NCBI GenBank assembly: GCA_017617415.1 | Contig: JAFZWH010000091.1 | Coordinates: 1-64,000, forward strand | DNA length: 64,000 bases | Origin: Victivallales bacterium | GTDB taxonomy: Bacteria; Verrucomicrobiota; Lentisphaeria; Oligosphaerales; Oligosphaeraceae | Direction of reading: 5' to 3' | Shown here: piece after piece, positions 1 to 64,000 of the stretch | How the letters are laid out: every line of letters begins with the position of its first letter | How positions within the stretch are numbered: position 1 is the first letter of the stretch | Notes under the pieces: model-generated | What the model was told of the DNA's origin: nothing | Database searches by the model: none | Seen by the model: only the letters and a program-made list of their open reading frames with translations | Position numbers and translations under genes: made by a program

Positions 1-3000
1 CACCCCGACTGCGCGACCACCGAGGCGGCGTGGTCCTTCACCCCGCAGGACACCGAATGCTACGAGGCCGCAAGCGGCACTGCGGCGATCACCGTGCTTC
101 CCGCGACGCTGACCGTGACCGCGAACGACGCGACCCGCGCCTACGGCACGCCCAACCCGCAGTTCTCGTATGAAATCACAGGCTTCGTCCTGCGCGAGGA
201 CGCGGGCGTCCTCGAACAGCAGCCCGCCGTCACCTGCGAGGCAACCGAGACCTCCGTACCCGGCGACTACGCGATCACCGAGAGCGGCGCACTCGCAGCC
301 AACTACACCTTCCAGTACATCGACGGCACGCTGACCATCACGGCACGGATAATCACGATCCAGGCGAATGACTGCTCCAAACGATTGGGTTCCACCGATC
401 CAGAGCTGACCTATCAAATCATTGGTGAAGAGCCGGTAACTGACAATGCCATTAGCGGATCACTTACTCGTGAAAGTGGCGAAACAATCGGCATTTACCG
501 TATTTTGCAAGGAACCTTGACAATTTCGGACAATTATGCCATTGTCTTCTATCCGGGAGTGTTCACCATTCAGCCTTCGGAATTGGAAATTGCCACCGAT
601 GATTCAGGGAATCCACAGTTGTTCTTCGACGAAATCACCTACGGCGAAGAGTTAGATGGCATAGGACAAATTCATGGGACCATCATCTCCACGGCCACAG
701 GCGAGGAAGTCCCAGGCACCTTCCACTGGGAAAGGGATGGCGAGATCCTGCCGGCAGGTGAACACGAACTAACCTGGATCTTCACACCAGACGATGAGGA
801 AAAGTACTCTCCGATTCAGGGAGATACGATCCTGACTGTCCATCCAGCGCTTCTGACCGTCCAGGCACAAGATGCCGAGAGGGAATATGCCCAGAAGAAC
901 CCGCCGTTTGCTGTAGAAATCACTGGCTTTGTTCTGGATGAGGACATTTCTGTGCTACAGACTTTGCCTGTGGCGACTACCACGGCGGACCGCCAGTCAT
1001 ATCCAGGCGAATACCCCATTACTGTAGCGGGCGGAGTGGCCAAGAACTACCGCTTCGACTACCACGAGGGCACACTGACCATCTTCAAAGCAAAGTTGTC
1101 GCTTGTTAACGGCAGTGGGAATTATGCATTTCTCAGCTATGGTCAGAGCCTCAGCGAAGCTGGAATCTATGATCCATACCTTTACGACGAAGCGAATCGA
1201 GAAGTCCATGGCACTCTGACTTGGCTGGAACCCGACTACTGCCCCGATTGCGCAACCACTTCCGCCGAGGCTATTTTTACGCCAGATGACCAAAGCCGAT
1301 ATGCCCCGGTCGTCACTACCGTCAACATCGGTGTTTTTCCGACACTGTTGGGACTAGCCTGCAATGGTTTCACCCGGGAATACAACCAGGAAAATCCGAA
1401 ACTGACCTACATTTTCTTTGATTTTGTTCTGGGTGACACGGAGGAGACGGCAGTCACCTCCAAGCCAGTGATGCACACCGACGCCGAACTCACCAGTCCC
1501 CCCGGCTATTATGGAGTTTGGGCAAGCGACTATGCGGCACCGAATTATATCATCAGTCGCAGTGACGCAATTGTCGAAATCACCAAAGCTCACCTGACCG
1601 TTGGACCGCTTGGAGTCAACGCCACGGACCTCGTTTACGGGCAGTCCCTCAATGAAAGTGATATCTCCGGTCAGATCATCCAGTTTAACAAGTCGCCGAT
1701 CACCGAAGTCCCGGGGACCTTCGCATGGGAAACGCCCGGTATCATTCTCCCCAGCGGGACTTCAAGGCAGAAATGGATATACACTCCAGAGTACGAAGCA
1801 GGCTACGAACATCTGGAGGGATATGTAGAGGTTCGAGTTCATCCCGCACCGCTGACCGTAAGTCTCGCCAACGCCACCCGTCTCTATGGTGAAACGAATC
1901 CCGACTTCACTTACGCGCTCACGGGCTTTGTCGGAGAAGAAGATGCACAAGCTCTTCTTGCCCAGCCATTGGTGGAGTGTTCCGCCACTCCGACTTCGGA
2001 TGTTGGCGAGTATGCTATTCGTTGTGCTGAGAATGAAGACGGCAACTACCAGCTGGTCTGCCAGGAAGGACTTCTGACCGTGCAGCCGCGTCATCTTGAC
2101 ATTGCGGCCAATTCATTAACCAAGAGCTACTTGGATGAAGACCCAGAACTCACCTATAGTACCTCGGGCGATGGTCTGGTAAACGGCGATGTCCTTACAG
2201 GGAAACTGGAACGCGACCCCGGTGAGACGGCAGGTCAATACACCATCCGTCAAGGCACTCTCATGGCTCCGGAAAATTACGACACGCAATTCACCAATGG
2301 CACCCTCACCATCGCAAGTCTCAAGCCAGTACTCATTGAAGCGCATGGTTCCGAGTTCATCTACGGGCAGACCATCGGAGAAAGCGACTACGGGGCAACT
2401 TTCGCCAATCCCGTGACAGGCGAAATCATTTCCGGAACCCTTACCATCGAGGCCCCGGAGTTCCGCCCCTGGGCAGGAAGTGCCAAACATCGAGTGTATT
2501 TTCAGCCGGACGAGGCAGATAAATACACCACTGCCGAGGCAGTCGTGCGCTTTACCATCCTTCCTCGGCCACTTCATGTTTCCTTGACACCACCCATAGT
2601 CAATTATGGACAAAACCTGACAGAATTTGACTATGCCATTCAAGCCAGCGATGTCCTTCCAAACGATGAAATCACGCTGTACTTCCCGTTGCTGGAAAAC
2701 GGAACTTCTTCCTTGGGAGTCGGTTCCTATCCTGTCATCGCCACGGTGCTTGCCGCTGACCGCAATGTTGCCCATTCTTACGAAGTCGTAATGGATGAGA
2801 CCTGCCTGACCGTCTTGCCTGCCACCATCGAAGTATATGCCGACCACTTGACGACATCGCCTGGCGCCCCCATGCCGGAACTCACATTTACCTTGCAAGG
2901 CAATGACTTCGAGGACACGACCACGCTTGCGGAAACACTCACGGGCAGCATGGCATGCGAAGTGGACATGCAATGTCGTGGCGTGTATCCGGTTACCCAA

Positions 3001-3852
3001 GGAACCCTGGCAACAGATGGAAACCACACGCTACTATTCCACGATGGAAGCCTCACGGTGCGAGATCAATATATGGATGTGCTGGTGGATGCGCAGAAAT
3101 ACGCCACGGTCCGCGATAAAGCGGTTTTTTCCACCCAGCTTGGTGACTGCGACGTCGGCATCTCGACAGTTGACCTGAAGCCAGACGAGACCCTTTTCGA
3201 AGACTTCCAGACCGCACTTCCGGCATTGCAATCGGGCGGAACCTTGTGGCTTGCGCCTGGCGAGCCTCCACTTCGTGATGCAAAAATACGACTTGGGCAG
3301 AGTCTTTCCATCCGTTGCAACCAGCTGGGAGATGTCACGGCGAGCAGTCGTCTCTGCGGTGAATTGGAAGCCACACCTGGTCTTGGGCAGTTGATCTTGG
3401 CCAACCTGGAAATTGTGAACAACCTCAATGGCGGAAGTGCCCTAAATCTTCACGCGACACCGGAAGTCTTTGATTTGGAAGTCAAAGGATGTACTTTTGC
3501 CGCTGATCACGCGGTGATATTGGGAGATTTCACCCACGCTCGCCTTTTTGCGACAGATCTGCTCTACCGCGACTGCGGCCTTCGACTCCTTCCGAACACT
3601 TTCTGTCACGACGCAGTGCTTCAGCTGGATGACCTTAGCTTCACTCACGAGGAATCGCCCGAAACGACCTTTTGGCATATCTACTGTGAAAATGCCGTCG
3701 TGACAGGCGATGAAAATGCCCCCATCCAACTGAGGTCATGCGTATTCGATGGCATTTCACCAAACTCCGACGTCACCTGGGAAGCCATCCGGTGTCATCT
3801 TTACGACGCAAGTGACGAGGAGTGCTCTGCCAACCACAGCTTCCAGCCGTAA
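1..3852 (+). CDS. MBG-repeat surface/adhesin-like protein (5' partial)
   Basis: The reading frame is open from base 1 and ends at a TAA at 3850-3852, so the N-terminus lies outside the window. The first ATG/GTG/TTG, a GTG at 94, is inside a repeat and is unlikely to be the start. The visible ~1283 residues hold about seven MBG_2-type modules, recognised by openings such as '[17 protein letters not shown]' and closings such as 'DGTLTI'. These alternate with a second Ig-like repeat carrying 'YGQSL' and 'FTPDD..KY'. Such modules form extended beta stalks in very large extracellular proteins. The last ~270 residues ('GGTLWLAPG', '[15 protein letters not shown]') resemble a beta-helix/polymorphic-outer-membrane-like passenger rather than MBG. 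No C-terminal membrane segment is visible. The first ~345 bases have almost only G or C at third codon positions, while the rest is clearly more mixed. Secretion and adhesion are inferred from the repeat class. Confidence 0.8.
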
Positions 3853-3879
3853 TCGATCCCTGTATCCGTCAACCGCATT

Positions 3880-3914
3880 GCGCCCCAGGTTTTCCTTCGA
3901 AAAACTGGGGCGCG
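3880..3914 (+). terminator. Rho-independent-type hairpin after the MBG gene
   Basis: A 9-bp perfect stem (GCGCCCCAG with CTGGGGCGC) has a partly paired T/A-rich upper part and is followed by GTTTGTT. It lies 28 bases after the MBG stop codon and about 190 bases before the glnS start. Confidence 0.65.
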
Positions 3915-4105
3915 TTTGTTCCTCCTGCCCCCTGATATCACCATCCCCGATGACAGATTATTGCCTGGACAGCACTTTTACAGCAACCTTGACCGTTTTT
4001 TCATCAAAAAAGGCTCCATTTTCCCTACAAAATCTGCATTATGCAATACATTATATGTTTCATCATAAAACGCTGACGGCACATCCAAATCAAATCTGCG
4101 AACCG

Positions 4106-5818
4106 ATGACTGACAACGAAGCAAAGAACACCGCCACACCGACCGACTTCATTCGGGACATTGTGCGCGAGGATCTGGCAACTGGCAAATACCGTCCGGA
4201 GGAAATCCGAACCCGCTTTCCGCCCGAACCCAACGGCTATCTGCATATTGGCCACGCCAAAGCCATCTGCCTCGACTTCGGTGTCGCAAAGGAGTTTGGT
4301 GGCAAATGCAATCTGCGCATGGACGACACCAACCCCGGCAAGGAAGACCGCGAATACTACGACTCCATCCAGGAGGACATCACCTGGCTGGGTTATGAAT
4401 GGGATGGCGAGGTCAAGTTTGCCTCGGACTACTTTCCAAAGATGTACGAATTCGCCATCATCCTAATCAAGAAGGGATTAGCGTATGTGGACGACCAGAG
4501 CGCCGAGGAAATCCGAGCCACCCGTGGTACGCCCTTCGAACCCGGCAAGGACTCGCCCTGGCGCAATCGTTCCATCGAGGAAAACCTTGACCTCTTCGAG
4601 CGCATGAAGAACGGCGAGTTTCCCAACGGCTCCAAGGTGTTGCGTGCCAAAATCGACATGGCGAACCCCAACATCAACTTCCGCGATCCGGTGATGTATC
4701 GCATTCTCCACGAGGAACATCAGCATACCGGCAACCAATGGTGCATCTATCCGATGTATGACTGGGCACACGGGCTGGAAGATGCCTTGGAAGGCGTCAC
4801 CCATTCGCTCTGCACGCTGGAGTTCGAGATTCACCGCCCGCTCTACAACTGGTTCCTGGAACCACTACCGCTACCCCACAAACCCCGCCAGATTGAGTTC
4901 AGCCGCCTGAACCTCAACTACACTGTGATGAGCAAGCGCAAACTCCTGCGACTCGTCCAGGAAAAGTATGTCTCCGGATGGGACGACCCACGCATGCCTA
5001 CCATCCGCGGGCTGCGGCGTCGCGGCTACACGCCAAGTTCCATCCGCAACTTCGTCGCTTCGGTAGGCATTACCAAGTTCAACGGCGTCACCGATGTCGG
5101 CGTGCTGGAAAACACCCTCCGCGAGGAGCTCAACCACGATGCCCCGCGTTACATGGCGGTACTGCATCCCCTCAAGGTCGTCATTACCAATTACCCCGAA
5201 GGCCAGACCGAATGGCTTGACGCTGTCAACAACCCCGAAAAGGAAGAGGCGGGAACCCGTCAAATCCCCTTCGGGCGCGAAATCTACATCGAGCAGGATG
5301 ACTTCAAGGAAGTCCCGCCGCCCAAGTACTTCCGCCTGACGGTTGGCAAGGAGGTGCGCCTGCGCTGGGGATACTTCATCAAATGCAACGAGGTCGTGAA
5401 AGACGCTGACGGAAAGGTTGTCGAACTCCATTGTACCTACGACCCGGAGACCCGTGGTGGCAATGCGCCGGATGGCCGCAAGGTCAAGGGAACCATCCAC
5501 TGGGTCGAAGCCAGTCATTCCGTGTCCGCCACAGTTCGCGAATACGACCGCCTCTTCAAGGTTCCGGAGCCGGACGTCGTGGAGGACGGCCATGACTTCA
5601 TCGAAAACCTCAACCCCGATTCATTGCATATCCTTGATGACGTCCGCATCGAAGTAGGTCTTGCCAAACTGCCCTCGGAATACCGTGTGCAGTTCGAGCG
5701 ACAAGGCTATTTCGTGACCGACCGCTACGACCATGCCGAAGACCATCCCGTCTTCAACAAAATCGTTGGACTCAAGGACTCCTGGGCAAAAATCATCCAG
5801 AAGGACGCAGACAAATAG
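4106..5818 (+). CDS. glnS: glutaminyl-tRNA synthetase
   Basis: Cytosolic class I aminoacyl-tRNA synthetase that charges tRNA-Gln directly. The open frame extends upstream to 3749. The ATG at 4106 gives 570 residues, close to the usual ~555, and places the HIGH region where expected: '[14 protein letters not shown]' at about residues 37-50. The signature '[11 protein letters not shown]' separates GlnRS from GluRS. The KMSKS equivalent is 'VMSKRKL' near residue 274, and the C-terminal half is the anticodon-binding beta-barrel region. The window also encodes GluRS (8035-9618), so Gln-tRNA is probably made by direct charging, although absence of GatCAB cannot be judged here. The gene ends 33 bases before the fabG-like gene. 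Confidence 0.95.
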
Positions 5819-5851
5819 CGACAACTCTGGACAACGCCGGACAATTCTTTC

Positions 5852-6601
5852 ATGAACACCTACGACTTCCAAGGACAGACAGCGTTGGTAACCGGTGGCA
5901 CGCGTGGCATTGGCGCAGCGGTCACCCGGGCGCTGTTGAATGCCGGCGCGCAAGTCGTGGCGACCTACGGTGGCAATGTGGTGGCTGCCGAGGCATTCGC
6001 GGCTTCTCTTCCGAAAGAACAAGCAAGCCGTCTGGAGACCGCCGCATTTGATGTCGCCGATGAAAAGCAGGTCGAGGAGTTCTTCAAGGGCTTTGACCAA
6101 ACACATGACCGGCTGGATGTGACGGTGAATTGCGCCGGAATCCGGCAAGATGGCGTTGTCGCGATGCTCCCCGAGGAATCTTGGCGACGGGTGCTGGCAG
6201 TGAACCTGGACGGTGCGTTCCATGTCGCCAAGCAGAGTGTCCTGCGGATGCTCACGCACCGCTACGGGCGCATCGTGCTTTTGACCTCGCCGATGGGGCG
6301 CATAGGCTGGATGGGGCAGGCGAACTACTCCTCCTCGAAGGCAGGTCTGGTGGCCTTCTGCAAAAGCCTTGCCAAAGAGGTCGCCCGCCGTGGCATCACC
6401 GTGAATTGCGTCTCGCCGGGCTTTATCGACACCGACTTCATCGGAAATCTTCCTCCTGAACAAAAACAGGAGTATGCCAAGTTGGTTCCCGTGAGGCGCT
6501 TCGGGACCCCTGAAGAAGTCGCTGATGCAACCCTGTTCCTCGCCAGCCGCAACTCCGCATACGTGACTGGTTCCGTCCTCGAAATCTCCGGCGGACTATA
6601 G
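5852..6601 (+). CDS. fabG: SDR-family 3-oxoacyl-ACP reductase (FabG-like)
   Basis: Short-chain dehydrogenase/reductase of 249 residues, the normal FabG length. The Rossmann motif 'TGGTRGIG' is at residues 14-21, 'NCAG' near 92, the catalytic Ser lies in 'LLTSPMGRIGWMGQ', and the Tyr/Lys pair is in 'NYSSSKAG' near 158-164. The C-terminus 'TGSVLEISGGL' is the classic SDR ending. It probably reduces 3-oxoacyl-ACP with NADPH in fatty-acid synthesis. Close relatives act on other 3-oxo substrates and no fab cluster surrounds it, so substrate assignment is by family only. The stop codon runs straight into a 7-bp tandem repeat at 6601. Confidence 0.85.
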   Translation: MNTYDFQGQTALVTGGTRGIGAAVTRALLNAGAQVVATYGGNVVAAEAFAASLPKEQASRLETAAFDVADEKQVEEFFKGFDQTHDRLDVTVNCAGIRQDGVVAMLPEESWRRVLAVNLDGAFHVAKQSVLRMLTHRYGRIVLLTSPMGRIGWMGQANYSSSKAGLVAFCKSLAKEVARRGITVNCVSPGFIDTDFIGNLPPEQKQEYAKLVPVRRFGTPEEVADATLFLASRNSAYVTGSVLEISGGL

Positions 6602-6720
6602 GAATGAGGAATGAGGAATGAGGAATGATCGTTCTCGCTCGCCAGCGCGAACGGGGTGGGTGTCAGGCCCCTGCTGTCAGCGGGGGTTCGGAGGCGCAAG
6701 ACCTCTGTAGAATTGCAGGG
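6601..6720 (+). repeat. Heptamer array plus structured repeat, copy A of an inverted pair
   Basis: Four tandem copies of GGAATGA (6601-6628) are followed by a GC-rich segment with the potential stem CAGGCCCCTGCTG/CAGCGGGGG and by TGTAGAATTGCAGGG at 6706-6720. The same block order occurs in reverse orientation at 7965-8031, so two related copies flank the potD-like gene. Nothing coding is visible between 6602 and 6811. Confidence 0.65.
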
Positions 6721-6811
6721 AACACACCCCGAAAAGATGCATTTTTACCCGTCCCGGAGCAATCCGGTTCTCTATCCACAAATAAACATAACCCGTAGGA
6801 AATCACGAAAA

Positions 6812-7873
6812 ATGACAAAGAAGAGCTGGTTGGCTGTGATCCTCGCGCTATGCGCGTTCACCATGGTTGGCTGCAACCGGAAGAAAGTCCTCCATGTCTA
6901 TATTTGGGCGGACTATATTTCTCCGGAACTTGTTCACAAATTCGAGGAGGAATTCAACTGCCGTGTGCAGCAGGACATCTTTGATTCCAACGAGATGATG
7001 TTCGCCAAGTTGCAGGCCGGCGGCGCTGGCTATGATGTGCTATGCCCCAGCCACTACTTCATTCACAAGATGGTTGGCTCCAACATGTTGCTGAAACTTG
7101 ACAAGAGCAAGTTGCCCAACCTGGTCCACCTGGACGAACAAGTGACCTCAAAGATGGACGACACGGTTCTGGACTACTCCGTGCCCTACTTCATGTCCTA
7201 CACTGGTCTGGGTTACAACAAAAAGCTGGTCAAGGACTTCGAACCCAGCTGGAACATCTTCAAACGTGAAGATCTCAAGGATCGCATGACACTGTTGGAT
7301 GACTTCTCTGAAATCATCGGCGCCGCAGCCAAGCAGCTCGGCTACACCGCAGAGGAACTTGATGACCCCGATGGTGGCGATGCGAAGATGGACGAGGTGG
7401 TCAAATTGGCCTTGGAATGGCGCAAGAACATCATCAAGTTCGACAACGAACAATACAAGAACGGTCTTGCCACGGGTGAATTCTTGGTTGTGATGGGCTA
7501 TTTCAGCGACCTCAGCCAAATTGTCGCGGAAAACGAAGACCTCGCCCTGGCGATGCCCCGCGAGGGTTGCATGATGAGCTGCGACATGCTTGCCATCTCC
7601 GCACACTCCAAAGAGCCTGATCTGGCTTACGCTTTCATCAACTTCGTGCATGAGCCGACCAACGCCGCCATTAACATCGCCGAGGTTTATGCCTATTGCC
7701 CAAACCGAGACGTCATCTCGCTGCTGGACGACGATGTCCGCAATGATGACTCGATCTTCGTCGACGAAGAAATCATCAGCCGTTCCGAGTTCATGCCGGA
7801 GCTTTCCGCAGAACAGGAGGAACGCCATCTCGACTACTGGCAGAAAATCAAGGCCGGCGACGCCTCCAAATAA
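6812..7873 (+). CDS. potD: Spermidine/putrescine-type ABC transporter substrate-binding lipoprotein
   Basis: Periplasmic binding protein of the PotD/PotF family, 353 residues from the ATG at 6812. The frame is open further upstream, but this start gives a proper signal sequence. The N-terminus has Lys residues, a hydrophobic stretch and a lipobox ending 'FTMVGC', so it should be a lipidated exported protein. 'VLHVYIWADYISPELVHKFE' is a hallmark of the family, followed by 'YDVLCPSHYFIHKM' and 'FSDLSQIVAENEDLALAMP'. No permease or ATPase gene adjoins it: the neighbours are fabG-like and gltX, so it is an orphan binding protein. Polyamine specificity is inferred from the family. The gene sits between inverted copies of an intergenic repeat. 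Confidence 0.85.
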   Translation: MTKKSWLAVILALCAFTMVGCNRKKVLHVYIWADYISPELVHKFEEEFNCRVQQDIFDSNEMMFAKLQAGGAGYDVLCPSHYFIHKMVGSNMLLKLDKSKLPNLVHLDEQVTSKMDDTVLDYSVPYFMSYTGLGYNKKLVKDFEPSWNIFKREDLKDRMTLLDDFSEIIGAAAKQLGYTAEELDDPDGGDAKMDEVVKLALEWRKNIIKFDNEQYKNGLATGEFLVVMGYFSDLSQIVAENEDLALAMPREGCMMSCDMLAISAHSKEPDLAYAFINFVHEPTNAAINIAEVYAYCPNRDVISLLDDDVRNDDSIFVDEEIISRSEFMPELSAEQEERHLDYWQKIKAGDASK

Positions 7874-7964
7874 CGGCGACATTTCTCCTGCAACTGGTCC
7901 GTTACGTGGGGCGACCGCCCCGTGTCGTCCCGCGTAACCCCGCAGTTTTCATTCCACGTATCGA

Positions 7965-8031
7965 CCCTACAATTCTACGGGGGCTGCAGCCCCCGACCCC
8001 CCTGCGCTCCTCATTCCTCATTCCTCATTCC
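7965..8031 (-). repeat. Structured repeat plus heptamer array, copy B of an inverted pair
   Basis: Read on the minus strand this has (GGAATGA)3, a G-rich tract, the palindromic core GGGGGCTGCAGCCCCC and then GTAGAATTGTAGGG. This matches the order and much of the sequence of 6601-6720. It ends only four bases before the gltX start codon. Confidence 0.65.
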
Positions 8032-8034
8032 ATA

Positions 8035-9618
8035 ATGTCTGTTCGCGTTCGTTTTGCGCCCTCTCCGACGGGGCAAGTTCACATCGGCAACATCCGTGCC
8101 GCCATCTTCAACTGGCTATATGCCCGCCATGTCGGTGGGACCTTCCTGTTGCGTGTTGAGGACACTGACCTGGAGCGCTCCACGCCACAGGCCATTGCTG
8201 CGCTCCTGGAGGTCATGGAATGGCTTGGGCTGAACTACGACGAGCCTATCTTCTACCAGACTACCCAGGCGCAGAAACACCTCGCGGCCGCCCGGGAGAT
8301 GCTCTCCAACGGATTCGCCTACGAGGACAAAAAGGGCGGCGAAACGCCCGCGCTGCTTTTCCAATTCCCTTACGACACAACTGGAATCGCAGGTGTGGAG
8401 GAGGCTGGTCCCCAAGAACTTTCTCTGCACGACTCTGTTCCGCTGAAAGTTAGCCGCAAGGGCGTGGATTTTGCGACCGTCTCGCCGAAAGGCCGTCCTG
8501 CGCCCGGCGGTGCCACTTTGGCCGGTTTCAAGGATCTAAAGGCTTTCGATGCAGAAGGAAAACTCATCTTTGATCTGACTGAACACCTGGACGAAGTGGT
8601 TCACGGCAACGCATTCTTTGAATTGCCTGAAGCCCACAAAATCACCTACCTGCGCCGAACCATCTCCTACACCGACCTGGTCAAAGGTCGCATGACCAAG
8701 CCGTTGGACGCCCTCAAAGACTTCGTCATCGTGCGCAGCGACGGCTCGCCGGTCTTCCACCTGGCCAACGTGATTGACGACATCACCCAGGGAGTGACGC
8801 ACATCATCCGCGGGGACGACCATGTCGAGAACACCTTCAAACACCTCTTCCTCTTCCATGCGCTCGGTGCGCCAGTCCCCCAGTATGGACATCTGCCGAT
8901 GATCATCAATGCACAAGGCAAGCCCTACAGCAAACGCGATGGCGACGCCTTTGTAGGCGACTTCCGTGACAAGGGGTTCCTGGCCGACGCGCTTTTCAAC
9001 TATCTCAGTCTGCTGGGCTGGTCGCCAGGTGACGACCGCGAAAAGATGAGCCGCCAGGAACTCATCGAGGCCTTCACGCTGGAACGGTGTCTGCGTGGCC
9101 CCTCGCAGATGGACCTCCAGAAGCTCACCAACCTCAACGGACAGTATATCGCCGAATTGCCCGCCGAGCAATTTCAGGAACTGGCGAAAAAACAACTTTC
9201 TGGCCTGCCCTGGGCCGACCAAGTCACCTCGCCACTCTTCGAGCAGGTCGCCACGTTCATGCAAAGTCGCGTGAAGCGTCTGGTCGATGTCGCACAGTGG
9301 GAATATTTCTTCACGGAATACCCCACCTGGGATCCAGCCGTCTGCGAGAAACTCCTCGGCAAGAACCCCGATGCCAAATCCGCTCTGGACACCCTTGTGA
9401 AGCCCTTTGCGGAACTGCCGGAATGGACTGCCCCCGCCATTGAACAGGCGGTCGAACACGCCGCCGAGGCCGCAGGCATCCCCCACGGCAAGCTCAACCA
9501 GCCACTGCGCGCAGCCGTGACCGGCACCAACATCGGCGCAGGAATCTTCGAGACCCTGGAACTCATCGGTCGCGACCGCACCATCAAACGACTTGAAAAA
9601 ATCAACACAACTTGTTGA
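8035..9618 (+). CDS. gltX: glutamyl-tRNA synthetase
   Basis: Class I synthetase charging tRNA-Glu, 527 residues from ATG 8035. The upstream open frame to 7906 is low-complexity repeat and is not included. The HIGH motif is in 'RFAPSPTGQVHIGNIRAA' (residues 5-22), and the KMSKS region is 'KPYSKRDGDAF' near residue 297. 'HIIRGDDHVENT' and 'HLPMI' are typical of the GluRS active site, and the C-terminal ~200 residues form the helical anticodon-binding region. There is no clear Shine-Dalgarno sequence: the bases just upstream are the TCATTCC heptamer array. The gene is followed 22 bases later by der. Confidence 0.95.
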   Translation: MSVRVRFAPSPTGQVHIGNIRAAIFNWLYARHVGGTFLLRVEDTDLERSTPQAIAALLEVMEWLGLNYDEPIFYQTTQAQKHLAAAREMLSNGFAYEDKKGGETPALLFQFPYDTTGIAGVEEAGPQELSLHDSVPLKVSRKGVDFATVSPKGRPAPGGATLAGFKDLKAFDAEGKLIFDLTEHLDEVVHGNAFFELPEAHKITYLRRTISYTDLVKGRMTKPLDALKDFVIVRSDGSPVFHLANVIDDITQGVTHIIRGDDHVENTFKHLFLFHALGAPVPQYGHLPMIINAQGKPYSKRDGDAFVGDFRDKGFLADALFNYLSLLGWSPGDDREKMSRQELIEAFTLERCLRGPSQMDLQKLTNLNGQYIAELPAEQFQELAKKQLSGLPWADQVTSPLFEQVATFMQSRVKRLVDVAQWEYFFTEYPTWDPAVCEKLLGKNPDAKSALDTLVKPFAELPEWTAPAIEQAVEHAAEAAGIPHGKLNQPLRAAVTGTNIGAGIFETLELIGRDRTIKRLEKINTTC

Positions 9619-9639
9619 TTATAAATCATTTATTCCATT

Positions 9640-11094
9640 ATGCAGCAAAACCGCCTGCCAGTCATCGCCATTGTCGGACGCCCGAATGTGGGGAAATCCG
9701 CGCTCTTCAACGCCATCCTGCGGCGACGCGTCTCTATCGTCCATGAGCAAAGTGGCGTCACCCGCGATTGCGTGGCCGCCCCTGCCGAATTTCGCCATCG
9801 CCATTTTCTGCTGGTGGACACCGGCGGACTAGGAACGCTCAATGGAGAAAAACGCGTGGACCTCTTTGACGGGATGATCCGCGAGCAGGTCACCGAGGTC
9901 CTCAAGGATGCGGTTGCGCTCATCTGGGTGGTGAACTGCCAGGATGGCATCACTCCGCAGGACGAGGAGGTCGGGGCTTTTCTCCGCAAGTCGGGCAAGC
10001 CGCTCTTCCTGTGCGCCAACAAAGCTGACAATCGGGACCTGGCCGACCTCTCCTTGGCGCAGTTTGCCAAGCTCGGAGTCGAGCAAATTTGCCCAACCAG
10101 CTGCACGCATACCTACGGCATCGACGCCTTGTTGCTGAAAGTTCTGGCAGGCATCCCCCAAAGTACTGAACTGGATCAGGAGCAGGAGAAGCCCCTGCGC
10201 GTCGCCGTGGTCGGCAGACCCAACGTCGGCAAGTCTTCGCTGGTCAATCGCCTTATCGGCGAAAATCGAATGATGGTCTCCGACATCGCCGGAACCACCC
10301 GGGATGCGGTGGACCTCCCGCTGATCATCAAGCAAGACGGAGAGGAACTGCCCATCGTGTTGGTGGACACTGCCGGGCTGCGACGCAAAGGCCAAATTTC
10401 CACCGTCGTGGAGTTCTTCAGCGCAAACCGCACCGAACAGGCCATCCGCAACAGCGACCTGGTGCTCTTCATTCTGGACTCGCTGGATGTATGCACCACT
10501 CAGGAACGCCGCATTGGACGGCTCATCGCCGAAGCAAGACGCCCCTGCATCATGCTTGCCAACAAATGGGACCTCATCACCCAGGCGGGGCACGACCGCA
10601 TCGACCTCTTCACCGACCATGTGCGTGCTTCCATGCCATTCATGCGTCATGCGCCAATCCTCCAGATTTCAGCCGCCAACGGCTACAACTTCAAGCGCAT
10701 TTTCGAACTCATCCGAACGGTCAAGGCTCAGACCCGCGTGATGGTGCCCACCGGAGTCTTCAATCAATTCCTGCAGGACACCCTCCAGCGCAACCCGCCC
10801 ACCTCCGTCGAGAACAAGCGCTTCAAGGTCTTCTACGGCACCATGACGCACAATCCGCCGCCGAAGTTCGTACTCTTCGTCAACGATCCAAAGCTCTGCC
10901 CGCAGAACTACCGCTCCTATCTCGAAAACCAGATCCGCGATGCGTTCTTCCCCGAAGCCGGACTGCCCATCTTCCTCGAACTTCGCAAGCGTGAGACGCC
11001 CAACGACAACACTGGCGCACGCGCCGCCGCCCGCGGCGTCGCCTTCCAGCGCGGCAAGAACAACTTCCACCGCGGCTCATTCCCTAAGCGATAA
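9640..11094 (+). CDS. der: ribosome biogenesis GTPase Der (EngA)
   Basis: Double GTPase needed for 50S subunit maturation, 484 residues. The first G domain has 'GRPNVGKSALFN' near residue 12 and 'DTGGLG'. The second has 'GRPNVGKSSLVNRL' near residue 191 and 'DTAGLRRKG'. The NKxD motifs are 'ANKADN' and 'ANKWD'. The C-terminal KH-like domain ('FYGTMTHNPPPKFVLFVNDP') is present. The tail after it is rich in Arg/Ala, which is common in Der. Start ATG at 9640 is the only suitable one. Confidence 0.96.
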   Translation: MQQNRLPVIAIVGRPNVGKSALFNAILRRRVSIVHEQSGVTRDCVAAPAEFRHRHFLLVDTGGLGTLNGEKRVDLFDGMIREQVTEVLKDAVALIWVVNCQDGITPQDEEVGAFLRKSGKPLFLCANKADNRDLADLSLAQFAKLGVEQICPTSCTHTYGIDALLLKVLAGIPQSTELDQEQEKPLRVAVVGRPNVGKSSLVNRLIGENRMMVSDIAGTTRDAVDLPLIIKQDGEELPIVLVDTAGLRRKGQISTVVEFFSANRTEQAIRNSDLVLFILDSLDVCTTQERRIGRLIAEARRPCIMLANKWDLITQAGHDRIDLFTDHVRASMPFMRHAPILQISAANGYNFKRIFELIRTVKAQTRVMVPTGVFNQFLQDTLQRNPPTSVENKRFKVFYGTMTHNPPPKFVLFVNDPKLCPQNYRSYLENQIRDAFFPEAGLPIFLELRKRETPNDNTGARAAARGVAFQRGKNNFHRGSFPKR

Positions 11095-11117
11095 CAACGG
11101 TCGTCAGGCCGGGACAT

Positions 11118-11192
11118 CAGACGACAGACGACGGACGTCAGACGACGGACGTCGGACGTCGGACGTCAGACGACGGACGTCGGACGTCAGAC
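11118..11192 (+). repeat. 7-bp tandem repeat (GWCRGAC)n between der and maf
   Basis: About ten to eleven consecutive heptamers of the forms GACGGAC, GTCGGAC and GTCAGAC, strictly in period 7. The units contain many GACGTC palindromes. It does not encode a protein. Confidence 0.8.
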
Positions 11193-11202
11193 TTTAAGCA
11201 AC

Positions 11203-11233
11203 TTTAACCTTTAACCTTTAACCTTTAACCTTT
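11203..11233 (+). repeat. 7-bp tandem repeat (TTTAACC)4 that runs into the maf start codon
   Basis: Four exact TTTAACC units plus TTT. The TTG start codon of maf (11232-11234) is built from the last two T of the array and the following G. No Shine-Dalgarno sequence can fit in front of it. Confidence 0.8.
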
Positions 11234-11792
11234 GCTCGTCCTCGCCTCCAAGTCTCCGCGACGGCGGCGTTTTCTGGAAGACGCCGGAGTCGCATTTGTC
11301 TGTGACCCGGCGACTTCGCCGGAGACTCCTTGGGACGGCACCACTCCCCCGCAGAAGCATGTGCGCTCATTGGCAATTGCCAAAGCCACCGAAGTTGCCC
11401 AACGGCATCCCCATGACTTCGTGCTGGCTGCCGACACCATCGTGGTGAAAGACCAGATCATCTTCGGAAAACCCAAAGACCTGGCAGACGCCAAGACGAT
11501 GCTCCGAACTCTCTCCGGCTCCAGCAACCAAGTCCTCACCGGTGTCGCTTTTTGCCGTGACAACCAAATCCTACGCAACTGGGTTGCCACCTCCACCGTG
11601 CGTTTCCGGGTTCTCTCCGATGCGGATATCGATCAATACTGCAAGTTGGTCAATGTCCTGGACAAAGCGGGCGCCTACGGTATCCAGGAACACGGCGACC
11701 TCATCATCGAAGGCATCGACGGACTGTGGAGCAATGTCGTTGGTCTGCCCATTGAGGAAGTCCTCAATGAACTTCGCGAACAACCCATTTAA
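11232..11792 (+). CDS. maf: Maf family nucleoside triphosphate pyrophosphatase
   Basis: House-cleaning enzyme that hydrolyses non-canonical or modified NTPs to NMP and PPi, 186 residues. The N-terminal signature 'LVLASKSPRRRRFLEDAG' is the Maf P-loop-like motif. 'AADTIVV' carries the conserved Asp, and 'KAGAYGIQEHGDLIIEGIDG' is the family's C-terminal signature. An in-frame TAA in the repeat forces a start at the TTG at 11232, which places the signature at the expected N-terminus. Initiation must be SD-independent or weak because the upstream bases are a TTTAACC array. Maf, YhdE and YceF subtypes differ in substrate and cannot be separated here. Confidence 0.92.
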   Translation: MLVLASKSPRRRRFLEDAGVAFVCDPATSPETPWDGTTPPQKHVRSLAIAKATEVAQRHPHDFVLAADTIVVKDQIIFGKPKDLADAKTMLRTLSGSSNQVLTGVAFCRDNQILRNWVATSTVRFRVLSDADIDQYCKLVNVLDKAGAYGIQEHGDLIIEGIDGLWSNVVGLPIEEVLNELREQPI

Positions 11793-11844
11793 TAATATCA
11801 TATCATACTAATAATCAAATAATTAACATCAATTTAAATCACCG

Positions 11845-12861
11845 ATGACCGACCCTGCGAAATTCTTCAAACAGACCTCCGAGGCTCTTTGCCGTTCTTA
11901 CGAGGATGGCCTGGCCATCAGTTATTTCCGTGACCGCGACTTGCCGCAACGCGACCAGGTTCTGGGCATCCTTGACGAGATGCTCGAAGTGCTCTTCCCT
12001 GGCTACACCGGACGCTATCGCATCGATCGCCGTACGTTGGACACCTACGCAGCCGAGCGTCTGGAACACCTCCACGCCGCACTCACCGAGCAACTGGCGC
12101 CCGCGCTTTGCTACCGTCGGCATCTGGAGACCCTGGATACCGCCGAAAACGAAGCGCTTCCGCCTTCGCACCGTAGAAAGGACGGCTCTGCTCCCTGCGG
12201 CCGCACCGTAAACCTTGAGCAACTGCGCCAGGAGGCAGCCGAAGTTTCCGCTGAACTTCTCGGCACCCTCCCCGCCATCCGTGAAATGCTCAAACTCGAC
12301 TGCCAGGCCGCACTCGACGGCGACCCCGCAACTCGGTCGCTCGACGAGATTATCCTGGCCTATCCCGGTTTCAAGGCGGTCTCCATCTATCGGCTCGCGC
12401 ACGAACTTTATGTTCGTCGTATTCCATTGGTGCCCAGAATTATGAGCGAATACGCACATACGGTTACCGGCATCGACATCAACCCCGGCGCAACGATTGG
12501 GAAGAGCTTCTTCATCGACCACGGCACTGGCGTGGTCATCGGCGAGACTGCCATCCTCGGCGACAATGTCAAACTCTACCAAGGCGTCACCCTCGGCGCT
12601 CTCTCCTTTCCCAAGGACGGCTGTGGGCATCTCATCAAGGGCACCAAGCGCCACCCGAACTTGGAGGACAATGTGACCGTTTACGCTGGCGCCACCATTC
12701 TGGGCAACGTGACCATCGCCCACCACTCCACCATCGGCGGCAATGTCTGGCTGACCAGTTCTGTCACCGAACCCTACAGCCGTGTCCTCTTCACACCCTC
12801 CGACCTCTCCATCGTTGTCTCCAAGCACCCGGTCGCCGGTGCAGACGGAATCCGAAAATAA
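11845..12861 (+). CDS. cysE: serine O-acetyltransferase
   Basis: Transfers acetyl from acetyl-CoA to serine for cysteine synthesis. The 338 residues match the long-N-terminal SAT type rather than the ~270-residue enterobacterial form. The C-terminal half is a left-handed beta helix of hexapeptide repeats: 'GIDINPGATIGKSFFIDHGT', 'GVVIGETAILGDNVKLYQGV', 'NVTVYAGATILGNVTI'. The catalytic Asp-His pair is 'FIDHGTGVVIGE'. Residues ~100-140 ('TAENEALPPSHRRKDGSAPC') form a variable linker. No cysK adjoins it. A 52-base AT-rich spacer separates it from maf. Confidence 0.9.
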   Translation: MTDPAKFFKQTSEALCRSYEDGLAISYFRDRDLPQRDQVLGILDEMLEVLFPGYTGRYRIDRRTLDTYAAERLEHLHAALTEQLAPALCYRRHLETLDTAENEALPPSHRRKDGSAPCGRTVNLEQLRQEAAEVSAELLGTLPAIREMLKLDCQAALDGDPATRSLDEIILAYPGFKAVSIYRLAHELYVRRIPLVPRIMSEYAHTVTGIDINPGATIGKSFFIDHGTGVVIGETAILGDNVKLYQGVTLGALSFPKDGCGHLIKGTKRHPNLEDNVTVYAGATILGNVTIAHHSTIGGNVWLTSSVTEPYSRVLFTPSDLSIVVSKHPVAGADGIRK

Positions 12862-12943
12862 CCCAAGTTATTATTGACGGGAACCGTCCCCCGCATCTGT
12901 CCCTTTCAACCTTCCCTTTATTATACTTATTCAATTAAGGAAC

Positions 12944-15577
12944 ATGGTTCATCATCACGCTGAAGAGCCGCGTCACCCGCATGTCTGCGACCTCAAGACC
13001 GAATACCTCGTCAATCCCCTGGGAATGGATGAGCCTGTTCCGCGTTTCTCCTATCAGTTGGCCGGCGTCCTCGCACAGAGCGCTCGACAACTTCAGGTGA
13101 AGAACGACGCAGGAGATGTCGTGTGGGACTCCGGGTGGGTCAAGGATGGCTCCAGCCAGCAGATTGCGTATGCTGGCAAAGCCCTCAAGCCTTTCACCCG
13201 CTACCATTGGAAGGTGCGCGTGAAGGACGACTCTGGACAGGCCACCGCGTGGTCTTCCGAGGACGCCTGGTTTGAGACCGGTTTCTTGGACACGGCGTGG
13301 AAGCACAGCAAATGGATAACCTATTGGCAAGGTCCGCGCTACGATTTGGCGCCACAACTCTTTACATACAAATTCACGCTTCCCGCCAAAAAAATCGTCA
13401 AAGCACGCTACTACGGAACCGCATTGGGCGTCTATGAAACGCTCATCAACGACCGGAACATCACGGATTGGGTGTTTACCCCTGGCTGGACCAACTATTT
13501 CCACCGTGTTCAATATCAGTGCTTCGATGTGACAAGACGCCTCAAAAAAGGCGACAACGAGCTGCGCATTACCCTCGGCGGCGGATGGTTCCACGGACGC
13601 ATCGCACACCACTGGAACAACGGCGAGGTCCCCTACGGCAAAAACGAGATGCTTCGCTGCGAAATCCATGTGACTTTCGCAGATGGCACCACGCAGGTCA
13701 TCGGTTCCTCCCAGGCCTTCCAGACCAACAACCTGGGCGGTCCACTGCGCATGAGCGACATCTACGACGGCGAAATCTATGAGGCATGGCGCACGCCTGA
13801 ATGGCTCGAAAAGACTGGTCCGTGGTTCCCAGCCATTGAGACGGACACGAAGGTCCGTATCGTCTGGAACTCCGGCGCCCCAATCCGACGCCTGCAACTG
13901 CGTCAGCCAGAGAAAATCATCCACCGCGGCGGCTCCACCTGGATTGTGGACTTCGGGCAAAACTTGGCTGGACGCGAACGCCTTACTCTCCACAACACCG
14001 TAAAGGGGCAGGCGTTGGTCATCAAACACGGCGAGATGCTTGACAAAGATGGTTCCGTCTATGTCGCCAACCTCCGTAGCGCCAAGGCCTTGACGGTATA
14101 TACCGCCGATGACGCCCTGGTTGCGACCTACGAGCCGACCTTCACCTTCTTCGGCTTCCGCTATCTCGAAATCTCCGGCTGGAACGGAAGACTCACCAAG
14201 CAGGACGTCCAAGCCGTCGTCATCTCCAGCGACCTCCCGCGCACCGGACTCTTTGCCTGCAGCGACGAGATGCTCAACCGCCTCTACGAGAATGTCGGCT
14301 GGGGATTGCGCTCCAATTTCCTCGATGTACCCACGGACTGCCCGCAGCGCGACGAGCGGTTCGGCTGGACCGGCGACACCCAGGTCTTCTGTAACGCCGC
14401 CACCTATAATGTCTATGCACCAGCATTTTACGCCAAGTGGGTCGAGGACCTCAATCTCAGCCAACGGCCTGACGGTGCCTACCCATTCGTCGCCCCTGCT
14501 CCCAACCAAGCCTTCTCTCTGCCCGCCACCGGCTGGGGAGACGCGGCCATCATCGTGCCGTGGCGACTTTATGTCAAATATGGCGATATGCGCTTGCTGG
14601 AGAAGTTCTTCGACAATATGGATCGCTATCTCAAACTGGAGCTGAAAAACAGCAAAGGCACCTATGTGGTGGACAACGCACACTTCGGCGACTGGCTGCA
14701 TATCGACGCGCCAACCTCCAAGGCGCTTATCGGCACCGCCTACTTCGCCGGTTCCAGCCGACTCCTCGCCCGCATTGCAAAGGTGTTGGGAAAAAACAGT
14801 GCGGCACGGCGGCTGGACATGCAATACCGCAAGGCTCGCGAGGCATTCCAGCAAAATTTCCTGAACACAAAAGGATTAAAGGAGAAGACGCAGACCGCAT
14901 GCCTGCTGGCATTGCACTTCGACTTGCTCCCCGATAGTCTTGTCCAGCCTACCGTCAAACTGCTGGTCAAGGACATCACGGTCAATCGCAACCTGCACCT
15001 CTCCACGGGGTTCCTGGGCACCCCGCTGCTCCTGCCCGTCCTCACCCGCTTTGGACACCTCGACCTGGCCTACGACCTGCTCCTGCAGACCACCTACCCC
15101 GGCTGGCTCTACCCCATCACCCAGGGCGCCACCACGATGTGGGAACGCTGGAACTCCTACACGCACGAAACTGGCTTTGGCGACGTGAACATGAACTCCT
15201 TCAACCATTACGCCTACGGTGCGGTGGCGGAGTGGTTCTACGAGACCATCGCCGGAATCCAACCCATTGAGGATGATCCAGAGGCACTCGCATTCAAACA
15301 TTTCCGCCTTGCGCCACAGCCGGGGAAACGACTCGACAGCGCCAACGCAGTCTTCTTCTCGCCATACGGGATGATTTCCTCCAGCTGGATGCGGGATAGA
15401 CGCAAAAACACCCTTATCTGGAGCTTCACTGTTCCCGACAATACCACTGCCGAAATCACTCTTCCCGCGACGGAAGTCCTCTCGTTCTCCGGCAATTGCG
15501 AATTACAACACGATGACGCGGGACGGCTCGTCGCCCTCCCCGGCGAATACGAATTTGCCTTAAAACTTGAGCAATAA
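12944..15577 (+). CDS. alpha-L-rhamnosidase, GH78 type
   Basis: 877 residues with no signal peptide, so probably cytoplasmic and acting on imported rhamnose-containing oligosaccharides. The N-terminal Ig-like domain ('PLGMDEPVPRFSYQL', 'WDSGWV.DGSS') and the rhamnosidase beta domain ('ARYYGTALGVYETLIND') are standard for GH78. The (alpha/alpha)6 catalytic domain contains 'DVPTDCPQRDERFGWTGDTQ', the strongest family signature with the acidic catalytic residues, followed by 'TMWERWNSYTHETGFGDVNM' and 'SFNHYAYGAVAEW'. The C-terminal beta domain is present. The gene is followed by a CsgG-like gene and then the GH16 gene on the other strand. Confidence 0.92.
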   Translation: MVHHHAEEPRHPHVCDLKTEYLVNPLGMDEPVPRFSYQLAGVLAQSARQLQVKNDAGDVVWDSGWVKDGSSQQIAYAGKALKPFTRYHWKVRVKDDSGQATAWSSEDAWFETGFLDTAWKHSKWITYWQGPRYDLAPQLFTYKFTLPAKKIVKARYYGTALGVYETLINDRNITDWVFTPGWTNYFHRVQYQCFDVTRRLKKGDNELRITLGGGWFHGRIAHHWNNGEVPYGKNEMLRCEIHVTFADGTTQVIGSSQAFQTNNLGGPLRMSDIYDGEIYEAWRTPEWLEKTGPWFPAIETDTKVRIVWNSGAPIRRLQLRQPEKIIHRGGSTWIVDFGQNLAGRERLTLHNTVKGQALVIKHGEMLDKDGSVYVANLRSAKALTVYTADDALVATYEPTFTFFGFRYLEISGWNGRLTKQDVQAVVISSDLPRTGLFACSDEMLNRLYENVGWGLRSNFLDVPTDCPQRDERFGWTGDTQVFCNAATYNVYAPAFYAKWVEDLNLSQRPDGAYPFVAPAPNQAFSLPATGWGDAAIIVPWRLYVKYGDMRLLEKFFDNMDRYLKLELKNSKGTYVVDNAHFGDWLHIDAPTSKALIGTAYFAGSSRLLARIAKVLGKNSAARRLDMQYRKAREAFQQNFLNTKGLKEKTQTACLLALHFDLLPDSLVQPTVKLLVKDITVNRNLHLSTGFLGTPLLLPVLTRFGHLDLAYDLLLQTTYPGWLYPITQGATTMWERWNSYTHETGFGDVNMNSFNHYAYGAVAEWFYETIAGIQPIEDDPEALAFKHFRLAPQPGKRLDSANAVFFSPYGMISSSWMRDRRKNTLIWSFTVPDNTTAEITLPATEVLSFSGNCELQHDDAGRLVALPGEYEFALKLEQ

Positions 15578-15673
15578 TCTCTTTACATTGCCTTTTTTCT
15601 GGCAATTTGCTAAAAGAAGATTATGGTACATCTTGTTTTTTCATCCACCAACACTTAACCAAGGAGTCCCCTA

Positions 15674-16582
15674 ATGCTGAAACGCACTTTTGCACTGTTG
15701 TTGGTTCTGGCGGGCGTTGTCGCCTTTGGCCAGAATGCCCTCCGTTATTCCATCACTGTCACCAAATTCAAGAATGAGGCCAACTGGAGCGGTCGATGGG
15801 ACCTGGGCGACGCGTGGGGAACCATCCTGACGGATGCGCTGATGCAGACCAAGCGCTTCATCGTGTTGGGCGAGAGTGATATGCGCAATGCCGCCCTGGA
15901 TGAACAGGACATGGCGCAGAGCGGCCGCGTTGCGCAAGGCAAGATGACGCCCCAGGTTGGCAAGATGACTCCCGCGCAGCTGTTGGTCAAGGGCTCCATC
16001 ACCCATGTTCAGGAGACCGCAGGCGGCGGTGGCGGAATCGGCTTCAAGGGAATCCGTCTCGGAGGCGACAAAGGCAGCGCCGAAATCAACATCACCATCT
16101 ATGTGGTGGACTCGCAGACCGGACAGGTGAAGGCATCCAAGAGCGTCGTGGGCAAATCCGGATCGAAAGGCATTTCCATCGGTTACTCTGGCAATGCGCT
16201 CGGCGGGCTGACCGGCGACCTCGGCGGCTTTGAGAAGGACAACATGGGTCTCGCCACTGCCGACGCGGTTAACCAGGCAGTCGAGTTCCTCATCGCACAA
16301 CTCGACTCCCTCCCCTGGCAGGGAACTGTTGTCGTGGCAAAAGAGGATAAAGTCACCATCAACCGCGGAACCCGCGACGGCGTGGCCGTCGGAATGAAAT
16401 TCGACGTCGGAACCAGCGAGATTCTCACCGATCCAGACACCGGCGAGGTGCTGGACGAGGAGCTGACCTCCGTCGGAACCATCGAGGTCACCTCCGTCAA
16501 GGAGAAGGTCGCCACCTGCAAGGTCATCTCCGGCAGTGGCTTCGCCAAAGGCATGTCCGTTCAGCCGCACCAGGCGGAATAA
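15674..16582 (+). CDS. CsgG-family secreted/lipid-free outer-membrane assembly-like protein
   Basis: 302 residues with an N-terminal signal sequence ending about 'VVAFGQNALR'. It lacks the lipobox Cys typical of CsgG. The core matches the CsgG/LpoB-like fold: 'YSITVTKFKNEANW', 'GTILTDALMQTKRFIVLGES', 'MTPAQLLVKGSITHVQE' and a Gly-rich hairpin region 'GGGGGIGFKG'. Residues ~215-300 form a separate beta domain ('WQGTVVVAKEDKVTINRGTR', 'GTIEVTSVKEKVATCKV') like the FlgT C-terminal domain. A clear AAGGAG lies eight bases upstream of the ATG. The role is probably at the periplasmic side of the envelope; curli export is not implied because no csgA/E/F genes are present. Confidence 0.75.
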   Translation: MLKRTFALLLVLAGVVAFGQNALRYSITVTKFKNEANWSGRWDLGDAWGTILTDALMQTKRFIVLGESDMRNAALDEQDMAQSGRVAQGKMTPQVGKMTPAQLLVKGSITHVQETAGGGGGIGFKGIRLGGDKGSAEINITIYVVDSQTGQVKASKSVVGKSGSKGISIGYSGNALGGLTGDLGGFEKDNMGLATADAVNQAVEFLIAQLDSLPWQGTVVVAKEDKVTINRGTRDGVAVGMKFDVGTSEILTDPDTGEVLDEELTSVGTIEVTSVKEKVATCKVISGSGFAKGMSVQPHQAE

Positions 16583-16608
16583 CATGTAATATGTAATGCG
16601 TAATTGGG

Positions 16609-16638
16609 CGCCGCGCTTTCCAGAGCGCGGCGTTTTTT
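16609..16638 (+). terminator. Rho-independent terminator after the CsgG-like gene
   Basis: 9-bp perfect stem (CGCCGCGCT/AGCGCGGCG), a 6-base loop and then six T. It sits between convergent genes and may also serve the minus-strand GH16 gene that ends at 16704. Confidence 0.85.
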
Positions 16639-16703
16639 ATGTCCAGAGGGACCCAATAGCCCCAAGAAATATATTGATTTTCGTCACCAGCGGCGAACGA
16701 GTT

Positions 16704-19460
16704 TTATGGTATGCGTTCAAAGTCGATATAGTTTACATTCGGCTTGGCGAGGAAGAGCATCTTGAGGACATGGCACCCCGCCGGCAGATGCACTGTCGCG
16801 GTGGCGGTCTTGTTGATTTCATGGCTACGGGTCTTGTCATTGACGATGGTGAATGACGCCACCTCCTGCTGGTCATCCAGGTAGAGCTTCACAGTCCCTT
16901 TGAAGGCGAAGGGATAGCCGTAGTGCAAAGTGGCATGGTAGTCACCTTCCTCTGCGACCTCCACGGTGTAGTTAATCCATTCGCCGCCCATCACGAAACC
17001 AATAGTATCGGTGCCAAGATCCACGTCCTCCTGGCGTGTGCTGACATTGGGGCGTCCGGCAAAGGAGTTCCCAGGCGTGGTATCCAAGTAGGCAATGCCC
17101 TGCCCGCCTTCGTCGTAATCTGCCAGACGGAGTCGTCCAGGGATGACCTGTGGTGTCCCCTGGAAGGGTGTGGATACGGCATCCGATCGAAGGATACAAC
17201 CGAGCATCCATACCGGCGTGTGGGCGACCTTGCCAGCCTCGTCCTGCACGAAGATGCTATAGCAGTGGAAATTCTGGTCGAATTTCGGCACGACGCCCTG
17301 TCTTCCGGGGCGATTGTAGTCGGTGGTGTCATAGAACTCTTGGTTGAGGATGACATTGAAGTCAAAGGGCGGTTCCGCCTTATGGGCGACAAGATAGCCG
17401 CTGTCAAAGAGATACGCATGACGGATAGGGCTTCCGGTCAAGCCATTCGGCATGGCTTCCGCAGAGAACTGGAGCGTGTCGCCGTAGTGGGCAATCGGGA
17501 TCTGCGGCGTTTGGGTCCACTGCACCTGCGGAATGTCCTCCTGCGGGAAGGCATAGACGCGCACATAGTCGCAGAAGAAACTCTCCGGATAGACTCCGCG
17601 TTTCGGGTCGCCCGCGCTCTTCTTGGGTTCGCCAGTGATCATCGGGTGGATGGGCGCCAGCCCGCAGGCGTGGCGGAAGGCGTCAAAGACCACATTCTTG
17701 TAGGGGCTATGGTTCGCGGTGCTTTGGATGAGTTTTCCGTCCATATAATAGGAAATCTCGAATGGCGTCCATTTGCAGCCGATGACATGGAATGGCTCAA
17801 GCGACCCCAGTTTCGGACCATTGTAATTCCAGCTCTTGAGCGACTGTCCGGAATAAACATGGAGGTTGTGGTCCAGGATGTTCCGCGCCGGCACGCCGGG
17901 CGTCAGCTCGGTCAGGAAGTAGTCCTCGTAGATGTCAATCTCAAAGCCATCGTAGAAAGGGTTGTCGTTGGTGGCGCCGTAGAGCCAGAAGGCGGACCAC
18001 CAGCCGGGCTGCTGACGGAACTTGAAGCGTCCTTCGAAGTAGCCGTATTGGAAATTCTCACGCCCCATGAGGGCACCGGTGTGGATGGCGGTGTGTTCGG
18101 CGTTCCAGTCGGCGACAATTTCCAGAAGGCCATCGTGGACCGAGATATATTCGGGATGGCTGTGCCAGCTATGGTCCCACTTCGTCTCGTCCAGCGCATC
18201 GCCGTCAAATTCGTCGGCCCAGACGAGCGGCCAGCCGGCTGCCACGGGGTCGAAAGTTGGCTCGGGATGGATGATAAAGGACGGCGTGGTATCCTTGTCG
18301 GCTGGAACCGCCTCGCCAATCAGGAAGTTGTCCACCACAATCTCGGCAGGTGCACCTGCTGCCACGAAGCAGACACGGGAAGTGACCTGGCGGTGACGAC
18401 GGAACTGGCTATGGCCGGAGACGGCGACAAGCGTCCCGTCCACGAGGCTTTTGGCCTGGAAGGTGAACGCGCCGGATGGCGTCACGCCAAAGAGGAAGTC
18501 CGCCGGCAGGGAACGCCGTGTCATTAGTGTCTCGACTAGCGTATGTCCGCCTTCCGCCACGCTCAGGCGAAGTCGTTCCTCTCCCGCAATCTGCTGGACA
18601 CGTGCCTGCAGGAGCGCCTTGCCGTCAGCGAGTTCAAAGATGATCTGACTACTGGCAGGAGATGCCTCCTCGCGCCCGAAATTCTGGATGCGCAGGCTTG
18701 CCGCGCGGTAGGCGTCCGCCTCGTTAGACACAGGATACGGCTGGTTCTCCTGAGGTTGGATCCAGCAAGTGCTGTCGGTGTGATAAACCGCCTGCCCCGT
18801 GAGAACCAGCAACCCCTGCGTAGGATAGTCGCGGATGAGTTCTGGGTCGCCGGTGACCTTCAGGTTTGCATTGTCGAAGTCCTCCAGGAAATCCATCGAT
18901 GCGACCTTGAGCGTCACCGGTGTCGGCATCAAAACCGCATCGAAGTTAGCGACCTCCAGTTCGCCGCCCTGGCTGATTTGCACGCTGATGTCAAAGGATC
19001 CCGTCTCGCCCGCACGACCATCTTTGATGGGAATTTCGAATTGTCGCCACTGCCAGTCATTCGACACCTCGAAATTCACTTTCTCCTCCGACTCGAAATT
19101 CCACTCATTCGTCGTTGTCTTGAAGAAGAGCTTGATTTGGCACTTGCCACTGCCGCGTGAATAGAAACTGAAACGTAGCGTCTGCCCGCGCCTCGCCGGA
19201 TTGAAATTGGAGTTAAAGGCCGCCCCGCGCTCCGCCGGCACATCGAACATCCGAAACGAATTTGACACCCCGTCTGGTGAACCGCCAAACCGCGTCTCGA
19301 ATTTGCATGCGGGCTGGTAGCCGCTCCAGGAGTTCCGCATCCACTTCGCCGGAATGCCCTCCTTGTCCGGTTGCAGGAATTGTCCGTTGATGTCAATCGG
19401 CTGCGCGAAAGCGCACAATAGAGCCATCCACAAGAAAAGGCAAATGACAATGTTCTTCAT
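16704..19460 (-). CDS. secreted GH16-family beta-glucanase-like enzyme with CBM6-type module
   Basis: 918 residues, signal peptide 'IVICLFLWMALLCAFAQ'. Residues ~25-400 are beta-sandwich modules without clear assignment ('FSFYSRGSGKCQIKLFFKTT' is like CBM4/9 carbohydrate-binding folds). The GH16 catalytic domain is at about 415-640: 'WADEFDGDALDETKW', 'GRFKFRQQPGWWSAFWLYG', and the nucleophile/acid motif 'FEIDIYED' near 505-512, which matches E-x-D-x-x-E. 'FHVIGCKWTPFEISYYMDG' is also typical. The C-terminal ~140 residues ('YLDTTPGN', 'GFVMGGEWINYTVEV', 'GCHVLKMLF') are CBM6-like. Likely substrates are beta-1,3/1,4-glucans or galactans. The upstream epimerase gene on the same strand ends 41 bases away. 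Confidence 0.85.
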   Translation of the reverse strand: MKNIVICLFLWMALLCAFAQPIDINGQFLQPDKEGIPAKWMRNSWSGYQPACKFETRFGGSPDGVSNSFRMFDVPAERGAAFNSNFNPARRGQTLRFSFYSRGSGKCQIKLFFKTTTNEWNFESEEKVNFEVSNDWQWRQFEIPIKDGRAGETGSFDISVQISQGGELEVANFDAVLMPTPVTLKVASMDFLEDFDNANLKVTGDPELIRDYPTQGLLVLTGQAVYHTDSTCWIQPQENQPYPVSNEADAYRAASLRIQNFGREEASPASSQIIFELADGKALLQARVQQIAGEERLRLSVAEGGHTLVETLMTRRSLPADFLFGVTPSGAFTFQAKSLVDGTLVAVSGHSQFRRHRQVTSRVCFVAAGAPAEIVVDNFLIGEAVPADKDTTPSFIIHPEPTFDPVAAGWPLVWADEFDGDALDETKWDHSWHSHPEYISVHDGLLEIVADWNAEHTAIHTGALMGRENFQYGYFEGRFKFRQQPGWWSAFWLYGATNDNPFYDGFEIDIYEDYFLTELTPGVPARNILDHNLHVYSGQSLKSWNYNGPKLGSLEPFHVIGCKWTPFEISYYMDGKLIQSTANHSPYKNVVFDAFRHACGLAPIHPMITGEPKKSAGDPKRGVYPESFFCDYVRVYAFPQEDIPQVQWTQTPQIPIAHYGDTLQFSAEAMPNGLTGSPIRHAYLFDSGYLVAHKAEPPFDFNVILNQEFYDTTDYNRPGRQGVVPKFDQNFHCYSIFVQDEAGKVAHTPVWMLGCILRSDAVSTPFQGTPQVIPGRLRLADYDEGGQGIAYLDTTPGNSFAGRPNVSTRQEDVDLGTDTIGFVMGGEWINYTVEVAEEGDYHATLHYGYPFAFKGTVKLYLDDQQEVASFTIVNDKTRSHEINKTATATVHLPAGCHVLKMLFLAKPNVNYIDFERIP

Positions 19461-19501
19461 AAATAACTGTAAATGAACTAACTATGTAGTTACAGCGGGT
19501 T

Positions 19502-20476
19502 TTACAGATTCTCGCGGTACCAGGCGATCGCCTCGTTGAGACCGCGCGCGAAGTCGTACGAGGGCTCATAACCGAGGAGCCTCCGCGCCTTGGAGATGTC
19601 GGCGTTGGAGTGCTTGATGTCGCCTTTGCGGTCGGGGCCGAAGTGCGGCTCGATGTCCACGCCAAGTGCCTTGGTGAGCGTGTGGTAGATGTCAATGAGG
19701 TACTCGCGTCCGCCGTATGCGATATTGAACGCCTCGCCGGAGGCCGCTTCGGGCGCGACACACGCCTTGAGGTTCGCCTCGATGACATTCTCGACATAGG
19801 TGAAGTCACGGCTCTGCTTGCCGTCGCCGTTGATGGTCGGTTGTTCTCCCGCCAACAACTGCTTGATGAACTTCGGAATCACCGCCGCGTAGGCGCCGCA
19901 GGGGTCCTGGCGGCGACCGAAGACGTTGAAGTAGCGCATCCCGATGGTCGCCAAGCCATAGTGGCGCGTATACTGCTTCGCCCACTCCTCGTCGCAACGC
20001 TTGGTCAGCGCATACGGCGACAGGAGGTTCCCTTCGCGTCCTTCGGTCTTGGGAAGATTCGGCTCGTCGCCATACACCGATGAACTGGAGGCATACACGA
20101 ACTTCTTCACACCACTCTGACGGGCCGCCTCCAGCATGTTCAGCGTGCCATCGATGTTGTTCTTGCAGTAGAACAACGGCATCTCCAGCGACCGTGGAAC
20201 GCTGCCCCAGGCCGCCTGGTTCAGGACATAGTCCACTCCTTCGCAGGCCTTCCGGCATGTATCGTAATCCTTGATGTCGCCCTTGACAAACTCGTAGCCC
20301 GGCTGCCCGAGAAAGAGATCCACGTTCGCCTGCTTACCCGTGGAAAGATCATCCAGACAACGCACGCGGCACCCCTTCTTGAGGATGGCTTCGCAGAGGT
20401 TCGAGCCGATGAATCCAGCACCGCCGGTGACCAAAAAGAGCGTGTCGGCAGGAAATTGAAGTTCTGAGTATCCCAT
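19502..20476 (-). CDS. NAD-dependent nucleotide-sugar epimerase (UDP-glucose/UDP-GlcNAc 4-epimerase type)
   Basis: Extended SDR of 324 residues. 'TGGAGFIGSNLCEAI' near residue 17 binds NAD, 'YASSSSVYGD' contains the catalytic Ser, and 'SPYALTKRCDEEW' holds the Tyr-x3-Lys pair. 'GMRYFNVFGRRQDPCGAYAAVIPKFI' and 'RDFTYVENVI' are the substrate-binding signatures shared with WbpP/VipB/Gne enzymes. It probably interconverts UDP-GlcNAc/GalNAc (or the uronic acids) for surface polysaccharide. No glycosyltransferases adjoin it. Confidence 0.85.
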   Translation of the reverse strand: MGYSELQFPADTLFLVTGGAGFIGSNLCEAILKKGCRVRCLDDLSTGKQANVDLFLGQPGYEFVKGDIKDYDTCRKACEGVDYVLNQAAWGSVPRSLEMPLFYCKNNIDGTLNMLEAARQSGVKKFVYASSSSVYGDEPNLPKTEGREGNLLSPYALTKRCDEEWAKQYTRHYGLATIGMRYFNVFGRRQDPCGAYAAVIPKFIKQLLAGEQPTINGDGKQSRDFTYVENVIEANLKACVAPEAASGEAFNIAYGGREYLIDIYHTLTKALGVDIEPHFGPDRKGDIKHSNADISKARRLLGYEPSYDFARGLNEAIAWYRENL

Positions 20477-20585
20477 AATAACAGAATGAATGAAAATGCA
20501 AGAAAAAAGTACTATTCAATAACATAATGCCACAACGACAGATTTCGGTATTATTTAAGGTAATCAGGTTTAATTTGATGGATGG

Positions 20586-20836
20586 TTTTCCCGCGAAATG
20601 CGCGAAAAAACTTGCATCACGCCTGACACCTGCGGACGCTGCGTCCCGCGCAGGCGCCAGGCTGCCCGAACGATCTTGTCCATGCAGGTAAAGACGCCGG
20701 ACGCGCAGCGGACGGCGGAGTGCCCCGGGCGAGACGGCCGAAAGGCTTACCTTTCGAGCCGTCGATGACCGGGCATCCGCCCGTGCAAAGCATGGCGTCT
20801 TCACCCGGCATGGATTTCGCGTATTTCGCGGGAAAA
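20586..20836. mobile_element. MITE-like element or large structured RNA with 22-bp terminal inverted repeats
   Basis: The ends are inverted repeats of 22 bp with a single mismatch: TTTTCCCGCGAAATRCGCG and three A, at 20586-20607 and 20815-20836. The 207-bp interior is GC-rich and has its own stems, the strongest at 20733-20763 (GACGGC-CGAAAGG / CCTTTCG-GCCGTC, loop CTTA, one bulge), plus GGACG-CTG-CGTCC near 20633-20645. It lies in the 474-bp gap between the divergent epimerase and TolC-like genes. The only frames are short and Arg/Pro-rich. No target-site duplication was seen. It could be a miniature inverted-repeat element or a structured transcript. Confidence 0.6.
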
Positions 20837-20854
20837 AGCTTTAGAAGTCAATGG

Positions 20855-20860
20855 TATAAT
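20855..20860 (+). promoter_or_regulatory. candidate -10 box for the TolC/MacAB operon
   Basis: A perfect TATAAT starts 19 bases after the right terminal inverted repeat of the 251-bp element and 90 bases before the TolC-like ATG. No good -35 is visible; the position where it should be falls in the A-rich end of the element. Confidence 0.35.
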
Positions 20861-20950
20861 TCCCTCAAAAAATCCACTTGATGCAATAAATTATCCTTTA
20901 CAGCGTTTAAAAGGTAATTGCCATACACATTTTCCATTTCCTATCCATCC

Positions 20951-22303
20951 ATGCGTCATCCAGTTCTTCATTGTATTTTGCTTTGCGGCCTCGCTCTTGT
21001 CGGCTGCACCACCGTCAAAGAAGCCCGCAAAATCCAAAACGACCCCGAGGTTCAACTTCCGGGCGAATTCACCATGACCGCCGAGCAGGCCGGGTTGTGT
21101 ACTGACCGCCCGATAAGTCTCGCGGAACTGGAGGCCATCGCGCTGAAGTGCAACCCGACCGTCCTGCAAGCCTCCATCGCCGTCAACCAGGCCATGATTT
21201 CCTTGCAGGACACCAAGGCGCAGTACTTGCCGACCGCCTCCCTCTCGGCAAGCCACAACCGCGCGACGGCCAACCGCGACCGTCGGCGGGAGACCACCCG
21301 AAACACCGGCTCCTACAGCGGAAGCCTGGGACTGAATCTAGTGCTTTTCGACTTCGGGCAGAAGGCCGCCGCCGTCGAGCAGGCCGAAAAGAACCTCCTC
21401 GCCGCCAACGAGGAGTACACCGCCGCCAAGAACCAAGTGGTTTACAATGTCCGAAAGGCCTTCTTTGAACTGAAACGCAACATCGGTCTCCACGATGTGG
21501 CGGTGGATGCAGTCCAGCAGTATCTGGATCATCTGGAACAGGTCAAACTCAAGCGCGAAATCGGTGCCTTGATGGACTACGATGTCATCAAGGCCGAGGT
21601 GGACTACCAGAATGCCCGCCTGAAGGAAATCACCACCGCGAACAGCGTCGCCACGGGCTGGGCGGACCTCAACCAGGCACTCGGTTTGATGGAGTATCCC
21701 GCCTACACGCTTGGCGAGGCCGAGGTCCACGAATACACCCAGAACGCCGACGAACTCATGGAGATGGCGCGAAACAGCGAACCCGCGTTGGCCGCCATGC
21801 GCTATGACGTCGAGGCCGCCAGCGCACGGATTGACGAAGCCATCGCCGCGCTTTATCCATCCATCTCGATTTCGCTCTCCGGAAGCGTCTCCGGACCAAA
21901 TCCCGGACTGCCCTGGCTCTGGAATCTCAATGGCGGCATCTCCCTTGCCGAGACCCTCTTCAATGGCGGACGAAACCTCCGGGCAGTCCGAAACGCCGCC
22001 GACTCCCTGCGCCTCGCACGAAGCCGATACGCAGCCAAGGAACAGGCCGTTTACCGGAACCTCATCGTCGCAGTCCTCACCATGAACCGCGCACGGCAGT
22101 CCCTCGAGGTCGCCAAACTCTCCGAAGAGAGCGCCCAGCAGAATCTCGACATCGTGAACGAAAAGTACAAACACGGAAAGGCCACTGCGGTGGACCGCAC
22201 GGACGCGCAGGTGTCCTACTCCACAGCCAAGGCCAATGTCGTGACCGCGCATTTCGATTACCTGGAGGCCCAGACCGCCGTCGCCTATCTCATTGGCGAG
22301 TAG
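20951..22303 (+). CDS. TolC-family outer-membrane efflux lipoprotein
   Basis: 450 residues from ATG 20951. The open frame reaches back to 20918 but this start gives the signal. It has a lipoprotein signal with lipobox 'LALVGC', then an outer membrane efflux protein domain with two long helical repeats: 'LEAIALKCNPTVLQASIAVN', 'LNLVLFDFGQKAAAVEQAEK', and in the second half 'GGISLAETLFNGGRNLRAVR' and 'NRARQSLEVAKLSEESAQQN'. It is the outer-membrane channel of a tripartite exporter whose other parts follow: the adaptor at 22336 and the ABC ATPase and permease at 23759 and 24459. Substrate unknown. Confidence 0.88.
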   Translation: MRHPVLHCILLCGLALVGCTTVKEARKIQNDPEVQLPGEFTMTAEQAGLCTDRPISLAELEAIALKCNPTVLQASIAVNQAMISLQDTKAQYLPTASLSASHNRATANRDRRRETTRNTGSYSGSLGLNLVLFDFGQKAAAVEQAEKNLLAANEEYTAAKNQVVYNVRKAFFELKRNIGLHDVAVDAVQQYLDHLEQVKLKREIGALMDYDVIKAEVDYQNARLKEITTANSVATGWADLNQALGLMEYPAYTLGEAEVHEYTQNADELMEMARNSEPALAAMRYDVEAASARIDEAIAALYPSISISLSGSVSGPNPGLPWLWNLNGGISLAETLFNGGRNLRAVRNAADSLRLARSRYAAKEQAVYRNLIVAVLTMNRARQSLEVAKLSEESAQQNLDIVNEKYKHGKATAVDRTDAQVSYSTAKANVVTAHFDYLEAQTAVAYLIGE

Positions 22304-22335
22304 ATTTTTAGTAACTAACTAATAATAAAGCACTT

Positions 22336-23694
22336 ATGAAGAAAATCATCCTTCTTGTCGTGATTCTGGCCGTCGCCGCTGGCGGGTTCTACTACTGGAA
22401 GAGGCATCACGTGGTCCAGGACGCGACGGTATACTACCGTTCGCAGGAAATCCAGCGTGGCAGCGTGACCGAAGAGGTCACGGCGACAGGCACCGTGGAT
22501 CCCATCCAGAAGGTCTCCGTGACCACGCAGGTCACTGGCGAGGTCATCGAACTCTACGCAGACTACAACTCCCGCGTCAAGGAAGGCGACGTGATTGCGC
22601 TGATTGACCCAGACAACTACGAGTCCGCCCTCGCCTCGCAGCGTGCTTCCCTTGCCTCCCAGCATGCGCAGCTCAAGTCCGCCGAGGCGACGCTGGAGCG
22701 CACTACCGCCCAACTCAACTATGCCGAGAAGGAACTCAGCCGCCAGAAGAAACTGGCCGAGCGTGGCATGACCACCGAGGCGGAACTGGACTCCGCGCAG
22801 GCGACTGTCGATGAACTGACCGCCACCCGCAAGCAGAACGAGGCCTCCATCGAGCAGGCAAAGGCCTCCATCGAGCAGGCAAAGGCTTCCGTAAAGAACG
22901 CGGAAACGAACTTGGGCTACTGCACCATCCACTCCCCCGTGACCGGCGTGGTCATCGACCGCTCGGTGGACAAGGGGCAGACCGTCGTCTCCTCCATGAA
23001 CGCGACTGCGCTCTTCACCATCGCCACCGACCTCTCCGTAGTGCAGGTCGAGGCCGCCATCCCCGAGGCGGACATCGGCGGAATCCGCGTCGGTCAGCCG
23101 GTGAATTTCACCGTGGACGCCTACAAGACAAAGTTCAGGGGCAAGGTCACCCAGATCCGTCTTTCCTCCACCACGACCTCCAACGTGGTGACCTATCCCG
23201 TCATCGTGGAGGCGGAGAACCCCGGCGAGAAGCTCTTCCCCGGCATGACCGCCAATCTCTCCATCATCACTCAGGATGCCGAGGACACAGTCGTGGTTCC
23301 CAACGCCGCCACCCGCTTCACTCCGCCAAACCAGGCATCCGCGACGCCCACGCGGGGCGGCTTCTCCCCGACAGGTGCCCCGCCCGCAGGCTATGGGGCG
23401 CCGATGGGTGGCGCTCCCTCACCTGCTGACGAAGAAGCCAGCGAGGCGACCATCTGGATTGCAGACTCCGAGACGCAAATCCACCCGGTTACCGTCCGCA
23501 CTGGCATCAGCGATGGCGTGAACACGGTCATCCTGGACGGCGAGGAACTGCTCGGTCAGCGCGTGGTCGTCGGCAAGCAGTCCGCCGCCCAGGCCGCCAA
23601 GGGTTCCGACCAGCCCAAAAATCCCTTCATGCCCACCCCGCCCCGCGGCGGCAACCGCCGTGGCGGCGCGGGCGGTCCACCGCCAAGGATGTAA
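22336..23694 (+). CDS. macA: MacA/HlyD-type periplasmic adaptor protein
   Basis: 452 residues, N-terminal membrane anchor 'ILLVVILAVAAGGFYYW'. Membrane fusion protein of the RND/ABC exporter class: the barrel-sandwich lipoyl halves are 'VDPIQKVSVTTQVTGEVIEL' and 'NLGYCTIHSPVTGVVIDR', separated by a coiled-coil hairpin rich in Ala/Glu/Gln with a duplicated 'ASIEQAK'. A beta-barrel and membrane-proximal domain follow. An extra Pro/Gly-rich insertion ('GGFSPTGAPPAGYGAP') interrupts the C-terminal part, and the tail is Gly/Arg-rich. It links the inner-membrane MacB-like transporter with the TolC-like lipoprotein. Confidence 0.9.
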   Translation: MKKIILLVVILAVAAGGFYYWKRHHVVQDATVYYRSQEIQRGSVTEEVTATGTVDPIQKVSVTTQVTGEVIELYADYNSRVKEGDVIALIDPDNYESALASQRASLASQHAQLKSAEATLERTTAQLNYAEKELSRQKKLAERGMTTEAELDSAQATVDELTATRKQNEASIEQAKASIEQAKASVKNAETNLGYCTIHSPVTGVVIDRSVDKGQTVVSSMNATALFTIATDLSVVQVEAAIPEADIGGIRVGQPVNFTVDAYKTKFRGKVTQIRLSSTTTSNVVTYPVIVEAENPGEKLFPGMTANLSIITQDAEDTVVVPNAATRFTPPNQASATPTRGGFSPTGAPPAGYGAPMGGAPSPADEEASEATIWIADSETQIHPVTVRTGISDGVNTVILDGEELLGQRVVVGKQSAAQAAKGSDQPKNPFMPTPPRGGNRRGGAGGPPPRM

Positions 23695-23717
23695 TTAGCA
23701 ATTAGCAATTAGCAATT
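23693..23717 (+). repeat. 7-bp tandem repeat (AATTAGC)3 next to macB ATPase gene
   Basis: Three exact AATTAGC units plus AATT. The first unit overlaps the last bases of the adaptor gene (its TAA stop is 23692-23694) and the array ends 41 bases before the ATPase start. Related AATTnGC motifs recur before the dapF-like gene (42021-42045). Confidence 0.75.
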
Positions 23718-23758
23718 GTTTGGCGGGACTGACAAGGCAGTACTTCAACGGTTCAGTT

Positions 23759-24448
23759 ATGTTAATCGAAATCAAAGACATGTACAAGACCTACTCGATG
23801 GGCGACACCAAGGTGAATGCCTTGGACGGCGTGTCGTTGTCCATCGACTATGGGGAATTCGTGGCGATCATGGGGCACTCCGGCTCGGGCAAAAGCACGA
23901 TGCTGAACATCCTGGGCGCATTGGACCAGCCCACCTCCGGCTCGTACAAACTGGACGGGCGCGAGGTCTCCACCATGTCCCGCAATGAACTGGCGCGCTT
24001 CCGCAACCGCAAGTTGGGCTTCGTCTTCCAGAACTTCAATCTGCTCCCCCGCACCACCGCCATCGAGAATGTCGAACTGCCCTCCTTCTACGGTGGCGTG
24101 AAAATCTCCGCCGAGGCACGACGCAAGCGTGCCATCGAGTTGCTTGAGATGGTAGGCTTGGGCAAGCGGCTCTACCACACGCCAGCACAGCTCTCCGGCG
24201 GACAGCAACAGCGCGTCGCCATTGCACGCGCCCTCATGAACTACCCGCCCGTCATCCTCGCCGACGAACCCACCGGCAACCTGGACTCCAAGGCCACCAT
24301 CGAAATCGTGACCTTCCTCCAGGAACTCAACGCCAAGGGCATCACCGTCATCATGGTCACCCATGAACCCGATGTCGCCGCCTACGCCAAACGGCAAATC
24401 GTCATGAAGGACGGCAGGGTCGATAAAATGATTACAAATCATTCATAA
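23759..24448 (+). CDS. MacB/LolD-type ABC transporter ATP-binding protein
   Basis: 229 residues from ATG 23759. Walker A 'GHSGSGKST' near residue 40, Q-loop region 'VFQNFNLLPRTTAIENVELP', signature 'LSGGQQQRVAIARAL', Walker B 'VILADEPTGNLDS' and H-loop 'VTHEPD'. 'NFNLLPRTTAIENV' is characteristic of the MacB/LolD/FtsE branch that works with mechanotransmitting permeases. In most MacB proteins the ATPase and permease are fused; here they are separate genes 10 bases apart. Confidence 0.92.
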   Translation: MLIEIKDMYKTYSMGDTKVNALDGVSLSIDYGEFVAIMGHSGSGKSTMLNILGALDQPTSGSYKLDGREVSTMSRNELARFRNRKLGFVFQNFNLLPRTTAIENVELPSFYGGVKISAEARRKRAIELLEMVGLGKRLYHTPAQLSGGQQQRVAIARALMNYPPVILADEPTGNLDSKATIEIVTFLQELNAKGITVIMVTHEPDVAAYAKRQIVMKDGRVDKMITNHS

Positions 24449-24458
24449 TAAATTTGTT

Positions 24459-25685
24459 ATGAATATACTAATGATTTTTCGGGTCGCGTTGCGTGCCATC
24501 TGGCGCAACAAGGTTCGCAGTCTTCTGACCGCATTGGGCATCATCGTCGGCATCGCGGCGGTCATCGCGGTGATTGCCATCGGCAATGGCGCCAGCGAGC
24601 AGATGAAGAGTTCCATCAACTCGATGGGCAACAATCTGGTGATGATCTTCCCCGGGGCGATGCGTTCCGGCGGAATGTCGATGGGCGCGGGCGCCTCCAA
24701 CACCCTCACCGCCGAGGATGGCGAGCAACTGGAGAAGGACTACCCCGAACTGGTCGCCGCCCAGACGCCGATGGTGCGCGCCAACGCACAGGTCATCTAC
24801 GGCGAAAACAACTGGTCCACGCAGGTCTCCGGCGTGGGCACCGGCTTTATCGCCGTGCGCGGATGGAATGTCGGCAGCGGAACCTTCTTCACCGAGGAGG
24901 ACGTCCATGCCGGCAAGCGCGTCGTCATCCTCGGCCAGACCGTGGTGGACAACCTGTTCCCAGGCACCGACCCCATCGGCAAGACCATGCGCGTCAAGAA
25001 CATGTCCTTCAAGGTCGTCGGCGTGATGGAGAAGAAGGGCTCCAATTCCATGGGACAGGATCAGGACGACATCCTGATCATGCCCTACACTACTGTCCGC
25101 CGCACCCTCCAGAACTCCGTTTTCAACAACGTCAATCAACTTCTGGTCTCGCTGCATGACATGGGCGACTTGGAGGAGGCCAAGACCGAATTCACCGCGA
25201 TGCTGCGCCAGCGCCACCGCCTCAAGGACGGCAAGGACGACGACTTCTCCATCCGCGACATGACCGAAATCACCGAGATGGTGACCTCCATTTCCTCCAC
25301 CATCACCGTGCTGCTTGGCGCCGTGGCATCCATCTCGTTGATTGTCGGCGGCATTGGCATCATGAACATCATGCTGGTCTCGGTCACCGAGCGTACTAAG
25401 GAGATTGGTCTGCGCATGGCCATCGGTGCGCGTCCCATCGACATCCTGATGCAGTTCCTGCTGGAGGCGATGACCCTCGCCTGCGTCGGCGGACTGCTGG
25501 GGACCATCTTGGGCATCGTCGGCGCAAAGATGGTGGGGAACATCCAGAACTGGCCAATCCTGATCACCGAGAGTTCCGTTGCGGTCTCCTTTGCCTTCTC
25601 CGCTGTCGTGGGCGTATTCTTCGGCTTCTACCCCGCCTACCGCGCCTCCAACCTCAACCCCATCGACTGCCTGAGGTACGAGTAG
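24459..25685 (+). CDS. MacB-type ABC transporter permease (FtsX family)
   Basis: 408 residues with an N-terminal transmembrane helix ('LGIIVGIAAVIAVIAIGNGA'), a periplasmic MacB_PCD domain at ~50-250 ('EEDVHAGKRVVILGQTVVDN', 'DQDDILIMPYTTVRRTLQNS'), and three C-terminal helices of the FtsX domain ('LIVGGIGIMNIMLVSVTERT', 'EIGLRMAIGARPIDILMQFL', 'FGFYPAYRASNLNPIDCLRY'). This is the type VII ABC exporter layout, driving substrates from the periplasm through MacA and TolC. The substrate cannot be deduced from the neighbours. Confidence 0.92.
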   Translation: MNILMIFRVALRAIWRNKVRSLLTALGIIVGIAAVIAVIAIGNGASEQMKSSINSMGNNLVMIFPGAMRSGGMSMGAGASNTLTAEDGEQLEKDYPELVAAQTPMVRANAQVIYGENNWSTQVSGVGTGFIAVRGWNVGSGTFFTEEDVHAGKRVVILGQTVVDNLFPGTDPIGKTMRVKNMSFKVVGVMEKKGSNSMGQDQDDILIMPYTTVRRTLQNSVFNNVNQLLVSLHDMGDLEEAKTEFTAMLRQRHRLKDGKDDDFSIRDMTEITEMVTSISSTITVLLGAVASISLIVGGIGIMNIMLVSVTERTKEIGLRMAIGARPIDILMQFLLEAMTLACVGGLLGTILGIVGAKMVGNIQNWPILITESSVAVSFAFSAVVGVFFGFYPAYRASNLNPIDCLRYE

Positions 25686-25762
25686 CCTAACCTCTAACTT
25701 TCCAGGCAGGTCCTCAAGTCCTGAGTCCCTCAACTCTGAGATCCGAGTTCCGAGAGCCGAAT

Positions 25763-25848
25763 CCCTTGAGTGCCTTGAGTCCCCTGAGAGTGCCTTGAGT
25801 CCCCTGAGAGTCCCTTGAGTCCCTTGAGTCCCTTGAGTCCCTTGAGTC
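25763..25848 (+). repeat. 9-10 bp tandem repeat (CCCTTGAGT)n
   Basis: Nine-base units CCCTTGAGT, with early units expanded to CCCCTGAGAG or TGCCTTGAGT, fill the gap after the MacB-type permease. Together with 25897-25930 they make up most of the 246-bp intergenic stretch, which has no gene. Confidence 0.75.
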
Positions 25849-25896
25849 CTGAAACCTGAGTCCTGAACTTTACCCTTTTCCCTTTAAACTTTTAAC

Positions 25897-25930
25897 ACCT
25901 CTAACCTCTCCCCTCTCACCTCTAACCTCC
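25897..25930 (+). repeat. 7-bp tandem repeat (ACCTCTM)n abutting a start codon
   Basis: ACCTCTA ACCTCTC CCCTCTC ACCTCTA ACCTCC in period 7, ending one base before the ATG at 25932. The 14-base word ACCTCTAACCTCTC also occurs at 52210-52223 inside the large DUF6067 gene. Confidence 0.75.
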
Positions 25931-25931
25931 A

Positions 25932-26666
25932 ATGGAATACCGCGTTCGCCTTTCCGCCAAGCTTCCGATGACCGCCGACATCCTGCTGGTGCGTGTCGAG
26001 GCCGTCGAGCCCGCGACCTTCGAGGTCGTGCCTGGAGCCTGGATGCAATGGCGCATTCCCGCGCCAGACGGCACTACGTTGCGGCGATGCTTCTCCATCG
26101 CCTGCGACGGACAAGCCCCAGGCATGTTGGAGTTCATCATCCGCAAGACGCCCGCCGGACTGGGCACCAAGTGGCTCTTCGAGCAGGCGCAGGTCGGCGA
26201 CGAGTTGGTCCTGGCCGGTCCCAACGGCAAGTTCCGTCTGCAGGACTCCGGACGCAGCGCGGTCCTTATCGGCGGCGGCAGCGGACTCTCCGCCCTGCGC
26301 AGCATCCTCCAGGAGATGCGAGACAAGAAGGTCGCCAAGCCCGCCACGACGCTCTTCTTCGGCGCGACTTGCAAGGCGCAACTCTACCTCACCGACGAAC
26401 TGAGTGCCTTTGAACAGACCATCCCTGGTTTCCGCTTCGTGCCTGCCCTCTCCGCACCACAGCCTGACGACCAATGGGCTGGCGAGACTGGCCTCATCAC
26501 CGAAGTTCTGGACCGCCATCTCTCCGCCATGCCTGACGCTACCGAATTGGAGGCGTACCTCTGCGGTTCCCCTGGAATGCTCGACGCCTGTCAGGCCGTT
26601 CTCGCCAAACACGGCATCCCTGCCGACCGAATCTACTTCGACAAGTTTATCTCTCCCAAGCAATAA
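25932..26666 (+). CDS. FAD/NAD(P)-binding reductase module (FNR/PyrK-like)
   Basis: 244 residues of the ferredoxin-NADP reductase superfamily. 'GAWMQWRIPAP' and 'TLRRCFSIACDG' form the FAD-binding region (RxxS type), 'GPNGKFRL' follows, 'LIGGGSGLSALRSIL' is the NAD(P)-binding Gly motif near residue 115, and 'YLCGSPGMLDACQAVL' is the C-terminal CGxP motif. It has no 2Fe-2S domain, unlike NqrF or phenol-hydroxylase reductases, and lacks the four-Cys cluster of genuine PyrK. It is best described as a stand-alone reductase that passes electrons from NAD(P)H to an unknown partner. Its translation start directly follows a heptamer repeat, with no visible Shine-Dalgarno sequence. Confidence 0.75.
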   Translation: MEYRVRLSAKLPMTADILLVRVEAVEPATFEVVPGAWMQWRIPAPDGTTLRRCFSIACDGQAPGMLEFIIRKTPAGLGTKWLFEQAQVGDELVLAGPNGKFRLQDSGRSAVLIGGGSGLSALRSILQEMRDKKVAKPATTLFFGATCKAQLYLTDELSAFEQTIPGFRFVPALSAPQPDDQWAGETGLITEVLDRHLSAMPDATELEAYLCGSPGMLDACQAVLAKHGIPADRIYFDKFISPKQ

Positions 26667-26682
26667 TGCCTTTTATCCATTT

Positions 26683-27465
26683 TCACTCTGCAGCAGGTCG
26701 TGCCTGCTGCAAGGTGTTCTCCGTAATATTATAGATAAAATATTCTGTTCCAACAGAAATCAGGATTTCATCATCAATCGCGCCCAACTGAAAAATAGCA
26801 GGTGACCAGCGATACATCGGCGTGCAGATATTGACATAGCGTGCCTCAGAACCATAATGGATGTATAGTCCGCCACAAGGATATTTGCTTATTATGAGCC
26901 GCCGTCCACGTAAACTTCCCTCGTAATGGTGAAGCCAGAACCCCCGGGCATCCGCAGAGTCGATCACCTCTGAACTCTGGCTTTTCTTTTCCTTGTAATC
27001 AGGAATCGCTGAGAGTACAATACTTTTTGGGGGAAAGTAGTACCCCGACGCCTCTCGGACTCCGGGAAGCACTTTATATGGAATTGGATACACGGCGAAT
27101 ACTGCGGCAAAGGCAAAGACCATCCACCAGACTGCGCTCAAGGCGGCTTGACGACGGCGCCATCCGCGCAGGATGAATCGGCTCACCACATAGTCCAGGC
27201 TATAGAAGACGCCGAAAAGCATTATGGCGAACAGCCAATGCGGCCATAACAATGCCTCCAAGCCAATAGCCAGCCGCTTTCCAATGCGCACTCCGCAATA
27301 GTAGCCTCCCCCAAACGCCGCCATCAAGATGATGTCGCCGAGAAAACGCGCCAGCCGAAGCGATTTCTTGGCGCACAGCCATTTCGCCAGTTCGCTCTTG
27401 ACCAATCCCCACAGCGGCCAGCCATAAGCCAATGCCAATGCGATGATTAGGAAGCGGTTGTACAT
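26683..27465 (-). CDS. membrane protein of unknown function
   Basis: 260 residues. About four hydrophobic helices occupy the first ~130 residues: 'FLIIALALAYGWPLWGLV', 'LGDIILMAAFGGGYYCGV', 'LLWPHWLFAIMLFGVFYSL' and 'AVWWMVFAFAAVFAVYPI'. A soluble C-terminal half follows, probably extracytoplasmic. No family recognised. It begins two bases after the stop codon of the GH127 gene on the same strand, so the two are translationally coupled, which suggests a role linked to that enzyme. This is inferred from position only. Confidence 0.6.
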   Translation of the reverse strand: MYNRFLIIALALAYGWPLWGLVKSELAKWLCAKKSLRLARFLGDIILMAAFGGGYYCGVRIGKRLAIGLEALLWPHWLFAIMLFGVFYSLDYVVSRFILRGWRRRQAALSAVWWMVFAFAAVFAVYPIPYKVLPGVREASGYYFPPKSIVLSAIPDYKEKKSQSSEVIDSADARGFWLHHYEGSLRGRRLIISKYPCGGLYIHYGSEARYVNICTPMYRWSPAIFQLGAIDDEILISVGTEYFIYNITENTLQQARPAAE

Positions 27466-27467
27466 TT

Positions 27468-29195
27468 CTACGCCTTCGGCATCCAGAGGCAGAGACGATT
27501 GCGCATATCGTAGCAGTTTCCTGCGGAGGCGAAGTCGCAGACGGTGGTCCCGTCGTTGAAGCGGTAGGCGAAGAAGACATCCTTCGGGGGCTTCACGACC
27601 TTGCCGCCGACGGGCTGGAACGGCGCATCCACCGCGCCCAGGCGGGAATCCTGCGCCAGCACGAGCGGTCCTCGCTGGAGGGCGAAGCGCTTCGAGGCGT
27701 CGAAGGCGTCAATCACCCGCATCGTCATGTCGAACTCCACTTCCACGCAGTCGCCCTTCTTCCAGACGCGATCCAGGCACAGATAGCCGGCCTTGACGCC
27801 CTTCACTGCCTTGCCATTGAGCTTCACCGCCGTCTTTGCGCCACTCCAGGCGGGAATGCGCAGCCGCAGCTCGAATTTCTTGGCGGGCGCGGACACGATA
27901 GCCACCTTGACCTTTCCCTCCCGGGCATAGTCGCCAGTGATGGACAATTCGCATTTCTCTTTGTTGTTCAATGGGACTTGGCATTTGTTCTGCTCGTAGA
28001 GCAACACCGTCACACCAGCATCGTGGGTCATCACCGCCACGTATGGCGCCAGCGCGAGCCCCATCGGTCCCTGCGCCAGACAACAGTCTTCGCCAAAGCC
28101 GGGAATCTGATCCCCGGCCTTCTGACGCCAGGCCTTTCCAGCCAGCGGTCCCACCGGATTGAGGTGCGCCCACCAGGAGCCGTCGGGCATCATTGCGCCG
28201 GCAATGCCGTTGTAGAGCGTACGCTCCAGTTCGTCGGCGATTTCGGCGTCACCAGTCACCGAGAGCAATTGCATGGAGAACTTCACCCAGGTCGCCGCGA
28301 CGCAGGTCTCGCCCAGCCCGCGACCTTCGTCTCGCAACTGGGCATATTTGCCGCCACACCAATATTCCCCCCAAGTATCCTTTCCGCCGCCCATGCCATT
28401 GACGAAGATTTCGTTGTCACGCACCGACTTCCAGTAGAGTTTCGCGGCCTTGAGGCAACGCGGGTCGCCAGTCTCGCGGTAGAGTTCGAGCGCGCTGTCG
28501 AAGCAAGAGGTCATCTCGTAGGCTTTGCCATTGCCGATGTATTGTGGCGGAACGCCCTTGAGCGCAGCATCATAGACATTGCAGCGCTTGGAGCAGCCAC
28601 TTTTGTAGATCGCCTTCGCGAAAGCGAGCACCTCGGGGTCGTTGCTGAGACGCGCGGCCTGAACCACCGCCCCCATGATGGAGTTTGCCGCCAGCCCCTC
28701 GTGCCAGCCGAAGTCGCCCAGGGGCTTCCCGCTGGCCTTCACCTGCGCGGCCAGAGCCAGGATGTGCCGGCGCAACGCCTCCACCACCTTCGGGTCATTC
28801 TTGACCTCCAGGCAGTAGTCCGCCAGACCGACGGCGACATACTTGCGTCCCCAGATGTCCCAGTCCTGCGTCTGCTTGTCGGCGGGGTAGCTGGTGATGG
28901 CACCCGTCTTGTCCGCCGCCTGAATAAGGTCTTTCACCGTGGCGTCCAGCGCCTTCTTGAGTGCGGGATCTTGAGTGGCTCGGTAGGCGTAGATGGCGCC
29001 GCGGATGATCTTTCCCCAGAACTCGCAACGCCAGCGTCCGTCGTCCTCATTTCGGCTGAAGAACGGCGCGGTCAGGTGCTTCCAGCGAATCTTCTCCAGA
29101 CGCTGTTTGATGCACTTTTCCAACTTGTCGCCCAGAAATCCGCCAAATTTCATCGCGCCGCTTGGCAGCGGTTGCAAAACATCGCACATCTTCAT
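27468..29195 (-). CDS. GH127-family beta-L-arabinofuranosidase-like enzyme (DUF1680)
   Basis: 575 residues without signal peptide, so probably cytoplasmic. The (alpha/alpha)6 barrel shows 'RWRCEFWGKIIRGAIYAYRA', 'DWDIWGRKYVAVGLADYCLE' and 'GRGLGETCVAATWVKFSMQL', the last containing the Glu and Cys of the unusual cysteine-dependent active site. 'GEDCCLAQGPMGLALAPYVA' supplies further conserved Cys. A beta-sandwich follows ('LRLRIPAWSGAKTAVKLNGK'). Known GH127 members remove beta-1,2-linked L-arabinofuranose using a zinc-coordinated cysteine nucleophile. Sequence-diverged members have other specificities, so the substrate is uncertain. Confidence 0.8.
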   Translation of the reverse strand: MKMCDVLQPLPSGAMKFGGFLGDKLEKCIKQRLEKIRWKHLTAPFFSRNEDDGRWRCEFWGKIIRGAIYAYRATQDPALKKALDATVKDLIQAADKTGAITSYPADKQTQDWDIWGRKYVAVGLADYCLEVKNDPKVVEALRRHILALAAQVKASGKPLGDFGWHEGLAANSIMGAVVQAARLSNDPEVLAFAKAIYKSGCSKRCNVYDAALKGVPPQYIGNGKAYEMTSCFDSALELYRETGDPRCLKAAKLYWKSVRDNEIFVNGMGGGKDTWGEYWCGGKYAQLRDEGRGLGETCVAATWVKFSMQLLSVTGDAEIADELERTLYNGIAGAMMPDGSWWAHLNPVGPLAGKAWRQKAGDQIPGFGEDCCLAQGPMGLALAPYVAVMTHDAGVTVLLYEQNKCQVPLNNKEKCELSITGDYAREGKVKVAIVSAPAKKFELRLRIPAWSGAKTAVKLNGKAVKGVKAGYLCLDRVWKKGDCVEVEFDMTMRVIDAFDASKRFALQRGPLVLAQDSRLGAVDAPFQPVGGKVVKPPKDVFFAYRFNDGTTVCDFASAGNCYDMRNRLCLWMPKA

Positions 29196-29312
29196 TTTCC
29201 GAGTTATTGAATGGATGAGAAAGAAATCGATTCCCTATTTCTGCACTAAGCCTGCACCGTCATCACCGGCGCATCGTCTATGCAATGCAATAAGTTTGTC
29301 TCGCAACAGAAA

Positions 29313-31412
29313 CTACGCAAAGTTCTTCCGGAAACTTAGGATATTGCAGCCGTGGGCATAGCGGTAGTTCAGGTCATCCATTGTCTTGCGCAGCAACAGG
29401 ATGCCTAATCCACCGGGAGTCCGTTCCTCCAACGGCACCTTGGTGTCCGGTTCCGGCACATATAGTGGGTTGAAAGGTTTCCCGTCGTCGGAGACGGAGA
29501 CCGTCACGCCTCGTGGCGCACGGGAGAAGCGCACCTCCAGGGCAATGCCGGAAGCGTTGGAACACCGCACGACATTGGAAACCACCTCGTCCAAAGCAAT
29601 TAGCAGCTGTGACCGTTCCATCTCGGAGCAGTTACATTTCTCCAACATGGCGGTGAGATATTCCGCCGTGCTGGAGACGGCCTTGTCATTGCAGGAGAAA
29701 GTCCGCATATATCTCTCGACGGCTCCGAGATACTGAATTGCCAACACGGTGAGGTCGTCCGCCTGCGGCGCGTCATCCGCGAAGAGCCTGACACTGGCTC
29801 GCACCGCCTGGTCCAAGCCGCTCGGTGTAACAGCGTCCGGTTCGCCGGAGACCGCCCCCACGAGAGTGGTGGCCAGTCGTCCCTCGCCATAGAGATTCCC
29901 TTCCGGATCCATTGCCTCGGTAACGCCGTCCGTATAAAGGAAAAGCATCTCGCCCGCCGCCAAAGCCGTCTCGAACAATCGATAATTGACCTTTTCGAAG
30001 CAGGCAAGCGGGCAGCCGGAGCGCTCCCGCAGCCATTCCGGCAACTCCTTGTTGCGCAAGCGCAAGGGTGGATTATGTCCGGCGTTGGCGAAGGCAATGC
30101 GGCCATTTTCGAGATCCAACACGCCCACCCAAGCGGTGATGAACATCTCCGCCGGGTTGTTGCGGCACAATTCCGCATTCACCTGGGTCAATGCCGTGGC
30201 CGGGTTGAAGGTTGGTTCCGCCAGCAACATGTCCTTGATTAGCGTACGTGCATTCATCATATAGAGCGCACCGGTGATGCCCTTGCCGGAGACATCGGCG
30301 ACCAGGAATGCCTGGTGCGTCTCGTCAAGCGCAAAGAAGTCATAGAAGTCACCGCCGACCTCGCGGGCGGGAGTCATCGAGGCCGCGATGCGGAAATGCT
30401 CGTTGTCCGGGAAGTCCGTGGGTAGCACGGACATTTGGATGGTGCGGCCCAGTTCAAGTTCGACCGCAGCCTTCTCGGCCTCGGCGGCATAGAAGGCCTG
30501 AATCCGCGCCGCGTCGTTGTCAATTCGCCAGAACAGCATCACGAAGAGTCCTAGAACAAAGGCGAGCACCACCGCCATCACCAGTGTATAGAGCGTCCGC
30601 GTGGTGTAGTATTCGGCCGGCGGCAAAGCGGCAATGATGCGGTGCCCGCAGAAAATCACCGCACGGCAGTCGCAGATTTCCCCGAAAAGGCATTGCCGGA
30701 AGGTGGTCTTGGCATCCTCTTTTACAAAAGGCGAATTGGGATTATAGCCAGTCTCAGCCAGGTTTGTCGCCTCGTCACGATGGCGGGCGGGATTGGAGAT
30801 AAGATGCCCGTCTTCCAGGTCGGCGCAGAGGAAAAAACCATGTTCCCCCAAGAGCCAGGCGTCAAAGATGAACCCCATAATAGCTGGGAACTTCTGGACA
30901 AGTCGTGTTTCGTCAATGCCAACCTGTACCAGTCCAGCGCCATTCGGGAAGGCCACGCCGACATATTTCCGATGAACATCGGGGTTGTGGGCGCCCGGTC
31001 GGAATGGCTGCGAGAGCGCCAGGCGTTTGCCCTCGGTGAGAATCATGAATTCTTTGGACCTCGGCTTGTCGTTGAAATTGGTTTCCGGCAGCCGCGCATC
31101 GGTCGAAGCAAGATTTCTCCCGGTGCGGTCGACGAGGTTGATTTCGTCCACATCATACTGTTCGGCAATGCCTTGCATCTCCTCCACAGAATGCGGTCCG
31201 ACCTGCCCCAAATCTTTGACAATCGATTCGCCGACATGCATCAGCATGGTGTCGATGGAACCATTCAATGTCGAGTCCAAGTCCAGCATAGCATAGTCCA
31301 GCATCGATTGGGTCTGCCGGTCCGCACGCTGGGTGGAGACATCCCAAGTGGCGAGCAACATCGCGACATAAAGAATCAAAGCGGCAATGGCAATGAACCA
31401 ACGACGTTTCAT
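29313..31412 (-). CDS. RsbU-like PP2C phosphatase with Cache sensor and C-terminal HATPase domain
   Basis: 699 residues. A first transmembrane helix ('FIAIAALILYVAMLLATW') is followed by a periplasmic Cache-type sensor (~30-265; 'IAEQYDVDEINLVDRTGRNL') and a second helix ('LYTLVMAVVLAFVLGLFVML'). The cytoplasmic PP2C/SpoIIE phosphatase spans ~335-550 ('GGDFYDFFALDE', 'VADVSGKGITGALYMMNART', 'FLYTDGVTEAMD'), and a GHKL anti-sigma-kinase-like domain ~565-699 ('LLIALDEVVSNVVRCS', 'DDGKPFNP', 'PGGLGILLLRKTMDDLNY'). Phosphatase and kinase of a partner-switching module are thus in one receptor. The likely substrate is the STAS protein encoded 49 bases upstream at 31461-31757. Confidence 0.88.
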   Translation of the reverse strand: MKRRWFIAIAALILYVAMLLATWDVSTQRADRQTQSMLDYAMLDLDSTLNGSIDTMLMHVGESIVKDLGQVGPHSVEEMQGIAEQYDVDEINLVDRTGRNLASTDARLPETNFNDKPRSKEFMILTEGKRLALSQPFRPGAHNPDVHRKYVGVAFPNGAGLVQVGIDETRLVQKFPAIMGFIFDAWLLGEHGFFLCADLEDGHLISNPARHRDEATNLAETGYNPNSPFVKEDAKTTFRQCLFGEICDCRAVIFCGHRIIAALPPAEYYTTRTLYTLVMAVVLAFVLGLFVMLFWRIDNDAARIQAFYAAEAEKAAVELELGRTIQMSVLPTDFPDNEHFRIAASMTPAREVGGDFYDFFALDETHQAFLVADVSGKGITGALYMMNARTLIKDMLLAEPTFNPATALTQVNAELCRNNPAEMFITAWVGVLDLENGRIAFANAGHNPPLRLRNKELPEWLRERSGCPLACFEKVNYRLFETALAAGEMLFLYTDGVTEAMDPEGNLYGEGRLATTLVGAVSGEPDAVTPSGLDQAVRASVRLFADDAPQADDLTVLAIQYLGAVERYMRTFSCNDKAVSSTAEYLTAMLEKCNCSEMERSQLLIALDEVVSNVVRCSNASGIALEVRFSRAPRGVTVSVSDDGKPFNPLYVPEPDTKVPLEERTPGGLGILLLRKTMDDLNYRYAHGCNILSFRKNFA

Positions 31413-31460
31413 ATTAAAAAAATAGTTAATTTATTTATTACAAACAAGTTACCTTATTTA

Positions 31461-31757
31461 TCACTCAATCGTGAGGAACTCCGTGAAGCCCGTGATGTCG
31501 AAGACCTCCTTGACGGTGGCGTTCACATTGCGGAGTTTCATTGTTCCCTGCCGACTCATGCGTTTTTGTGCAGAAAGCAGCACGCGCAGTCCTGCGGAGG
31601 AGAGGTAGTCCAGGTTTGCAAAGTCAAAGACCAGACTTGTCACTCCGTCCAGTTCGGTCGCCAACAGGGTCTCCAGCTGTGGTGATGAAGTGGTGTCCAG
31701 CCGCCCTTCCAGAGCAAGTGTGAGGGAGGTGCCCCCTAATGTCTTGGTGATGTTCAT
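31461..31757 (-). CDS. STAS-domain anti-sigma factor antagonist (RsbV/SpoIIAA-like)
   Basis: 98 residues from the ATG at 31757. The frame is open to 31874 but the upstream part is non-conserved. Single STAS domain: 'GTSLTLALEGRLDTTSSPQL', 'VTSLVFDFANLDYLSSAGLR' and 'VLLSAQKRM'. The Ser in 'YLSSAGLRVL' is the position phosphorylated in RsbV/SpoIIAA. The next gene on the same strand is a PP2C phosphatase fused to a GHKL domain, so this protein should be dephosphorylated and rephosphorylated by it. The output could be a sigma factor or another regulator encoded elsewhere. Confidence 0.88.
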   Translation of the reverse strand: MNITKTLGGTSLTLALEGRLDTTSSPQLETLLATELDGVTSLVFDFANLDYLSSAGLRVLLSAQKRMSRQGTMKLRNVNATVKEVFDITGFTEFLTIE

Positions 31758-31990
31758 TGGAAACTTGCTTTGTCTGAAATTGTCATGCCTAAGAAATTCA
31801 TTCGTTGGCAACCAATAATATAGTGTATGTATGATGGCCTCGCCACCCGGCATCCTAAAATGCCAAGCAGCCAATGAAATTCCCGTAAGATATCAGTATT
31901 TTCCAAATACCAGGTGAACCCCTTATACGCGCAGGATGTCGCCAACCAATACGACAATCGAAAGCTCGGCAAGGTCATAAATGGGCACTT

Positions 31991-32048
31991 CCCCGCGTGC
32001 GCATAACGCACGCGGGGAGGTGCCCGCCGCGCGTTTCGCGCGACGGGC
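31991..32048 (-). terminator. Two adjacent strong hairpins downstream of the GGGtGRT gene
   Basis: 31991-32017 is a perfect 11-bp stem (CCCCGCGTGCG/CGCACGCGGGG, loop CATAA). 32022-32048 is a 12-bp stem with one mismatch (GCCCG-CGCGCG, loop TTT). They follow the stop codon of the minus-strand gene at 32063. No U-tract is seen, so they may act as mRNA 3'-end stabilisers rather than intrinsic terminators. Confidence 0.5.
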
Positions 32049-32062
32049 GAGAGCACCCTGCT

Positions 32063-33121
32063 CTACTTCTTTGCCTTCTTCTTGAAGCTTTCCTCGACAG
32101 CGACAGCCACGGCAACCGTGGCACCCACCATCGGGTTGTTGCCCATGCCGATGAGTCCCATCATCTCAACGTGCGCGGGCACCGAACTGGAGCCGGCGAA
32201 CTGCGCGTCGGAGTGCATACGGCCCATCGTGTCCGTCATGCCGTAGCTGGACGGGCCGGCGGCCATGTTATCGGGGTGGAGCGTACGGCCGGTGCCGCCG
32301 CCGGATGCGACGGAGAAGTACTTCTTGCCGTTCTCGATGCACCACTTCTTGTAGGTGCCCGCGACCGGATGCTGGAAGCGCGTCGGGTTCGTGGAGTTAC
32401 CAGTGATGGAGACGCCCACGTTCTCAAGCTGCATGATCGCAACGCCCTCTGGGACGTTGTCGGCGCCGTAGCAATTCACCGCCGCGCGCGGTCCCTTGGA
32501 GAAGGGCTTGCGCGCGACCACGCGCACCTTCTCGGTCTTGTTGTCAAAGGCGGTCTTCACGTAGGTGAAGCCATTGATTCGGCTGATGATGTAGGCGGCG
32601 TCCTTGCCGAGGCCGTTGAGGATCACGCGGAGGTTCGTCTTGCGAACCTTGTTTGCGTTGAGGGCGATTTTGATTGCGCCTTCGGCGGCGGCGAACGACT
32701 CGTGGCCCGCGAGGAAGGCGAAGCACTCGGTCGCGTCGTCCAGCAGCATGGCGCCGAGGTTGCCGTGGCCGCGGCCGACCTGGCGGTTCTCAGCCACGGA
32801 GCCGGGGATGCAGAAGGCCTGGAGCCCGACGCCGATTTCGGCGGCGGCGTCCTTGGCCTTGACGCAGCCCTTCTTGACCGCCATCGCGGCGCCTACCGTG
32901 TAGGCCCACTTGGCATTCTCGAAGCAAATCGGCTGAGTCTCCTCAACAATCTTGTAGGGATCGAAGCCGGCCTTGAGGCAGATGTCCCGGCACTCTTCGA
33001 TGGTCTTGATACCGTAGGGTTTAAGGGCGGCGAGAATCTTGGCCTCGCGACGCTCATAGCCCTCGAACAACTTCTCGGCAGCCTTAGCGGCCGGCTTGAC
33101 GGTGGTCTTCTTGGTAGCCAT
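32063..33121 (-). CDS. GGGtGRT family protein
   Basis: 352 residues. The name-giving motif is visible in 'FSVASGGGTGRTLHPDNMAA', followed by 'GPSSYGMTDTMGRMHSDAQF' and the C-terminal 'GMGNNPMVGATVAVAVAVEE'. The family is found mostly in anaerobes next to a NifU-like protein, as here, where the partner lies 15 bases upstream. The biochemical role is not established. AGGAGG lies ten bases before the ATG, indicating strong translation, and codon use is highly biased to C/G as in highly expressed genes. Lys-rich N-terminus 'ATKKTTVKPAAKAAEK'. Confidence 0.85.
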   Translation of the reverse strand: MATKKTTVKPAAKAAEKLFEGYERREAKILAALKPYGIKTIEECRDICLKAGFDPYKIVEETQPICFENAKWAYTVGAAMAVKKGCVKAKDAAAEIGVGLQAFCIPGSVAENRQVGRGHGNLGAMLLDDATECFAFLAGHESFAAAEGAIKIALNANKVRKTNLRVILNGLGKDAAYIISRINGFTYVKTAFDNKTEKVRVVARKPFSKGPRAAVNCYGADNVPEGVAIMQLENVGVSITGNSTNPTRFQHPVAGTYKKWCIENGKKYFSVASGGGTGRTLHPDNMAAGPSSYGMTDTMGRMHSDAQFAGSSSVPAHVEMMGLIGMGNNPMVGATVAVAVAVEESFKKKAKK

Positions 33122-33136
33122 TTGAAAATCCTCCTG

Positions 33137-33829
33137 TCAGTCCTTGCGGGGGTCGATGTACTTGGGGGCGCCTTCGAACTGGCCGTAGTGGCCCTTTGCC
33201 TTCTCCCAGGCTTCGTTCGGGGTCATGCCCTTCTTGATGAAGTCGGTCATCTTGCCGAGGCTGACGAACTCGTAGCCAATCACCTCGTTGTCCTTGTTGA
33301 GAGCCATGCGTGTGCAGTAGCCCTCGGTCATTTCGAGGTAGCGGGGGCCCTTCGCCTTCGTGGCATACATCGTGCCGACCATCGAACGGAGTCCTTTGCC
33401 GAGGTCCTCAAGACCAGCGCCGATCACGAGACCACCATCCGAGAAGGCACTCTGCGTGCGTCCGTAAACAATCTGCAGGAAGAGTTCACGCATCGCGGTG
33501 TTGATCGCATCGCAGACCAGATCCGTGTTGAGCGCCTCAAGGATTGTCTTGCCGACGAGGATTTCGCTGGCCATCGCGGCGGAGTGAGTCATGCCCGAGC
33601 AGCCAATCGTCTCGACGAGGGCCTCCTCAATCACGCCGTCCTTGACGTTGAGCGAGAGCTTGCACGCACCCTGCTGAGGGGCGCACCAGCCCACGCCGTG
33701 CGTGTAGCCGCTGATGTCCTTGATTTGCTTGGCCTGAACCCACTTGCCCTCTTCGGGAATGGGCGCGGGACCGTGGTTGCACCCCTTCGCCAGGGGGCAC
33801 TGGTGCTGGATTTCGGTCGAATAGACCAT
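33137..33829 (-). CDS. iron-sulfur cluster assembly scaffold-like protein (NifU N-domain type)
   Basis: 230 residues, partner of the GGGtGRT gene. The NifU-N-like fold shows Cys in 'GVGWCAPQQGACKLSLNV', 'LVETIGCSGMTHSAAMASEI' and 'EGYCTRMA'. The central 'GCSGMTHSAAMASEILVGKT' resembles the IscU 'GCxxSxASASMMTE' cluster-binding site. Additional Cys residues sit near the N-terminus ('HQCPLAKGCNHG'). AAGGAG lies six bases before the ATG. It probably carries or transfers Fe-S clusters, though the client is unknown. The two genes form a compact operon. Confidence 0.78.
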   Translation of the reverse strand: MVYSTEIQHQCPLAKGCNHGPAPIPEEGKWVQAKQIKDISGYTHGVGWCAPQQGACKLSLNVKDGVIEEALVETIGCSGMTHSAAMASEILVGKTILEALNTDLVCDAINTAMRELFLQIVYGRTQSAFSDGGLVIGAGLEDLGKGLRSMVGTMYATKAKGPRYLEMTEGYCTRMALNKDNEVIGYEFVSLGKMTDFIKKGMTPNEAWEKAKGHYGQFEGAPKYIDPRKD

Positions 33830-33891
33830 GTTTTTCTCCTTGGGTTGGAACTAGAGGTGGGGAGGAGTCATGTCAAATCTCCTCCGCGGGT

Positions 33892-34506
33892 TCAAAAAGA
33901 AAAAACAATCGCACGTTCCTTGAGGATGAAACGACCGCCCGAAAAGGCGATCACGTGCGCACAACAGTTGGGCTGTTCCCCCTTCCAGAAGTCGGAAAGA
34001 GCACGCCCTTCCACAAGACGCAGGACGGTGCGCAGGACACAGCCATGCGCGATGGCAAGCACGCGTTCGCAATGCCCGGCCGCAGACGCCAGTTCGGCGT
34101 CAAGGAAGTCCTTCATGCGGGCGGCTACGGCATCGAACGACTCGGCACCTTTCGGGGCAACGTAGCGCTCTGGAGCCTTGAAACAGGCGCGGATGTTGTC
34201 GTCCACGAAGTTGTCATCGCTGTAGGGCGTTCCTTCGTAGGGTCCGAACGACATCTCGCACAAACGGGAATCGACGACGGGTTCGAGTCCCAGCCCCTCG
34301 CCGATAATCCGCGCGGTGTGGAGTGCGCGGAGATAGGGGCTGGAATAGAGACGGTTGAACGACAGTCCCCGAGCCAGCAGCCCGTCTCGTGCCATCTCCG
34401 CATCGTGCACGCCCTCGTCGGAGAGATCCGTCCACTCTGTGGAGCCTTGGATTCTCCGTAGCCGATTCCACTCCGTCTGGCCGTGCCTCAGAAAATACAC
34501 TTCCAT
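33892..34506 (-). CDS. histidine phosphatase (phosphoglycerate mutase-like) protein
   Basis: 204 residues of the histidine phosphatase branch 2,3-PGM-like family. The catalytic 'YFLRHGQTEWN' is at residues 4-14; 'RLYSSPYLRALHTARIIGEG', the acid motif 'LCEMSFGPYEG' and the second His in 'VLAIAHGCVLRTVLRL' complete the site. Small-molecule phosphatases of this type include alpha-ribazole phosphatase (CobC) and broad phosphatases; nothing nearby points to cobalamin synthesis. The ATG overlaps the end of a possible small upstream gene (34488-34697), and the leader further upstream is structured. Confidence 0.85.
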   Translation of the reverse strand: MEVYFLRHGQTEWNRLRRIQGSTEWTDLSDEGVHDAEMARDGLLARGLSFNRLYSSPYLRALHTARIIGEGLGLEPVVDSRLCEMSFGPYEGTPYSDDNFVDDNIRACFKAPERYVAPKGAESFDAVAARMKDFLDAELASAAGHCERVLAIAHGCVLRTVLRLVEGRALSDFWKGEQPNCCAHVIAFSGGRFILKERAIVFSF

Positions 34507-34697
34507 GTCTTTCCGTCCCTTGTCTGCATCACGGTTTTTCCCTGGAAATGCATAGTCCGTGCCGGACAGCAGCCAATGATGAGTTCAGCGGTCTCCTTCG
34601 AAAAGGCGCACCTGCCGTCTTCCGCGCGGAAAGCATCCAACGCCTCGGGGCTGAAATGACTGCCATCGATTTGACTCCACGTGTTTCGGCGATGCAA
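34488..34697 (-). CDS. possible small protein coupled to the histidine phosphatase gene
   Basis: 69 codons from a TTG at 34697, ending 19 bases inside the phosphatase gene in another frame. The translation has a balanced composition ('SPEALDAFRAEDGRCAFSKE', 'TAELIIGCCPARTMHFQGKT') rather than the Arg/Pro-rich look of shadow frames, and TAGGAG lies 21-26 bases upstream of the TTG. No family recognised. An alternative ATG in a different frame at 34709 uses the same Shine-Dalgarno sequence more conventionally but encodes an Arg-rich peptide. Confidence 0.3.
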   Translation of the reverse strand: MHRRNTWSQIDGSHFSPEALDAFRAEDGRCAFSKETAELIIGCCPARTMHFQGKTVMQTRDGKTWKCIF

Positions 34698-34721
34698 AGG
34701 CGAAACATATTTAATATACTC

Positions 34722-34787
34722 CTAACTCTGTGAATTGTGGTTCCTTTGGCAATCACCGGCGCTGCGGAACCTAAACTTTTTGCTCAT
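34722..34787 (-). CDS. possible 21-residue leader peptide
   Basis: A strong GGAGGT (34794-34799) lies six bases before an ATG at 34787. The frame runs 21 codons to a TAG at 34722-34724 and begins 'MSKKFRFRSAGDC'. The Shine-Dalgarno is held in a stem with ACCTCC 11 bases upstream. It is too short for homology assignment. It could be a regulatory leader peptide for the genes that follow on the minus strand. Confidence 0.35.
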   Translation of the reverse strand: MSKKFRFRSAGDCQRNHNSQS

Positions 34788-34793
34788 GGTTCG

Positions 34794-34837
34794 ACCTCCA
34801 TGGGCGTGAAGGAGGTAGGCCATCGGTCGCGATAGCC
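34794..34837 (-). promoter_or_regulatory. structured leader with Shine-Dalgarno-sequestering hairpin
   Basis: Read on the minus strand there are two consecutive hairpins. GGCTATCG-CGAC-CGATGGCC (34837-34818, one mismatch) is followed by ACCTCC-(11 nt)-GGAGGT (34816-34794), in which the second arm is the ribosome-binding site of the 21-codon frame. The 300 bases further upstream (34840-35090) have no gene on either strand. A riboswitch or thermosensor-like control is possible. I could not match it to a known riboswitch class. Confidence 0.4.
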
Positions 34838-35096
34838 TTTGGGGTAAAGTCAAAACGAAAACTTAAAATTCTGCCGTCAGGCACCCTCATGGGGAATTGA
34901 GCGTTGCATATACGCGCATGCGCGCCCAAACAAATTAGGGAGGTATACCCCCACCCCCTACGGTAGTAATGTAATGCGGCTTTCGTCCGGTTGCAAGTCC
35001 GATGGTGGGAAAGGAAACGGAATCTTAGTTTTCCGATGATTTTTGCCCTGGGACTGTAGTTTTACCGGACAGCAGTGCGAACAGCAGAGATTATAG

Positions 35097-35102
35097 TATA
35101 AT
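35097..35102 (+). promoter_or_regulatory. candidate -10 box upstream of the exported hydrolase gene
   Basis: A perfect TATAAT lies 42 bases before the ATG at 35144, inside TTATAGTATAATAG. No recognisable -35 at 16-18 bases upstream. Confidence 0.35.
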
Positions 35103-35143
35103 AGTCGTCACGATTTTCATTCACTCGAACAGGAGCATCGCCC

Positions 35144-36211
35144 ATGAAGCATTTTTCCCTTTTCTCCGCCCTGGCAATTCTTGTCGCTATCCTAGCCGGC
35201 TGCCGCCACTCGTCTTCCTCTATAGTTCAAAAAAGTCTCACCATAAACGACATTCAACTCACTCAGGAATGGGACAAGGTCTTCCCGCTCAGCGACCAAG
35301 TTGAACACAGCAAAGTCACCTTCCCAAACCGATTCGGCATCACTCTGGCGGCAGATGTGTACAAGCCGATGGACACGACTGGACGCTTGGCTGCCATTGC
35401 AGTCGCCGGTCCCTTCGGTGCGGTCAAGGAGCAGTCTTCTGGACTCTATGCCCAGGAACTGGCAAAACGCGGTTTCCTGGCCATCGCCTTCGATCCGTCT
35501 TACACCGGCGAAAGCACCGGCACCCCGCGCTATGTCGCTTCGCCGGACATCAACACCGAGGACTTCCAGGCCGCCGTGGACTACCTCATCTCTCGTAAAG
35601 ACGTGGACGCCGAGCGCATCGGCATCCTGGGTATCTGCGGTTGGGGCGGTATCGCCATCAATGCGGCCGCCATCGACACTCGTATAAAGGCCACCGTAGC
35701 CTCCACAATGTATGACATGACACGGGTTATTGCCAATGGCTATAATGACGAGAATGACAACGCGGACGCGCGACAAGAACTCCGCCGTGCACTCAACGCA
35801 CAGCGCAACGCAGATTTCGGAAAAACCCCAGCCCGTGCGGGCGGGGTCATCGACCCTCTCCCCGCGGATGCGCCGCAGTTCATCAAAGACTATTATGCCT
35901 ATTACAAAACCATCCGCGGCTTCCACCGACGTTCCTTGAACTCCACAAACGGCTGGAACAAGACCAGCGCCCTCTCCTTCCTGAATGCAAAATTCTTCGC
36001 GTATGCCGATGAAATTGAGAGCGCGGTAATGGTAGTTCATGGCGAGAATGCACACTCCCGTTACTTCGGGGAGACCGCCTTCGGGATGCTCAAGGGCGAT
36101 AACAAGGAGCTGGTCATCGTGCCCGGCGCATCACATTGCGACCTCTATGACCAATTGGACATCATTCCATTCGACCAAATTGTAGAATTCTACAACAAAT
36201 ACTTGCAATAA
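35144..36211 (+). CDS. exported alpha/beta hydrolase (lipoprotein, dienelactone-hydrolase-like)
   Basis: 355 residues with a lipoprotein signal, lipobox 'VAILAGC'. Alpha/beta-hydrolase fold: oxyanion region 'AVAGPFGAVKEQSSGLYAQE', nucleophile elbow 'GILGICGWGGIAIN', in which Cys takes the place of the usual Ser (G-x-C-x-G), and catalytic His in 'VIVPGASHCDLYD'. Cys nucleophiles are known in dienelactone hydrolases and in the related YcjY-like branch. A Shine-Dalgarno CAGGAG precedes the ATG. The flavodoxin lipoprotein follows 13 bases later, so the two are probably one transcript acting in the periplasm. Substrate unknown. Confidence 0.8.
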   Translation: MKHFSLFSALAILVAILAGCRHSSSSIVQKSLTINDIQLTQEWDKVFPLSDQVEHSKVTFPNRFGITLAADVYKPMDTTGRLAAIAVAGPFGAVKEQSSGLYAQELAKRGFLAIAFDPSYTGESTGTPRYVASPDINTEDFQAAVDYLISRKDVDAERIGILGICGWGGIAINAAAIDTRIKATVASTMYDMTRVIANGYNDENDNADARQELRRALNAQRNADFGKTPARAGGVIDPLPADAPQFIKDYYAYYKTIRGFHRRSLNSTNGWNKTSALSFLNAKFFAYADEIESAVMVVHGENAHSRYFGETAFGMLKGDNKELVIVPGASHCDLYDQLDIIPFDQIVEFYNKYLQ

Positions 36212-36224
36212 AGATACTAATATC

Positions 36225-36815
36225 ATGAGGTTCTTTCTTGCGGCTTTTTTTGCATTTTTCTTCGTCTCCTGTAACAAGCCACAGCCTGATTTGCCCGTCC
36301 CTGCAGCCACCCCCTCAACAACTCAGGAGTCCAACATGAAAGCCATCGTCGTCGTGTTCTCTGCCACTGGCATCACCAAAGGCGTCGCCGAGCGCCTCGC
36401 AGCCGTCACCGGCTCGGCTTTCTTCGAGCTGAAGCCCGTCCAGCCCTATACCGCCGCCGATCTCGACTGGACCAACAAACAAAGTCGCAGTTCAATCGAA
36501 ATGAACGACACGTCTTGCCGGCCAGCCATCGTGGAGATGCCTGCAAATCTCGCCGACTACGATACCATCTTCGTGGGCTTCCCCATCTGGTGGTACCGTG
36601 AACCCAGCATCATCGACACCTTCATCGAATCCAACGCCGAAGCGCTTGCCGGAAAGACCATAGTTCCTTTCGCAACCTCCGGCGGCAGCGGGATGGGCGA
36701 CTCCTCCGCAAATCTCCAGAGACTCGCTCCCGCAGCAAAGGTCGCCGAAGGTCGTCGCTTCGCCGCAAGCGTGGACAAAGCCGTGCTGCTGGAATGGGCG
36801 CAGCAACCCCGATAG
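36225..36815 (+). CDS. flavodoxin-like lipoprotein
   Basis: 196 residues. A lipoprotein signal with 'FFAFFFVSC' is followed by a Pro-rich linker and then a flavodoxin domain starting at 'MKAIVVVFSATGITKGVAER' (internal Met at 36336). 'FSATGIT' is the FMN phosphate-binding loop; 'FVGFPIWWYREPSIIDTFIE' and 'IVPFATSGGSGMGDS' are the flavin-ring loops of the Flavodoxin_4 group. An exported flavodoxin is unusual because FMN must be loaded outside or before export. Alternatively the internal Met yields a cytoplasmic form: GGAG (36327-36330) precedes it. The gene pairs with the upstream hydrolase. Confidence 0.82.
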   Translation: MRFFLAAFFAFFFVSCNKPQPDLPVPAATPSTTQESNMKAIVVVFSATGITKGVAERLAAVTGSAFFELKPVQPYTAADLDWTNKQSRSSIEMNDTSCRPAIVEMPANLADYDTIFVGFPIWWYREPSIIDTFIESNAEALAGKTIVPFATSGGSGMGDSSANLQRLAPAAKVAEGRRFAASVDKAVLLEWAQQPR

Positions 36816-36860
36816 TCTTTTCTCGGACCGGACGAAACGGCGCAACGAATCGGCGCAATG

Positions 36861-36906
36861 CGCCTGGTTCCCTTGCAACGTCAAGCGACCAGGCGTTCTT
36901 TTTTTA
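36861..36906 (+). terminator. Rho-independent terminator after the flavodoxin gene
   Basis: An 8-bp stem CGCCTGGT/ACCAGGCG with a further small inner stem (CTTG/CAAG) is followed by TTCTTTTTTTT. It closes the hydrolase-flavodoxin transcript. Confidence 0.8.
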
Positions 36907-37021
36907 ATTTTCCTTTAATTTTCCTTTAATGGAAAATCGTACGCAACCAATTGAGGTTGTATATTTATATAGTTGCTTTTTTCCTCTTCCCTCGTTTTTC
37001 ACCTGAAACACATTCTCCATT

Positions 37022-38809
37022 ATGAGCATGCAACGTTTTTGTCCGTACATTCTGAGTGCCTTCCTGTTCTTCGCCTTCCTTACGCCAATTGCATCCCACG
37101 CCATTCAGCCAATCGTCGGTCCCACCGATGCGCAGGTTGCACTTGAAGCCGCCGATGACGCCCCGGCAGCCCCCACCAAGGCGGAAATCGTAGCCGCAAT
37201 AAACGCCGATGAAGAGGCGGAAGAAGAGGTTGTCGAATCCAAAAGCTACTTCAGCGGAAAATTCTGGGCATTGGTTCCACCCATCCTGGCCATTCTTCTG
37301 GCGCTGATCACCAAAGAGGTGTACTCCTCGCTCTTCATCGGAGTCTGCGTCGGCGGCCTTTTCGTGGCCGAAGGCAACTTCCTGAAATTCATGGATGTCA
37401 TCATCAACGACGGGCTGATCGCCGCCGTTCAGGACACCGCCGGTGTCTTCATCTTCCTAGTGACGCTGGGCATCCTCGTGGCACTGATGAACCGCACCGG
37501 CGCGGCCCAGGCCTTCGGCGAGTGGGCGAAAAAGCATGTCAAGAGCCGCGTGGGCGCCGCCCTGATGACCTTCGTCCTCGGCGTACTCATCTTCATCGAC
37601 GACTATTTCAACTGCCTGACCGTGGGTTCCGTGATGCTCCCCGTCACCGACTCCAAGCGCATCTCCCGCGCCAAACTCTCCTACCTGATTGACGCCACGG
37701 CCGCGCCCATCTGCATGATCGCGCCGATTTCCTCCTGGGCGGCGGCAGTCGCCTCCTATTCCGAGGGCACCGGCTACAACGGCATCACCCTCTTCTGCAA
37801 GGCCATCCCCTTCAACTTCTACTCGCTTCTGACCATCATCTTCGTGCTGGCCATCACCCTCCTGAAGATCGACTTCGGACCGATGGCGAAGCATGAGCGT
37901 AACGCCATCGAAAAGGGCGACCTCTTCACGGAAGGCAAGGAAGTGGACAGCGGCTTCAAGGCAACCGCCAGCAAGGCCGGCACCATCAGCGACCTGGTGC
38001 TGCCTGTCATTCTGCTGATTGTCATCTGCTTCTTTGCGCTGCTCTATAACGGCGGCTACTTCGCCGGCGAAGGCAAGAGCTTCATCGACTCCTTCGGCGA
38101 CACCGATGCGACCGTCGCGCTCCCCTGGGGCGGGTTGCTCACGATGGTCCTGGTCATCCTCTATTACATCGGCCGCAACCTGCTGGCTGCGAATCCCGAC
38201 CGCCCGTTCATGCCCTTCGTGATTGGCAGCAAGGATGCGATGGAATGCATCGCCCTCGGCTTCAACGCAATGGTACCCGCCATCTTGGTGCTCACTCTGG
38301 CCACCACCCTCAAGAACATGACTGGTGCCTTGGAGGCCAAGGAGTTCATCGCCGGCCTGATGTCCAACTGCGCCGCCAGCCTGCACGGCTTCCTGCCCTG
38401 CGTGATCTTCCTGGTGGCCTGCGTGCTCTCCTTCGCCACCGGCACCTCCTGGGGCACCTTCGGCATCCTCATCCCCATCGTGGTCAACATCTTCCCGTCC
38501 ACCAGCCCGTTGCTGTACATCGGCATGAGCGCGTGCCTGGCCGGCGCCGTCTGCGGCGACCACTGCTCACCCATCTCCGACACCACCATCATGTCCAGCG
38601 CGGGTGCGCGCTGCCAGCACATCAACCACGTCTCCACACAGTTGCCCTACGCCATCTTCGTGGCAGGATTCTCCGCCCTGAGTTTCCTCATCGCGGGCTT
38701 CTGCACCAACTGGTTCGTGGTCTTCCCCATCGCCGTCATCCTGATGGTGGGAACCCTCTTCGTCATCAAGTCCAAGACGAAGAAGGCGGCTCCGCAGACC
38801 GCCGAATAG
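37022..38809 (+). CDS. nhaC: Na+/H+ antiporter, NhaC family
   Basis: 595 residues, polytopic inner-membrane protein with about 11-12 helices. An N-terminal signal-like helix ('FLFFAFLTPIASHA') and a ~55-residue acidic Ala/Glu-rich extension ('NADEEAEEEVVESKS') precede the transporter. The core starts at 'FWALVPPILAILLALITKEV'. Conserved features are 'FVLGVLIFIDDYFNCLTVGS', 'DATAAPICMIAPISSWAA' and the second repeat 'SCVLSFATGTSWGTFGILIP'-like segment with 'GDHCSPISDTTIMSSAGA'. These match the NhaC/IT superfamily with pseudo-symmetric halves and acidic residues in unwound helices. Role: sodium efflux and pH homeostasis. Confidence 0.9.
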   Translation: MSMQRFCPYILSAFLFFAFLTPIASHAIQPIVGPTDAQVALEAADDAPAAPTKAEIVAAINADEEAEEEVVESKSYFSGKFWALVPPILAILLALITKEVYSSLFIGVCVGGLFVAEGNFLKFMDVIINDGLIAAVQDTAGVFIFLVTLGILVALMNRTGAAQAFGEWAKKHVKSRVGAALMTFVLGVLIFIDDYFNCLTVGSVMLPVTDSKRISRAKLSYLIDATAAPICMIAPISSWAAAVASYSEGTGYNGITLFCKAIPFNFYSLLTIIFVLAITLLKIDFGPMAKHERNAIEKGDLFTEGKEVDSGFKATASKAGTISDLVLPVILLIVICFFALLYNGGYFAGEGKSFIDSFGDTDATVALPWGGLLTMVLVILYYIGRNLLAANPDRPFMPFVIGSKDAMECIALGFNAMVPAILVLTLATTLKNMTGALEAKEFIAGLMSNCAASLHGFLPCVIFLVACVLSFATGTSWGTFGILIPIVVNIFPSTSPLLYIGMSACLAGAVCGDHCSPISDTTIMSSAGARCQHINHVSTQLPYAIFVAGFSALSFLIAGFCTNWFVVFPIAVILMVGTLFVIKSKTKKAAPQTAE

Positions 38810-38834
38810 AAATCCAAAGTTGGATTTGACGGCT

Positions 38835-38866
38835 GCCGCCACGTGGACTTAATTCTGCGTGGCGGC
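38835..38866 (+). terminator. strong hairpin after nhaC
   Basis: 9-bp perfect stem GCCGCCACG/CGTGGCGGC with extended partial pairing. The T-run (CTTTTTT) is about 20 bases further on, so this may be a weak or Rho-assisted terminator. Confidence 0.55.
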
Positions 38867-38967
38867 GGTTGTCGTGTGTGCCGTTTGCTTTTTTCCTATT
38901 ATATTAAGGAAATTGCCGAAACGGCAACGAAATATCCCCATTCAAAAACGAACAAGAGAATACTACT

Positions 38968-41097
38968 ATGGCTAAAAAAGGAAAACACCCTATCAAATTC
39001 TTTGGAACTCTCTCGGTCAATGAAAAGGGCTTTGGCTTTGTGGAGCTGGACAATGGTTCCATCTTCGTGCCCCCCAGCATGCTTCACGGCGGTATCGCCG
39101 GCGACCAAGTGGAGGTTCAGATTGATCCCCAGAGCGACCCGGAGCGACCCTCCGGCGCAGTCACCCGCATCCTCGAACGCAAATTTGGAACCATCGTCGG
39201 CTGCCTGGCGCCTTGGCACGGCGGCTGGGCATTGCGTCCACTGCGTCGCGAACTGCCCGCCCTGCTCCCGCTGACCCGCCAATCCTGTGCCCGTGCCTAC
39301 CCACCGCCACGCGAAGGTCAATGGGCACGCGCCACTCTCCCCATCCCTGACGACAACAATTTTGACAGTGGCCTGGGAATGGCGGATCTTTGCGATGTCC
39401 TTGGACAAAACGGTGAGGTTACCGCAGATCTGGACGCCATTGTCGAGGAATTCCACATCCCCGACACCTACACGGAGGCCGACGAGGAGTCTGCCCTACG
39501 CCTCACCCCCGCCAAGGTTCGGCGCCGCGACTACACCAACCACACCATTGTGACCATCGACCCCGTGGACGCGCGGGACTACGACGACGCGCTCTCCTGC
39601 GAACCCGGCCAGCAGCCTGGCGAGGTGGTAGTCGGCGTGCATATCGCCGATGTGGCGTGCTATGTCACGCCTAAATCGTGGCTGGACGGCGAGGCGCGGA
39701 AGCGCTGCTTCACCTCCTATCTGCCCGGACGTACCCTCCCGATGTTGCCGCGTGCCCTGGCCAACCAGCAATGCAGCCTCCAGTCGGGAGTGCCTCGGCT
39801 GGCGCACTCGGTCTTCATCCGCTACAATTCACATACTGGCGAAGTCCTCTCATGGGAACGGTGCCACACCACCATCAATGTCACTCAACGACTTTGCTAC
39901 GAGCAAGTACAGCAGTATTTTGACGGACATCCCTTCGAAGCACAGCCTGGTGTTCTGGAACTGCTTGACCGTCTCAACAACGTCGCGCGGCTCCTTCGCC
40001 ATCGCCGTCAGACCCAGGAGCAGTTCCTGCCGATGGCGATGCCCGAAATCCGTGTGATTTGTACCGAGAATCCATCGCAGATTCTTGGAGTGCAGAAGAG
40101 CGAGGACAACCCGTCGCACCAACTGGTCGAGGAGTTCATGCTCTCCGCCAACGAATGCATCGCCAACGAACTCCAGCGGCTCAGCCTGCCTGGTATCTAC
40201 CGTAACCACCAGTCGCCGGACGAAGACAAGCTAGCGCAGTTCACCGAAACCGCCACGCTGATGATGGGCGAAAAAGTCCAGTCGTTAGGAACTCGCCGCG
40301 GCATCGTGCGTTTCCTTCGTCATGCGGAGAAATCGCCGCTCAAGGATGTCCTCTACATGGCCTTCCTGCGGCAACTTCCCCGCGCGGTCTATGAAACAGA
40401 GAACCTGGGGCATTTCGGACTGGGCAAGGAACGCTACTGCCATTTCACCAGCCCCATCCGACGCTATGCCGACCTGCTTGTCCACCAGCAGCTTTTGCTT
40501 CATGACACTCGCAAGAAGGTCTATTCGGAAGAACAGGTCATCGCTATTGCGGATGACTGCACCAGCCACGAGTACAACTGCGACCAGGCTGAGTTCGCAG
40601 CCGAAGACCGCATGAAAATCCGTTACTTGGATCAACTGCGCCGCGAAGATGAGGCATTCAAAGTGCGCGGTGAAGTGTGCCGAACCAGCAAGCTCGGCGC
40701 CCAAATCTACCTACCCGACTATGGTCTGATGGCTTACGTCAACACTCCTCAACTGCCCAACTACTGGACCTTCGACCACCTCAAACTCGATTGGACAAAC
40801 CTGCGCAATGGCGAACGGCTCTTCGTTACCCAAAGCCGACATTTCAAAATCGCAGTAGCTGACCCCATCCGTGGAGAACTGCTGCTTGCCCCGATGACCT
40901 CAGAGATGCCGATGCAGGACAATCAACCGACCTCCCAGCCAGTGGATTCCGACTACAACGAACTAGAGGTATTCGAGCCGCCGCGTGTTTCAGCGAACTC
41001 GCGGGGAGCAGGTCGTGCGGCTGCCAGAATTAGAAACTCAAGAAACCCCAGAGGCTCTAAGACTAGAAATTCTAGAAAATCTAGAGGCTCTAGATAA
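38968..41097 (+). CDS. rnr: ribonuclease R (RNB family 3'-5' exoribonuclease)
   Basis: 709 residues. An N-terminal OB/cold-shock domain ('FFGTLSVNEKGFGFVELDNG') is followed by a Cys-containing linker and the RNB catalytic domain with 'TIDPVDARDYDDALS' near residue 197, whose Asp residues bind Mg2+. Further RNB signatures are 'GVHIADVACYV', 'SYLPGRTLPMLPRALANQQC', 'FLRQLPRAVYETENLGHFGL' and 'YCHFTSPIRRYADLLVHQQL'. A short S1-like domain lies at ~565-640. The last ~25 residues are a basic Asn/Ser/Arg tail encoded by degenerate 9-base repeats (41035-41095). Degrades structured RNA; the basic tail may aid substrate binding. Confidence 0.93.
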   Translation: MAKKGKHPIKFFGTLSVNEKGFGFVELDNGSIFVPPSMLHGGIAGDQVEVQIDPQSDPERPSGAVTRILERKFGTIVGCLAPWHGGWALRPLRRELPALLPLTRQSCARAYPPPREGQWARATLPIPDDNNFDSGLGMADLCDVLGQNGEVTADLDAIVEEFHIPDTYTEADEESALRLTPAKVRRRDYTNHTIVTIDPVDARDYDDALSCEPGQQPGEVVVGVHIADVACYVTPKSWLDGEARKRCFTSYLPGRTLPMLPRALANQQCSLQSGVPRLAHSVFIRYNSHTGEVLSWERCHTTINVTQRLCYEQVQQYFDGHPFEAQPGVLELLDRLNNVARLLRHRRQTQEQFLPMAMPEIRVICTENPSQILGVQKSEDNPSHQLVEEFMLSANECIANELQRLSLPGIYRNHQSPDEDKLAQFTETATLMMGEKVQSLGTRRGIVRFLRHAEKSPLKDVLYMAFLRQLPRAVYETENLGHFGLGKERYCHFTSPIRRYADLLVHQQLLLHDTRKKVYSEEQVIAIADDCTSHEYNCDQAEFAAEDRMKIRYLDQLRREDEAFKVRGEVCRTSKLGAQIYLPDYGLMAYVNTPQLPNYWTFDHLKLDWTNLRNGERLFVTQSRHFKIAVADPIRGELLLAPMTSEMPMQDNQPTSQPVDSDYNELEVFEPPRVSANSRGAGRAAARIRNSRNPRGSKTRNSRKSRGSR
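41035..41095 (+). repeat. degenerate 9-bp repeat (CTAGAAATT-like) coding the RNase R tail
   Basis: CTAGAAATT, CTAGAAAAT, CTAGAGGCT and CTAGATAAA follow one another directly, preceded by looser copies. The stop codon TAA is itself inside the last unit, so the C-terminus and stop of RNase R were apparently produced by repeat growth. Confidence 0.6.
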
Positions 41098-41180
41098 ATC
41101 AAAAGTTCCAGACATTCTCGGAGCCATCGGGAAGAATTCGTTTAAATTACTAGTAAATAACTAATAACAAGCAAGTTACA

Positions 41181-42020
41181 ATGTTACTTTTCATCGTCAT
41201 GTCCCTAGCAGCCGCCGTGACGGCCTTCTTTACTTACACTGCAGGCGAAGGCGGGCACTGGGGCTGGGCCATCGTGGCCGCCGTGGCCGCCGCGCTAGTC
41301 TCTTCGTTGCCTATCAGCTGGTGGGTGAAGAAGCGCATCGAGGCCATTTTCAACCGAATTCAGGAGATGCTCTTGCGTGACCAGCAGACAATGCAGCGCA
41401 AAGTCGCAGCGCTCCAAAACAAGGGCATCGGTGGTCAGAAGGTGATTGAGCAACTGGAAAAAGAGCAGGAGGCATCCGTGCGCGCGGCGATGGCTCCGCT
41501 GGAGGAACTCAAACCTTACCAGAAATGGAATCCGCTGGTCAAGAAACAGGCGGACATGCTCAGGGGACAGCTCCTTTTCCAAATCAAAGACTACGATGCC
41601 GCACGTCCTTGCCTGGCTAATGCGATGGTTCTCGACCCTACCGTCGCCTGCATGCAGATGGTTTTGCACTGGAGGCAAAACCCAGAGGAGACCAAGGAGT
41701 TGGACAAGATGTTCAATAAGGGCGTCGGGCGTTTCAAATACGACAAGGGAACGCTAATCTACGCGCTCTACGCTTGGATTCTTGTCAAGCAGAACCGACT
41801 GAATGAGGCAGTTGCCACGCTGGCCGAAGGCAAGACCAAGACCGAGGACCCTGTGATTGCCCAGAACTGGGACCATCTCGCCAACAACCGCCTCAAGCGC
41901 TTTAGTTTCGCCGGGCTGGGCGAACGTTGGTATGCACTGGGCCTCGAAACGCCCCAGCCCGTCCGCCAACAGCAGCAGGTGCCCTTTGGCGGGCGCGTCC
42001 CGCGCAAGGGTTTTAGGTAA
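41181..42020 (+). CDS. membrane-anchored TPR-like protein of unknown function
   Basis: 279 residues. Two N-terminal transmembrane helices ('LLFIVMSLAAAVTAFFTYTA', 'WGWAIVAAVAAALVSSLPIS') are followed by a charged coiled-coil ('IEAIFNRIQEMLLRDQQTMQ', 'VIEQLEKEQEASVRAAM'). Then comes a helical repeat region that looks like degenerate tetratricopeptides ('ADMLRGQLLFQIKDYDAARP', 'LIYALYAWILVKQNRLNEAV'). The C-terminus is 'QQQQVPFGGRVPRKGFR'. No family recognised; a scaffold at the inner membrane is a guess from architecture. Confidence 0.65.
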   Translation: MLLFIVMSLAAAVTAFFTYTAGEGGHWGWAIVAAVAAALVSSLPISWWVKKRIEAIFNRIQEMLLRDQQTMQRKVAALQNKGIGGQKVIEQLEKEQEASVRAAMAPLEELKPYQKWNPLVKKQADMLRGQLLFQIKDYDAARPCLANAMVLDPTVACMQMVLHWRQNPEETKELDKMFNKGVGRFKYDKGTLIYALYAWILVKQNRLNEAVATLAEGKTKTEDPVIAQNWDHLANNRLKRFSFAGLGERWYALGLETPQPVRQQQQVPFGGRVPRKGFR

Positions 42021-42091
42021 ATTCGCAATTCACAATTAGCAATTCGTGATGATTGCGTGCACGCTTCGTGCAAAATTAGGGACTTGGACTT

Positions 42092-42964
42092 TTGATCATT
42101 TTCCGCAAATATCATGGGCTTGGCAACGACTATCTGATTCCAACGGACAAGCCACACGCTGCGCCATCGGCGATTGACGCCAATCTGGTGCGTCGCATCT
42201 GCGATCCACATTATGGGCTGGGTTCCGATGGCATTCTCTATGGTCCATATTTGCCGGAAACCACTTTCTTCCAGAGACTTGAAATTCAAGATGCCAAATG
42301 CGCCTTCCGCATCTTGAACCCAGATGGCTCCGAAGCCGAAAAAAGCGGCAACGGCGTGCGAATCTTCTGCCGATTCCTATATGACAATGGAATGGTCGCT
42401 CTCCACGAGAACTTCACACTGGCCACTCTCGGCGGCCCCATCCGATGCCGCATAGATGATCCGGAAAACGCAATCCGCGCAGAGATGGGGCGTCTTTCCT
42501 TCGACAGCGCGATCATCCCCGTTGTTGGTCCCCGCCGCGAAGTCGTCCGCGAACATTTTATGATTGACGGCAAGGAACTGGAGTATTGCGCCGTCACCAT
42601 CGGGAATCCACATTGTGTAATACCCTGTCCTCAGGGCATTTCTAAAGAACTGGCTTGTCGACTGGGTCCCATCATCGAATGTGAGGAACGTTTCCCGAAC
42701 CGCACGAATGTTCAGTTCATCGCGCCAGTGGATCGCCATGCCGTCCGCGCCGAGATTTTCGAACGAGGGGCGGGCTACACCCTGGCAAGCGGCACCAGCG
42801 CCTGCGCCTGCGCAGCGGTGGCGGTCAAGATCGGCTGGTGTGAATCGCCCGTGACGGTGCGGATGCCCGGAGGAGAACTTACCATCCAACTTACAGCGGA
42901 CTATTCCGCCACCCAATGCGGACCAGTCCATCATATCTACGACGCCAAATACCACGACGCCTGA
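42092..42964 (+). CDS. dapF: diaminopimelate epimerase homologue with Ser in place of both catalytic Cys
   Basis: 290 residues of the DapF fold: 'FRKYHGLGNDYLIP' at the N-terminus, 'NPDGSEAEKSGNGVRIFCRF', 'VTIGNPHCVIP' and 'ERGAGYTLASGTSACACAAV'. In active DapF the two 'GNG' and 'GTG' loops carry the Cys acid/base pair (CGNG and CGTGA). Here the codons are AGC (Ser) at both places, near residues 84 and 233. The start is TTG at 42092, with no ATG in a suitable place; the upstream bases are AATTnGC-like repeats and a small TGCACG/CGTGCA hairpin. It may be a Ser-based epimerase with lower or different activity, or a paralogue with another function. It overlaps nothing and is followed 20 bases later by nfo. 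Confidence 0.8.
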   Translation: MIIFRKYHGLGNDYLIPTDKPHAAPSAIDANLVRRICDPHYGLGSDGILYGPYLPETTFFQRLEIQDAKCAFRILNPDGSEAEKSGNGVRIFCRFLYDNGMVALHENFTLATLGGPIRCRIDDPENAIRAEMGRLSFDSAIIPVVGPRREVVREHFMIDGKELEYCAVTIGNPHCVIPCPQGISKELACRLGPIIECEERFPNRTNVQFIAPVDRHAVRAEIFERGAGYTLASGTSACACAAVAVKIGWCESPVTVRMPGGELTIQLTADYSATQCGPVHHIYDAKYHDA

Positions 42965-42984
42965 AAACCTCCCACGGAACTCCA

Positions 42985-43821
42985 ATGAAATACTTCGGTG
43001 CCCATGTCAGCATAGCGGGCGGACTCTTCCAGGCCGCCGACCGCGCCAAGGAACTCTCCGCCACTGGCTTCGCGATGTTCACGAAAAATCAGCGTCAATG
43101 GCGAGCACCCGCCATCACGGATATGGAAGCGGAGACCTTCCAGACACACCTCGCCAATGCGCAGATTCCTCCGGAAGGCGTTCTCCCCCATGACTCTTAT
43201 CTTATCAACTTGGGCAACCCAGATCCCGAAAAACGCAAGAATGCCACGGGCGCCTTCGTCGCCGAACTCCAGCGCGTCGAAAAACTCGGTCTGAAATATC
43301 TCAATTTCCATCCCGGCAGTGGGTTGGGTGCAGATCTTCAGGACACGCTTCAGGCCATCGCTGAATGCATCCGCCAGGCACTGGCGGAAACCAGCACAGT
43401 CATCCCTGTCATTGAGAACACCGCCGGCCAGGGCAACTGCGCCGGCAAGAACCTGGAGGAACTTCAACGGCTTCTGGAATTGGTCAACTCCGACCGCTGT
43501 GGCATCTGCATCGACACCTGCCACGCCTACGCAGCTGGAATTGACCTGGCATCCTCCGAAGGATATGACGCTTTCTGGGAGGAATTCGCCAGCCGCATCG
43601 GATTGAAACGCCTGCGTGGAATGCACCTCAATGACACCAAATCTGCCTTGGGATCACATCTCGACCGCCATGCTCCTCTTGGCGAGGGTAATCTCGGCTG
43701 GACGCTTTTTGAAAGGCTCGCCAAAGACTCACGCCTGGATGGCTTCCCGATGGTCGTCGAGACTCCCGAACCAGAAAAGTGGGCCGCTGAAATCGCCCGT
43801 CTGCGCGCTACCGAAAAATAG
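42985..43821 (+). CDS. nfo: endonuclease IV (AP endonuclease)
   Basis: 278 residues from ATG 42985 (open frame extends to 42916). TIM-barrel AP endonuclease with three Zn ions: 'YFGAHVSIAGGLFQAADRAK', 'FTKNQRQWRAP', 'NFHPGSG', 'VIENTAGQGNCAGKNLEE', 'GICIDTCHAYAAGID', 'HLNDTKSALGSHLDRHAPLG' and 'VVETPEP' contain the His/Glu/Asp ligands. Cleaves 5' to abasic sites in base-excision repair. Standard length. Confidence 0.94.
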   Translation: MKYFGAHVSIAGGLFQAADRAKELSATGFAMFTKNQRQWRAPAITDMEAETFQTHLANAQIPPEGVLPHDSYLINLGNPDPEKRKNATGAFVAELQRVEKLGLKYLNFHPGSGLGADLQDTLQAIAECIRQALAETSTVIPVIENTAGQGNCAGKNLEELQRLLELVNSDRCGICIDTCHAYAAGIDLASSEGYDAFWEEFASRIGLKRLRGMHLNDTKSALGSHLDRHAPLGEGNLGWTLFERLAKDSRLDGFPMVVETPEPEKWAAEIARLRATEK

Positions 43822-43931
43822 CCTAAGTTCTGAGGCTATTTGCAAAACTCTCATCCAGCCCGCCCCACTTTCGCTTTCCACCTCGCTTGCAATACTTTAG
43901 TGGCAGAGCGGAAGTTATGCAGATACCTCTA

Positions 43932-44942
43932 CTATTTATTCCAGACAAGCAGGTTGCCCCCAAAGGTCAGCCCTGCACCAAAGCCGATGGTCAAGATGCG
44001 GTCGCCCGACTGGATGCTGCCAGCACGATATAAATCATCCAACGCAATCGGCACGCTGGCACTCGAGGTGTTGGCCACCTGGGCAATGTTGAGGAAAAAA
44101 CGTGCCACCGGAACGCCCATGTGCCGGGCAACCGCCTCAATGATGCGGCGATTTGCCTGATGAGGAATGATATGCTGTATATCTGATAGTTTAAAATTAT
44201 TTCTTTCAAGCAATTTATATATAACATCCTCCATTGTGCGCACGGCAAATGGGAAAATCGCCTTACCGTTCATTTGCAGGAAAGGCACCCCCTGTGCTCC
44301 ATCGACCGGAAAACTTGTGCCACATAGACGAATGAGTGCATTGCCCTCTGTGCCGTCGGCTCCCAGCACCTCATCAACCAGCCCTGGCTCTTCTGAAGGA
44401 ACCAGGACGGTTGCGCCGGCGCCATCGCCGAAAAGGATGCAAGTAGAACGGTCGTGCCAGTCCAGCAGTCGTGAAAAGACCTCGGCCGCCACGACGAGCA
44501 CGGGCGCGCCGTGGCATGCACAGTAGCTCCGCGCGAACGCCAATGCGTAGGGGAATCCAGTACAAGCGGCATTGAGGTTCACCGCTCCGGCATTCACCGC
44601 TCCTATCGCGCCTTGAATCAGACACGCCGTGGTGGGGAAATTCTCATAGTCCGCAGTGCAGGTGGCACAAATCACCATGCAGAGTTCGTCTGCGGAGATT
44701 CCTGCGTCCTCCAAAGCACGCTTCGAGGCCATGACGCCCAAATCGGCGCAATTCTGTCCCTCGACTACCACATGGCGCTGATGAATGCCGGTGTGCGAGA
44801 CAATCCATTCGTCTGTGGTCTCCAGGCTTGCTTCCAAATCGTGGTTGGTCACTACCTTCTCTGGCAGGTAGGAACCCAGTCCCGCAATGCGGGCAAATGG
44901 CTTTTGAGGAAAAACATTCATCATGGGAAATTTCGCAAACAT
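43932..44942 (-). CDS. fabH: 3-oxoacyl-ACP synthase III (KAS III)
   Basis: 336 residues (or 330/329 if translation begins at the paired ATG at 44924/44921, where conserved sequence starts with 'FARIAGLGSYLPEKVV'). Thiolase fold with catalytic Cys in 'NAACTGFPYALAFARSY' near residue 125, His in 'IIPHQANRRIIEAV' near 258 and Asn in 'AQVANTSSASVPIALDD' near 289. 'ETTDEWIVSHTGIHQRHV' is the FabH N-terminal signature. Condenses acetyl-CoA with malonyl-ACP to start fatty-acid synthesis. It stands apart from the fabG-like gene. Confidence 0.92.
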   Translation of the reverse strand: MFAKFPMMNVFPQKPFARIAGLGSYLPEKVVTNHDLEASLETTDEWIVSHTGIHQRHVVVEGQNCADLGVMASKRALEDAGISADELCMVICATCTADYENFPTTACLIQGAIGAVNAGAVNLNAACTGFPYALAFARSYCACHGAPVLVVAAEVFSRLLDWHDRSTCILFGDGAGATVLVPSEEPGLVDEVLGADGTEGNALIRLCGTSFPVDGAQGVPFLQMNGKAIFPFAVRTMEDVIYKLLERNNFKLSDIQHIIPHQANRRIIEAVARHMGVPVARFFLNIAQVANTSSASVPIALDDLYRAGSIQSGDRILTIGFGAGLTFGGNLLVWNK

Positions 44943-44963
44943 CTAAGGCAATTGCAAAATAGT

Positions 44964-44991
44964 TTTGCAGTCGCCTCGTATATACTATAAT
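44964..44991 (+). promoter_or_regulatory. candidate sigma70-type promoter for the 45109 gene
   Basis: TTTGCA, a 16-base spacer and a perfect TATAAT. It lies in the 166-bp gap between divergent genes, 118 bases before the ATG of the LolA-like gene. Confidence 0.45.
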
Positions 44992-45108
44992 TCCATTTTT
45001 AGGCTTTTATGACATGCATGTCGAGAGTTTGACTACTATATTAGGAAGTAATTTCCCTTTGTACCCTGTCTTACTGGTAATGCATCACATATCATCGTTG
45101 CAAGCCTT

Positions 45109-46143
45109 ATGCGCCCTATCCTCGCATTGACTGCGCCATTCTTATTTTCCGCCATGATCCTGCACGCCCAGGTGGCTGCGGACCATTCTTCAGTCGCCGA
45201 CGCACGGGAAACCCTTCAACAGAGCCTCAATGCACTGCGTTCGACCTACACCGCCGACATCGAATTTGATGCCCCGGAGCTGTCAGAACTGGAGACCAAG
45301 CCGACTATCTCCTATAAACAACGTGTCTTCGAGGACGGTAGTGGGGACATCCAGGCCGACCTGGAGCACTTCCCGCTGCCTGAAGACGCACCGCCGGGCC
45401 TGAACGAAATCTCTGCCGGCTTCCTTCATACCGCAGAAGGAAACGCATTGCGGCTGGCGAACGAGGCCGTCATGCGCGATGGGCAGGGCAATGAAGACGA
45501 CCCCATCGCGCAGATGCTCAACCAACTCAACGAAATCCCCATTCCCAGCGACGAGGAACTGGCCGCCATGGACCTCCGGCAAGAGACCGAAATCATCGAC
45601 GGCGTGGAATGCCAAGTGCTTTCCTGGATTCCCAACGAATATGATGTCAACGACCCAAAGTCCGTCGCCATGCACTGCGTCGCCTTCGGTGCGGAAGACC
45701 ATATTCTGCGTTCCTACACCGCCCTAAACGACCAGGGCGAGGAGATGTTCGCCCTGTACTTCAAAAACGTCAACACCAATCCCTCCTTCGGACCGGACGA
45801 CTTTACCTTTGGCCCCAATGTCAAAGTCACCCATGTGGACAATGACAAGGACTTCGAGATTGAAGTCAAGGCGTTGTTCATGAAGAAGTTCCTCCAGGCG
45901 ACTTTCAAGCCGAAGGGGAAGCGCAAGCGCCACACCGCTTCGGTCAACCAAGCACCTCAACCAGAACCAGAACCGATGCCGGAACCCAAAATTCCGGAGC
46001 CTCCCGCTCCGCCAGAGCCTCCCCCGACACCGGAGCCCGCACCACGTTCCTCCTACGGCAAACTTGCGGTGGTTGCGGGAGTGTTGCTGGCCTTGTTGAT
46101 TACTGGCTTGCTAATCTTTTTGCAAAGAAAACGCGGTCAATAA
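45109..46143 (+). CDS. exported LolA/LppX-like protein with Pro-Glu-rich stalk and C-terminal membrane anchor
   Basis: 344 residues. A signal peptide ('LALTAPFLFSAMILHAQ') precedes a ~230-residue domain resembling the LolA-like half-barrel used for lipoproteins or lipid ('ALRSTYTADIEFDAPEL', 'SYKQRVFEDGSGDIQADLEH', 'HCVAFGAEDHILRSYTALND', 'KNVNTNPSFGPDDFTFGPNV'). A basic patch 'KPKGKRKRH', a stalk of PEP repeats ('PEPEPMPEPKIPEPPAPPEP') and a transmembrane helix follow ('LAVVAGVLLALLITGLLIFL', then 'QRKRGQ'). Both ends point to a periplasmic domain tethered to a membrane by its C-terminus. Family assignment is tentative. Confidence 0.6.
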   Translation: MRPILALTAPFLFSAMILHAQVAADHSSVADARETLQQSLNALRSTYTADIEFDAPELSELETKPTISYKQRVFEDGSGDIQADLEHFPLPEDAPPGLNEISAGFLHTAEGNALRLANEAVMRDGQGNEDDPIAQMLNQLNEIPIPSDEELAAMDLRQETEIIDGVECQVLSWIPNEYDVNDPKSVAMHCVAFGAEDHILRSYTALNDQGEEMFALYFKNVNTNPSFGPDDFTFGPNVKVTHVDNDKDFEIEVKALFMKKFLQATFKPKGKRKRHTASVNQAPQPEPEPMPEPKIPEPPAPPEPPPTPEPAPRSSYGKLAVVAGVLLALLITGLLIFLQRKRGQ

Positions 46144-46210
46144 TAGGCTATTGCTTTCAGGTTTCTGACCAGAAGAAGGTTATTGCATTTTCTTCGCCTC
46201 GCCGCTTGTA

Positions 46211-48631
46211 TCACGGCTTGGACAGAAAAATACGATTTGCATAGCGGACAGTCTCCATCGCGTCCCGTGCATAGTAGTCTGCGCCGATGGCGTCAGCGTA
46301 TTCCTGAGTGAGAACCGCCCCGCCGACCACGACTTTCGCGGGCACGCCCTTTTCACGCAACAACTTGATGGTCTCCGCCATGCTCACAACGGTAGTGGTC
46401 ATCAGCGCACTCAAGCCAATCAGACGGATCTTTTCGTCAATGGCAGTCTGAACGATGCGTTCTGGGGACACGTCCTTACCCAGATCCAGTACCTCGTAGC
46501 CGTAGTTTTCAAGCATCACTTTCACGATGTTCTTGCCGATGTCGTGAATATCGCCTTTGACCGTGGCAAGGATGATGCGACCTTTGGCTTGTCGGGCATT
46601 CCCCTGGAGAGTTTCCTTGATGACCTCAAACGCGGCTTGGGCCGCCTCAGCGCTCATCAGCAACTGCGGCAGGAAGACAGTCCCCTTTTCGAAGCCCTGC
46701 CCCACGCGATCCAGCGCGGGCACCAGTTCCTCGTTGATGATGTCCATCCCCACACGACCACTCTGCAACAACTCGCGTGTGGCTTCGGCGGCACGTCCGG
46801 TCACCCCACGTGCAACCGCCTCTCCCAGTGATAGCGTAGAACCGGAAGCGTTTTCGCCAGTGGTCTTGGGTGCATTGCCAACCGTCGGCGCACTCGTGCC
46901 AGGCGTGGCGTTCGCGTAAGCCTCGATGTATTCGGCGCAGTTGGGATCCAGTGCGGCCAGTGCACAGAATGCGCGGTACGAGGCCATCATCGCGGCGTTG
47001 TTTGGATTGATGATGGCGCAGGAAAGACCGTTTTGCAACGCCATTGTGAGGAAATGCGCATTCACAATCTCGCGCATCGGCAATCCAAAGGAGATATTGG
47101 AGACACCCAGAATCGTATTGCCATGCAATTCATCCCGCACGCGCCGGAGCGTCTCCAGGGTGACCAGCGCACTTCGCGCCTCGCTGGAGATGGTCATCGC
47201 CAGACAGTCTATGACGATATCTTTTCGCGGAACGCCATAGCGGTCAGCGGCTTCGTAGATGCGTTTCGCAATGGCGAGGCGACCGTCCGCATTGTCTGGA
47301 ATGCCCTGCTCGTCCAGCATCAGTGCGACCAGCACGCCGCCGTACTTGGCAACCAACGGAAAGACCTGTTCGATGACCTCCTGCTTGCCGTTGACCGAAT
47401 TGACCATCGGCTTGCCGTTGTAATGGCGCATCCCGCGCTCCAACGCCTCCCGGTTCGAGGTGTCAATCTGCAAAGGCAGTGTCAGAACACTCTGGAGGCG
47501 AGTGACAACCTCCTCCATCATCGCGGGTTCATCGATTTCCGGTAGGCCGACATTCACGTCCAGCACATGCGCGCCTGCGCCCTCCTGGTCGATCCCCTGC
47601 TGGAGAATATACTCGACGTCATGCTTGCGCAGTGCCTCCTTGAATTTCTTCTTGCCAGTGGGGTTGATGCGCTCGCCGATGATAATCGGTTTCTGACCGA
47701 TTTCCACGGCATGCGAGAAGGAGGAGACCACCGTGCGTGCCTTCTCGGTCGCAGGACGGAACGGCAGTTTCCTCACCGCCGCGACTTCGCGCACGATATG
47801 CTCCGGCGTTGTGCCGCAGCAGCCGCCGAAGACCTGGACTGGACATTCGGAGGCCATTTTGAAAATCTCCTCGGCGAACTCCTCGGGACCGACATCGAAG
47901 ACCGTCCGGCCATTCTCGGAGCGCGGAAGACCGGCGTTCGGATTCACGATGATGGGCAACGAGGAGATTTCCGCCATGCGTCGGACGATTGGCGCCATCT
48001 GCCGAGGTCCCATTCCGCAGTTCACGCCCAAGGCGTCCACATGCAGGCCTTCCAATAGCGCGACGGCGGAATCCACGTCTCCGCCGGTCGTCAGCTTCTC
48101 CTTCTGGTTGAAGGCAATCGTGGCCAACACCGGCAGGTCGCAGTTCTCCTTGGCGGCCACCACGGCGGCCTTCGCCTCATAGGGATCGTTCATCGTCTCG
48201 ATAAGCACCAAGTCCACGCCCGCCGCCACGCCAAGGCGCACGACCTCGCCGAAGATTTCAACCGCACGTTCGAAAGGCAAGTCGCCTACCGGTGGCAGCA
48301 TCTTTCCCGTCGGACCGATGTCCAGCGCGACATACGCATCCTCTCGGCCGGTGCGACGCATCGCTTCGCGCACATTCCCAACGGCGGCTGTAATTATTTC
48401 ATTTAAGTTATTGAATTTAAGTGAATTAGCACCAAATGTATTGGTATTGATGATGTCGCTGCCTGCCACAAGATATCCCGCATGCAGTTCAATGATGTCC
48501 TCTGGACGCGTGAGATTCCAAGTCTCGGGCAGTTCACCGCCCTTCAGTCCCTTCGCTTGAAGGATCGTGCCAGTTCCGCCATCACAGAAAAGCCACTCGC
48601 GACCAAGTCTTTTTCGTAAATCGTTTTTCAT
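46211..48631 (-). CDS. metH: cobalamin-dependent methionine synthase lacking the activation domain
   Basis: 806 residues from ATG 48631 (open frame to 48682). Homocysteine-binding domain with Zn ligands in 'GVNCGMGP' and 'VFGGCCGTTPEHI' (~204 and ~270), folate/pterin domain ('IIIGERINPTGKKKFKEALR', 'VLDVNVGLPEIDE'), cobalamin cap ('LQSGRVGMDIINEELVPALD') and B12-binding domain with 'GDIHDIGKNIV' near 693, where His ligates Co. The SAM-dependent reactivation domain of MetH (~330 residues in E. coli) is absent; a separate gene just upstream (48651-49304) encodes a related domain. A Gly/Thr/Ala-rich linker ('ATPGTSAPTVGNAPKTTGEN') separates folate and cap domains. Operon with metF. Confidence 0.93.
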   Translation of the reverse strand: MKNDLRKRLGREWLFCDGGTGTILQAKGLKGGELPETWNLTRPEDIIELHAGYLVAGSDIINTNTFGANSLKFNNLNEIITAAVGNVREAMRRTGREDAYVALDIGPTGKMLPPVGDLPFERAVEIFGEVVRLGVAAGVDLVLIETMNDPYEAKAAVVAAKENCDLPVLATIAFNQKEKLTTGGDVDSAVALLEGLHVDALGVNCGMGPRQMAPIVRRMAEISSLPIIVNPNAGLPRSENGRTVFDVGPEEFAEEIFKMASECPVQVFGGCCGTTPEHIVREVAAVRKLPFRPATEKARTVVSSFSHAVEIGQKPIIIGERINPTGKKKFKEALRKHDVEYILQQGIDQEGAGAHVLDVNVGLPEIDEPAMMEEVVTRLQSVLTLPLQIDTSNREALERGMRHYNGKPMVNSVNGKQEVIEQVFPLVAKYGGVLVALMLDEQGIPDNADGRLAIAKRIYEAADRYGVPRKDIVIDCLAMTISSEARSALVTLETLRRVRDELHGNTILGVSNISFGLPMREIVNAHFLTMALQNGLSCAIINPNNAAMMASYRAFCALAALDPNCAEYIEAYANATPGTSAPTVGNAPKTTGENASGSTLSLGEAVARGVTGRAAEATRELLQSGRVGMDIINEELVPALDRVGQGFEKGTVFLPQLLMSAEAAQAAFEVIKETLQGNARQAKGRIILATVKGDIHDIGKNIVKVMLENYGYEVLDLGKDVSPERIVQTAIDEKIRLIGLSALMTTTVVSMAETIKLLREKGVPAKVVVGGAVLTQEYADAIGADYYARDAMETVRYANRIFLSKP

Positions 48632-48650
48632 ACTCTTGCCAACAAATTGC

Positions 48651-49304
48651 TCATGCTCGGAACTGACAATCAGGACAACCACAGCGCTCGCAGGGATGAT
48701 TGACTAGCGACTCCGATACCTCGCCATGACACAAACCGACCACTGCCGTGACCGATTTCGAAGGCGTCATCAAAAGAGAATCCAGCAGACACACGCCTAG
48801 GAGCTTCGGAGTATTCAAAATGCGGATGAAGTCACGCTGGTGCTCCAGGGAGAAATCCCCATAGCCTGGAGAGAAGCGCGGGCGGCAGACAAGCCCACGC
48901 GCCTGGGCAGCAGACACGATTTCGGCGTTAAGCTGGTCGCATACCTCCTCCACCAGCGCCGCTCCCGCCGCCTGATAGATGACTGCCTCGCTCATCCGCC
49001 GAACTTCCGCCTGGCGAATTAGACGGTCCACTTCCGCGCCAATCGTAGCCGCCATCATGCAGACTTCATGACAATTCTGTAGATTTTTCGCCAAATCACG
49101 ACTTTTAACAACAATTCCGGCAAAATGCAGAATCCCCTCGTCCATGCATTCCAGCGGAAAATACTGGTGTGTCGTGCGGGGTTCGGCGACTTCCTGAAGC
49201 TGTGCCACGCACTCCTCCACCATCATCGACACCTCTGCGGAGGGCTCGCCTCCGCAGTAGCCGAGGTAACGAAAGACTTCCTTGCGTGGAATGTCGGGCG
49301 TCAT
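48651..49304 (-). CDS. methionine synthase activation-domain protein (stand-alone)
   Basis: 217 residues. 'RFSPGYGDFSLEHQRDFIRI' and 'LMTPSKSVTAVVGL' correspond to the SAM- and cobalamin-contact motifs of the MetH activation domain ('RxxPGYP' and 'PxxSVSG'). The C-terminal Cys cluster 'CERCGCPDCQFRA' and the N-terminal helical part are typical of free-standing versions known from Thermotoga-type split methionine synthases. The ATG overlaps the metF stop by four bases (ATGA), and its stop is 19 bases from metH. It presumably supports reductive methylation of oxidised cob(II)alamin on MetH with SAM. Confidence 0.85.
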   Translation of the reverse strand: MTPDIPRKEVFRYLGYCGGEPSAEVSMMVEECVAQLQEVAEPRTTHQYFPLECMDEGILHFAGIVVKSRDLAKNLQNCHEVCMMAATIGAEVDRLIRQAEVRRMSEAVIYQAAGAALVEEVCDQLNAEIVSAAQARGLVCRPRFSPGYGDFSLEHQRDFIRILNTPKLLGVCLLDSLLMTPSKSVTAVVGLCHGEVSESLVNHPCERCGCPDCQFRA

Positions 49305-50161
49305 TTCCAGATATCCGAGAGATTGCTGAGGATTCCAGCGGCGATTTCAGGCTTGTTCATTGTATAGACATGGATATGCTTCACGCCGTTAGCCACCAAG
49401 TCGATGATCTGATCGGAGGCATAGACGATGCCGGCCTGCTTCATTGCGCCAGGGCGATCCCCAAAATGGTCCACCATCGCTCGGAAGCGCTGAGGGACAT
49501 TGCTGGCGGAGAGGTGGATTGCCCGTTCGACCTGCTTGGCATTGGTGATGGGCATGATACCCGCCAACACCGGCACGGTGATTCCGCGTTCTCTGATACG
49601 ATAGAGGAAATTATAGAAGATGTTGTTGTCGAAGAACATTTGAGTCGTCAGGAAAGAGAGCCCCGCATCCACCTTGTCCTTCAGATGCGCGATGTCATCC
49701 ACCTTGTGAGGGGTGTCAGGATGGCCTTCCGGATAGCAGGCTCCGCCGAGGCAGAAATCACCCTGACGTTTGATGTCCTGGATGAGTTCATAGGCATAGT
49801 GGTAGTCTTGCGATGGACTTCCACCATCGGGGATATCACCGCGCAATGCCATGATGTTTTCCAGCCCGCGTTCTTGGAACTTGCGAACCATCGTCGCGAC
49901 GTGCTCACGCGTAGAGGAAACACAAGTAAGGTGCGGCAGCATCGTGATGCCATAGTTGCGCTGGAGATTGTCCGCGATATCCACAGTGAACTCGCTGGTC
50001 CCCCCGCCTGCACCATAGGTCACGCTCATGAAATCCGGCTTCAGCTGCGCAATCGCCTCGGTCGCGGCGGAAATCGTCGCGAAGCCGTCCGCCTTCTTCG
50101 GCGGGAAGACCTCGAAGGAAATGGTGACCTTGTCTTGCTGAAGTATTTCGCTGATTTTCAT
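49301..50161 (-). CDS. metF: methylenetetrahydrofolate reductase
   Basis: 286 residues from ATG 50161 (open frame to 50203). TIM-barrel flavoenzyme: 'VTISFEVFPPKKADGF' at the N-terminus, 'FMSVTYGAGG', 'HLTCVSSTREHVATMV', 'LALRGDIP'-like 'IMALRGDIPDGG', 'KVDAGLSFLTTQMFFDNNIF' and 'VPVLAGIMPITNAKQVERAI'. Reduces 5,10-methylene-THF to 5-methyl-THF, the methyl donor for the MetH encoded in the same operon. No SAM or cobalamin riboswitch was found in its leader. Confidence 0.95.
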   Translation of the reverse strand: MKISEILQQDKVTISFEVFPPKKADGFATISAATEAIAQLKPDFMSVTYGAGGGTSEFTVDIADNLQRNYGITMLPHLTCVSSTREHVATMVRKFQERGLENIMALRGDIPDGGSPSQDYHYAYELIQDIKRQGDFCLGGACYPEGHPDTPHKVDDIAHLKDKVDAGLSFLTTQMFFDNNIFYNFLYRIRERGITVPVLAGIMPITNAKQVERAIHLSASNVPQRFRAMVDHFGDRPGAMKQAGIVYASDQIIDLVANGVKHIHVYTMNKPEIAAGILSNLSDIWK

Positions 50162-50369
50162 AAAAATGCGTCGGTTGAGAGAGTCACTACAATTCTGCAA
50201 CACCTAAAAGTTTGCAGGGCGAGTGAGAAACTATGCAAATGCCATTTGAAACACTGATGACGGTAAAAATGGCAAAGTGGGAAAGCTCGGAGAGGCTAGT
50301 TCTTCTAGAATTTCTGAATCTTTAAGAGTTTATAAACACTATGGAATGTTTTTCCGCAGGCAGAAAAAC

Positions 50370-50398
50370 TTTAACCATACAGTTGTGAATTCTATAAT
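50370..50398 (+). promoter_or_regulatory. candidate promoter for the large DUF6067 gene
   Basis: TTTAAC, a 17-base spacer and a perfect TATAAT at 50393-50398, in the 533-bp gap between divergent metF (start 50161) and the + strand gene (start 50695). It would leave an untranslated leader of about 290 bases. No gene is visible in the gap. Confidence 0.4.
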
Positions 50399-50694
50399 AT
50401 AATCTGCGGCAAGATTGTTGAAGCCGACATACCTTACGGAAATGTCCCGTGAATCCCACATCCCCCTCGGGCAATCGCAGGAATCTCATGCCCGGAAGCC
50501 CATTCATCCCTCGCCCTTGGAACGGGTGGTTTCATAACCATTCCACATTCCTTATTATTCTTCAGACCGTGCGGATAAAATTTAATAGGAAGAATTATCT
50601 TATCGAAGTTTTCGCAATTTATGACCACTCCACGGTCGCCATCCATTACAGCGGGAATGTCACCACATTCTCCTTTTCACTCCATTCCAGAGAT

Positions 50695-53600
50695 ATGCGA
50701 TTCCTTTTTTGGATTTTTCTGCTCCCGATGCTTCTTGCCGCTGCCCCAACCATGAAACGCGATTTCACGCCAGCTGTGGCTTTGGGCAGTCACGGAATGG
50801 ATTTCCCAGCAGAAAAACTCTTTGGACAGAAAGGGACAATTCTGGCCAAATTTCAACAGAACCAGCCAGCTTCTGCAGAACGCGCCAACCGCGCCATCTT
50901 CACCCTGCGTTGCCACTCACGCCTCCAATTCGGTCTCGCCTATATTCCCAATAATTCTCGGAAATTCCTTTTCCACTTTGGCGACCAAGACGCGCAGTTC
51001 TATCACGAACTCCCCGACGAGTTCGATTTTGGTCATGACTACACCGCCGCCATCACCTGGGACGGCGCACTCGTGAGGCTCTATCTTGACGGGCGGCTCC
51101 TTGTGGAATCTCCCCAGCCCGTTCCCGTGGAGAAACTCGACGCCCTTCATCTGGGGCCGTATCGCGACGACTGGATTGCGGTCAACCCCTGGGCAGATGA
51201 CACGCTCTTCCAGCAGCTCCTCTGCTTTGACGAGGCACTTTCTCCTGCCGAAATCGCCACGCTCTCCGGCTCCACGCCCACACCATCATGGCAGGAGTAT
51301 CAGACGCAACTTGTCATTCCTATCCAGGACTCCGATGCGATTGACTGGTCCTGCGCCGCCTCTCTGCCAGAACTAGTCTCCCTGAACTCGCGCGCACCTG
51401 GCTTCACCTCGCCGGACGGACGGTTCTTGCTCGCCGCCACCCCCGATGCGCTGCACTTCTCCTTCGAGTATGTCATTCCAGCAGGCAACACCGTCGCCGT
51501 CGGACAGCCCCGTACGGCGGAGAGCGAACCCGAGGTCTGGGGTAGCGAGTCCTTTGAATTCTATGTGAATCATGCTGACCACAACTATCGCTTTGCGGGC
51601 AACGTGGCTGGTGGCTATGCGGAGAACCGTGACAACGACGCTGAATGGAATGGCGCCTGGACCTACGAGAGCCATCTGGAGATGCAAATTGACAACTCGC
51701 AACGCTGGCGTGGCGAGGCCGCCATCCCCTGGAGCACGTTGGATACCGCAAGCAACCCCGAGAACATGGAGTGCTGCCTCGCCCGTACTTGGTGCCTGCC
51801 AGACTACACCGCCGCCACCGTCCTCTACGGGAATCCCGCCGAGGACTCCTACAACCAGCCCAGCCGCTACGCCAAAGTGCGTTTCGCCTACGGTGCGCCT
51901 GTCGTCCAGCAAATCTCTCGCGAGAATCCCGAACGCGGGGAATTCCGTCAGAAGATGCGCTTCGCGTCCCCGCAGGATGCCACTGTTGAATACCAAGTGG
52001 ATCTGCTTCGGGAGGATGGTCTTGCACAGCCCCTTCCACTCTACCGCCGTACACTTGACCTTCAGGCGAACACTCCTGTTGAAATCGCGGTCACCGCCCG
52101 CATTCCCTCTGACACCTATGATCTTCTGCGTTATCGGCTCATTGACCTCACCTCACACTCGCCTCTCGCCTCCGACCTCTCACCTCTCACCTCTAACCTC
52201 ACCCCTCTCACCTCTAACCTCTCACCTTCAACCTCTCCCCGCTCACCTTTACTACAGTGTCTGGCGCCCTTCACCCTCAACCAAGTCCCGATTGAACTCA
52301 AGCCGCACTACCTCTCCTGCTCCATCGACGTCATTGTCCAGCCGGCCCTCCTGCAAAAACTCTCCGGCGGCGCAACCGAATTCGAGCTCGTCCTCACTAT
52401 GCCCAACGGCACCGAATTGCTCCGCCAGCCGCTTGACGGCGAGACGATGAGCTTGCCCTTCGATCCACACTCCCCTGCTGGGAAATACACCGTAACAATT
52501 TTTACCGCAAGTGGTAAAGAAATCACCGCAGCAGCTCTGGACTACCCCGGGCTTGGCGAATGGAATACCGCGGAATTCCCCACCGACATCGTGCTGCCGC
52601 CCTTCACCCCGCTGGAATACGACAAGACCACCAGTCGCCTGTCGATGTGGGGCCGCGCCTACGACTACGGCGGCGGACCACTGCCCACGCAAATCACCAC
52701 GCAGGAGCAGGAGTGTTTCCTCGCCTCTCCGCAACTCATCGCCAACGGCGTACCGCTGGAAGTCGCCACTTCCTTCAGCTTCCCCATCAAACAAAAAAGA
52801 AACGCCACCCATGCGGAAATGGGCGGTGCAACGAGGTTTTCAGATGGCTCGGTGCTCTCCACGTCCGAACTCTTCATCGAATACGACGGCGTGGCATACC
52901 ACCGCCTCAGGCTCAACGCCGAAAGCGATTTGCAGGATATCACTCTGCGCTTCACTCTCGCTCCCGAAATCGCCAAATACCTCCACGCCTCCGTCAACAC
53001 CACCTGGGGCAGCAAACTCACTCGCGTCGTGCCGGAAGGGCACTCCGAGTACCAGTTCTATCCGATGTTCTGGATCGGCATGGAGGACAAGGGCCTCTGC
53101 TTCTTTACCGAACACCACAACGGCTGGACGGGCGACTCCAACGCAGTCTTCACCATCGACCGTTCCGCCGAGCAGGCCATCCTTGAAATCCACTTGCGCA
53201 AGACTCTCGCAAAAGGCGAGGCCTTCGACTTCGAGCTGGGCATCTGCGCAACGCCCGTCAAGCCACCGCATCCCCTTGCGCCGCTGGTCATCCGCGGAGA
53301 CGAATATGTCGCCCCCATGAGCCGCCCCGGCCACCTCCCCGTGGTCCACTCCTCCGAATACCGAGTGCCCTACCCCCACGACATCGACTGCCCCTTTGCC
53401 GACCTCCCCGCTCTCGGCCGCTCACCCGCCGATGCGACCTACCGCGAGGCGCTGAAGCAGCGCGACGCCGCTGGAAACTACGCCGTGGTTTACCTCGACT
53501 CCCGTTGCCTCTCCGACCAGTACCCCGAGATCGCGGCCTTCCGCGAAGAGTGGCAGAACACCCCGCGTGTCGCGCTGGACTACCTCTCCGAGGGTGCCAA

Positions 53601-54609
53601 ATACCAAGTCTTCACCTGCTGCCCGACCACCGGTGCCAACGCATTCTTCCAATTGAAACTTAAGGAGTTGCTGAAACGATTTGATTTCGACGGCGTGTAT
53701 TTCGACTTCGCGCTGATGGATGTCTGCAACAACCACCGACACGGCTGTAACGAACATTGGCCAATTCTCGCCACTCGCGAGTTCTACCGCCGCGTCGCGC
53801 TCCTCCTCCACCAGCTCGGCAAGCCGGAGCCGATCATCCAGCTCCACAACACCGACGCCGTCCAACTGCCCGCCATGAACTTCGCGACCATGCTCTTCAA
53901 CGGCGAGCACATCCGACAGGCCTCGACACCCATGCTCCACAACGGCAGGGACTTGCTGGACAACTACGGCATCGAGATGTTCGCCACCGAACTCTCCAGC
54001 CTCCCCTTCGGACTCACCAACGCAGTCTATCTCCCAGCCGACGTCCTCCTTCCCGAAAACGGCGGCGGCAAGGAGAAACCCGAGCTATACGTCTTCCGCA
54101 TGACTCAGGCCGGACTCGCCGGAACCCTTCCCCACAACACCATGCTCGCCCAAGACCGAGTACATTATGGTCTGCTGGACAAAGTCTTCCGCATCTACGA
54201 GGCCTTCGGCGTCCCACAGGCGCAATTCCACGGCTACTGGACGAAGCCCGTCGCCGTCACAGACGCCCATGGCATCTACATAAGTTGCTACACCGCAGAG
54301 GATCGTTCGCGTGTGCTGGCAGTCATCTCGCATATCGCCAAGGACCACGATGACCAGGAGTTCTCCGTCACCTTCGACTGGCCGAAGCTCGGCATCACCA
54401 CCGCCCTCCCCCACGCCAACGAACGCCTCACATCTCCCGATCCAGAATATCAGGAACTCTATCAGATACGCGCTGAAAAGCAGGTGGACGCAAGGCGAGC
54501 GCCACTCGACCTCGGAGACTTCGGCTGCGAAATCCTCGGCTGGGACGGAAACACCCTCCGCCTCAGCCTGAAGCACCACTGCTTCGCCATCGTCGAACTC
54601 ACGCCGTAA
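50695..54609 (+). CDS. very large secreted DUF6067/GH123-like glycoside hydrolase with LamG- and CBM9-like modules
   Basis: 1304 residues from ATG 50695, which begins a signal peptide ('RFLFWIFLLPMLLAAAP'). The frame is open back to 50449 but that part is not signal-like. Residues ~20-200: concanavalin/LamG-type fold ('VRLYLDGRLLVESPQPVPVE'). ~205-385: CBM9-like domain ('SEPEVWGSESFEFYVNHADH', 'GEAAIPWSTLD'). ~400-490: beta domain ending in a Ser/Pro/Leu linker coded by 7-base repeats. ~630-1300: DUF6067-type region ('YPMFWIGMEDKGLCFFTEHH', 'RFDFDGVYFDFALMDVCNNH'), a TIM-barrel related to GH123. The DGVYFD strand probably carries catalytic Asp. The substrate is perhaps a host or plant glycan. 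Confidence 0.8.
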   Translation: MRFLFWIFLLPMLLAAAPTMKRDFTPAVALGSHGMDFPAEKLFGQKGTILAKFQQNQPASAERANRAIFTLRCHSRLQFGLAYIPNNSRKFLFHFGDQDAQFYHELPDEFDFGHDYTAAITWDGALVRLYLDGRLLVESPQPVPVEKLDALHLGPYRDDWIAVNPWADDTLFQQLLCFDEALSPAEIATLSGSTPTPSWQEYQTQLVIPIQDSDAIDWSCAASLPELVSLNSRAPGFTSPDGRFLLAATPDALHFSFEYVIPAGNTVAVGQPRTAESEPEVWGSESFEFYVNHADHNYRFAGNVAGGYAENRDNDAEWNGAWTYESHLEMQIDNSQRWRGEAAIPWSTLDTASNPENMECCLARTWCLPDYTAATVLYGNPAEDSYNQPSRYAKVRFAYGAPVVQQISRENPERGEFRQKMRFASPQDATVEYQVDLLREDGLAQPLPLYRRTLDLQANTPVEIAVTARIPSDTYDLLRYRLIDLTSHSPLASDLSPLTSNLTPLTSNLSPSTSPRSPLLQCLAPFTLNQVPIELKPHYLSCSIDVIVQPALLQKLSGGATEFELVLTMPNGTELLRQPLDGETMSLPFDPHSPAGKYTVTIFTASGKEITAAALDYPGLGEWNTAEFPTDIVLPPFTPLEYDKTTSRLSMWGRAYDYGGGPLPTQITTQEQECFLASPQLIANGVPLEVATSFSFPIKQKRNATHAEMGGATRFSDGSVLSTSELFIEYDGVAYHRLRLNAESDLQDITLRFTLAPEIAKYLHASVNTTWGSKLTRVVPEGHSEYQFYPMFWIGMEDKGLCFFTEHHNGWTGDSNAVFTIDRSAEQAILEIHLRKTLAKGEAFDFELGICATPVKPPHPLAPLVIRGDEYVAPMSRPGHLPVVHSSEYRVPYPHDIDCPFADLPALGRSPADATYREALKQRDAAGNYAVVYLDSRCLSDQYPEIAAFREEWQNTPRVALDYLSEGAKYQVFTCCPTTGANAFFQLKLKELLKRFDFDGVYFDFALMDVCNNHRHGCNEHWPILATREFYRRVALLLHQLGKPEPIIQLHNTDAVQLPAMNFATMLFNGEHIRQASTPMLHNGRDLLDNYGIEMFATELSSLPFGLTNAVYLPADVLLPENGGGKEKPELYVFRMTQAGLAGTLPHNTMLAQDRVHYGLLDKVFRIYEAFGVPQAQFHGYWTKPVAVTDAHGIYISCYTAEDRSRVLAVISHIAKDHDDQEFSVTFDWPKLGITTALPHANERLTSPDPEYQELYQIRAEKQVDARRAPLDLGDFGCEILGWDGNTLRLSLKHHCFAIVELTP
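52161..52247 (+). repeat. in-frame 7-bp repeat array inside the DUF6067 gene
   Basis: Twelve consecutive heptamers (GCCTCTC, ACCTCTC, ACCTCTA, ACCTCAC and similar) plus ACC, total 84 bases, a multiple of 21. They encode a Ser/Leu/Pro/Thr linker at about residues 489-517 in which 'TSNLTPL' or 'TSNLSP' recurs every seven residues. The units are the same as in the intergenic array at 25897-25930. Confidence 0.8.
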
Positions 54610-54660
54610 TGGAAAGAATACGCTGTATTCCCAAAGAGGGAATCTAAAGGCTGGGCTTTT

Positions 54661-55051
54661 CAGCTGCGAAGCAGCCAGCGCACGGAGTGCGCGACTATGC
54701 ATAACCGCCTGCAAGCGAAACATATTGGTCGCGCAGTTGGCGGTGCCCCGTCGCCCAATGCTACGCCCGATAAGGGCGCGATGACACCTTGCAGCTGCGA
54801 AGCAGCCAGCGCACGGAGTGCGCGACTATGCATAACCGCCTGCAAGCGACCAGAATGGTCGCGCAGCTGGCGGTGCCCCGTCGCCCAATGCTGCGCCCGA
54901 TAAGGGCGCGATGACACCTTTCAGCTACGAAGCAGCCAGCGCACGGAGTGCGCGACTATGCATAACCGCCTGCAAGCGACCAGAATGGTCGCGCAGCTGG
55001 CGGGCCGCCAACGCCAGAATCCTGCGCCCGATAAGGGCGCGATGACACCTT
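54661..55051 (+). repeat. three tandem copies of a ~130-bp structured repeat
   Basis: Copies begin at 54661, 54792 and 54922 with CAGCTRCGAAGCAGCCAGCG and end with GGGCGCGATGACACCTT. Each copy contains several short stems: GCGCAC-GGA-GTGCGC, GCGACC-AGAAT-GGTCGC (copies 2 and 3) and CGCCC-GATAA-GGGCG. The third copy diverges in its middle. The array lies between the DUF6067 gene and the AT-rich restriction/TIR operon. The frames through it are Arg/Ala-rich and not convincing as protein. It could be a structured RNA array, a REP-like element or an integration hot-spot. Confidence 0.75.
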
Positions 55052-55624
55052 GCCCCAGAACCCCATGCAACATGTCCCAGTTCGGTCTCCCTCGTGGGGA
55101 ACACAGCGAAAGAATATTGCTTATAGAATTTTGTCAAAAATATAGAATTTTTGACTGTTTTATTTGGCAAATTTCAAAAGTCATATTATCTTACTAGAAA
55201 ACTCGGCATTTCAGCCGTTGCCAAGTGACGGTTTGGACGGTTGAACAACTCCTCGCGGACGTCAGGTGCTTAATGTCGGAAAACGCCAAAGCACGGGCAA
55301 AGAAGGCGGATAAATGAACTGCAATTGACTTCATACAAGCATGTCAAATGTTTTAAAATCGCACTATCGGCCTTCCACTATCAAATCGCTGAGAACCTCT
55401 GCATCGGATAGGAGAAAAACACCCTTAAAATATTTTGTGTGACGAATTTCGTTTTTAACAGGCAGACTCGTAAAACTGTGCTAACTTAATCAATTGTTCG
55501 GCTTCACTTATTGCTCACTGATTTCAAATTTGACATGAGACATAGATGTTGCCCTATGTAATCCACAGTTCTTTTCACAAGACATTGGATTTTAGACAGT
55601 AAAATGGTTTTTAAATAACATAAA
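55052..55624. other. 573-bp AT-rich intergenic region at the island boundary
   Basis: No gene is visible. It includes a perfect 9-bp inverted repeat GTCAAAAAT-ATAGA-ATTTTTGAC at 55133-55155, which may be a terminator or operator. Base composition falls sharply from here to about 62.0 kb, marking the left edge of an apparently acquired segment. A TTGACA at 55530-55535 followed by TATGTA at 55555-55560 (19-base spacing) is a weak promoter candidate. The same interval contains ACATAG/CTATGT arms that could be an operator. Confidence 0.5.
55530..55560 (+). promoter_or_regulatory. weak promoter candidate for the restriction/TIR operon
   Basis: Perfect -35 TTGACA, 19-base spacer, TATGTA. It is 65 bases before the ATG at 55625 and is overlapped by a short inverted repeat (ACATAG...CTATGT) that a repressor could use. 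Confidence 0.3.
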
Positions 55625-57688
55625 ATGAAAAGTGAAACGCTTGTCCAAATCGTAAATAATACGCATACACACAGCCTTACGCTTTTTTCAAAGGATGAAA
55701 TCGCTTGGCTAGAAAAACGTATCTTCACGCGGAAAACAAAAAAAGGCGAGGAATATGCCGTTAAATGTATTGTTCGTGATAAGGATATCAAGTTGACACC
55801 TGAAGAAATCGTACGACAACTTTATGCCCACCGCCTTATTGATGAATATGGTTATTCTGTTTCACGTCTTAAGTTTGAATACCCTGTGTATTTTGGCCGA
55901 GAGAGAAAGTCGGCAGATATTGTTGTTCGTGACAAAGACGACCTTAATACCCCTTATATCATCATCGAAACGAAGCAGCCTATGGCAAAAGATGGACGCG
56001 AGCAGCTAAAATCATATACACTCGCAACAGGCTCGCCAATAGCCGTTTGGACAAACGGAGAATCTATCACGTATCATCAACGTAAAGATCCAAATTTCTT
56101 TGAGGATATCCCAGACATCCCAAACGAAAACCAGTCGCTTTCAGATATTCTTAACAAACCTTTTACACTTGAAGACCTTATCCGTGAGGACAAATTAACA
56201 AAGACTGGAAAGTCTTTGAAAGACCTTATTCTTGAAATGGAAGACGAAGTTCTTGCCAATGCAGGTGTTGACGTGTTCGAGGAGGTATTTAAACTTATCT
56301 TCGCCAAACTTTATGACGAGAAAAGTGGGGCGCAATATAAGGGCTACAATCTCAAATTCCGCAACTCTGGCCAAAGTAACACTGAATTAAAAGAAAAGAT
56401 TGAGTCCCTTTTCAAAGAGGCATGTAGCGAATGGCCGGGCGTTTTTCCAGATGATGCAAAAATAGCCCTTACGCCTCCACATCTTTCAATATGTGTTGCA
56501 TCGCTTGAAACGGTCAAACTTTTCAACTCAAATCTTGATGTTGTTGATGATGCTTTTGAGTATCTGATGAATAAATCATCGAAAGGCGAAAAGGGACAGT
56601 ATTTCACGCCACGCTATGTGATTGACATGTGTGTAAGAATGCTCAACCCCAAACCAACGGAAACAATGATTGACACAGCGGCGGGATCGTCGGGGTTCCC
56701 TGTGCATACTATCTTCTACGTCTGGCGACAGATGCAACTTGACGCAAATAAGGAAATTAGTCATCTTTTCACCGCCTCACCCAAAGGAAAAGAAGAAATT
56801 GATTATGTTCGTAACAAAGTGTTTGCCATCGACTTTGATGAAAAGACCGTACGTGTCGCACGGACTCTGAACCTCATTGCCGGAGACGGACATACTAACG
56901 TCTTGCATTTGAATACTCTCGACTTCGGACGATGGGATACCGTCACGAAGCAACAGGAGTGGACCGACACGTATAATGAAGGCTACAAAAAACTTCGCAA
57001 ATTGGAGTGCGATCCGTCCCACGCCTATTTCGAGTTTGACATCCTGATGGCCAATCCCCCTTTTGCTGGCGAGATAAAAGAAGGACACCTTCTTTCGCGC
57101 TATGAATTCGGCTCAAAGAATGGCAAGCAACAGAAGAGCGTAAGTCGCGACATCCTTTTCATTGAGCGCAACATCAATTTCCTTGGAGCGGGGGGACGCA
57201 TGGCCATAGTCCTTCCACAAGGTCGCTTTAATAATGTAACCGACCAATACATTCGCCAGTTTATCGCCGACCGTTGTCGCATCCTCGCCGTCATAGGTTT
57301 AGACGGCAATACCTTCAAGCCCCACACGGGGACCAAGACGAGCGTCCTTTTTGTACAGAAATGGCAGAACGACAAAAATAAACCAAACTACAACCCCAAA
57401 CGCGACGATTACCCCATCTTCTTTGCGACCCAACGCAAGGAGGGCAAGAATTCGCGTGGTGATAAAATATTCTGGACAAAGGACAAAAACGGGACGACAA
57501 CCGATCCCAAACTTGCTCTCCTTGACCAATACGGACATCCTATTGTCTATCACGACCTCTTCGCAACCTACAACTACATTTGGGACGAAAAGGCGAAAAC
57601 CAATCGCCTTAAGCAATTGACTCCTGACGGTATCGCAGAAGCATTCGCTCAATTCGCTGCAAAGGAGAAATTAAGTTTTTTTCGCTGA
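55625..57688 (+). CDS. HsdR_N-type nuclease fused to N6-adenine DNA methyltransferase
   Basis: 687 residues. Residues ~45-150 match the type I restriction enzyme R N-terminal domain (PD-(D/E)xK fold): 'YPVYFGRERKSADIVV' gives Asp98 and 'YIIIETKQP' gives Glu115 and Lys117. Residues ~200-640 are a HsdM/N6_Mtase domain: 'KGQYFTPRYVIDMCVRML', SAM motif I 'MIDTAAGSSGF' (~348-357), and catalytic motif IV 'FDILMANPPFAG' with NPPF at 477-480, followed by 'GHLLSRYEFG' and 'GGRMAIVLPQGRFNN'. No helicase/translocase exists here, so the protein resembles single-chain type II (BcgI-like) RM enzymes that work with a separate S subunit. The stop codon (57686-57688) lies within a putative -1 frameshift cassette. 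Clearly AT-richer than the host genes. Confidence 0.88.
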   Translation: MKSETLVQIVNNTHTHSLTLFSKDEIAWLEKRIFTRKTKKGEEYAVKCIVRDKDIKLTPEEIVRQLYAHRLIDEYGYSVSRLKFEYPVYFGRERKSADIVVRDKDDLNTPYIIIETKQPMAKDGREQLKSYTLATGSPIAVWTNGESITYHQRKDPNFFEDIPDIPNENQSLSDILNKPFTLEDLIREDKLTKTGKSLKDLILEMEDEVLANAGVDVFEEVFKLIFAKLYDEKSGAQYKGYNLKFRNSGQSNTELKEKIESLFKEACSEWPGVFPDDAKIALTPPHLSICVASLETVKLFNSNLDVVDDAFEYLMNKSSKGEKGQYFTPRYVIDMCVRMLNPKPTETMIDTAAGSSGFPVHTIFYVWRQMQLDANKEISHLFTASPKGKEEIDYVRNKVFAIDFDEKTVRVARTLNLIAGDGHTNVLHLNTLDFGRWDTVTKQQEWTDTYNEGYKKLRKLECDPSHAYFEFDILMANPPFAGEIKEGHLLSRYEFGSKNGKQQKSVSRDILFIERNINFLGAGGRMAIVLPQGRFNNVTDQYIRQFIADRCRILAVIGLDGNTFKPHTGTKTSVLFVQKWQNDKNKPNYNPKRDDYPIFFATQRKEGKNSRGDKIFWTKDKNGTTTDPKLALLDQYGHPIVYHDLFATYNYIWDEKAKTNRLKQLTPDGIAEAFAQFAAKEKLSFFR

Positions 57689-57729
57689 TCCCCTTTGACA
57701 AGTCCCGTTACGAGGAATTGTCAAAGGGG
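57661..57729 (+). promoter_or_regulatory. putative programmed -1 frameshift cassette joining methyltransferase and specificity frames
   Basis: From 5' to 3': an internal Shine-Dalgarno AAAGGAG (57661-57667), 8 bases, the slippery heptamer T TTT TTT (57676-57682) in the right phase (zero-frame codons TTT TTT at 57677-57682), a 7-base spacer containing the zero-frame TGA, then a perfect 11-bp stem CCCCTTTGACA (57690-57700) / TGTCAAAGGGG (57719-57729) with an 18-base loop. A -1 slip continues straight into the specificity frame, which is open here. The arrangement mirrors the dnaX-type signal: SD, slippery site, stem-loop. Alternatives are CTG initiation at 57685 (CTGA overlap) or TTG at 57718. 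Confidence 0.6.
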
Positions 57730-59121
57730 TTGGAGATTAGCGAAGTCTTTCTCTCGGCATTAGAGCGAACATGGCGACTTGATGCAGAATTCTACGCCAA
57801 GGAACACATAAGGATTAATATGCTCTTACGAGCAATTAGATCTATTCCCTTGAACAAATTTGCATCGATTTCCGATGGAAATCACCTGGGAGTTAGCGAG
57901 GATTTTTGTTCGGAAGGTGTACCATATTTCCGTGGTGGCGACATCAAGGAGTTCTTTTTGTCATTTGGGAAACCAGATTATTGTGTGCCACAAAACGTAT
58001 ATGAAAAACCGACAATGTTGCGATCGCACATGAAGAAAGGCGATGTTTTTGTTTCCATTGTCGGCGCAATTATTGGCCAGATCGGCATGAAGACTGATGA
58101 TGCACCTGCATTGTGCAGTTGCAAACTTGGCATACTCCGCCCCAATAATATTAAGACAAGCGCATATCTTGCGGCGTTCCTCATGTCATCAATGGGACAA
58201 TCACAGATACGACGTTTTAGGCGAGGTTCAGCGCAGACAGGATTGATTCTTGACGATTTCGATCAATTGCTTGCGCCTGAATTCTCGGATAGATTTTACG
58301 ATAAGGTTACCAAAATAATACAAGCGGCACTAAATGCAAGAAGTGGCACCATTGCCAGAATTCAAAACGCCGAACAGTTGTTGCTTGCTGAACTTGGCTT
58401 TGCCAACTGGTCGCCGACCGAAGAAACAACGAGCGTAAAGAATTATTTGGATATTGTTTCAGCAGGGCGATTTGACGCCGAATACTTCCAACCGAAGTAT
58501 GATGAACTCTTCGCATTGCTTTCAAAGTGCAAGGTTCGTCCACTTAGTGGTAAGGATGGTGTGGTCGATATTCAGAGGTCAATCGAACCGGGAAGTGAAA
58601 TCTACTCTGATAAAGGCATTCCATTTGTGCGAATTGCAGACTTTTCGGAGATGGGCATTACAAAGCCGGAGATTCACATTCCACCAGAAATTTGTACCGA
58701 CATCCCACGGCCGAAAAAAGACACTATCCTCCTTTCGAAAGATGGAAGTGTCGGCATCGCCTATAAGGTCGAGGAGGATTTGGATGTTGTCACATCTAGC
58801 GGTATACTCCATCTGACAGTGAAAGACAATTCAGTACTACCAGACTTCCTGACGCTTGTTCTTAATAGTATAATTGTCAGACTTCAGGCGGAGCGTAGTG
58901 CAGGTGGTTCCATCATCCAACATTGGAAGCAATCGGAGATTGAAAATGTGCTAATCCCAATTCTGACAATGTCAAGTCAGCAAAAGATTGCCGCAAAGGT
59001 TCAAGAGAGCTTCGCCCTACGCCGTAAATCCAAGCAACTTCTCGACCTCACCAAACACGCCGTCGAAGTGGCGATTGAACAAGGCGAAGACAAGGCTGTT
59101 GACTTATTGGAGAATCAATAA
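57718..59121 (+). CDS. hsdS: type I/IIB-like restriction specificity subunit (HsdS)
   Basis: 467 residues if begun at TTG 57718. The frame is open further 5' and 'IPFDKSRYEELSKGLEISEV' looks like conserved N-terminus, so TTG is probably not the true start; see the frameshift cassette. Two target-recognition repeats are visible. 'RTWRLDAEFYAKEHIRINML' begins the first, 'SAGRFDAEYFQPKYDELFAL' the second near residue 247. Each is followed by a variable TRD ('GDIKEFFLSFGKPDYCVPQ'; 'GIPFVRIADFSEMGITKPEI') and a helical spacer ('IIQAALNARSGTIARIQNAE'; 'QKIAAKVQESFALRRKSKQL'). It should recognise a bipartite DNA target and direct the fused nuclease/methylase. The stop overlaps the TIR gene start (TAATG). 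Confidence 0.88.
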   Translation: MSKGLEISEVFLSALERTWRLDAEFYAKEHIRINMLLRAIRSIPLNKFASISDGNHLGVSEDFCSEGVPYFRGGDIKEFFLSFGKPDYCVPQNVYEKPTMLRSHMKKGDVFVSIVGAIIGQIGMKTDDAPALCSCKLGILRPNNIKTSAYLAAFLMSSMGQSQIRRFRRGSAQTGLILDDFDQLLAPEFSDRFYDKVTKIIQAALNARSGTIARIQNAEQLLLAELGFANWSPTEETTSVKNYLDIVSAGRFDAEYFQPKYDELFALLSKCKVRPLSGKDGVVDIQRSIEPGSEIYSDKGIPFVRIADFSEMGITKPEIHIPPEICTDIPRPKKDTILLSKDGSVGIAYKVEEDLDVVTSSGILHLTVKDNSVLPDFLTLVLNSIIVRLQAERSAGGSIIQHWKQSEIENVLIPILTMSSQQKIAAKVQESFALRRKSKQLLDLTKHAVEVAIEQGEDKAVDLLENQ

Positions 59122-59969
59122 TGCAAATGGATTATAAAACAATTCTTGCAACCTGTATGCGACTTAAAGATACTGTAGTGGTGGAAAATGTTTCTCTGCT
59201 TATGTCGAATACCTATTTGTTGTATCAATCCATGCAACCATTAGTCAGCCAAACTTTGAAGCCATTATTGAGAGAGGTGGACAATTTAGCCTCTGCATTA
59301 CCAATTGAGTTTGAAGCACAAAAACAATTCCTTGTCACAGATAACAAGAAGTGCATAGCGGAGTCAAATGTTGATTGGTTGTTTGGTTTGGGTGCGCTCG
59401 TTCGGGATTTGGATAATTTATACGCGATTGTTAATTCGCAAGACCATGTGATTAAAAACAAAGAAGCGGATATTAAGGGGACTTGTAAAAAGATATTTAT
59501 CAGCCACTCGTCCAAGGACAAAGAGATTGTTGATTCATTTGTAACATTGCTGACTCGTGGTGGTGGAATTGCGCAGGATGACATCTTCTGTACATCCATC
59601 GATGGAATTAAGATTGCGAATGGCGAGGATATCAGGAAACATATTCAGGAGAACGTCAACTACGCTGATTTTGCAATTCTGTTGGTTTCAAAAAATTACA
59701 AGGAAAGTGAAATATGTCTGAATGAAATGGGGGCGGTGTGGGCCATAGATAAGAGGGTTAAAGCTTACGTGTTTCCTGATTTGAAAGAAGAAAGTGTCGG
59801 TTGGTTGATTAACAACAATGCGGCGGAAAAATTGAATAATCCAACTGCGCTGGCCTCTCTATACGAGGAGTTACAGCAATTCTATAAATTACCTTTGTCA
59901 ATAACTGGTTGGACGGCTCAAGCAAAAGCATTTTGCGATAAATTTGCATTACATTACGTCACTGTGTGA
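59121..59969 (+). CDS. TIR-domain protein with N-terminal helical sensor region
   Basis: 282 residues. The TIR domain covers ~123-258: 'CKKIFISHSSKDKEIVDSFV' is box 1, 'DDIFCTSIDGIKIANGEDI' and 'ADFAILLVSKNYKESEICLN' follow, and Glu202 in 'CLNEMGAVW' sits at the usual catalytic NADase position. Residues 1-115 are helical with no family recognised and could be the trigger-sensing part. Bacterial TIR proteins commonly degrade NAD+ or make cyclic ADP-ribose signals in abortive defence. The start ATG shares a base with the hsdS stop and its stop overlaps the next gene's possible GTG (GTGA), so all are co-translated. AT-rich like the neighbours. Confidence 0.88.
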   Translation: MQMDYKTILATCMRLKDTVVVENVSLLMSNTYLLYQSMQPLVSQTLKPLLREVDNLASALPIEFEAQKQFLVTDNKKCIAESNVDWLFGLGALVRDLDNLYAIVNSQDHVIKNKEADIKGTCKKIFISHSSKDKEIVDSFVTLLTRGGGIAQDDIFCTSIDGIKIANGEDIRKHIQENVNYADFAILLVSKNYKESEICLNEMGAVWAIDKRVKAYVFPDLKEESVGWLINNNAAEKLNNPTALASLYEELQQFYKLPLSITGWTAQAKAFCDKFALHYVTV

Positions 59970-59989
59970 CTACAAGAAAGGATCTCCTG

Positions 59990-62008
59990 ATGGCAAGTCA
60001 AATAACAAGTGAACTTGATGGTATCGTCGCACTTATTCGAGATTTCAAGTCGAAACCATTGATGCCGCTTTTTGAGGCACTGGTGAATTCAATTCAGGCT
60101 ATTGAAGACCGATTCCAAGGTAAGTATGACGAAGGAAAGATCAGAGTCATAATCAAAAGAGCGGCACAGCGAGAGTTGGACTTTAAGGATGGAAATCGAC
60201 GGGAGCCAAAGATATTGGGGTTTCAAATTGTAGATAATGGCATCGGTTTTACTGATGAAAATCTGGCGTCTTTTAAACTTATGGCATCCAAGCAAAAAGC
60301 AGCTCGCGGAGGAAAAGGGATTGGTCGTTTCACTTGGCTAAAGGCATTTGACGACGTAAAGATTTTAAGCGTATATGAGGATGCGAATGGGGAGAAGAAG
60401 CAACGCGAGATAGAATTTTCATTGCAACATGGCATAAAAGATTCTTCCCCTGTTGCTGTGGAGGAAAAGACGCCGATTCAGACAATTGTCTCTCTGAATA
60501 AATTTAAGCCTGCCTACCGCGATCTCCCGGCAGCCTATAGGACGACGGAAAAAATTGCACAAAGGATTCTGGAGCATTGTCTGGTTTCATTCCTTGCAAA
60601 TAAGGTCCCTGATATTGTCGTGATGGACGATTCGAACGAGAATTCGTGCTTACTAGCTCAGATGTTCAATGACGACATCAAGCCGCAGATAACGACGGAT
60701 AGGATTGATGTGGGAAAAGAACACTTTACTTTGACAGAAGTGAAGCTGTATGGAACCAATGCACAAATGCATCGCTTGGTGTTTTGTGCAGATTCACGGG
60801 AAGTGACTACATGCGATATAGGAAAGCGATTGGGCACGACGATCCAATTTGATGAAAAGGGGAAAAAGTTCGTGTATGCAGTTTATGTGACTGGTACATA
60901 TTTAGATTCGCATGTATTGCCGACGCGAGATGATTTTACCATACCAGAAGAATCGGCACCGCTAGACGCGGAGGCACCTATTGGGCGTAGTTCGATTGAA
61001 GAAGCGGTTGTTACACATGCAAGACAGTATTTAAAGCCATACTTGGACTCTCTGCAAACAAAACGCAAAGAGCTTGTTGAGGGATATGTTGCGGAAAAGA
61101 ATCCGGCATTGCGAGCCGTTGTTAAATACTGTCCTGAGGCATTAGAGGAGATAGACCCAAATTCGTCGGATGAGAAGATAGATGAAGTGCTGTATCATCA
61201 TAAGGGCAAGGTGGAATTTGAAATCAGGCGGAATAGTGAGAAGTTGTTGAAAACGCAGGCGGAATCGTTTAATGGAAGTGAAGAGATCATAAAAGAACTG
61301 GCGGAAAAGTATGATGATTTCCAAAAAGACAACCTTGCCGCATACGTGACATATAGAAAGTTTGTCATAGAATTGTTTAAGAAGAAGATTGCATCACGAC
61401 CAGATGGAAGTTATGTAGACGAGGAGATATTGCATGATATAATCTTCCCAAGACGAACTGATTCGGATGTTATCGGATTTGATAATCATAATCTGTGGCT
61501 TATTGATGATAGGTTGGCCTTCCACGCATGCGCCATGTCGGATAAGGAAATCCGTGAGTTTATGGACAGTGATTCTGCCGATAGACCAGATATTGTTGCC
61601 TTTGCTGATGTAGATCCAGACACGCGCGTTGCAAGGACTGTTTCGATAATAGAGTTTAAAAAAACTAATCGTACAAATTACAGAGACGAGAAGCCGCCAG
61701 AACAAGTGCAGAGAATGCTTCGCCAAATACGCGAAAGCAAGCATGTCTTGGTCGATCATGGGCGACCTATCCACATTTCACAAGAAGACACTCAATTCTT
61801 GTGCTATGCCATTTGTGATTTTACGAAACCCATTCATGATTGGGCAGAAGAGAATGATTATGCAAAAGTGCATGGCGGGTTTGCGTATTACTACTACAAC
61901 AGGAATTTAAATGCGAGTATATATTTAGTCAACCTTGACCAGATTGCCATTGATGCCCGGAAACGTAATTTTGCTTTCTTTGACAAGCTTGGGGTTAAAT
62001 GCACATAG
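59990..62008 (+). CDS. GHKL ATPase with C-terminal PD-(D/E)xK-like nuclease domain
   Basis: 672 residues from ATG 59990, preceded by AAGAAAGGA; a GTG at 59966 overlapping the TIR stop would add eight residues. The HSP90/MutL-type ATPase domain is unmistakable: N-box 'LFEALVNSIQAIED' (~28-41), G1 'QIVDNGIGFTDENL' (~80-93), G2 'RGGKGIGRFTWLKAF' (~106-120). A middle domain resembling the transducer region follows. The C-terminal ~170 residues contain 'DRPDIVAFADVDP' (Asp ~531-533) and 'VSIIEFKKTNRTNY' (Glu ~554, Lys two further), a D-xn-ExK arrangement like Shedu/PD-(D/E)xK nucleases. ATP-driven clamp plus nuclease is the inferred logic, analogous to MutL but with an unrelated nuclease. I know no named defence family with this pairing beside TIR and RM. 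Confidence 0.8.
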   Translation: MASQITSELDGIVALIRDFKSKPLMPLFEALVNSIQAIEDRFQGKYDEGKIRVIIKRAAQRELDFKDGNRREPKILGFQIVDNGIGFTDENLASFKLMASKQKAARGGKGIGRFTWLKAFDDVKILSVYEDANGEKKQREIEFSLQHGIKDSSPVAVEEKTPIQTIVSLNKFKPAYRDLPAAYRTTEKIAQRILEHCLVSFLANKVPDIVVMDDSNENSCLLAQMFNDDIKPQITTDRIDVGKEHFTLTEVKLYGTNAQMHRLVFCADSREVTTCDIGKRLGTTIQFDEKGKKFVYAVYVTGTYLDSHVLPTRDDFTIPEESAPLDAEAPIGRSSIEEAVVTHARQYLKPYLDSLQTKRKELVEGYVAEKNPALRAVVKYCPEALEEIDPNSSDEKIDEVLYHHKGKVEFEIRRNSEKLLKTQAESFNGSEEIIKELAEKYDDFQKDNLAAYVTYRKFVIELFKKKIASRPDGSYVDEEILHDIIFPRRTDSDVIGFDNHNLWLIDDRLAFHACAMSDKEIREFMDSDSADRPDIVAFADVDPDTRVARTVSIIEFKKTNRTNYRDEKPPEQVQRMLRQIRESKHVLVDHGRPIHISQEDTQFLCYAICDFTKPIHDWAEENDYAKVHGGFAYYYYNRNLNASIYLVNLDQIAIDARKRNFAFFDKLGVKCT

Positions 62009-62070
62009 TTTTAAAGGGGTAAAGATTGCGAACTGGCGATTAATGTTTCCTACAAGAAAGGCGTTGTTGT

Positions 62071-62727
62071 ATGAAGCAAAAAGGCGTTATCTACATTCTG
62101 ACGAATCCGGCGTTTCCTCAATATGTCAAGATTGGGTATGCGCAGGATTTGGAGAAACGGCTTAAGCAGCTGAATCGTAGCGAGACGATTCCGTATGCCT
62201 TCCGTGCATATGCGGTGTATGATGTCGAAAGCGAACTGACCGACAAGGATCTTCATGCGATTATCGACAGCATAAACCCCGATCTGAGGACAATCGAGAA
62301 CTTCGACGGCAAGAAGCGCGTCAAGGAGTTCTATGCGATGTCCGCCGAGGATGCGTATCACCTGCTGGAGTGCATTGCAAAAATCAGCGGGACCACCGAC
62401 CGCCTGAAGCGCATGAAGCCAGAGGGGCACGAAATTGAAGATGAAAACACGGCGCGCGAGGTGCAGGATGCGGCGCGGCGCGGTCCGTTCCGGTTCAGCA
62501 TGTGCGGAATCAGTGCCGGAGCGCAGGTCGTGTTTGTGAATGACGAGAGTAAAAAGGCTATCGTCGTGGATGATCGCCACGTCAGATTTGCCAGTGAAAC
62601 CACATCTCTTTCTGCACTCGCAAAGCAGCTCCTTGGTTGTGACCATCAAGTCCAGGGAACGCTCTACTTCTCCTACAACGGCATAATCCTTGACGACATT
62701 CGCAAAGAGCGGGAGGCGGGTAATTAG
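62071..62727 (+). CDS. GIY-YIG (T5orf172-type) nuclease-like protein with RAMA/DUF4357-like C-terminus
   Basis: 218 residues. Residues 1-100: 'KGVIYILTNPAFPQYVKIGY' and 'DLEKRLKQLNRSETIPYAFR' match the T5orf172/MUG113 branch of GIY-YIG domains. Residues ~135-210: 'PFRFSMCGISAGAQVVFVND', 'KAIVVDDRHVRF', 'TSLSALAKQLLG' and 'VQGTLYFSYNGIILDD' match the RAMA-like module predicted to recognise modified DNA in restriction and methylase proteins. It lies 62 bases after the GHKL gene, but its base composition is GC-richer, like the host. Probable role: accessory nuclease or sensor in the defence region. Confidence 0.78.
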   Translation: MKQKGVIYILTNPAFPQYVKIGYAQDLEKRLKQLNRSETIPYAFRAYAVYDVESELTDKDLHAIIDSINPDLRTIENFDGKKRVKEFYAMSAEDAYHLLECIAKISGTTDRLKRMKPEGHEIEDENTAREVQDAARRGPFRFSMCGISAGAQVVFVNDESKKAIVVDDRHVRFASETTSLSALAKQLLGCDHQVQGTLYFSYNGIILDDIRKEREAGN

Positions 62728-62839
62728 AGTGAAACTAATTGAAGGGGTTGTACGAAGTAGTCGCGGAATAAGAAGGCAACCGGAAAAGATCTCTTCCTAT
62801 TTTATCTATTCCATGACCACGCCAATGGAGTGAGTCCCC

Positions 62840-63469
62840 ATGCCACGCCGCACACAAACACCCGAATCCTCGCAGTCCATCCCCGAGATGGTGGATGAAC
62901 TGACACGTCAGGAAATTGCCACTTGGTACAAGGACGGCAAGTTGACGCCTCATGGAAGGGAAATGGCGAAGTTCCTGGACCGCGCCTTTCCGGCGGAGAA
63001 GGTGGACAAGTGGGGCTTCCTTCTCACGCGCAAGGAGATAGAGGCCATCAAACGCAAGGCTGCGGAGCGGAAGCGCCTTGCGGCGGAAAACCGGGCCAAG
63101 ACGGCGGCGATCCGCAAGATTCGGGCGGACACGCGGAAGAACGGCTTCGGGCCGGAGGACGAGCTGAACGACTTCGCCAGCATCCACTGGGCTTTCATGG
63201 CGGCCCGCGACGAGCTGAAGGTCCGCGGCTTCTCGCTGGACCTGATGAACAAGCTCAAGGCGGACGTCGTGGCGCGAATCTCTCCCTGGAACATGCAGCA
63301 CCATGTGGACTACATCAAATACTTCATCTACCAGTACTACCTTTCCTGCAGCGAGCTTCACATCGCAACCCTGCCCGCCTCCCAGCAGGAAGAGGCAAGG
63401 CAAGGCTGGACGAAGATCCTGCGCCCCTTCAAGTGCCGCGAGCCGTGGCTGAGTCCATTGCGAGGCTAG
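62840..63469 (+). CDS. uncharacterised basic, partly coiled-coil protein
   Basis: 209 residues, no signal or membrane segment. The middle is a highly charged Lys/Arg/Glu/Ala helix ('KEIEAIKRKAAERKRLAAEN', 'RAKTAAIRKIRADTRKNGFG'). The C-terminal half is aromatic-rich ('NMQHHVDYIKYFIYQYYLSC'). No family recognised. GGAG stands 13 bases before the ATG. It is 26 bases upstream of the DUF1016 gene and may be its partner. GC-rich, host-like composition. Confidence 0.6.
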   Translation: MPRRTQTPESSQSIPEMVDELTRQEIATWYKDGKLTPHGREMAKFLDRAFPAEKVDKWGFLLTRKEIEAIKRKAAERKRLAAENRAKTAAIRKIRADTRKNGFGPEDELNDFASIHWAFMAARDELKVRGFSLDLMNKLKADVVARISPWNMQHHVDYIKYFIYQYYLSCSELHIATLPASQQEEARQGWTKILRPFKCREPWLSPLRG

Positions 63470-63495
63470 ACAAACGCGAGAACAAGGAGTTTGAC

Positions 63496-64000
63496 ATGAC
63501 GAAAAAACAGACAGAACTGTCAAAGCGAAAGAGCGCGGCAAGAAGGGCAACGGGCCTTTCTTTGCAAGCGACTCCGTCGTACGACGCACTGGTCTCGGCC
63601 ATCGAAAGTCTTGTTCTTGATGCCCGCGCCGGATTGAAGGCGGCGATGAACGCCATCATGCTTCAGACATATTGGCGGACGGGGGAGTATATCGTGGAGT
63701 ATGAGCAGAACGGCTCTGACAGGGCAATCTATGGGGCCGGGTTGATGCGGCGGCTCGCGCGAGATTTGACGATCAAATTAGGGCGCGGTTTTAGCCATGC
63801 GAACCTCATCTATATGCGCAAGTTGTATGTGGTCTCACAAAAAAGTCAGACGTCTGACCTTTTCAATAAAAGCCAGACGTCTGGATTTTTGACCTGGAGC
63901 CATTATCTGGAGATTCTTCGAGCCGACGATCCACTTGAGATCGCGTTCTACGCGAAGGAGTGCGAGAATTCAAAATGGAGCGTCCGCGAACTGCATCGCC
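63496..64000 (+). CDS. DUF1016/YhcG-family PD-(D/E)xK nuclease (3' partial)
   Basis: Starts at ATG 63496, nine bases after AAGGAG, and is open to the window end (168 codons seen). The N-terminal winged-helix part of DUF1016 is recognisable: 'AMNAIMLQTYWRTGEYIVEY', 'YGAGLMRRLARDLTIKLGRG', 'FSHANLIYMRKLYVVSQKSQ', 'WSHYLEILRADDPLEIAFYA' and 'ENSKWSVRELHR'. The nuclease half would lie beyond the window. Such genes are frequent in defence islands next to restriction systems. A nine-residue segment is duplicated ('KSQTSDLFN' then 'KSQTSGFLT'), each copy containing the DNA palindrome CAGACGTCTG. Confidence 0.85.
   Translation, partial: MTKKQTELSKRKSAARRATGLSLQATPSYDALVSAIESLVLDARAGLKAAMNAIMLQTYWRTGEYIVEYEQNGSDRAIYGAGLMRRLARDLTIKLGRGFSHANLIYMRKLYVVSQKSQTSDLFNKSQTSGFLTWSHYLEILRADDPLEIAFYAKECENSKWSVRELHR

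Follow-up and report, generated by a model that had tools for sequence, protein, structure and literature searches.

Established cases of programmed frameshifting include dnaX, transposases and phage genes. Among restriction-modification systems, the type IIB enzymes BcgI and BsaXI consist of two RM subunits to one specificity (S) subunit, i.e., 2RM:1S (PMC3874165, PMC11997821), and the ratio of one RM to two target-recognition regions (TRDs) in the single-chain enzymes AloI and CjeI has been called a mystery (PMC3874165). In E. coli, C_CC.A_AA.G, G_GG.A_AA.G and AAAAAAG are the heptamers most prone to shifting, and H_HH.U_UU.Y is counted among the efficient ones (PMC4066793). Here, we describe the junction of an RM gene and its S frame in a stretch of 64,000 nucleotides from a Victivallales bacterium (contig JAFZWH010000091.1, positions 1 to 64,000)—hereafter, the window. 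The best explanation for this junction, to which we assign a probability of roughly 0.88, is -1 programmed ribosomal frameshifting that sets the ratio of RM to S in a type IIB-like (RM)2S enzyme.

The RM gene of the window lies at positions 55625-57688 of the forward strand, on which all features described below are located, and encodes in the zero frame a 687-residue free enzyme ending in KEKLSFFR. Pfam places an HSDR_N_2 nuclease (PF13588) at residues 59-166 and an N6_Mtase domain (PF02384) at residues 304-610; the protein also matches the PADLOC model PDLC03034 MTase_I (1.4e-294), and its best PDB sequence match is RM.BsaXI (8w0p). The S frame matches Methylase_S, and the assembly holds one copy of the RM/S system. 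An earlier note on this DNA had proposed a dnaX-type signal at the end of the RM gene, and all of its elements are present at the positions given. An SD-like AAAGGAG inside the RM frame, a probable stimulator (57661-57667), is separated by an 8-nt gap (57668-57675) from the slippery heptamer T_TTT_TTT (57676-57682), which stands in exact -1 phase (AG/T TTT TTT). A 7-nt spacer, CGCTGAT (57683-57689), follows and holds the zero-frame stop TGA at 57686-57688, one codon past the heptamer, where the free RM ends. The putative stimulatory hairpin comes next, with a 5' arm CCCCTTTGACAA at 57690-57701, a 16-nt loop and a 3' arm TTGTCAAAGGGG at 57718-57729, the latter containing the first TTG of the S frame (57718); its stem is indeed perfect, but counts 12 bp and not the 11 bp of the note. 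The -1 frame stays open between 57628 and 59121 and offers no ATG ahead of the conserved S region. Entered after a slip, it would run from 57682 to 59121, first through the linker IPFDKSRYEELSKGLEISEV and then through a specificity subunit with two TRDs. The RM-S product predicted for a -1 slip (55625-59121) comprises 686 + 479 codons, or 1165 residues; this length and that of the 687-residue free enzyme match those given earlier.

Among the six proteins encoded between 55625 and 63466, Pfam shows no helicase or translocase of the kind expected of an HsdR subunit. Downstream of S, at 59121-59969, lies a gene for a TIR-domain protein (SpbK-like, PADLOC 3.8e-36); its ATG and the stop codon of S overlap in TAATG, which would fit translational coupling to the R-M operon. 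Directly after it, a 680-residue protein (59966-62008) gave no Pfam, NCBIfam or PADLOC match, and its N-terminus looks GHKL-ATPase-like by eye. A T5orf172 (GIY-YIG-like) protein at 62071-62727, assigned to the PADLOC candidate defence family PDC-S57 (4.7e-99), belongs to the same apparent defence island. A defence-system link between the R-M genes and the TIR gene with those following it was considered and dropped, as tblastn found no match to these genes in the other homologous loci.

To compare junctions, homologues were gathered by RM protein similarity alone—a procedure that leaves the sample blind to the junction—from same-order and same-phylum genomes, plasmids, phages, GTDB genome contigs (80 loci) and viral contigs (11). 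We read 96 RM/S junctions in full, and six further junctions from a phylum search agree with them; a scan of viral contigs with an in-frame fusion (L039) as the query gave no match. The downstream frame was -1 in 82 of the 96 junctions, 0 (a fusion) in 12 and +1 in 2. Of the 82, L003 and L093 are set aside as lacking an RM-S overlap: in L003, another gene intervenes and S has its own start, and in L093, no recognisable S adjoins RM. This leaves 80 of 96 as true -1 overlaps. The -1 phase is common to these 80 loci, which represent 11 named phyla and include plasmids, viral contigs and isolates, and the RM/S family as such is spread over at least 11 bacterial phyla. The assembly behind the window is a draft in 176 contigs, and the length of the T-run can vary (L043 and L055), both of which could point to a decayed or mis-sequenced fusion whose -1 relation arose from a chance homopolymer indel. 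This account is scarcely credible, however, given the same phase in 80 loci from 11 named phyla, with nearby zero-frame stops and a conserved hairpin; for the family, conservation rules out assembly error.

Near the end of RM, every one of the 80 -1 junctions has an X_XXY_YYZ heptamer in phase, against a chance level of 0.0077 per codon in RM genes. Three classes are represented: U_UUU_UUY in 58 loci (TTTTTTT 44, TTTTTTC 14), G_GGA_AAR in 21 (GGGAAAG 20, GGGAAAA 1) and C_CCA_AAG in one (CCCAAAG). The RM tree requires at least four changes for the G-type on well-supported branches. A telling case is L002, where TTT is used in none of the 31 other Phe codons, yet T_TTT_TTT stands at the junction. 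Against this reading, U_UUU_UUU falls outside the strongest E. coli heptamers, and T7-T8 may also cause RNA polymerase slippage. Such slippage would yield RM-S by another route, the polymerase adding a T on T7 and the edited mRNA being translated normally; T7-T8 is present in most relatives, and slippage on stretches of 9 As or 9 Ts has been documented in bacteria, Thermus dnaX included (PMC5009743). We nonetheless reject transcriptional slippage as the general mechanism because 22 of the 80 relatives carry a non-homopolymer heptamer (GGGAAAG, GGGAAAA or CCCAAAG) with the exact codon phase kept. Moreover, the 14 T-type loci with TTTTTTC have six Ts only, and the conserved hairpin and the SD-like bias fit ribosomes. 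We hold this explanation to be improbable, while a minor contribution of transcriptional slippage may occur in T-type loci. Two related Bacteroidales MAGs, L043 (7060-7090) and L055 (7063-7093), have T5 in place of T6 or T7 and S in the +1 frame; their hairpin is intact, and one added T would give a standard T_TTT_TTC signal. In L068, a T7 without a hairpin lies beside a short S frame.

The proposed ribosomal frameshifting at the heptamer also finds a counterpart in codon choice upstream of it. At T-type junctions, the Lys-Glu codons located 8 nt upstream are written AAGGAR in 49 of 69 cases, as compared with 139 of 474 in the bodies of RM genes (p = 6e-11). At G-type junctions, the same Lys-Glu codons are 14 nt away and show no bias (AAGGAR in 5 of 17). 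An SD-like bias restricted to the T-type fits a weaker heptamer that would need an SD-like helper.

The hairpin is conserved as a structure. It mostly starts 3-7 nt past the heptamer in almost all loci, around 5-6 nt being typical, and its stability exceeds that of recodings in which synonymous changes leave the S peptide intact, with a mean z of -4.0 over 91 loci and values below -2 in 88 of them; in the window, z was -6.5 against 200 recodings of the same peptide, none of which was equally stable. When 58 sequences are aligned without gaps, 87.7% of the cells pair, a share that falls to 59% or less if the partner is shifted by one column. Covariation in the stem of the same 58 sequences amounted to 0.296 versus 0.193 after shuffling, a value reached by 0 of 500 shuffles. 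The best pair, 18-51, joins the third base of a Pro codon with the third base of a Glu, Asp or Lys codon, and is UA in 35 sequences, CG in 15, AU in 5, UG in 2 and GU in 1, with no mismatches (n = 58). The association of T with A and of C with G persists among the Pro-Glu rows alone, in which neither change alters the peptide (Fisher p = 4e-7). In L009 and L099, the pairing partner has shifted in position and the hairpin is still strong. The alignment proposed earlier as a check on the frameshift thus returned both a conserved heptamer and a stem kept through compensatory synonymous changes, with an in-phase heptamer in every -1 homologue. In the in-frame fusion of Methylovulum (L070, 6960-7050), an unrelated REP-like palindrome replaces the hairpin at the same distance from T7.

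A further possibility is that S is translated on its own, by independent or coupled initiation at a rare start codon—ATT at 57670, CTG at 57685 or TTG at 57718—after termination of RM. In RefSeq, S of a Klebsiella plasmid does begin at a TTG within the hairpin's 3' arm, as does S of the nearly identical E. coli loci (present in 3 of 5426 genomes), and two more distant homologues, L106 and L108 (RM identity of 41% and 28%, respectively), have separate S genes with an ATG at the RM stop. Within the -1 family, however, no start codon is common to all loci, and in all 80 the S frame lacks an ATG before the end of the heptamer; the finding that the earlier note had named as overturning the frameshift, homologues without T7 or stem in which S has an ATG of its own, was not encountered among them. 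Initiation at CTG, ATT or TTG is rejected because there is no common start codon and none in the window has a well-spaced SD, its TTG sitting inside the hairpin. The peptide ahead of this TTG, singled out before as conserved-looking, is conserved in the S frame across relatives and plainly coding in the in-frame fusions, where it is translated; after the heptamer, pairwise peptide identity is 0.62 in the S frame, with no stops, versus 0.42 and 0.39 in the remaining two. Independent initiation would, in addition, leave the heptamers and the -1 stops of the fusions unexplained, and we judge it very unlikely. Current annotation accordingly truncates S in E. coli and Klebsiella by placing the RefSeq start at a TTG within the hairpin. 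The TTG-started RefSeq S subunits (L109, 5034; L006, 7004) lose the conserved linker peptide.

The signal is absent from homologues in which RM and S are separate genes. L003 and L105 belong to the same RM family and end in SFW in place of SFF, with no heptamer; an unrelated gene lies directly 3' of RM in both, and S starts further on in L003. The signal is likewise missing from L106 and L108. With a separate, ATG-started S in these distant relatives, the frameshift is therefore a feature of one clade. A Thermus match (L111) was considered as a second RM-S family and dropped, as it proved to be a shorter, 658-residue protein of the M-S type.

The 12 in-frame RM-S fusions (e.g., L005 with 1179 residues and L039 with 1182) show the same signal from the opposite side. 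Eleven of them have the usual full-length S, namely, nine from cyanobacteria (including plasmid pAQ6), one from Selenomonadaceae and one from Methylovulum; the cyanobacterium Picosynechococcus PCC 7002 is a natural host of this in-frame layout. T7 is kept in all 11, the next -1-frame codon after it is TGA or TAA in all 11, and the hairpin is clear in 10, the weak one being that of L049, which runs off its contig. In these genes, a -1 slip would release free RM. The conservation of T7 with an immediate -1 stop indicates that coding for both RM and RM-S is maintained whichever frame is the default, and the RM tree places at least four changes for the fused state on well-supported branches. Since the slippery motif and the default frame change repeatedly while the two products appear to be kept, both RM and RM-S are evidently needed. 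The twelfth fusion, L059, is the only one without a -1 stop and without a hairpin, and has lost the first TRD, leaving one TRD per RM.

Complete S parts have a median length of 487 residues. The structure of S was modeled with AlphaFold on the in-frame homologue L039; overall confidence was low, with a mean pLDDT of 47 in the RM half and mostly 60-87 in the S part, so the S half alone was used. It displays a TRD-helix-TRD-helix arrangement, i.e., two TRDs and two helical spacers, with the S subunit of BsaXI as the best fold match and type I S structures matching as well. The S parts of L034 and L053, of about 727 residues, apparently contain three target-recognition regions instead of two.

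Taken together, recoding at the RM/S junction is strongly supported by the comparative sequence evidence. In the mechanism that we propose, a single mRNA would carry RM in the zero frame and its S in the -1 frame. Many ribosomes would terminate just past the heptamer and release free RM, while the hairpin, helped by the SD-like sequence, would hold a fraction of them and allow a -1 slip on U_UUU_UUU, giving RM-S. The second TRD of RM-S would need a second RM, which free RM would supply; pairing of the two would let one two-TRD S be served by two RM units, as in the (RM)2S of type IIB. A shift rate near one half would produce RM and RM-S in equal amounts, as in dnaX. The sequences themselves establish the anatomy of the junction, its conservation, the covariation in the stem, the turnover of heptamers and the inversion of frames; actual slipping in cells, its rate and the assembly of RM with RM-S are what we infer. 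The role in stoichiometry, taken by itself, is probable by analogy with BcgI and BsaXI and in light of one natural single-TRD fusion (L059), and we lean, somewhat cautiously, towards the broader view that a whole clade of type IIB-like enzymes would build (RM)2S from the RM and the frameshifted RM-S of one cistron pair.

The earlier note had known of no restriction system of this kind, and the open-access papers searched yielded no description of recoding or frameshifting in a restriction-modification system; an unindexed mention is possible. In the accessible portion of a 2016 review, the sole match to "restriction" was a reference about HIV; among the matches listed from a 2013 survey of frame transitions, the subjects are cloning enzymes and phase variation. 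What would be new here is the control of a type IIB-like enzyme by a cassette of the dnaX type.

The likeness to dnaX (tau/gamma) lies in the internal SD-like sequence, the in-phase heptamer, the nearby hairpin and two products with a common N-terminal part. The in-frame fusions have the layout of E. coli dnaX, with the long product in frame and a -1 stop; the window has the reversed layout, with the long product made by shifting, as described for a few dnaX genes (PMC5009743). The heptamer differs, being A_AAA_AAG in dnaX and U_UUU_UUY, G_GGA_AAR or C_CCA_AAG here, and the gene is that of a restriction-modification enzyme. The IS3 family and IS911 share the same heptamer classes with downstream structures (PMC4066793), but their product is a transposase fusion and not an R-M system. 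With BcgI- and BsaXI-like type IIB enzymes, the locus shares a nuclease and a gamma-type N6 methyltransferase in one chain, plus an S with two TRDs; published RM and S are, however, separate proteins or one fused chain, and frameshifting goes unmentioned in the descriptions read. The single-chain RMS enzymes AloI and CjeI resemble RM-S in carrying RM and then two TRDs in one polypeptide, and differ in that here free RM would be co-produced, restoring a ratio of 2 RM to 2 TRDs. A family that encodes both RM and RM-S opens to direct test the question raised in PMC3874165, namely, how one RM joined to two TRDs in a single chain can make a working enzyme.
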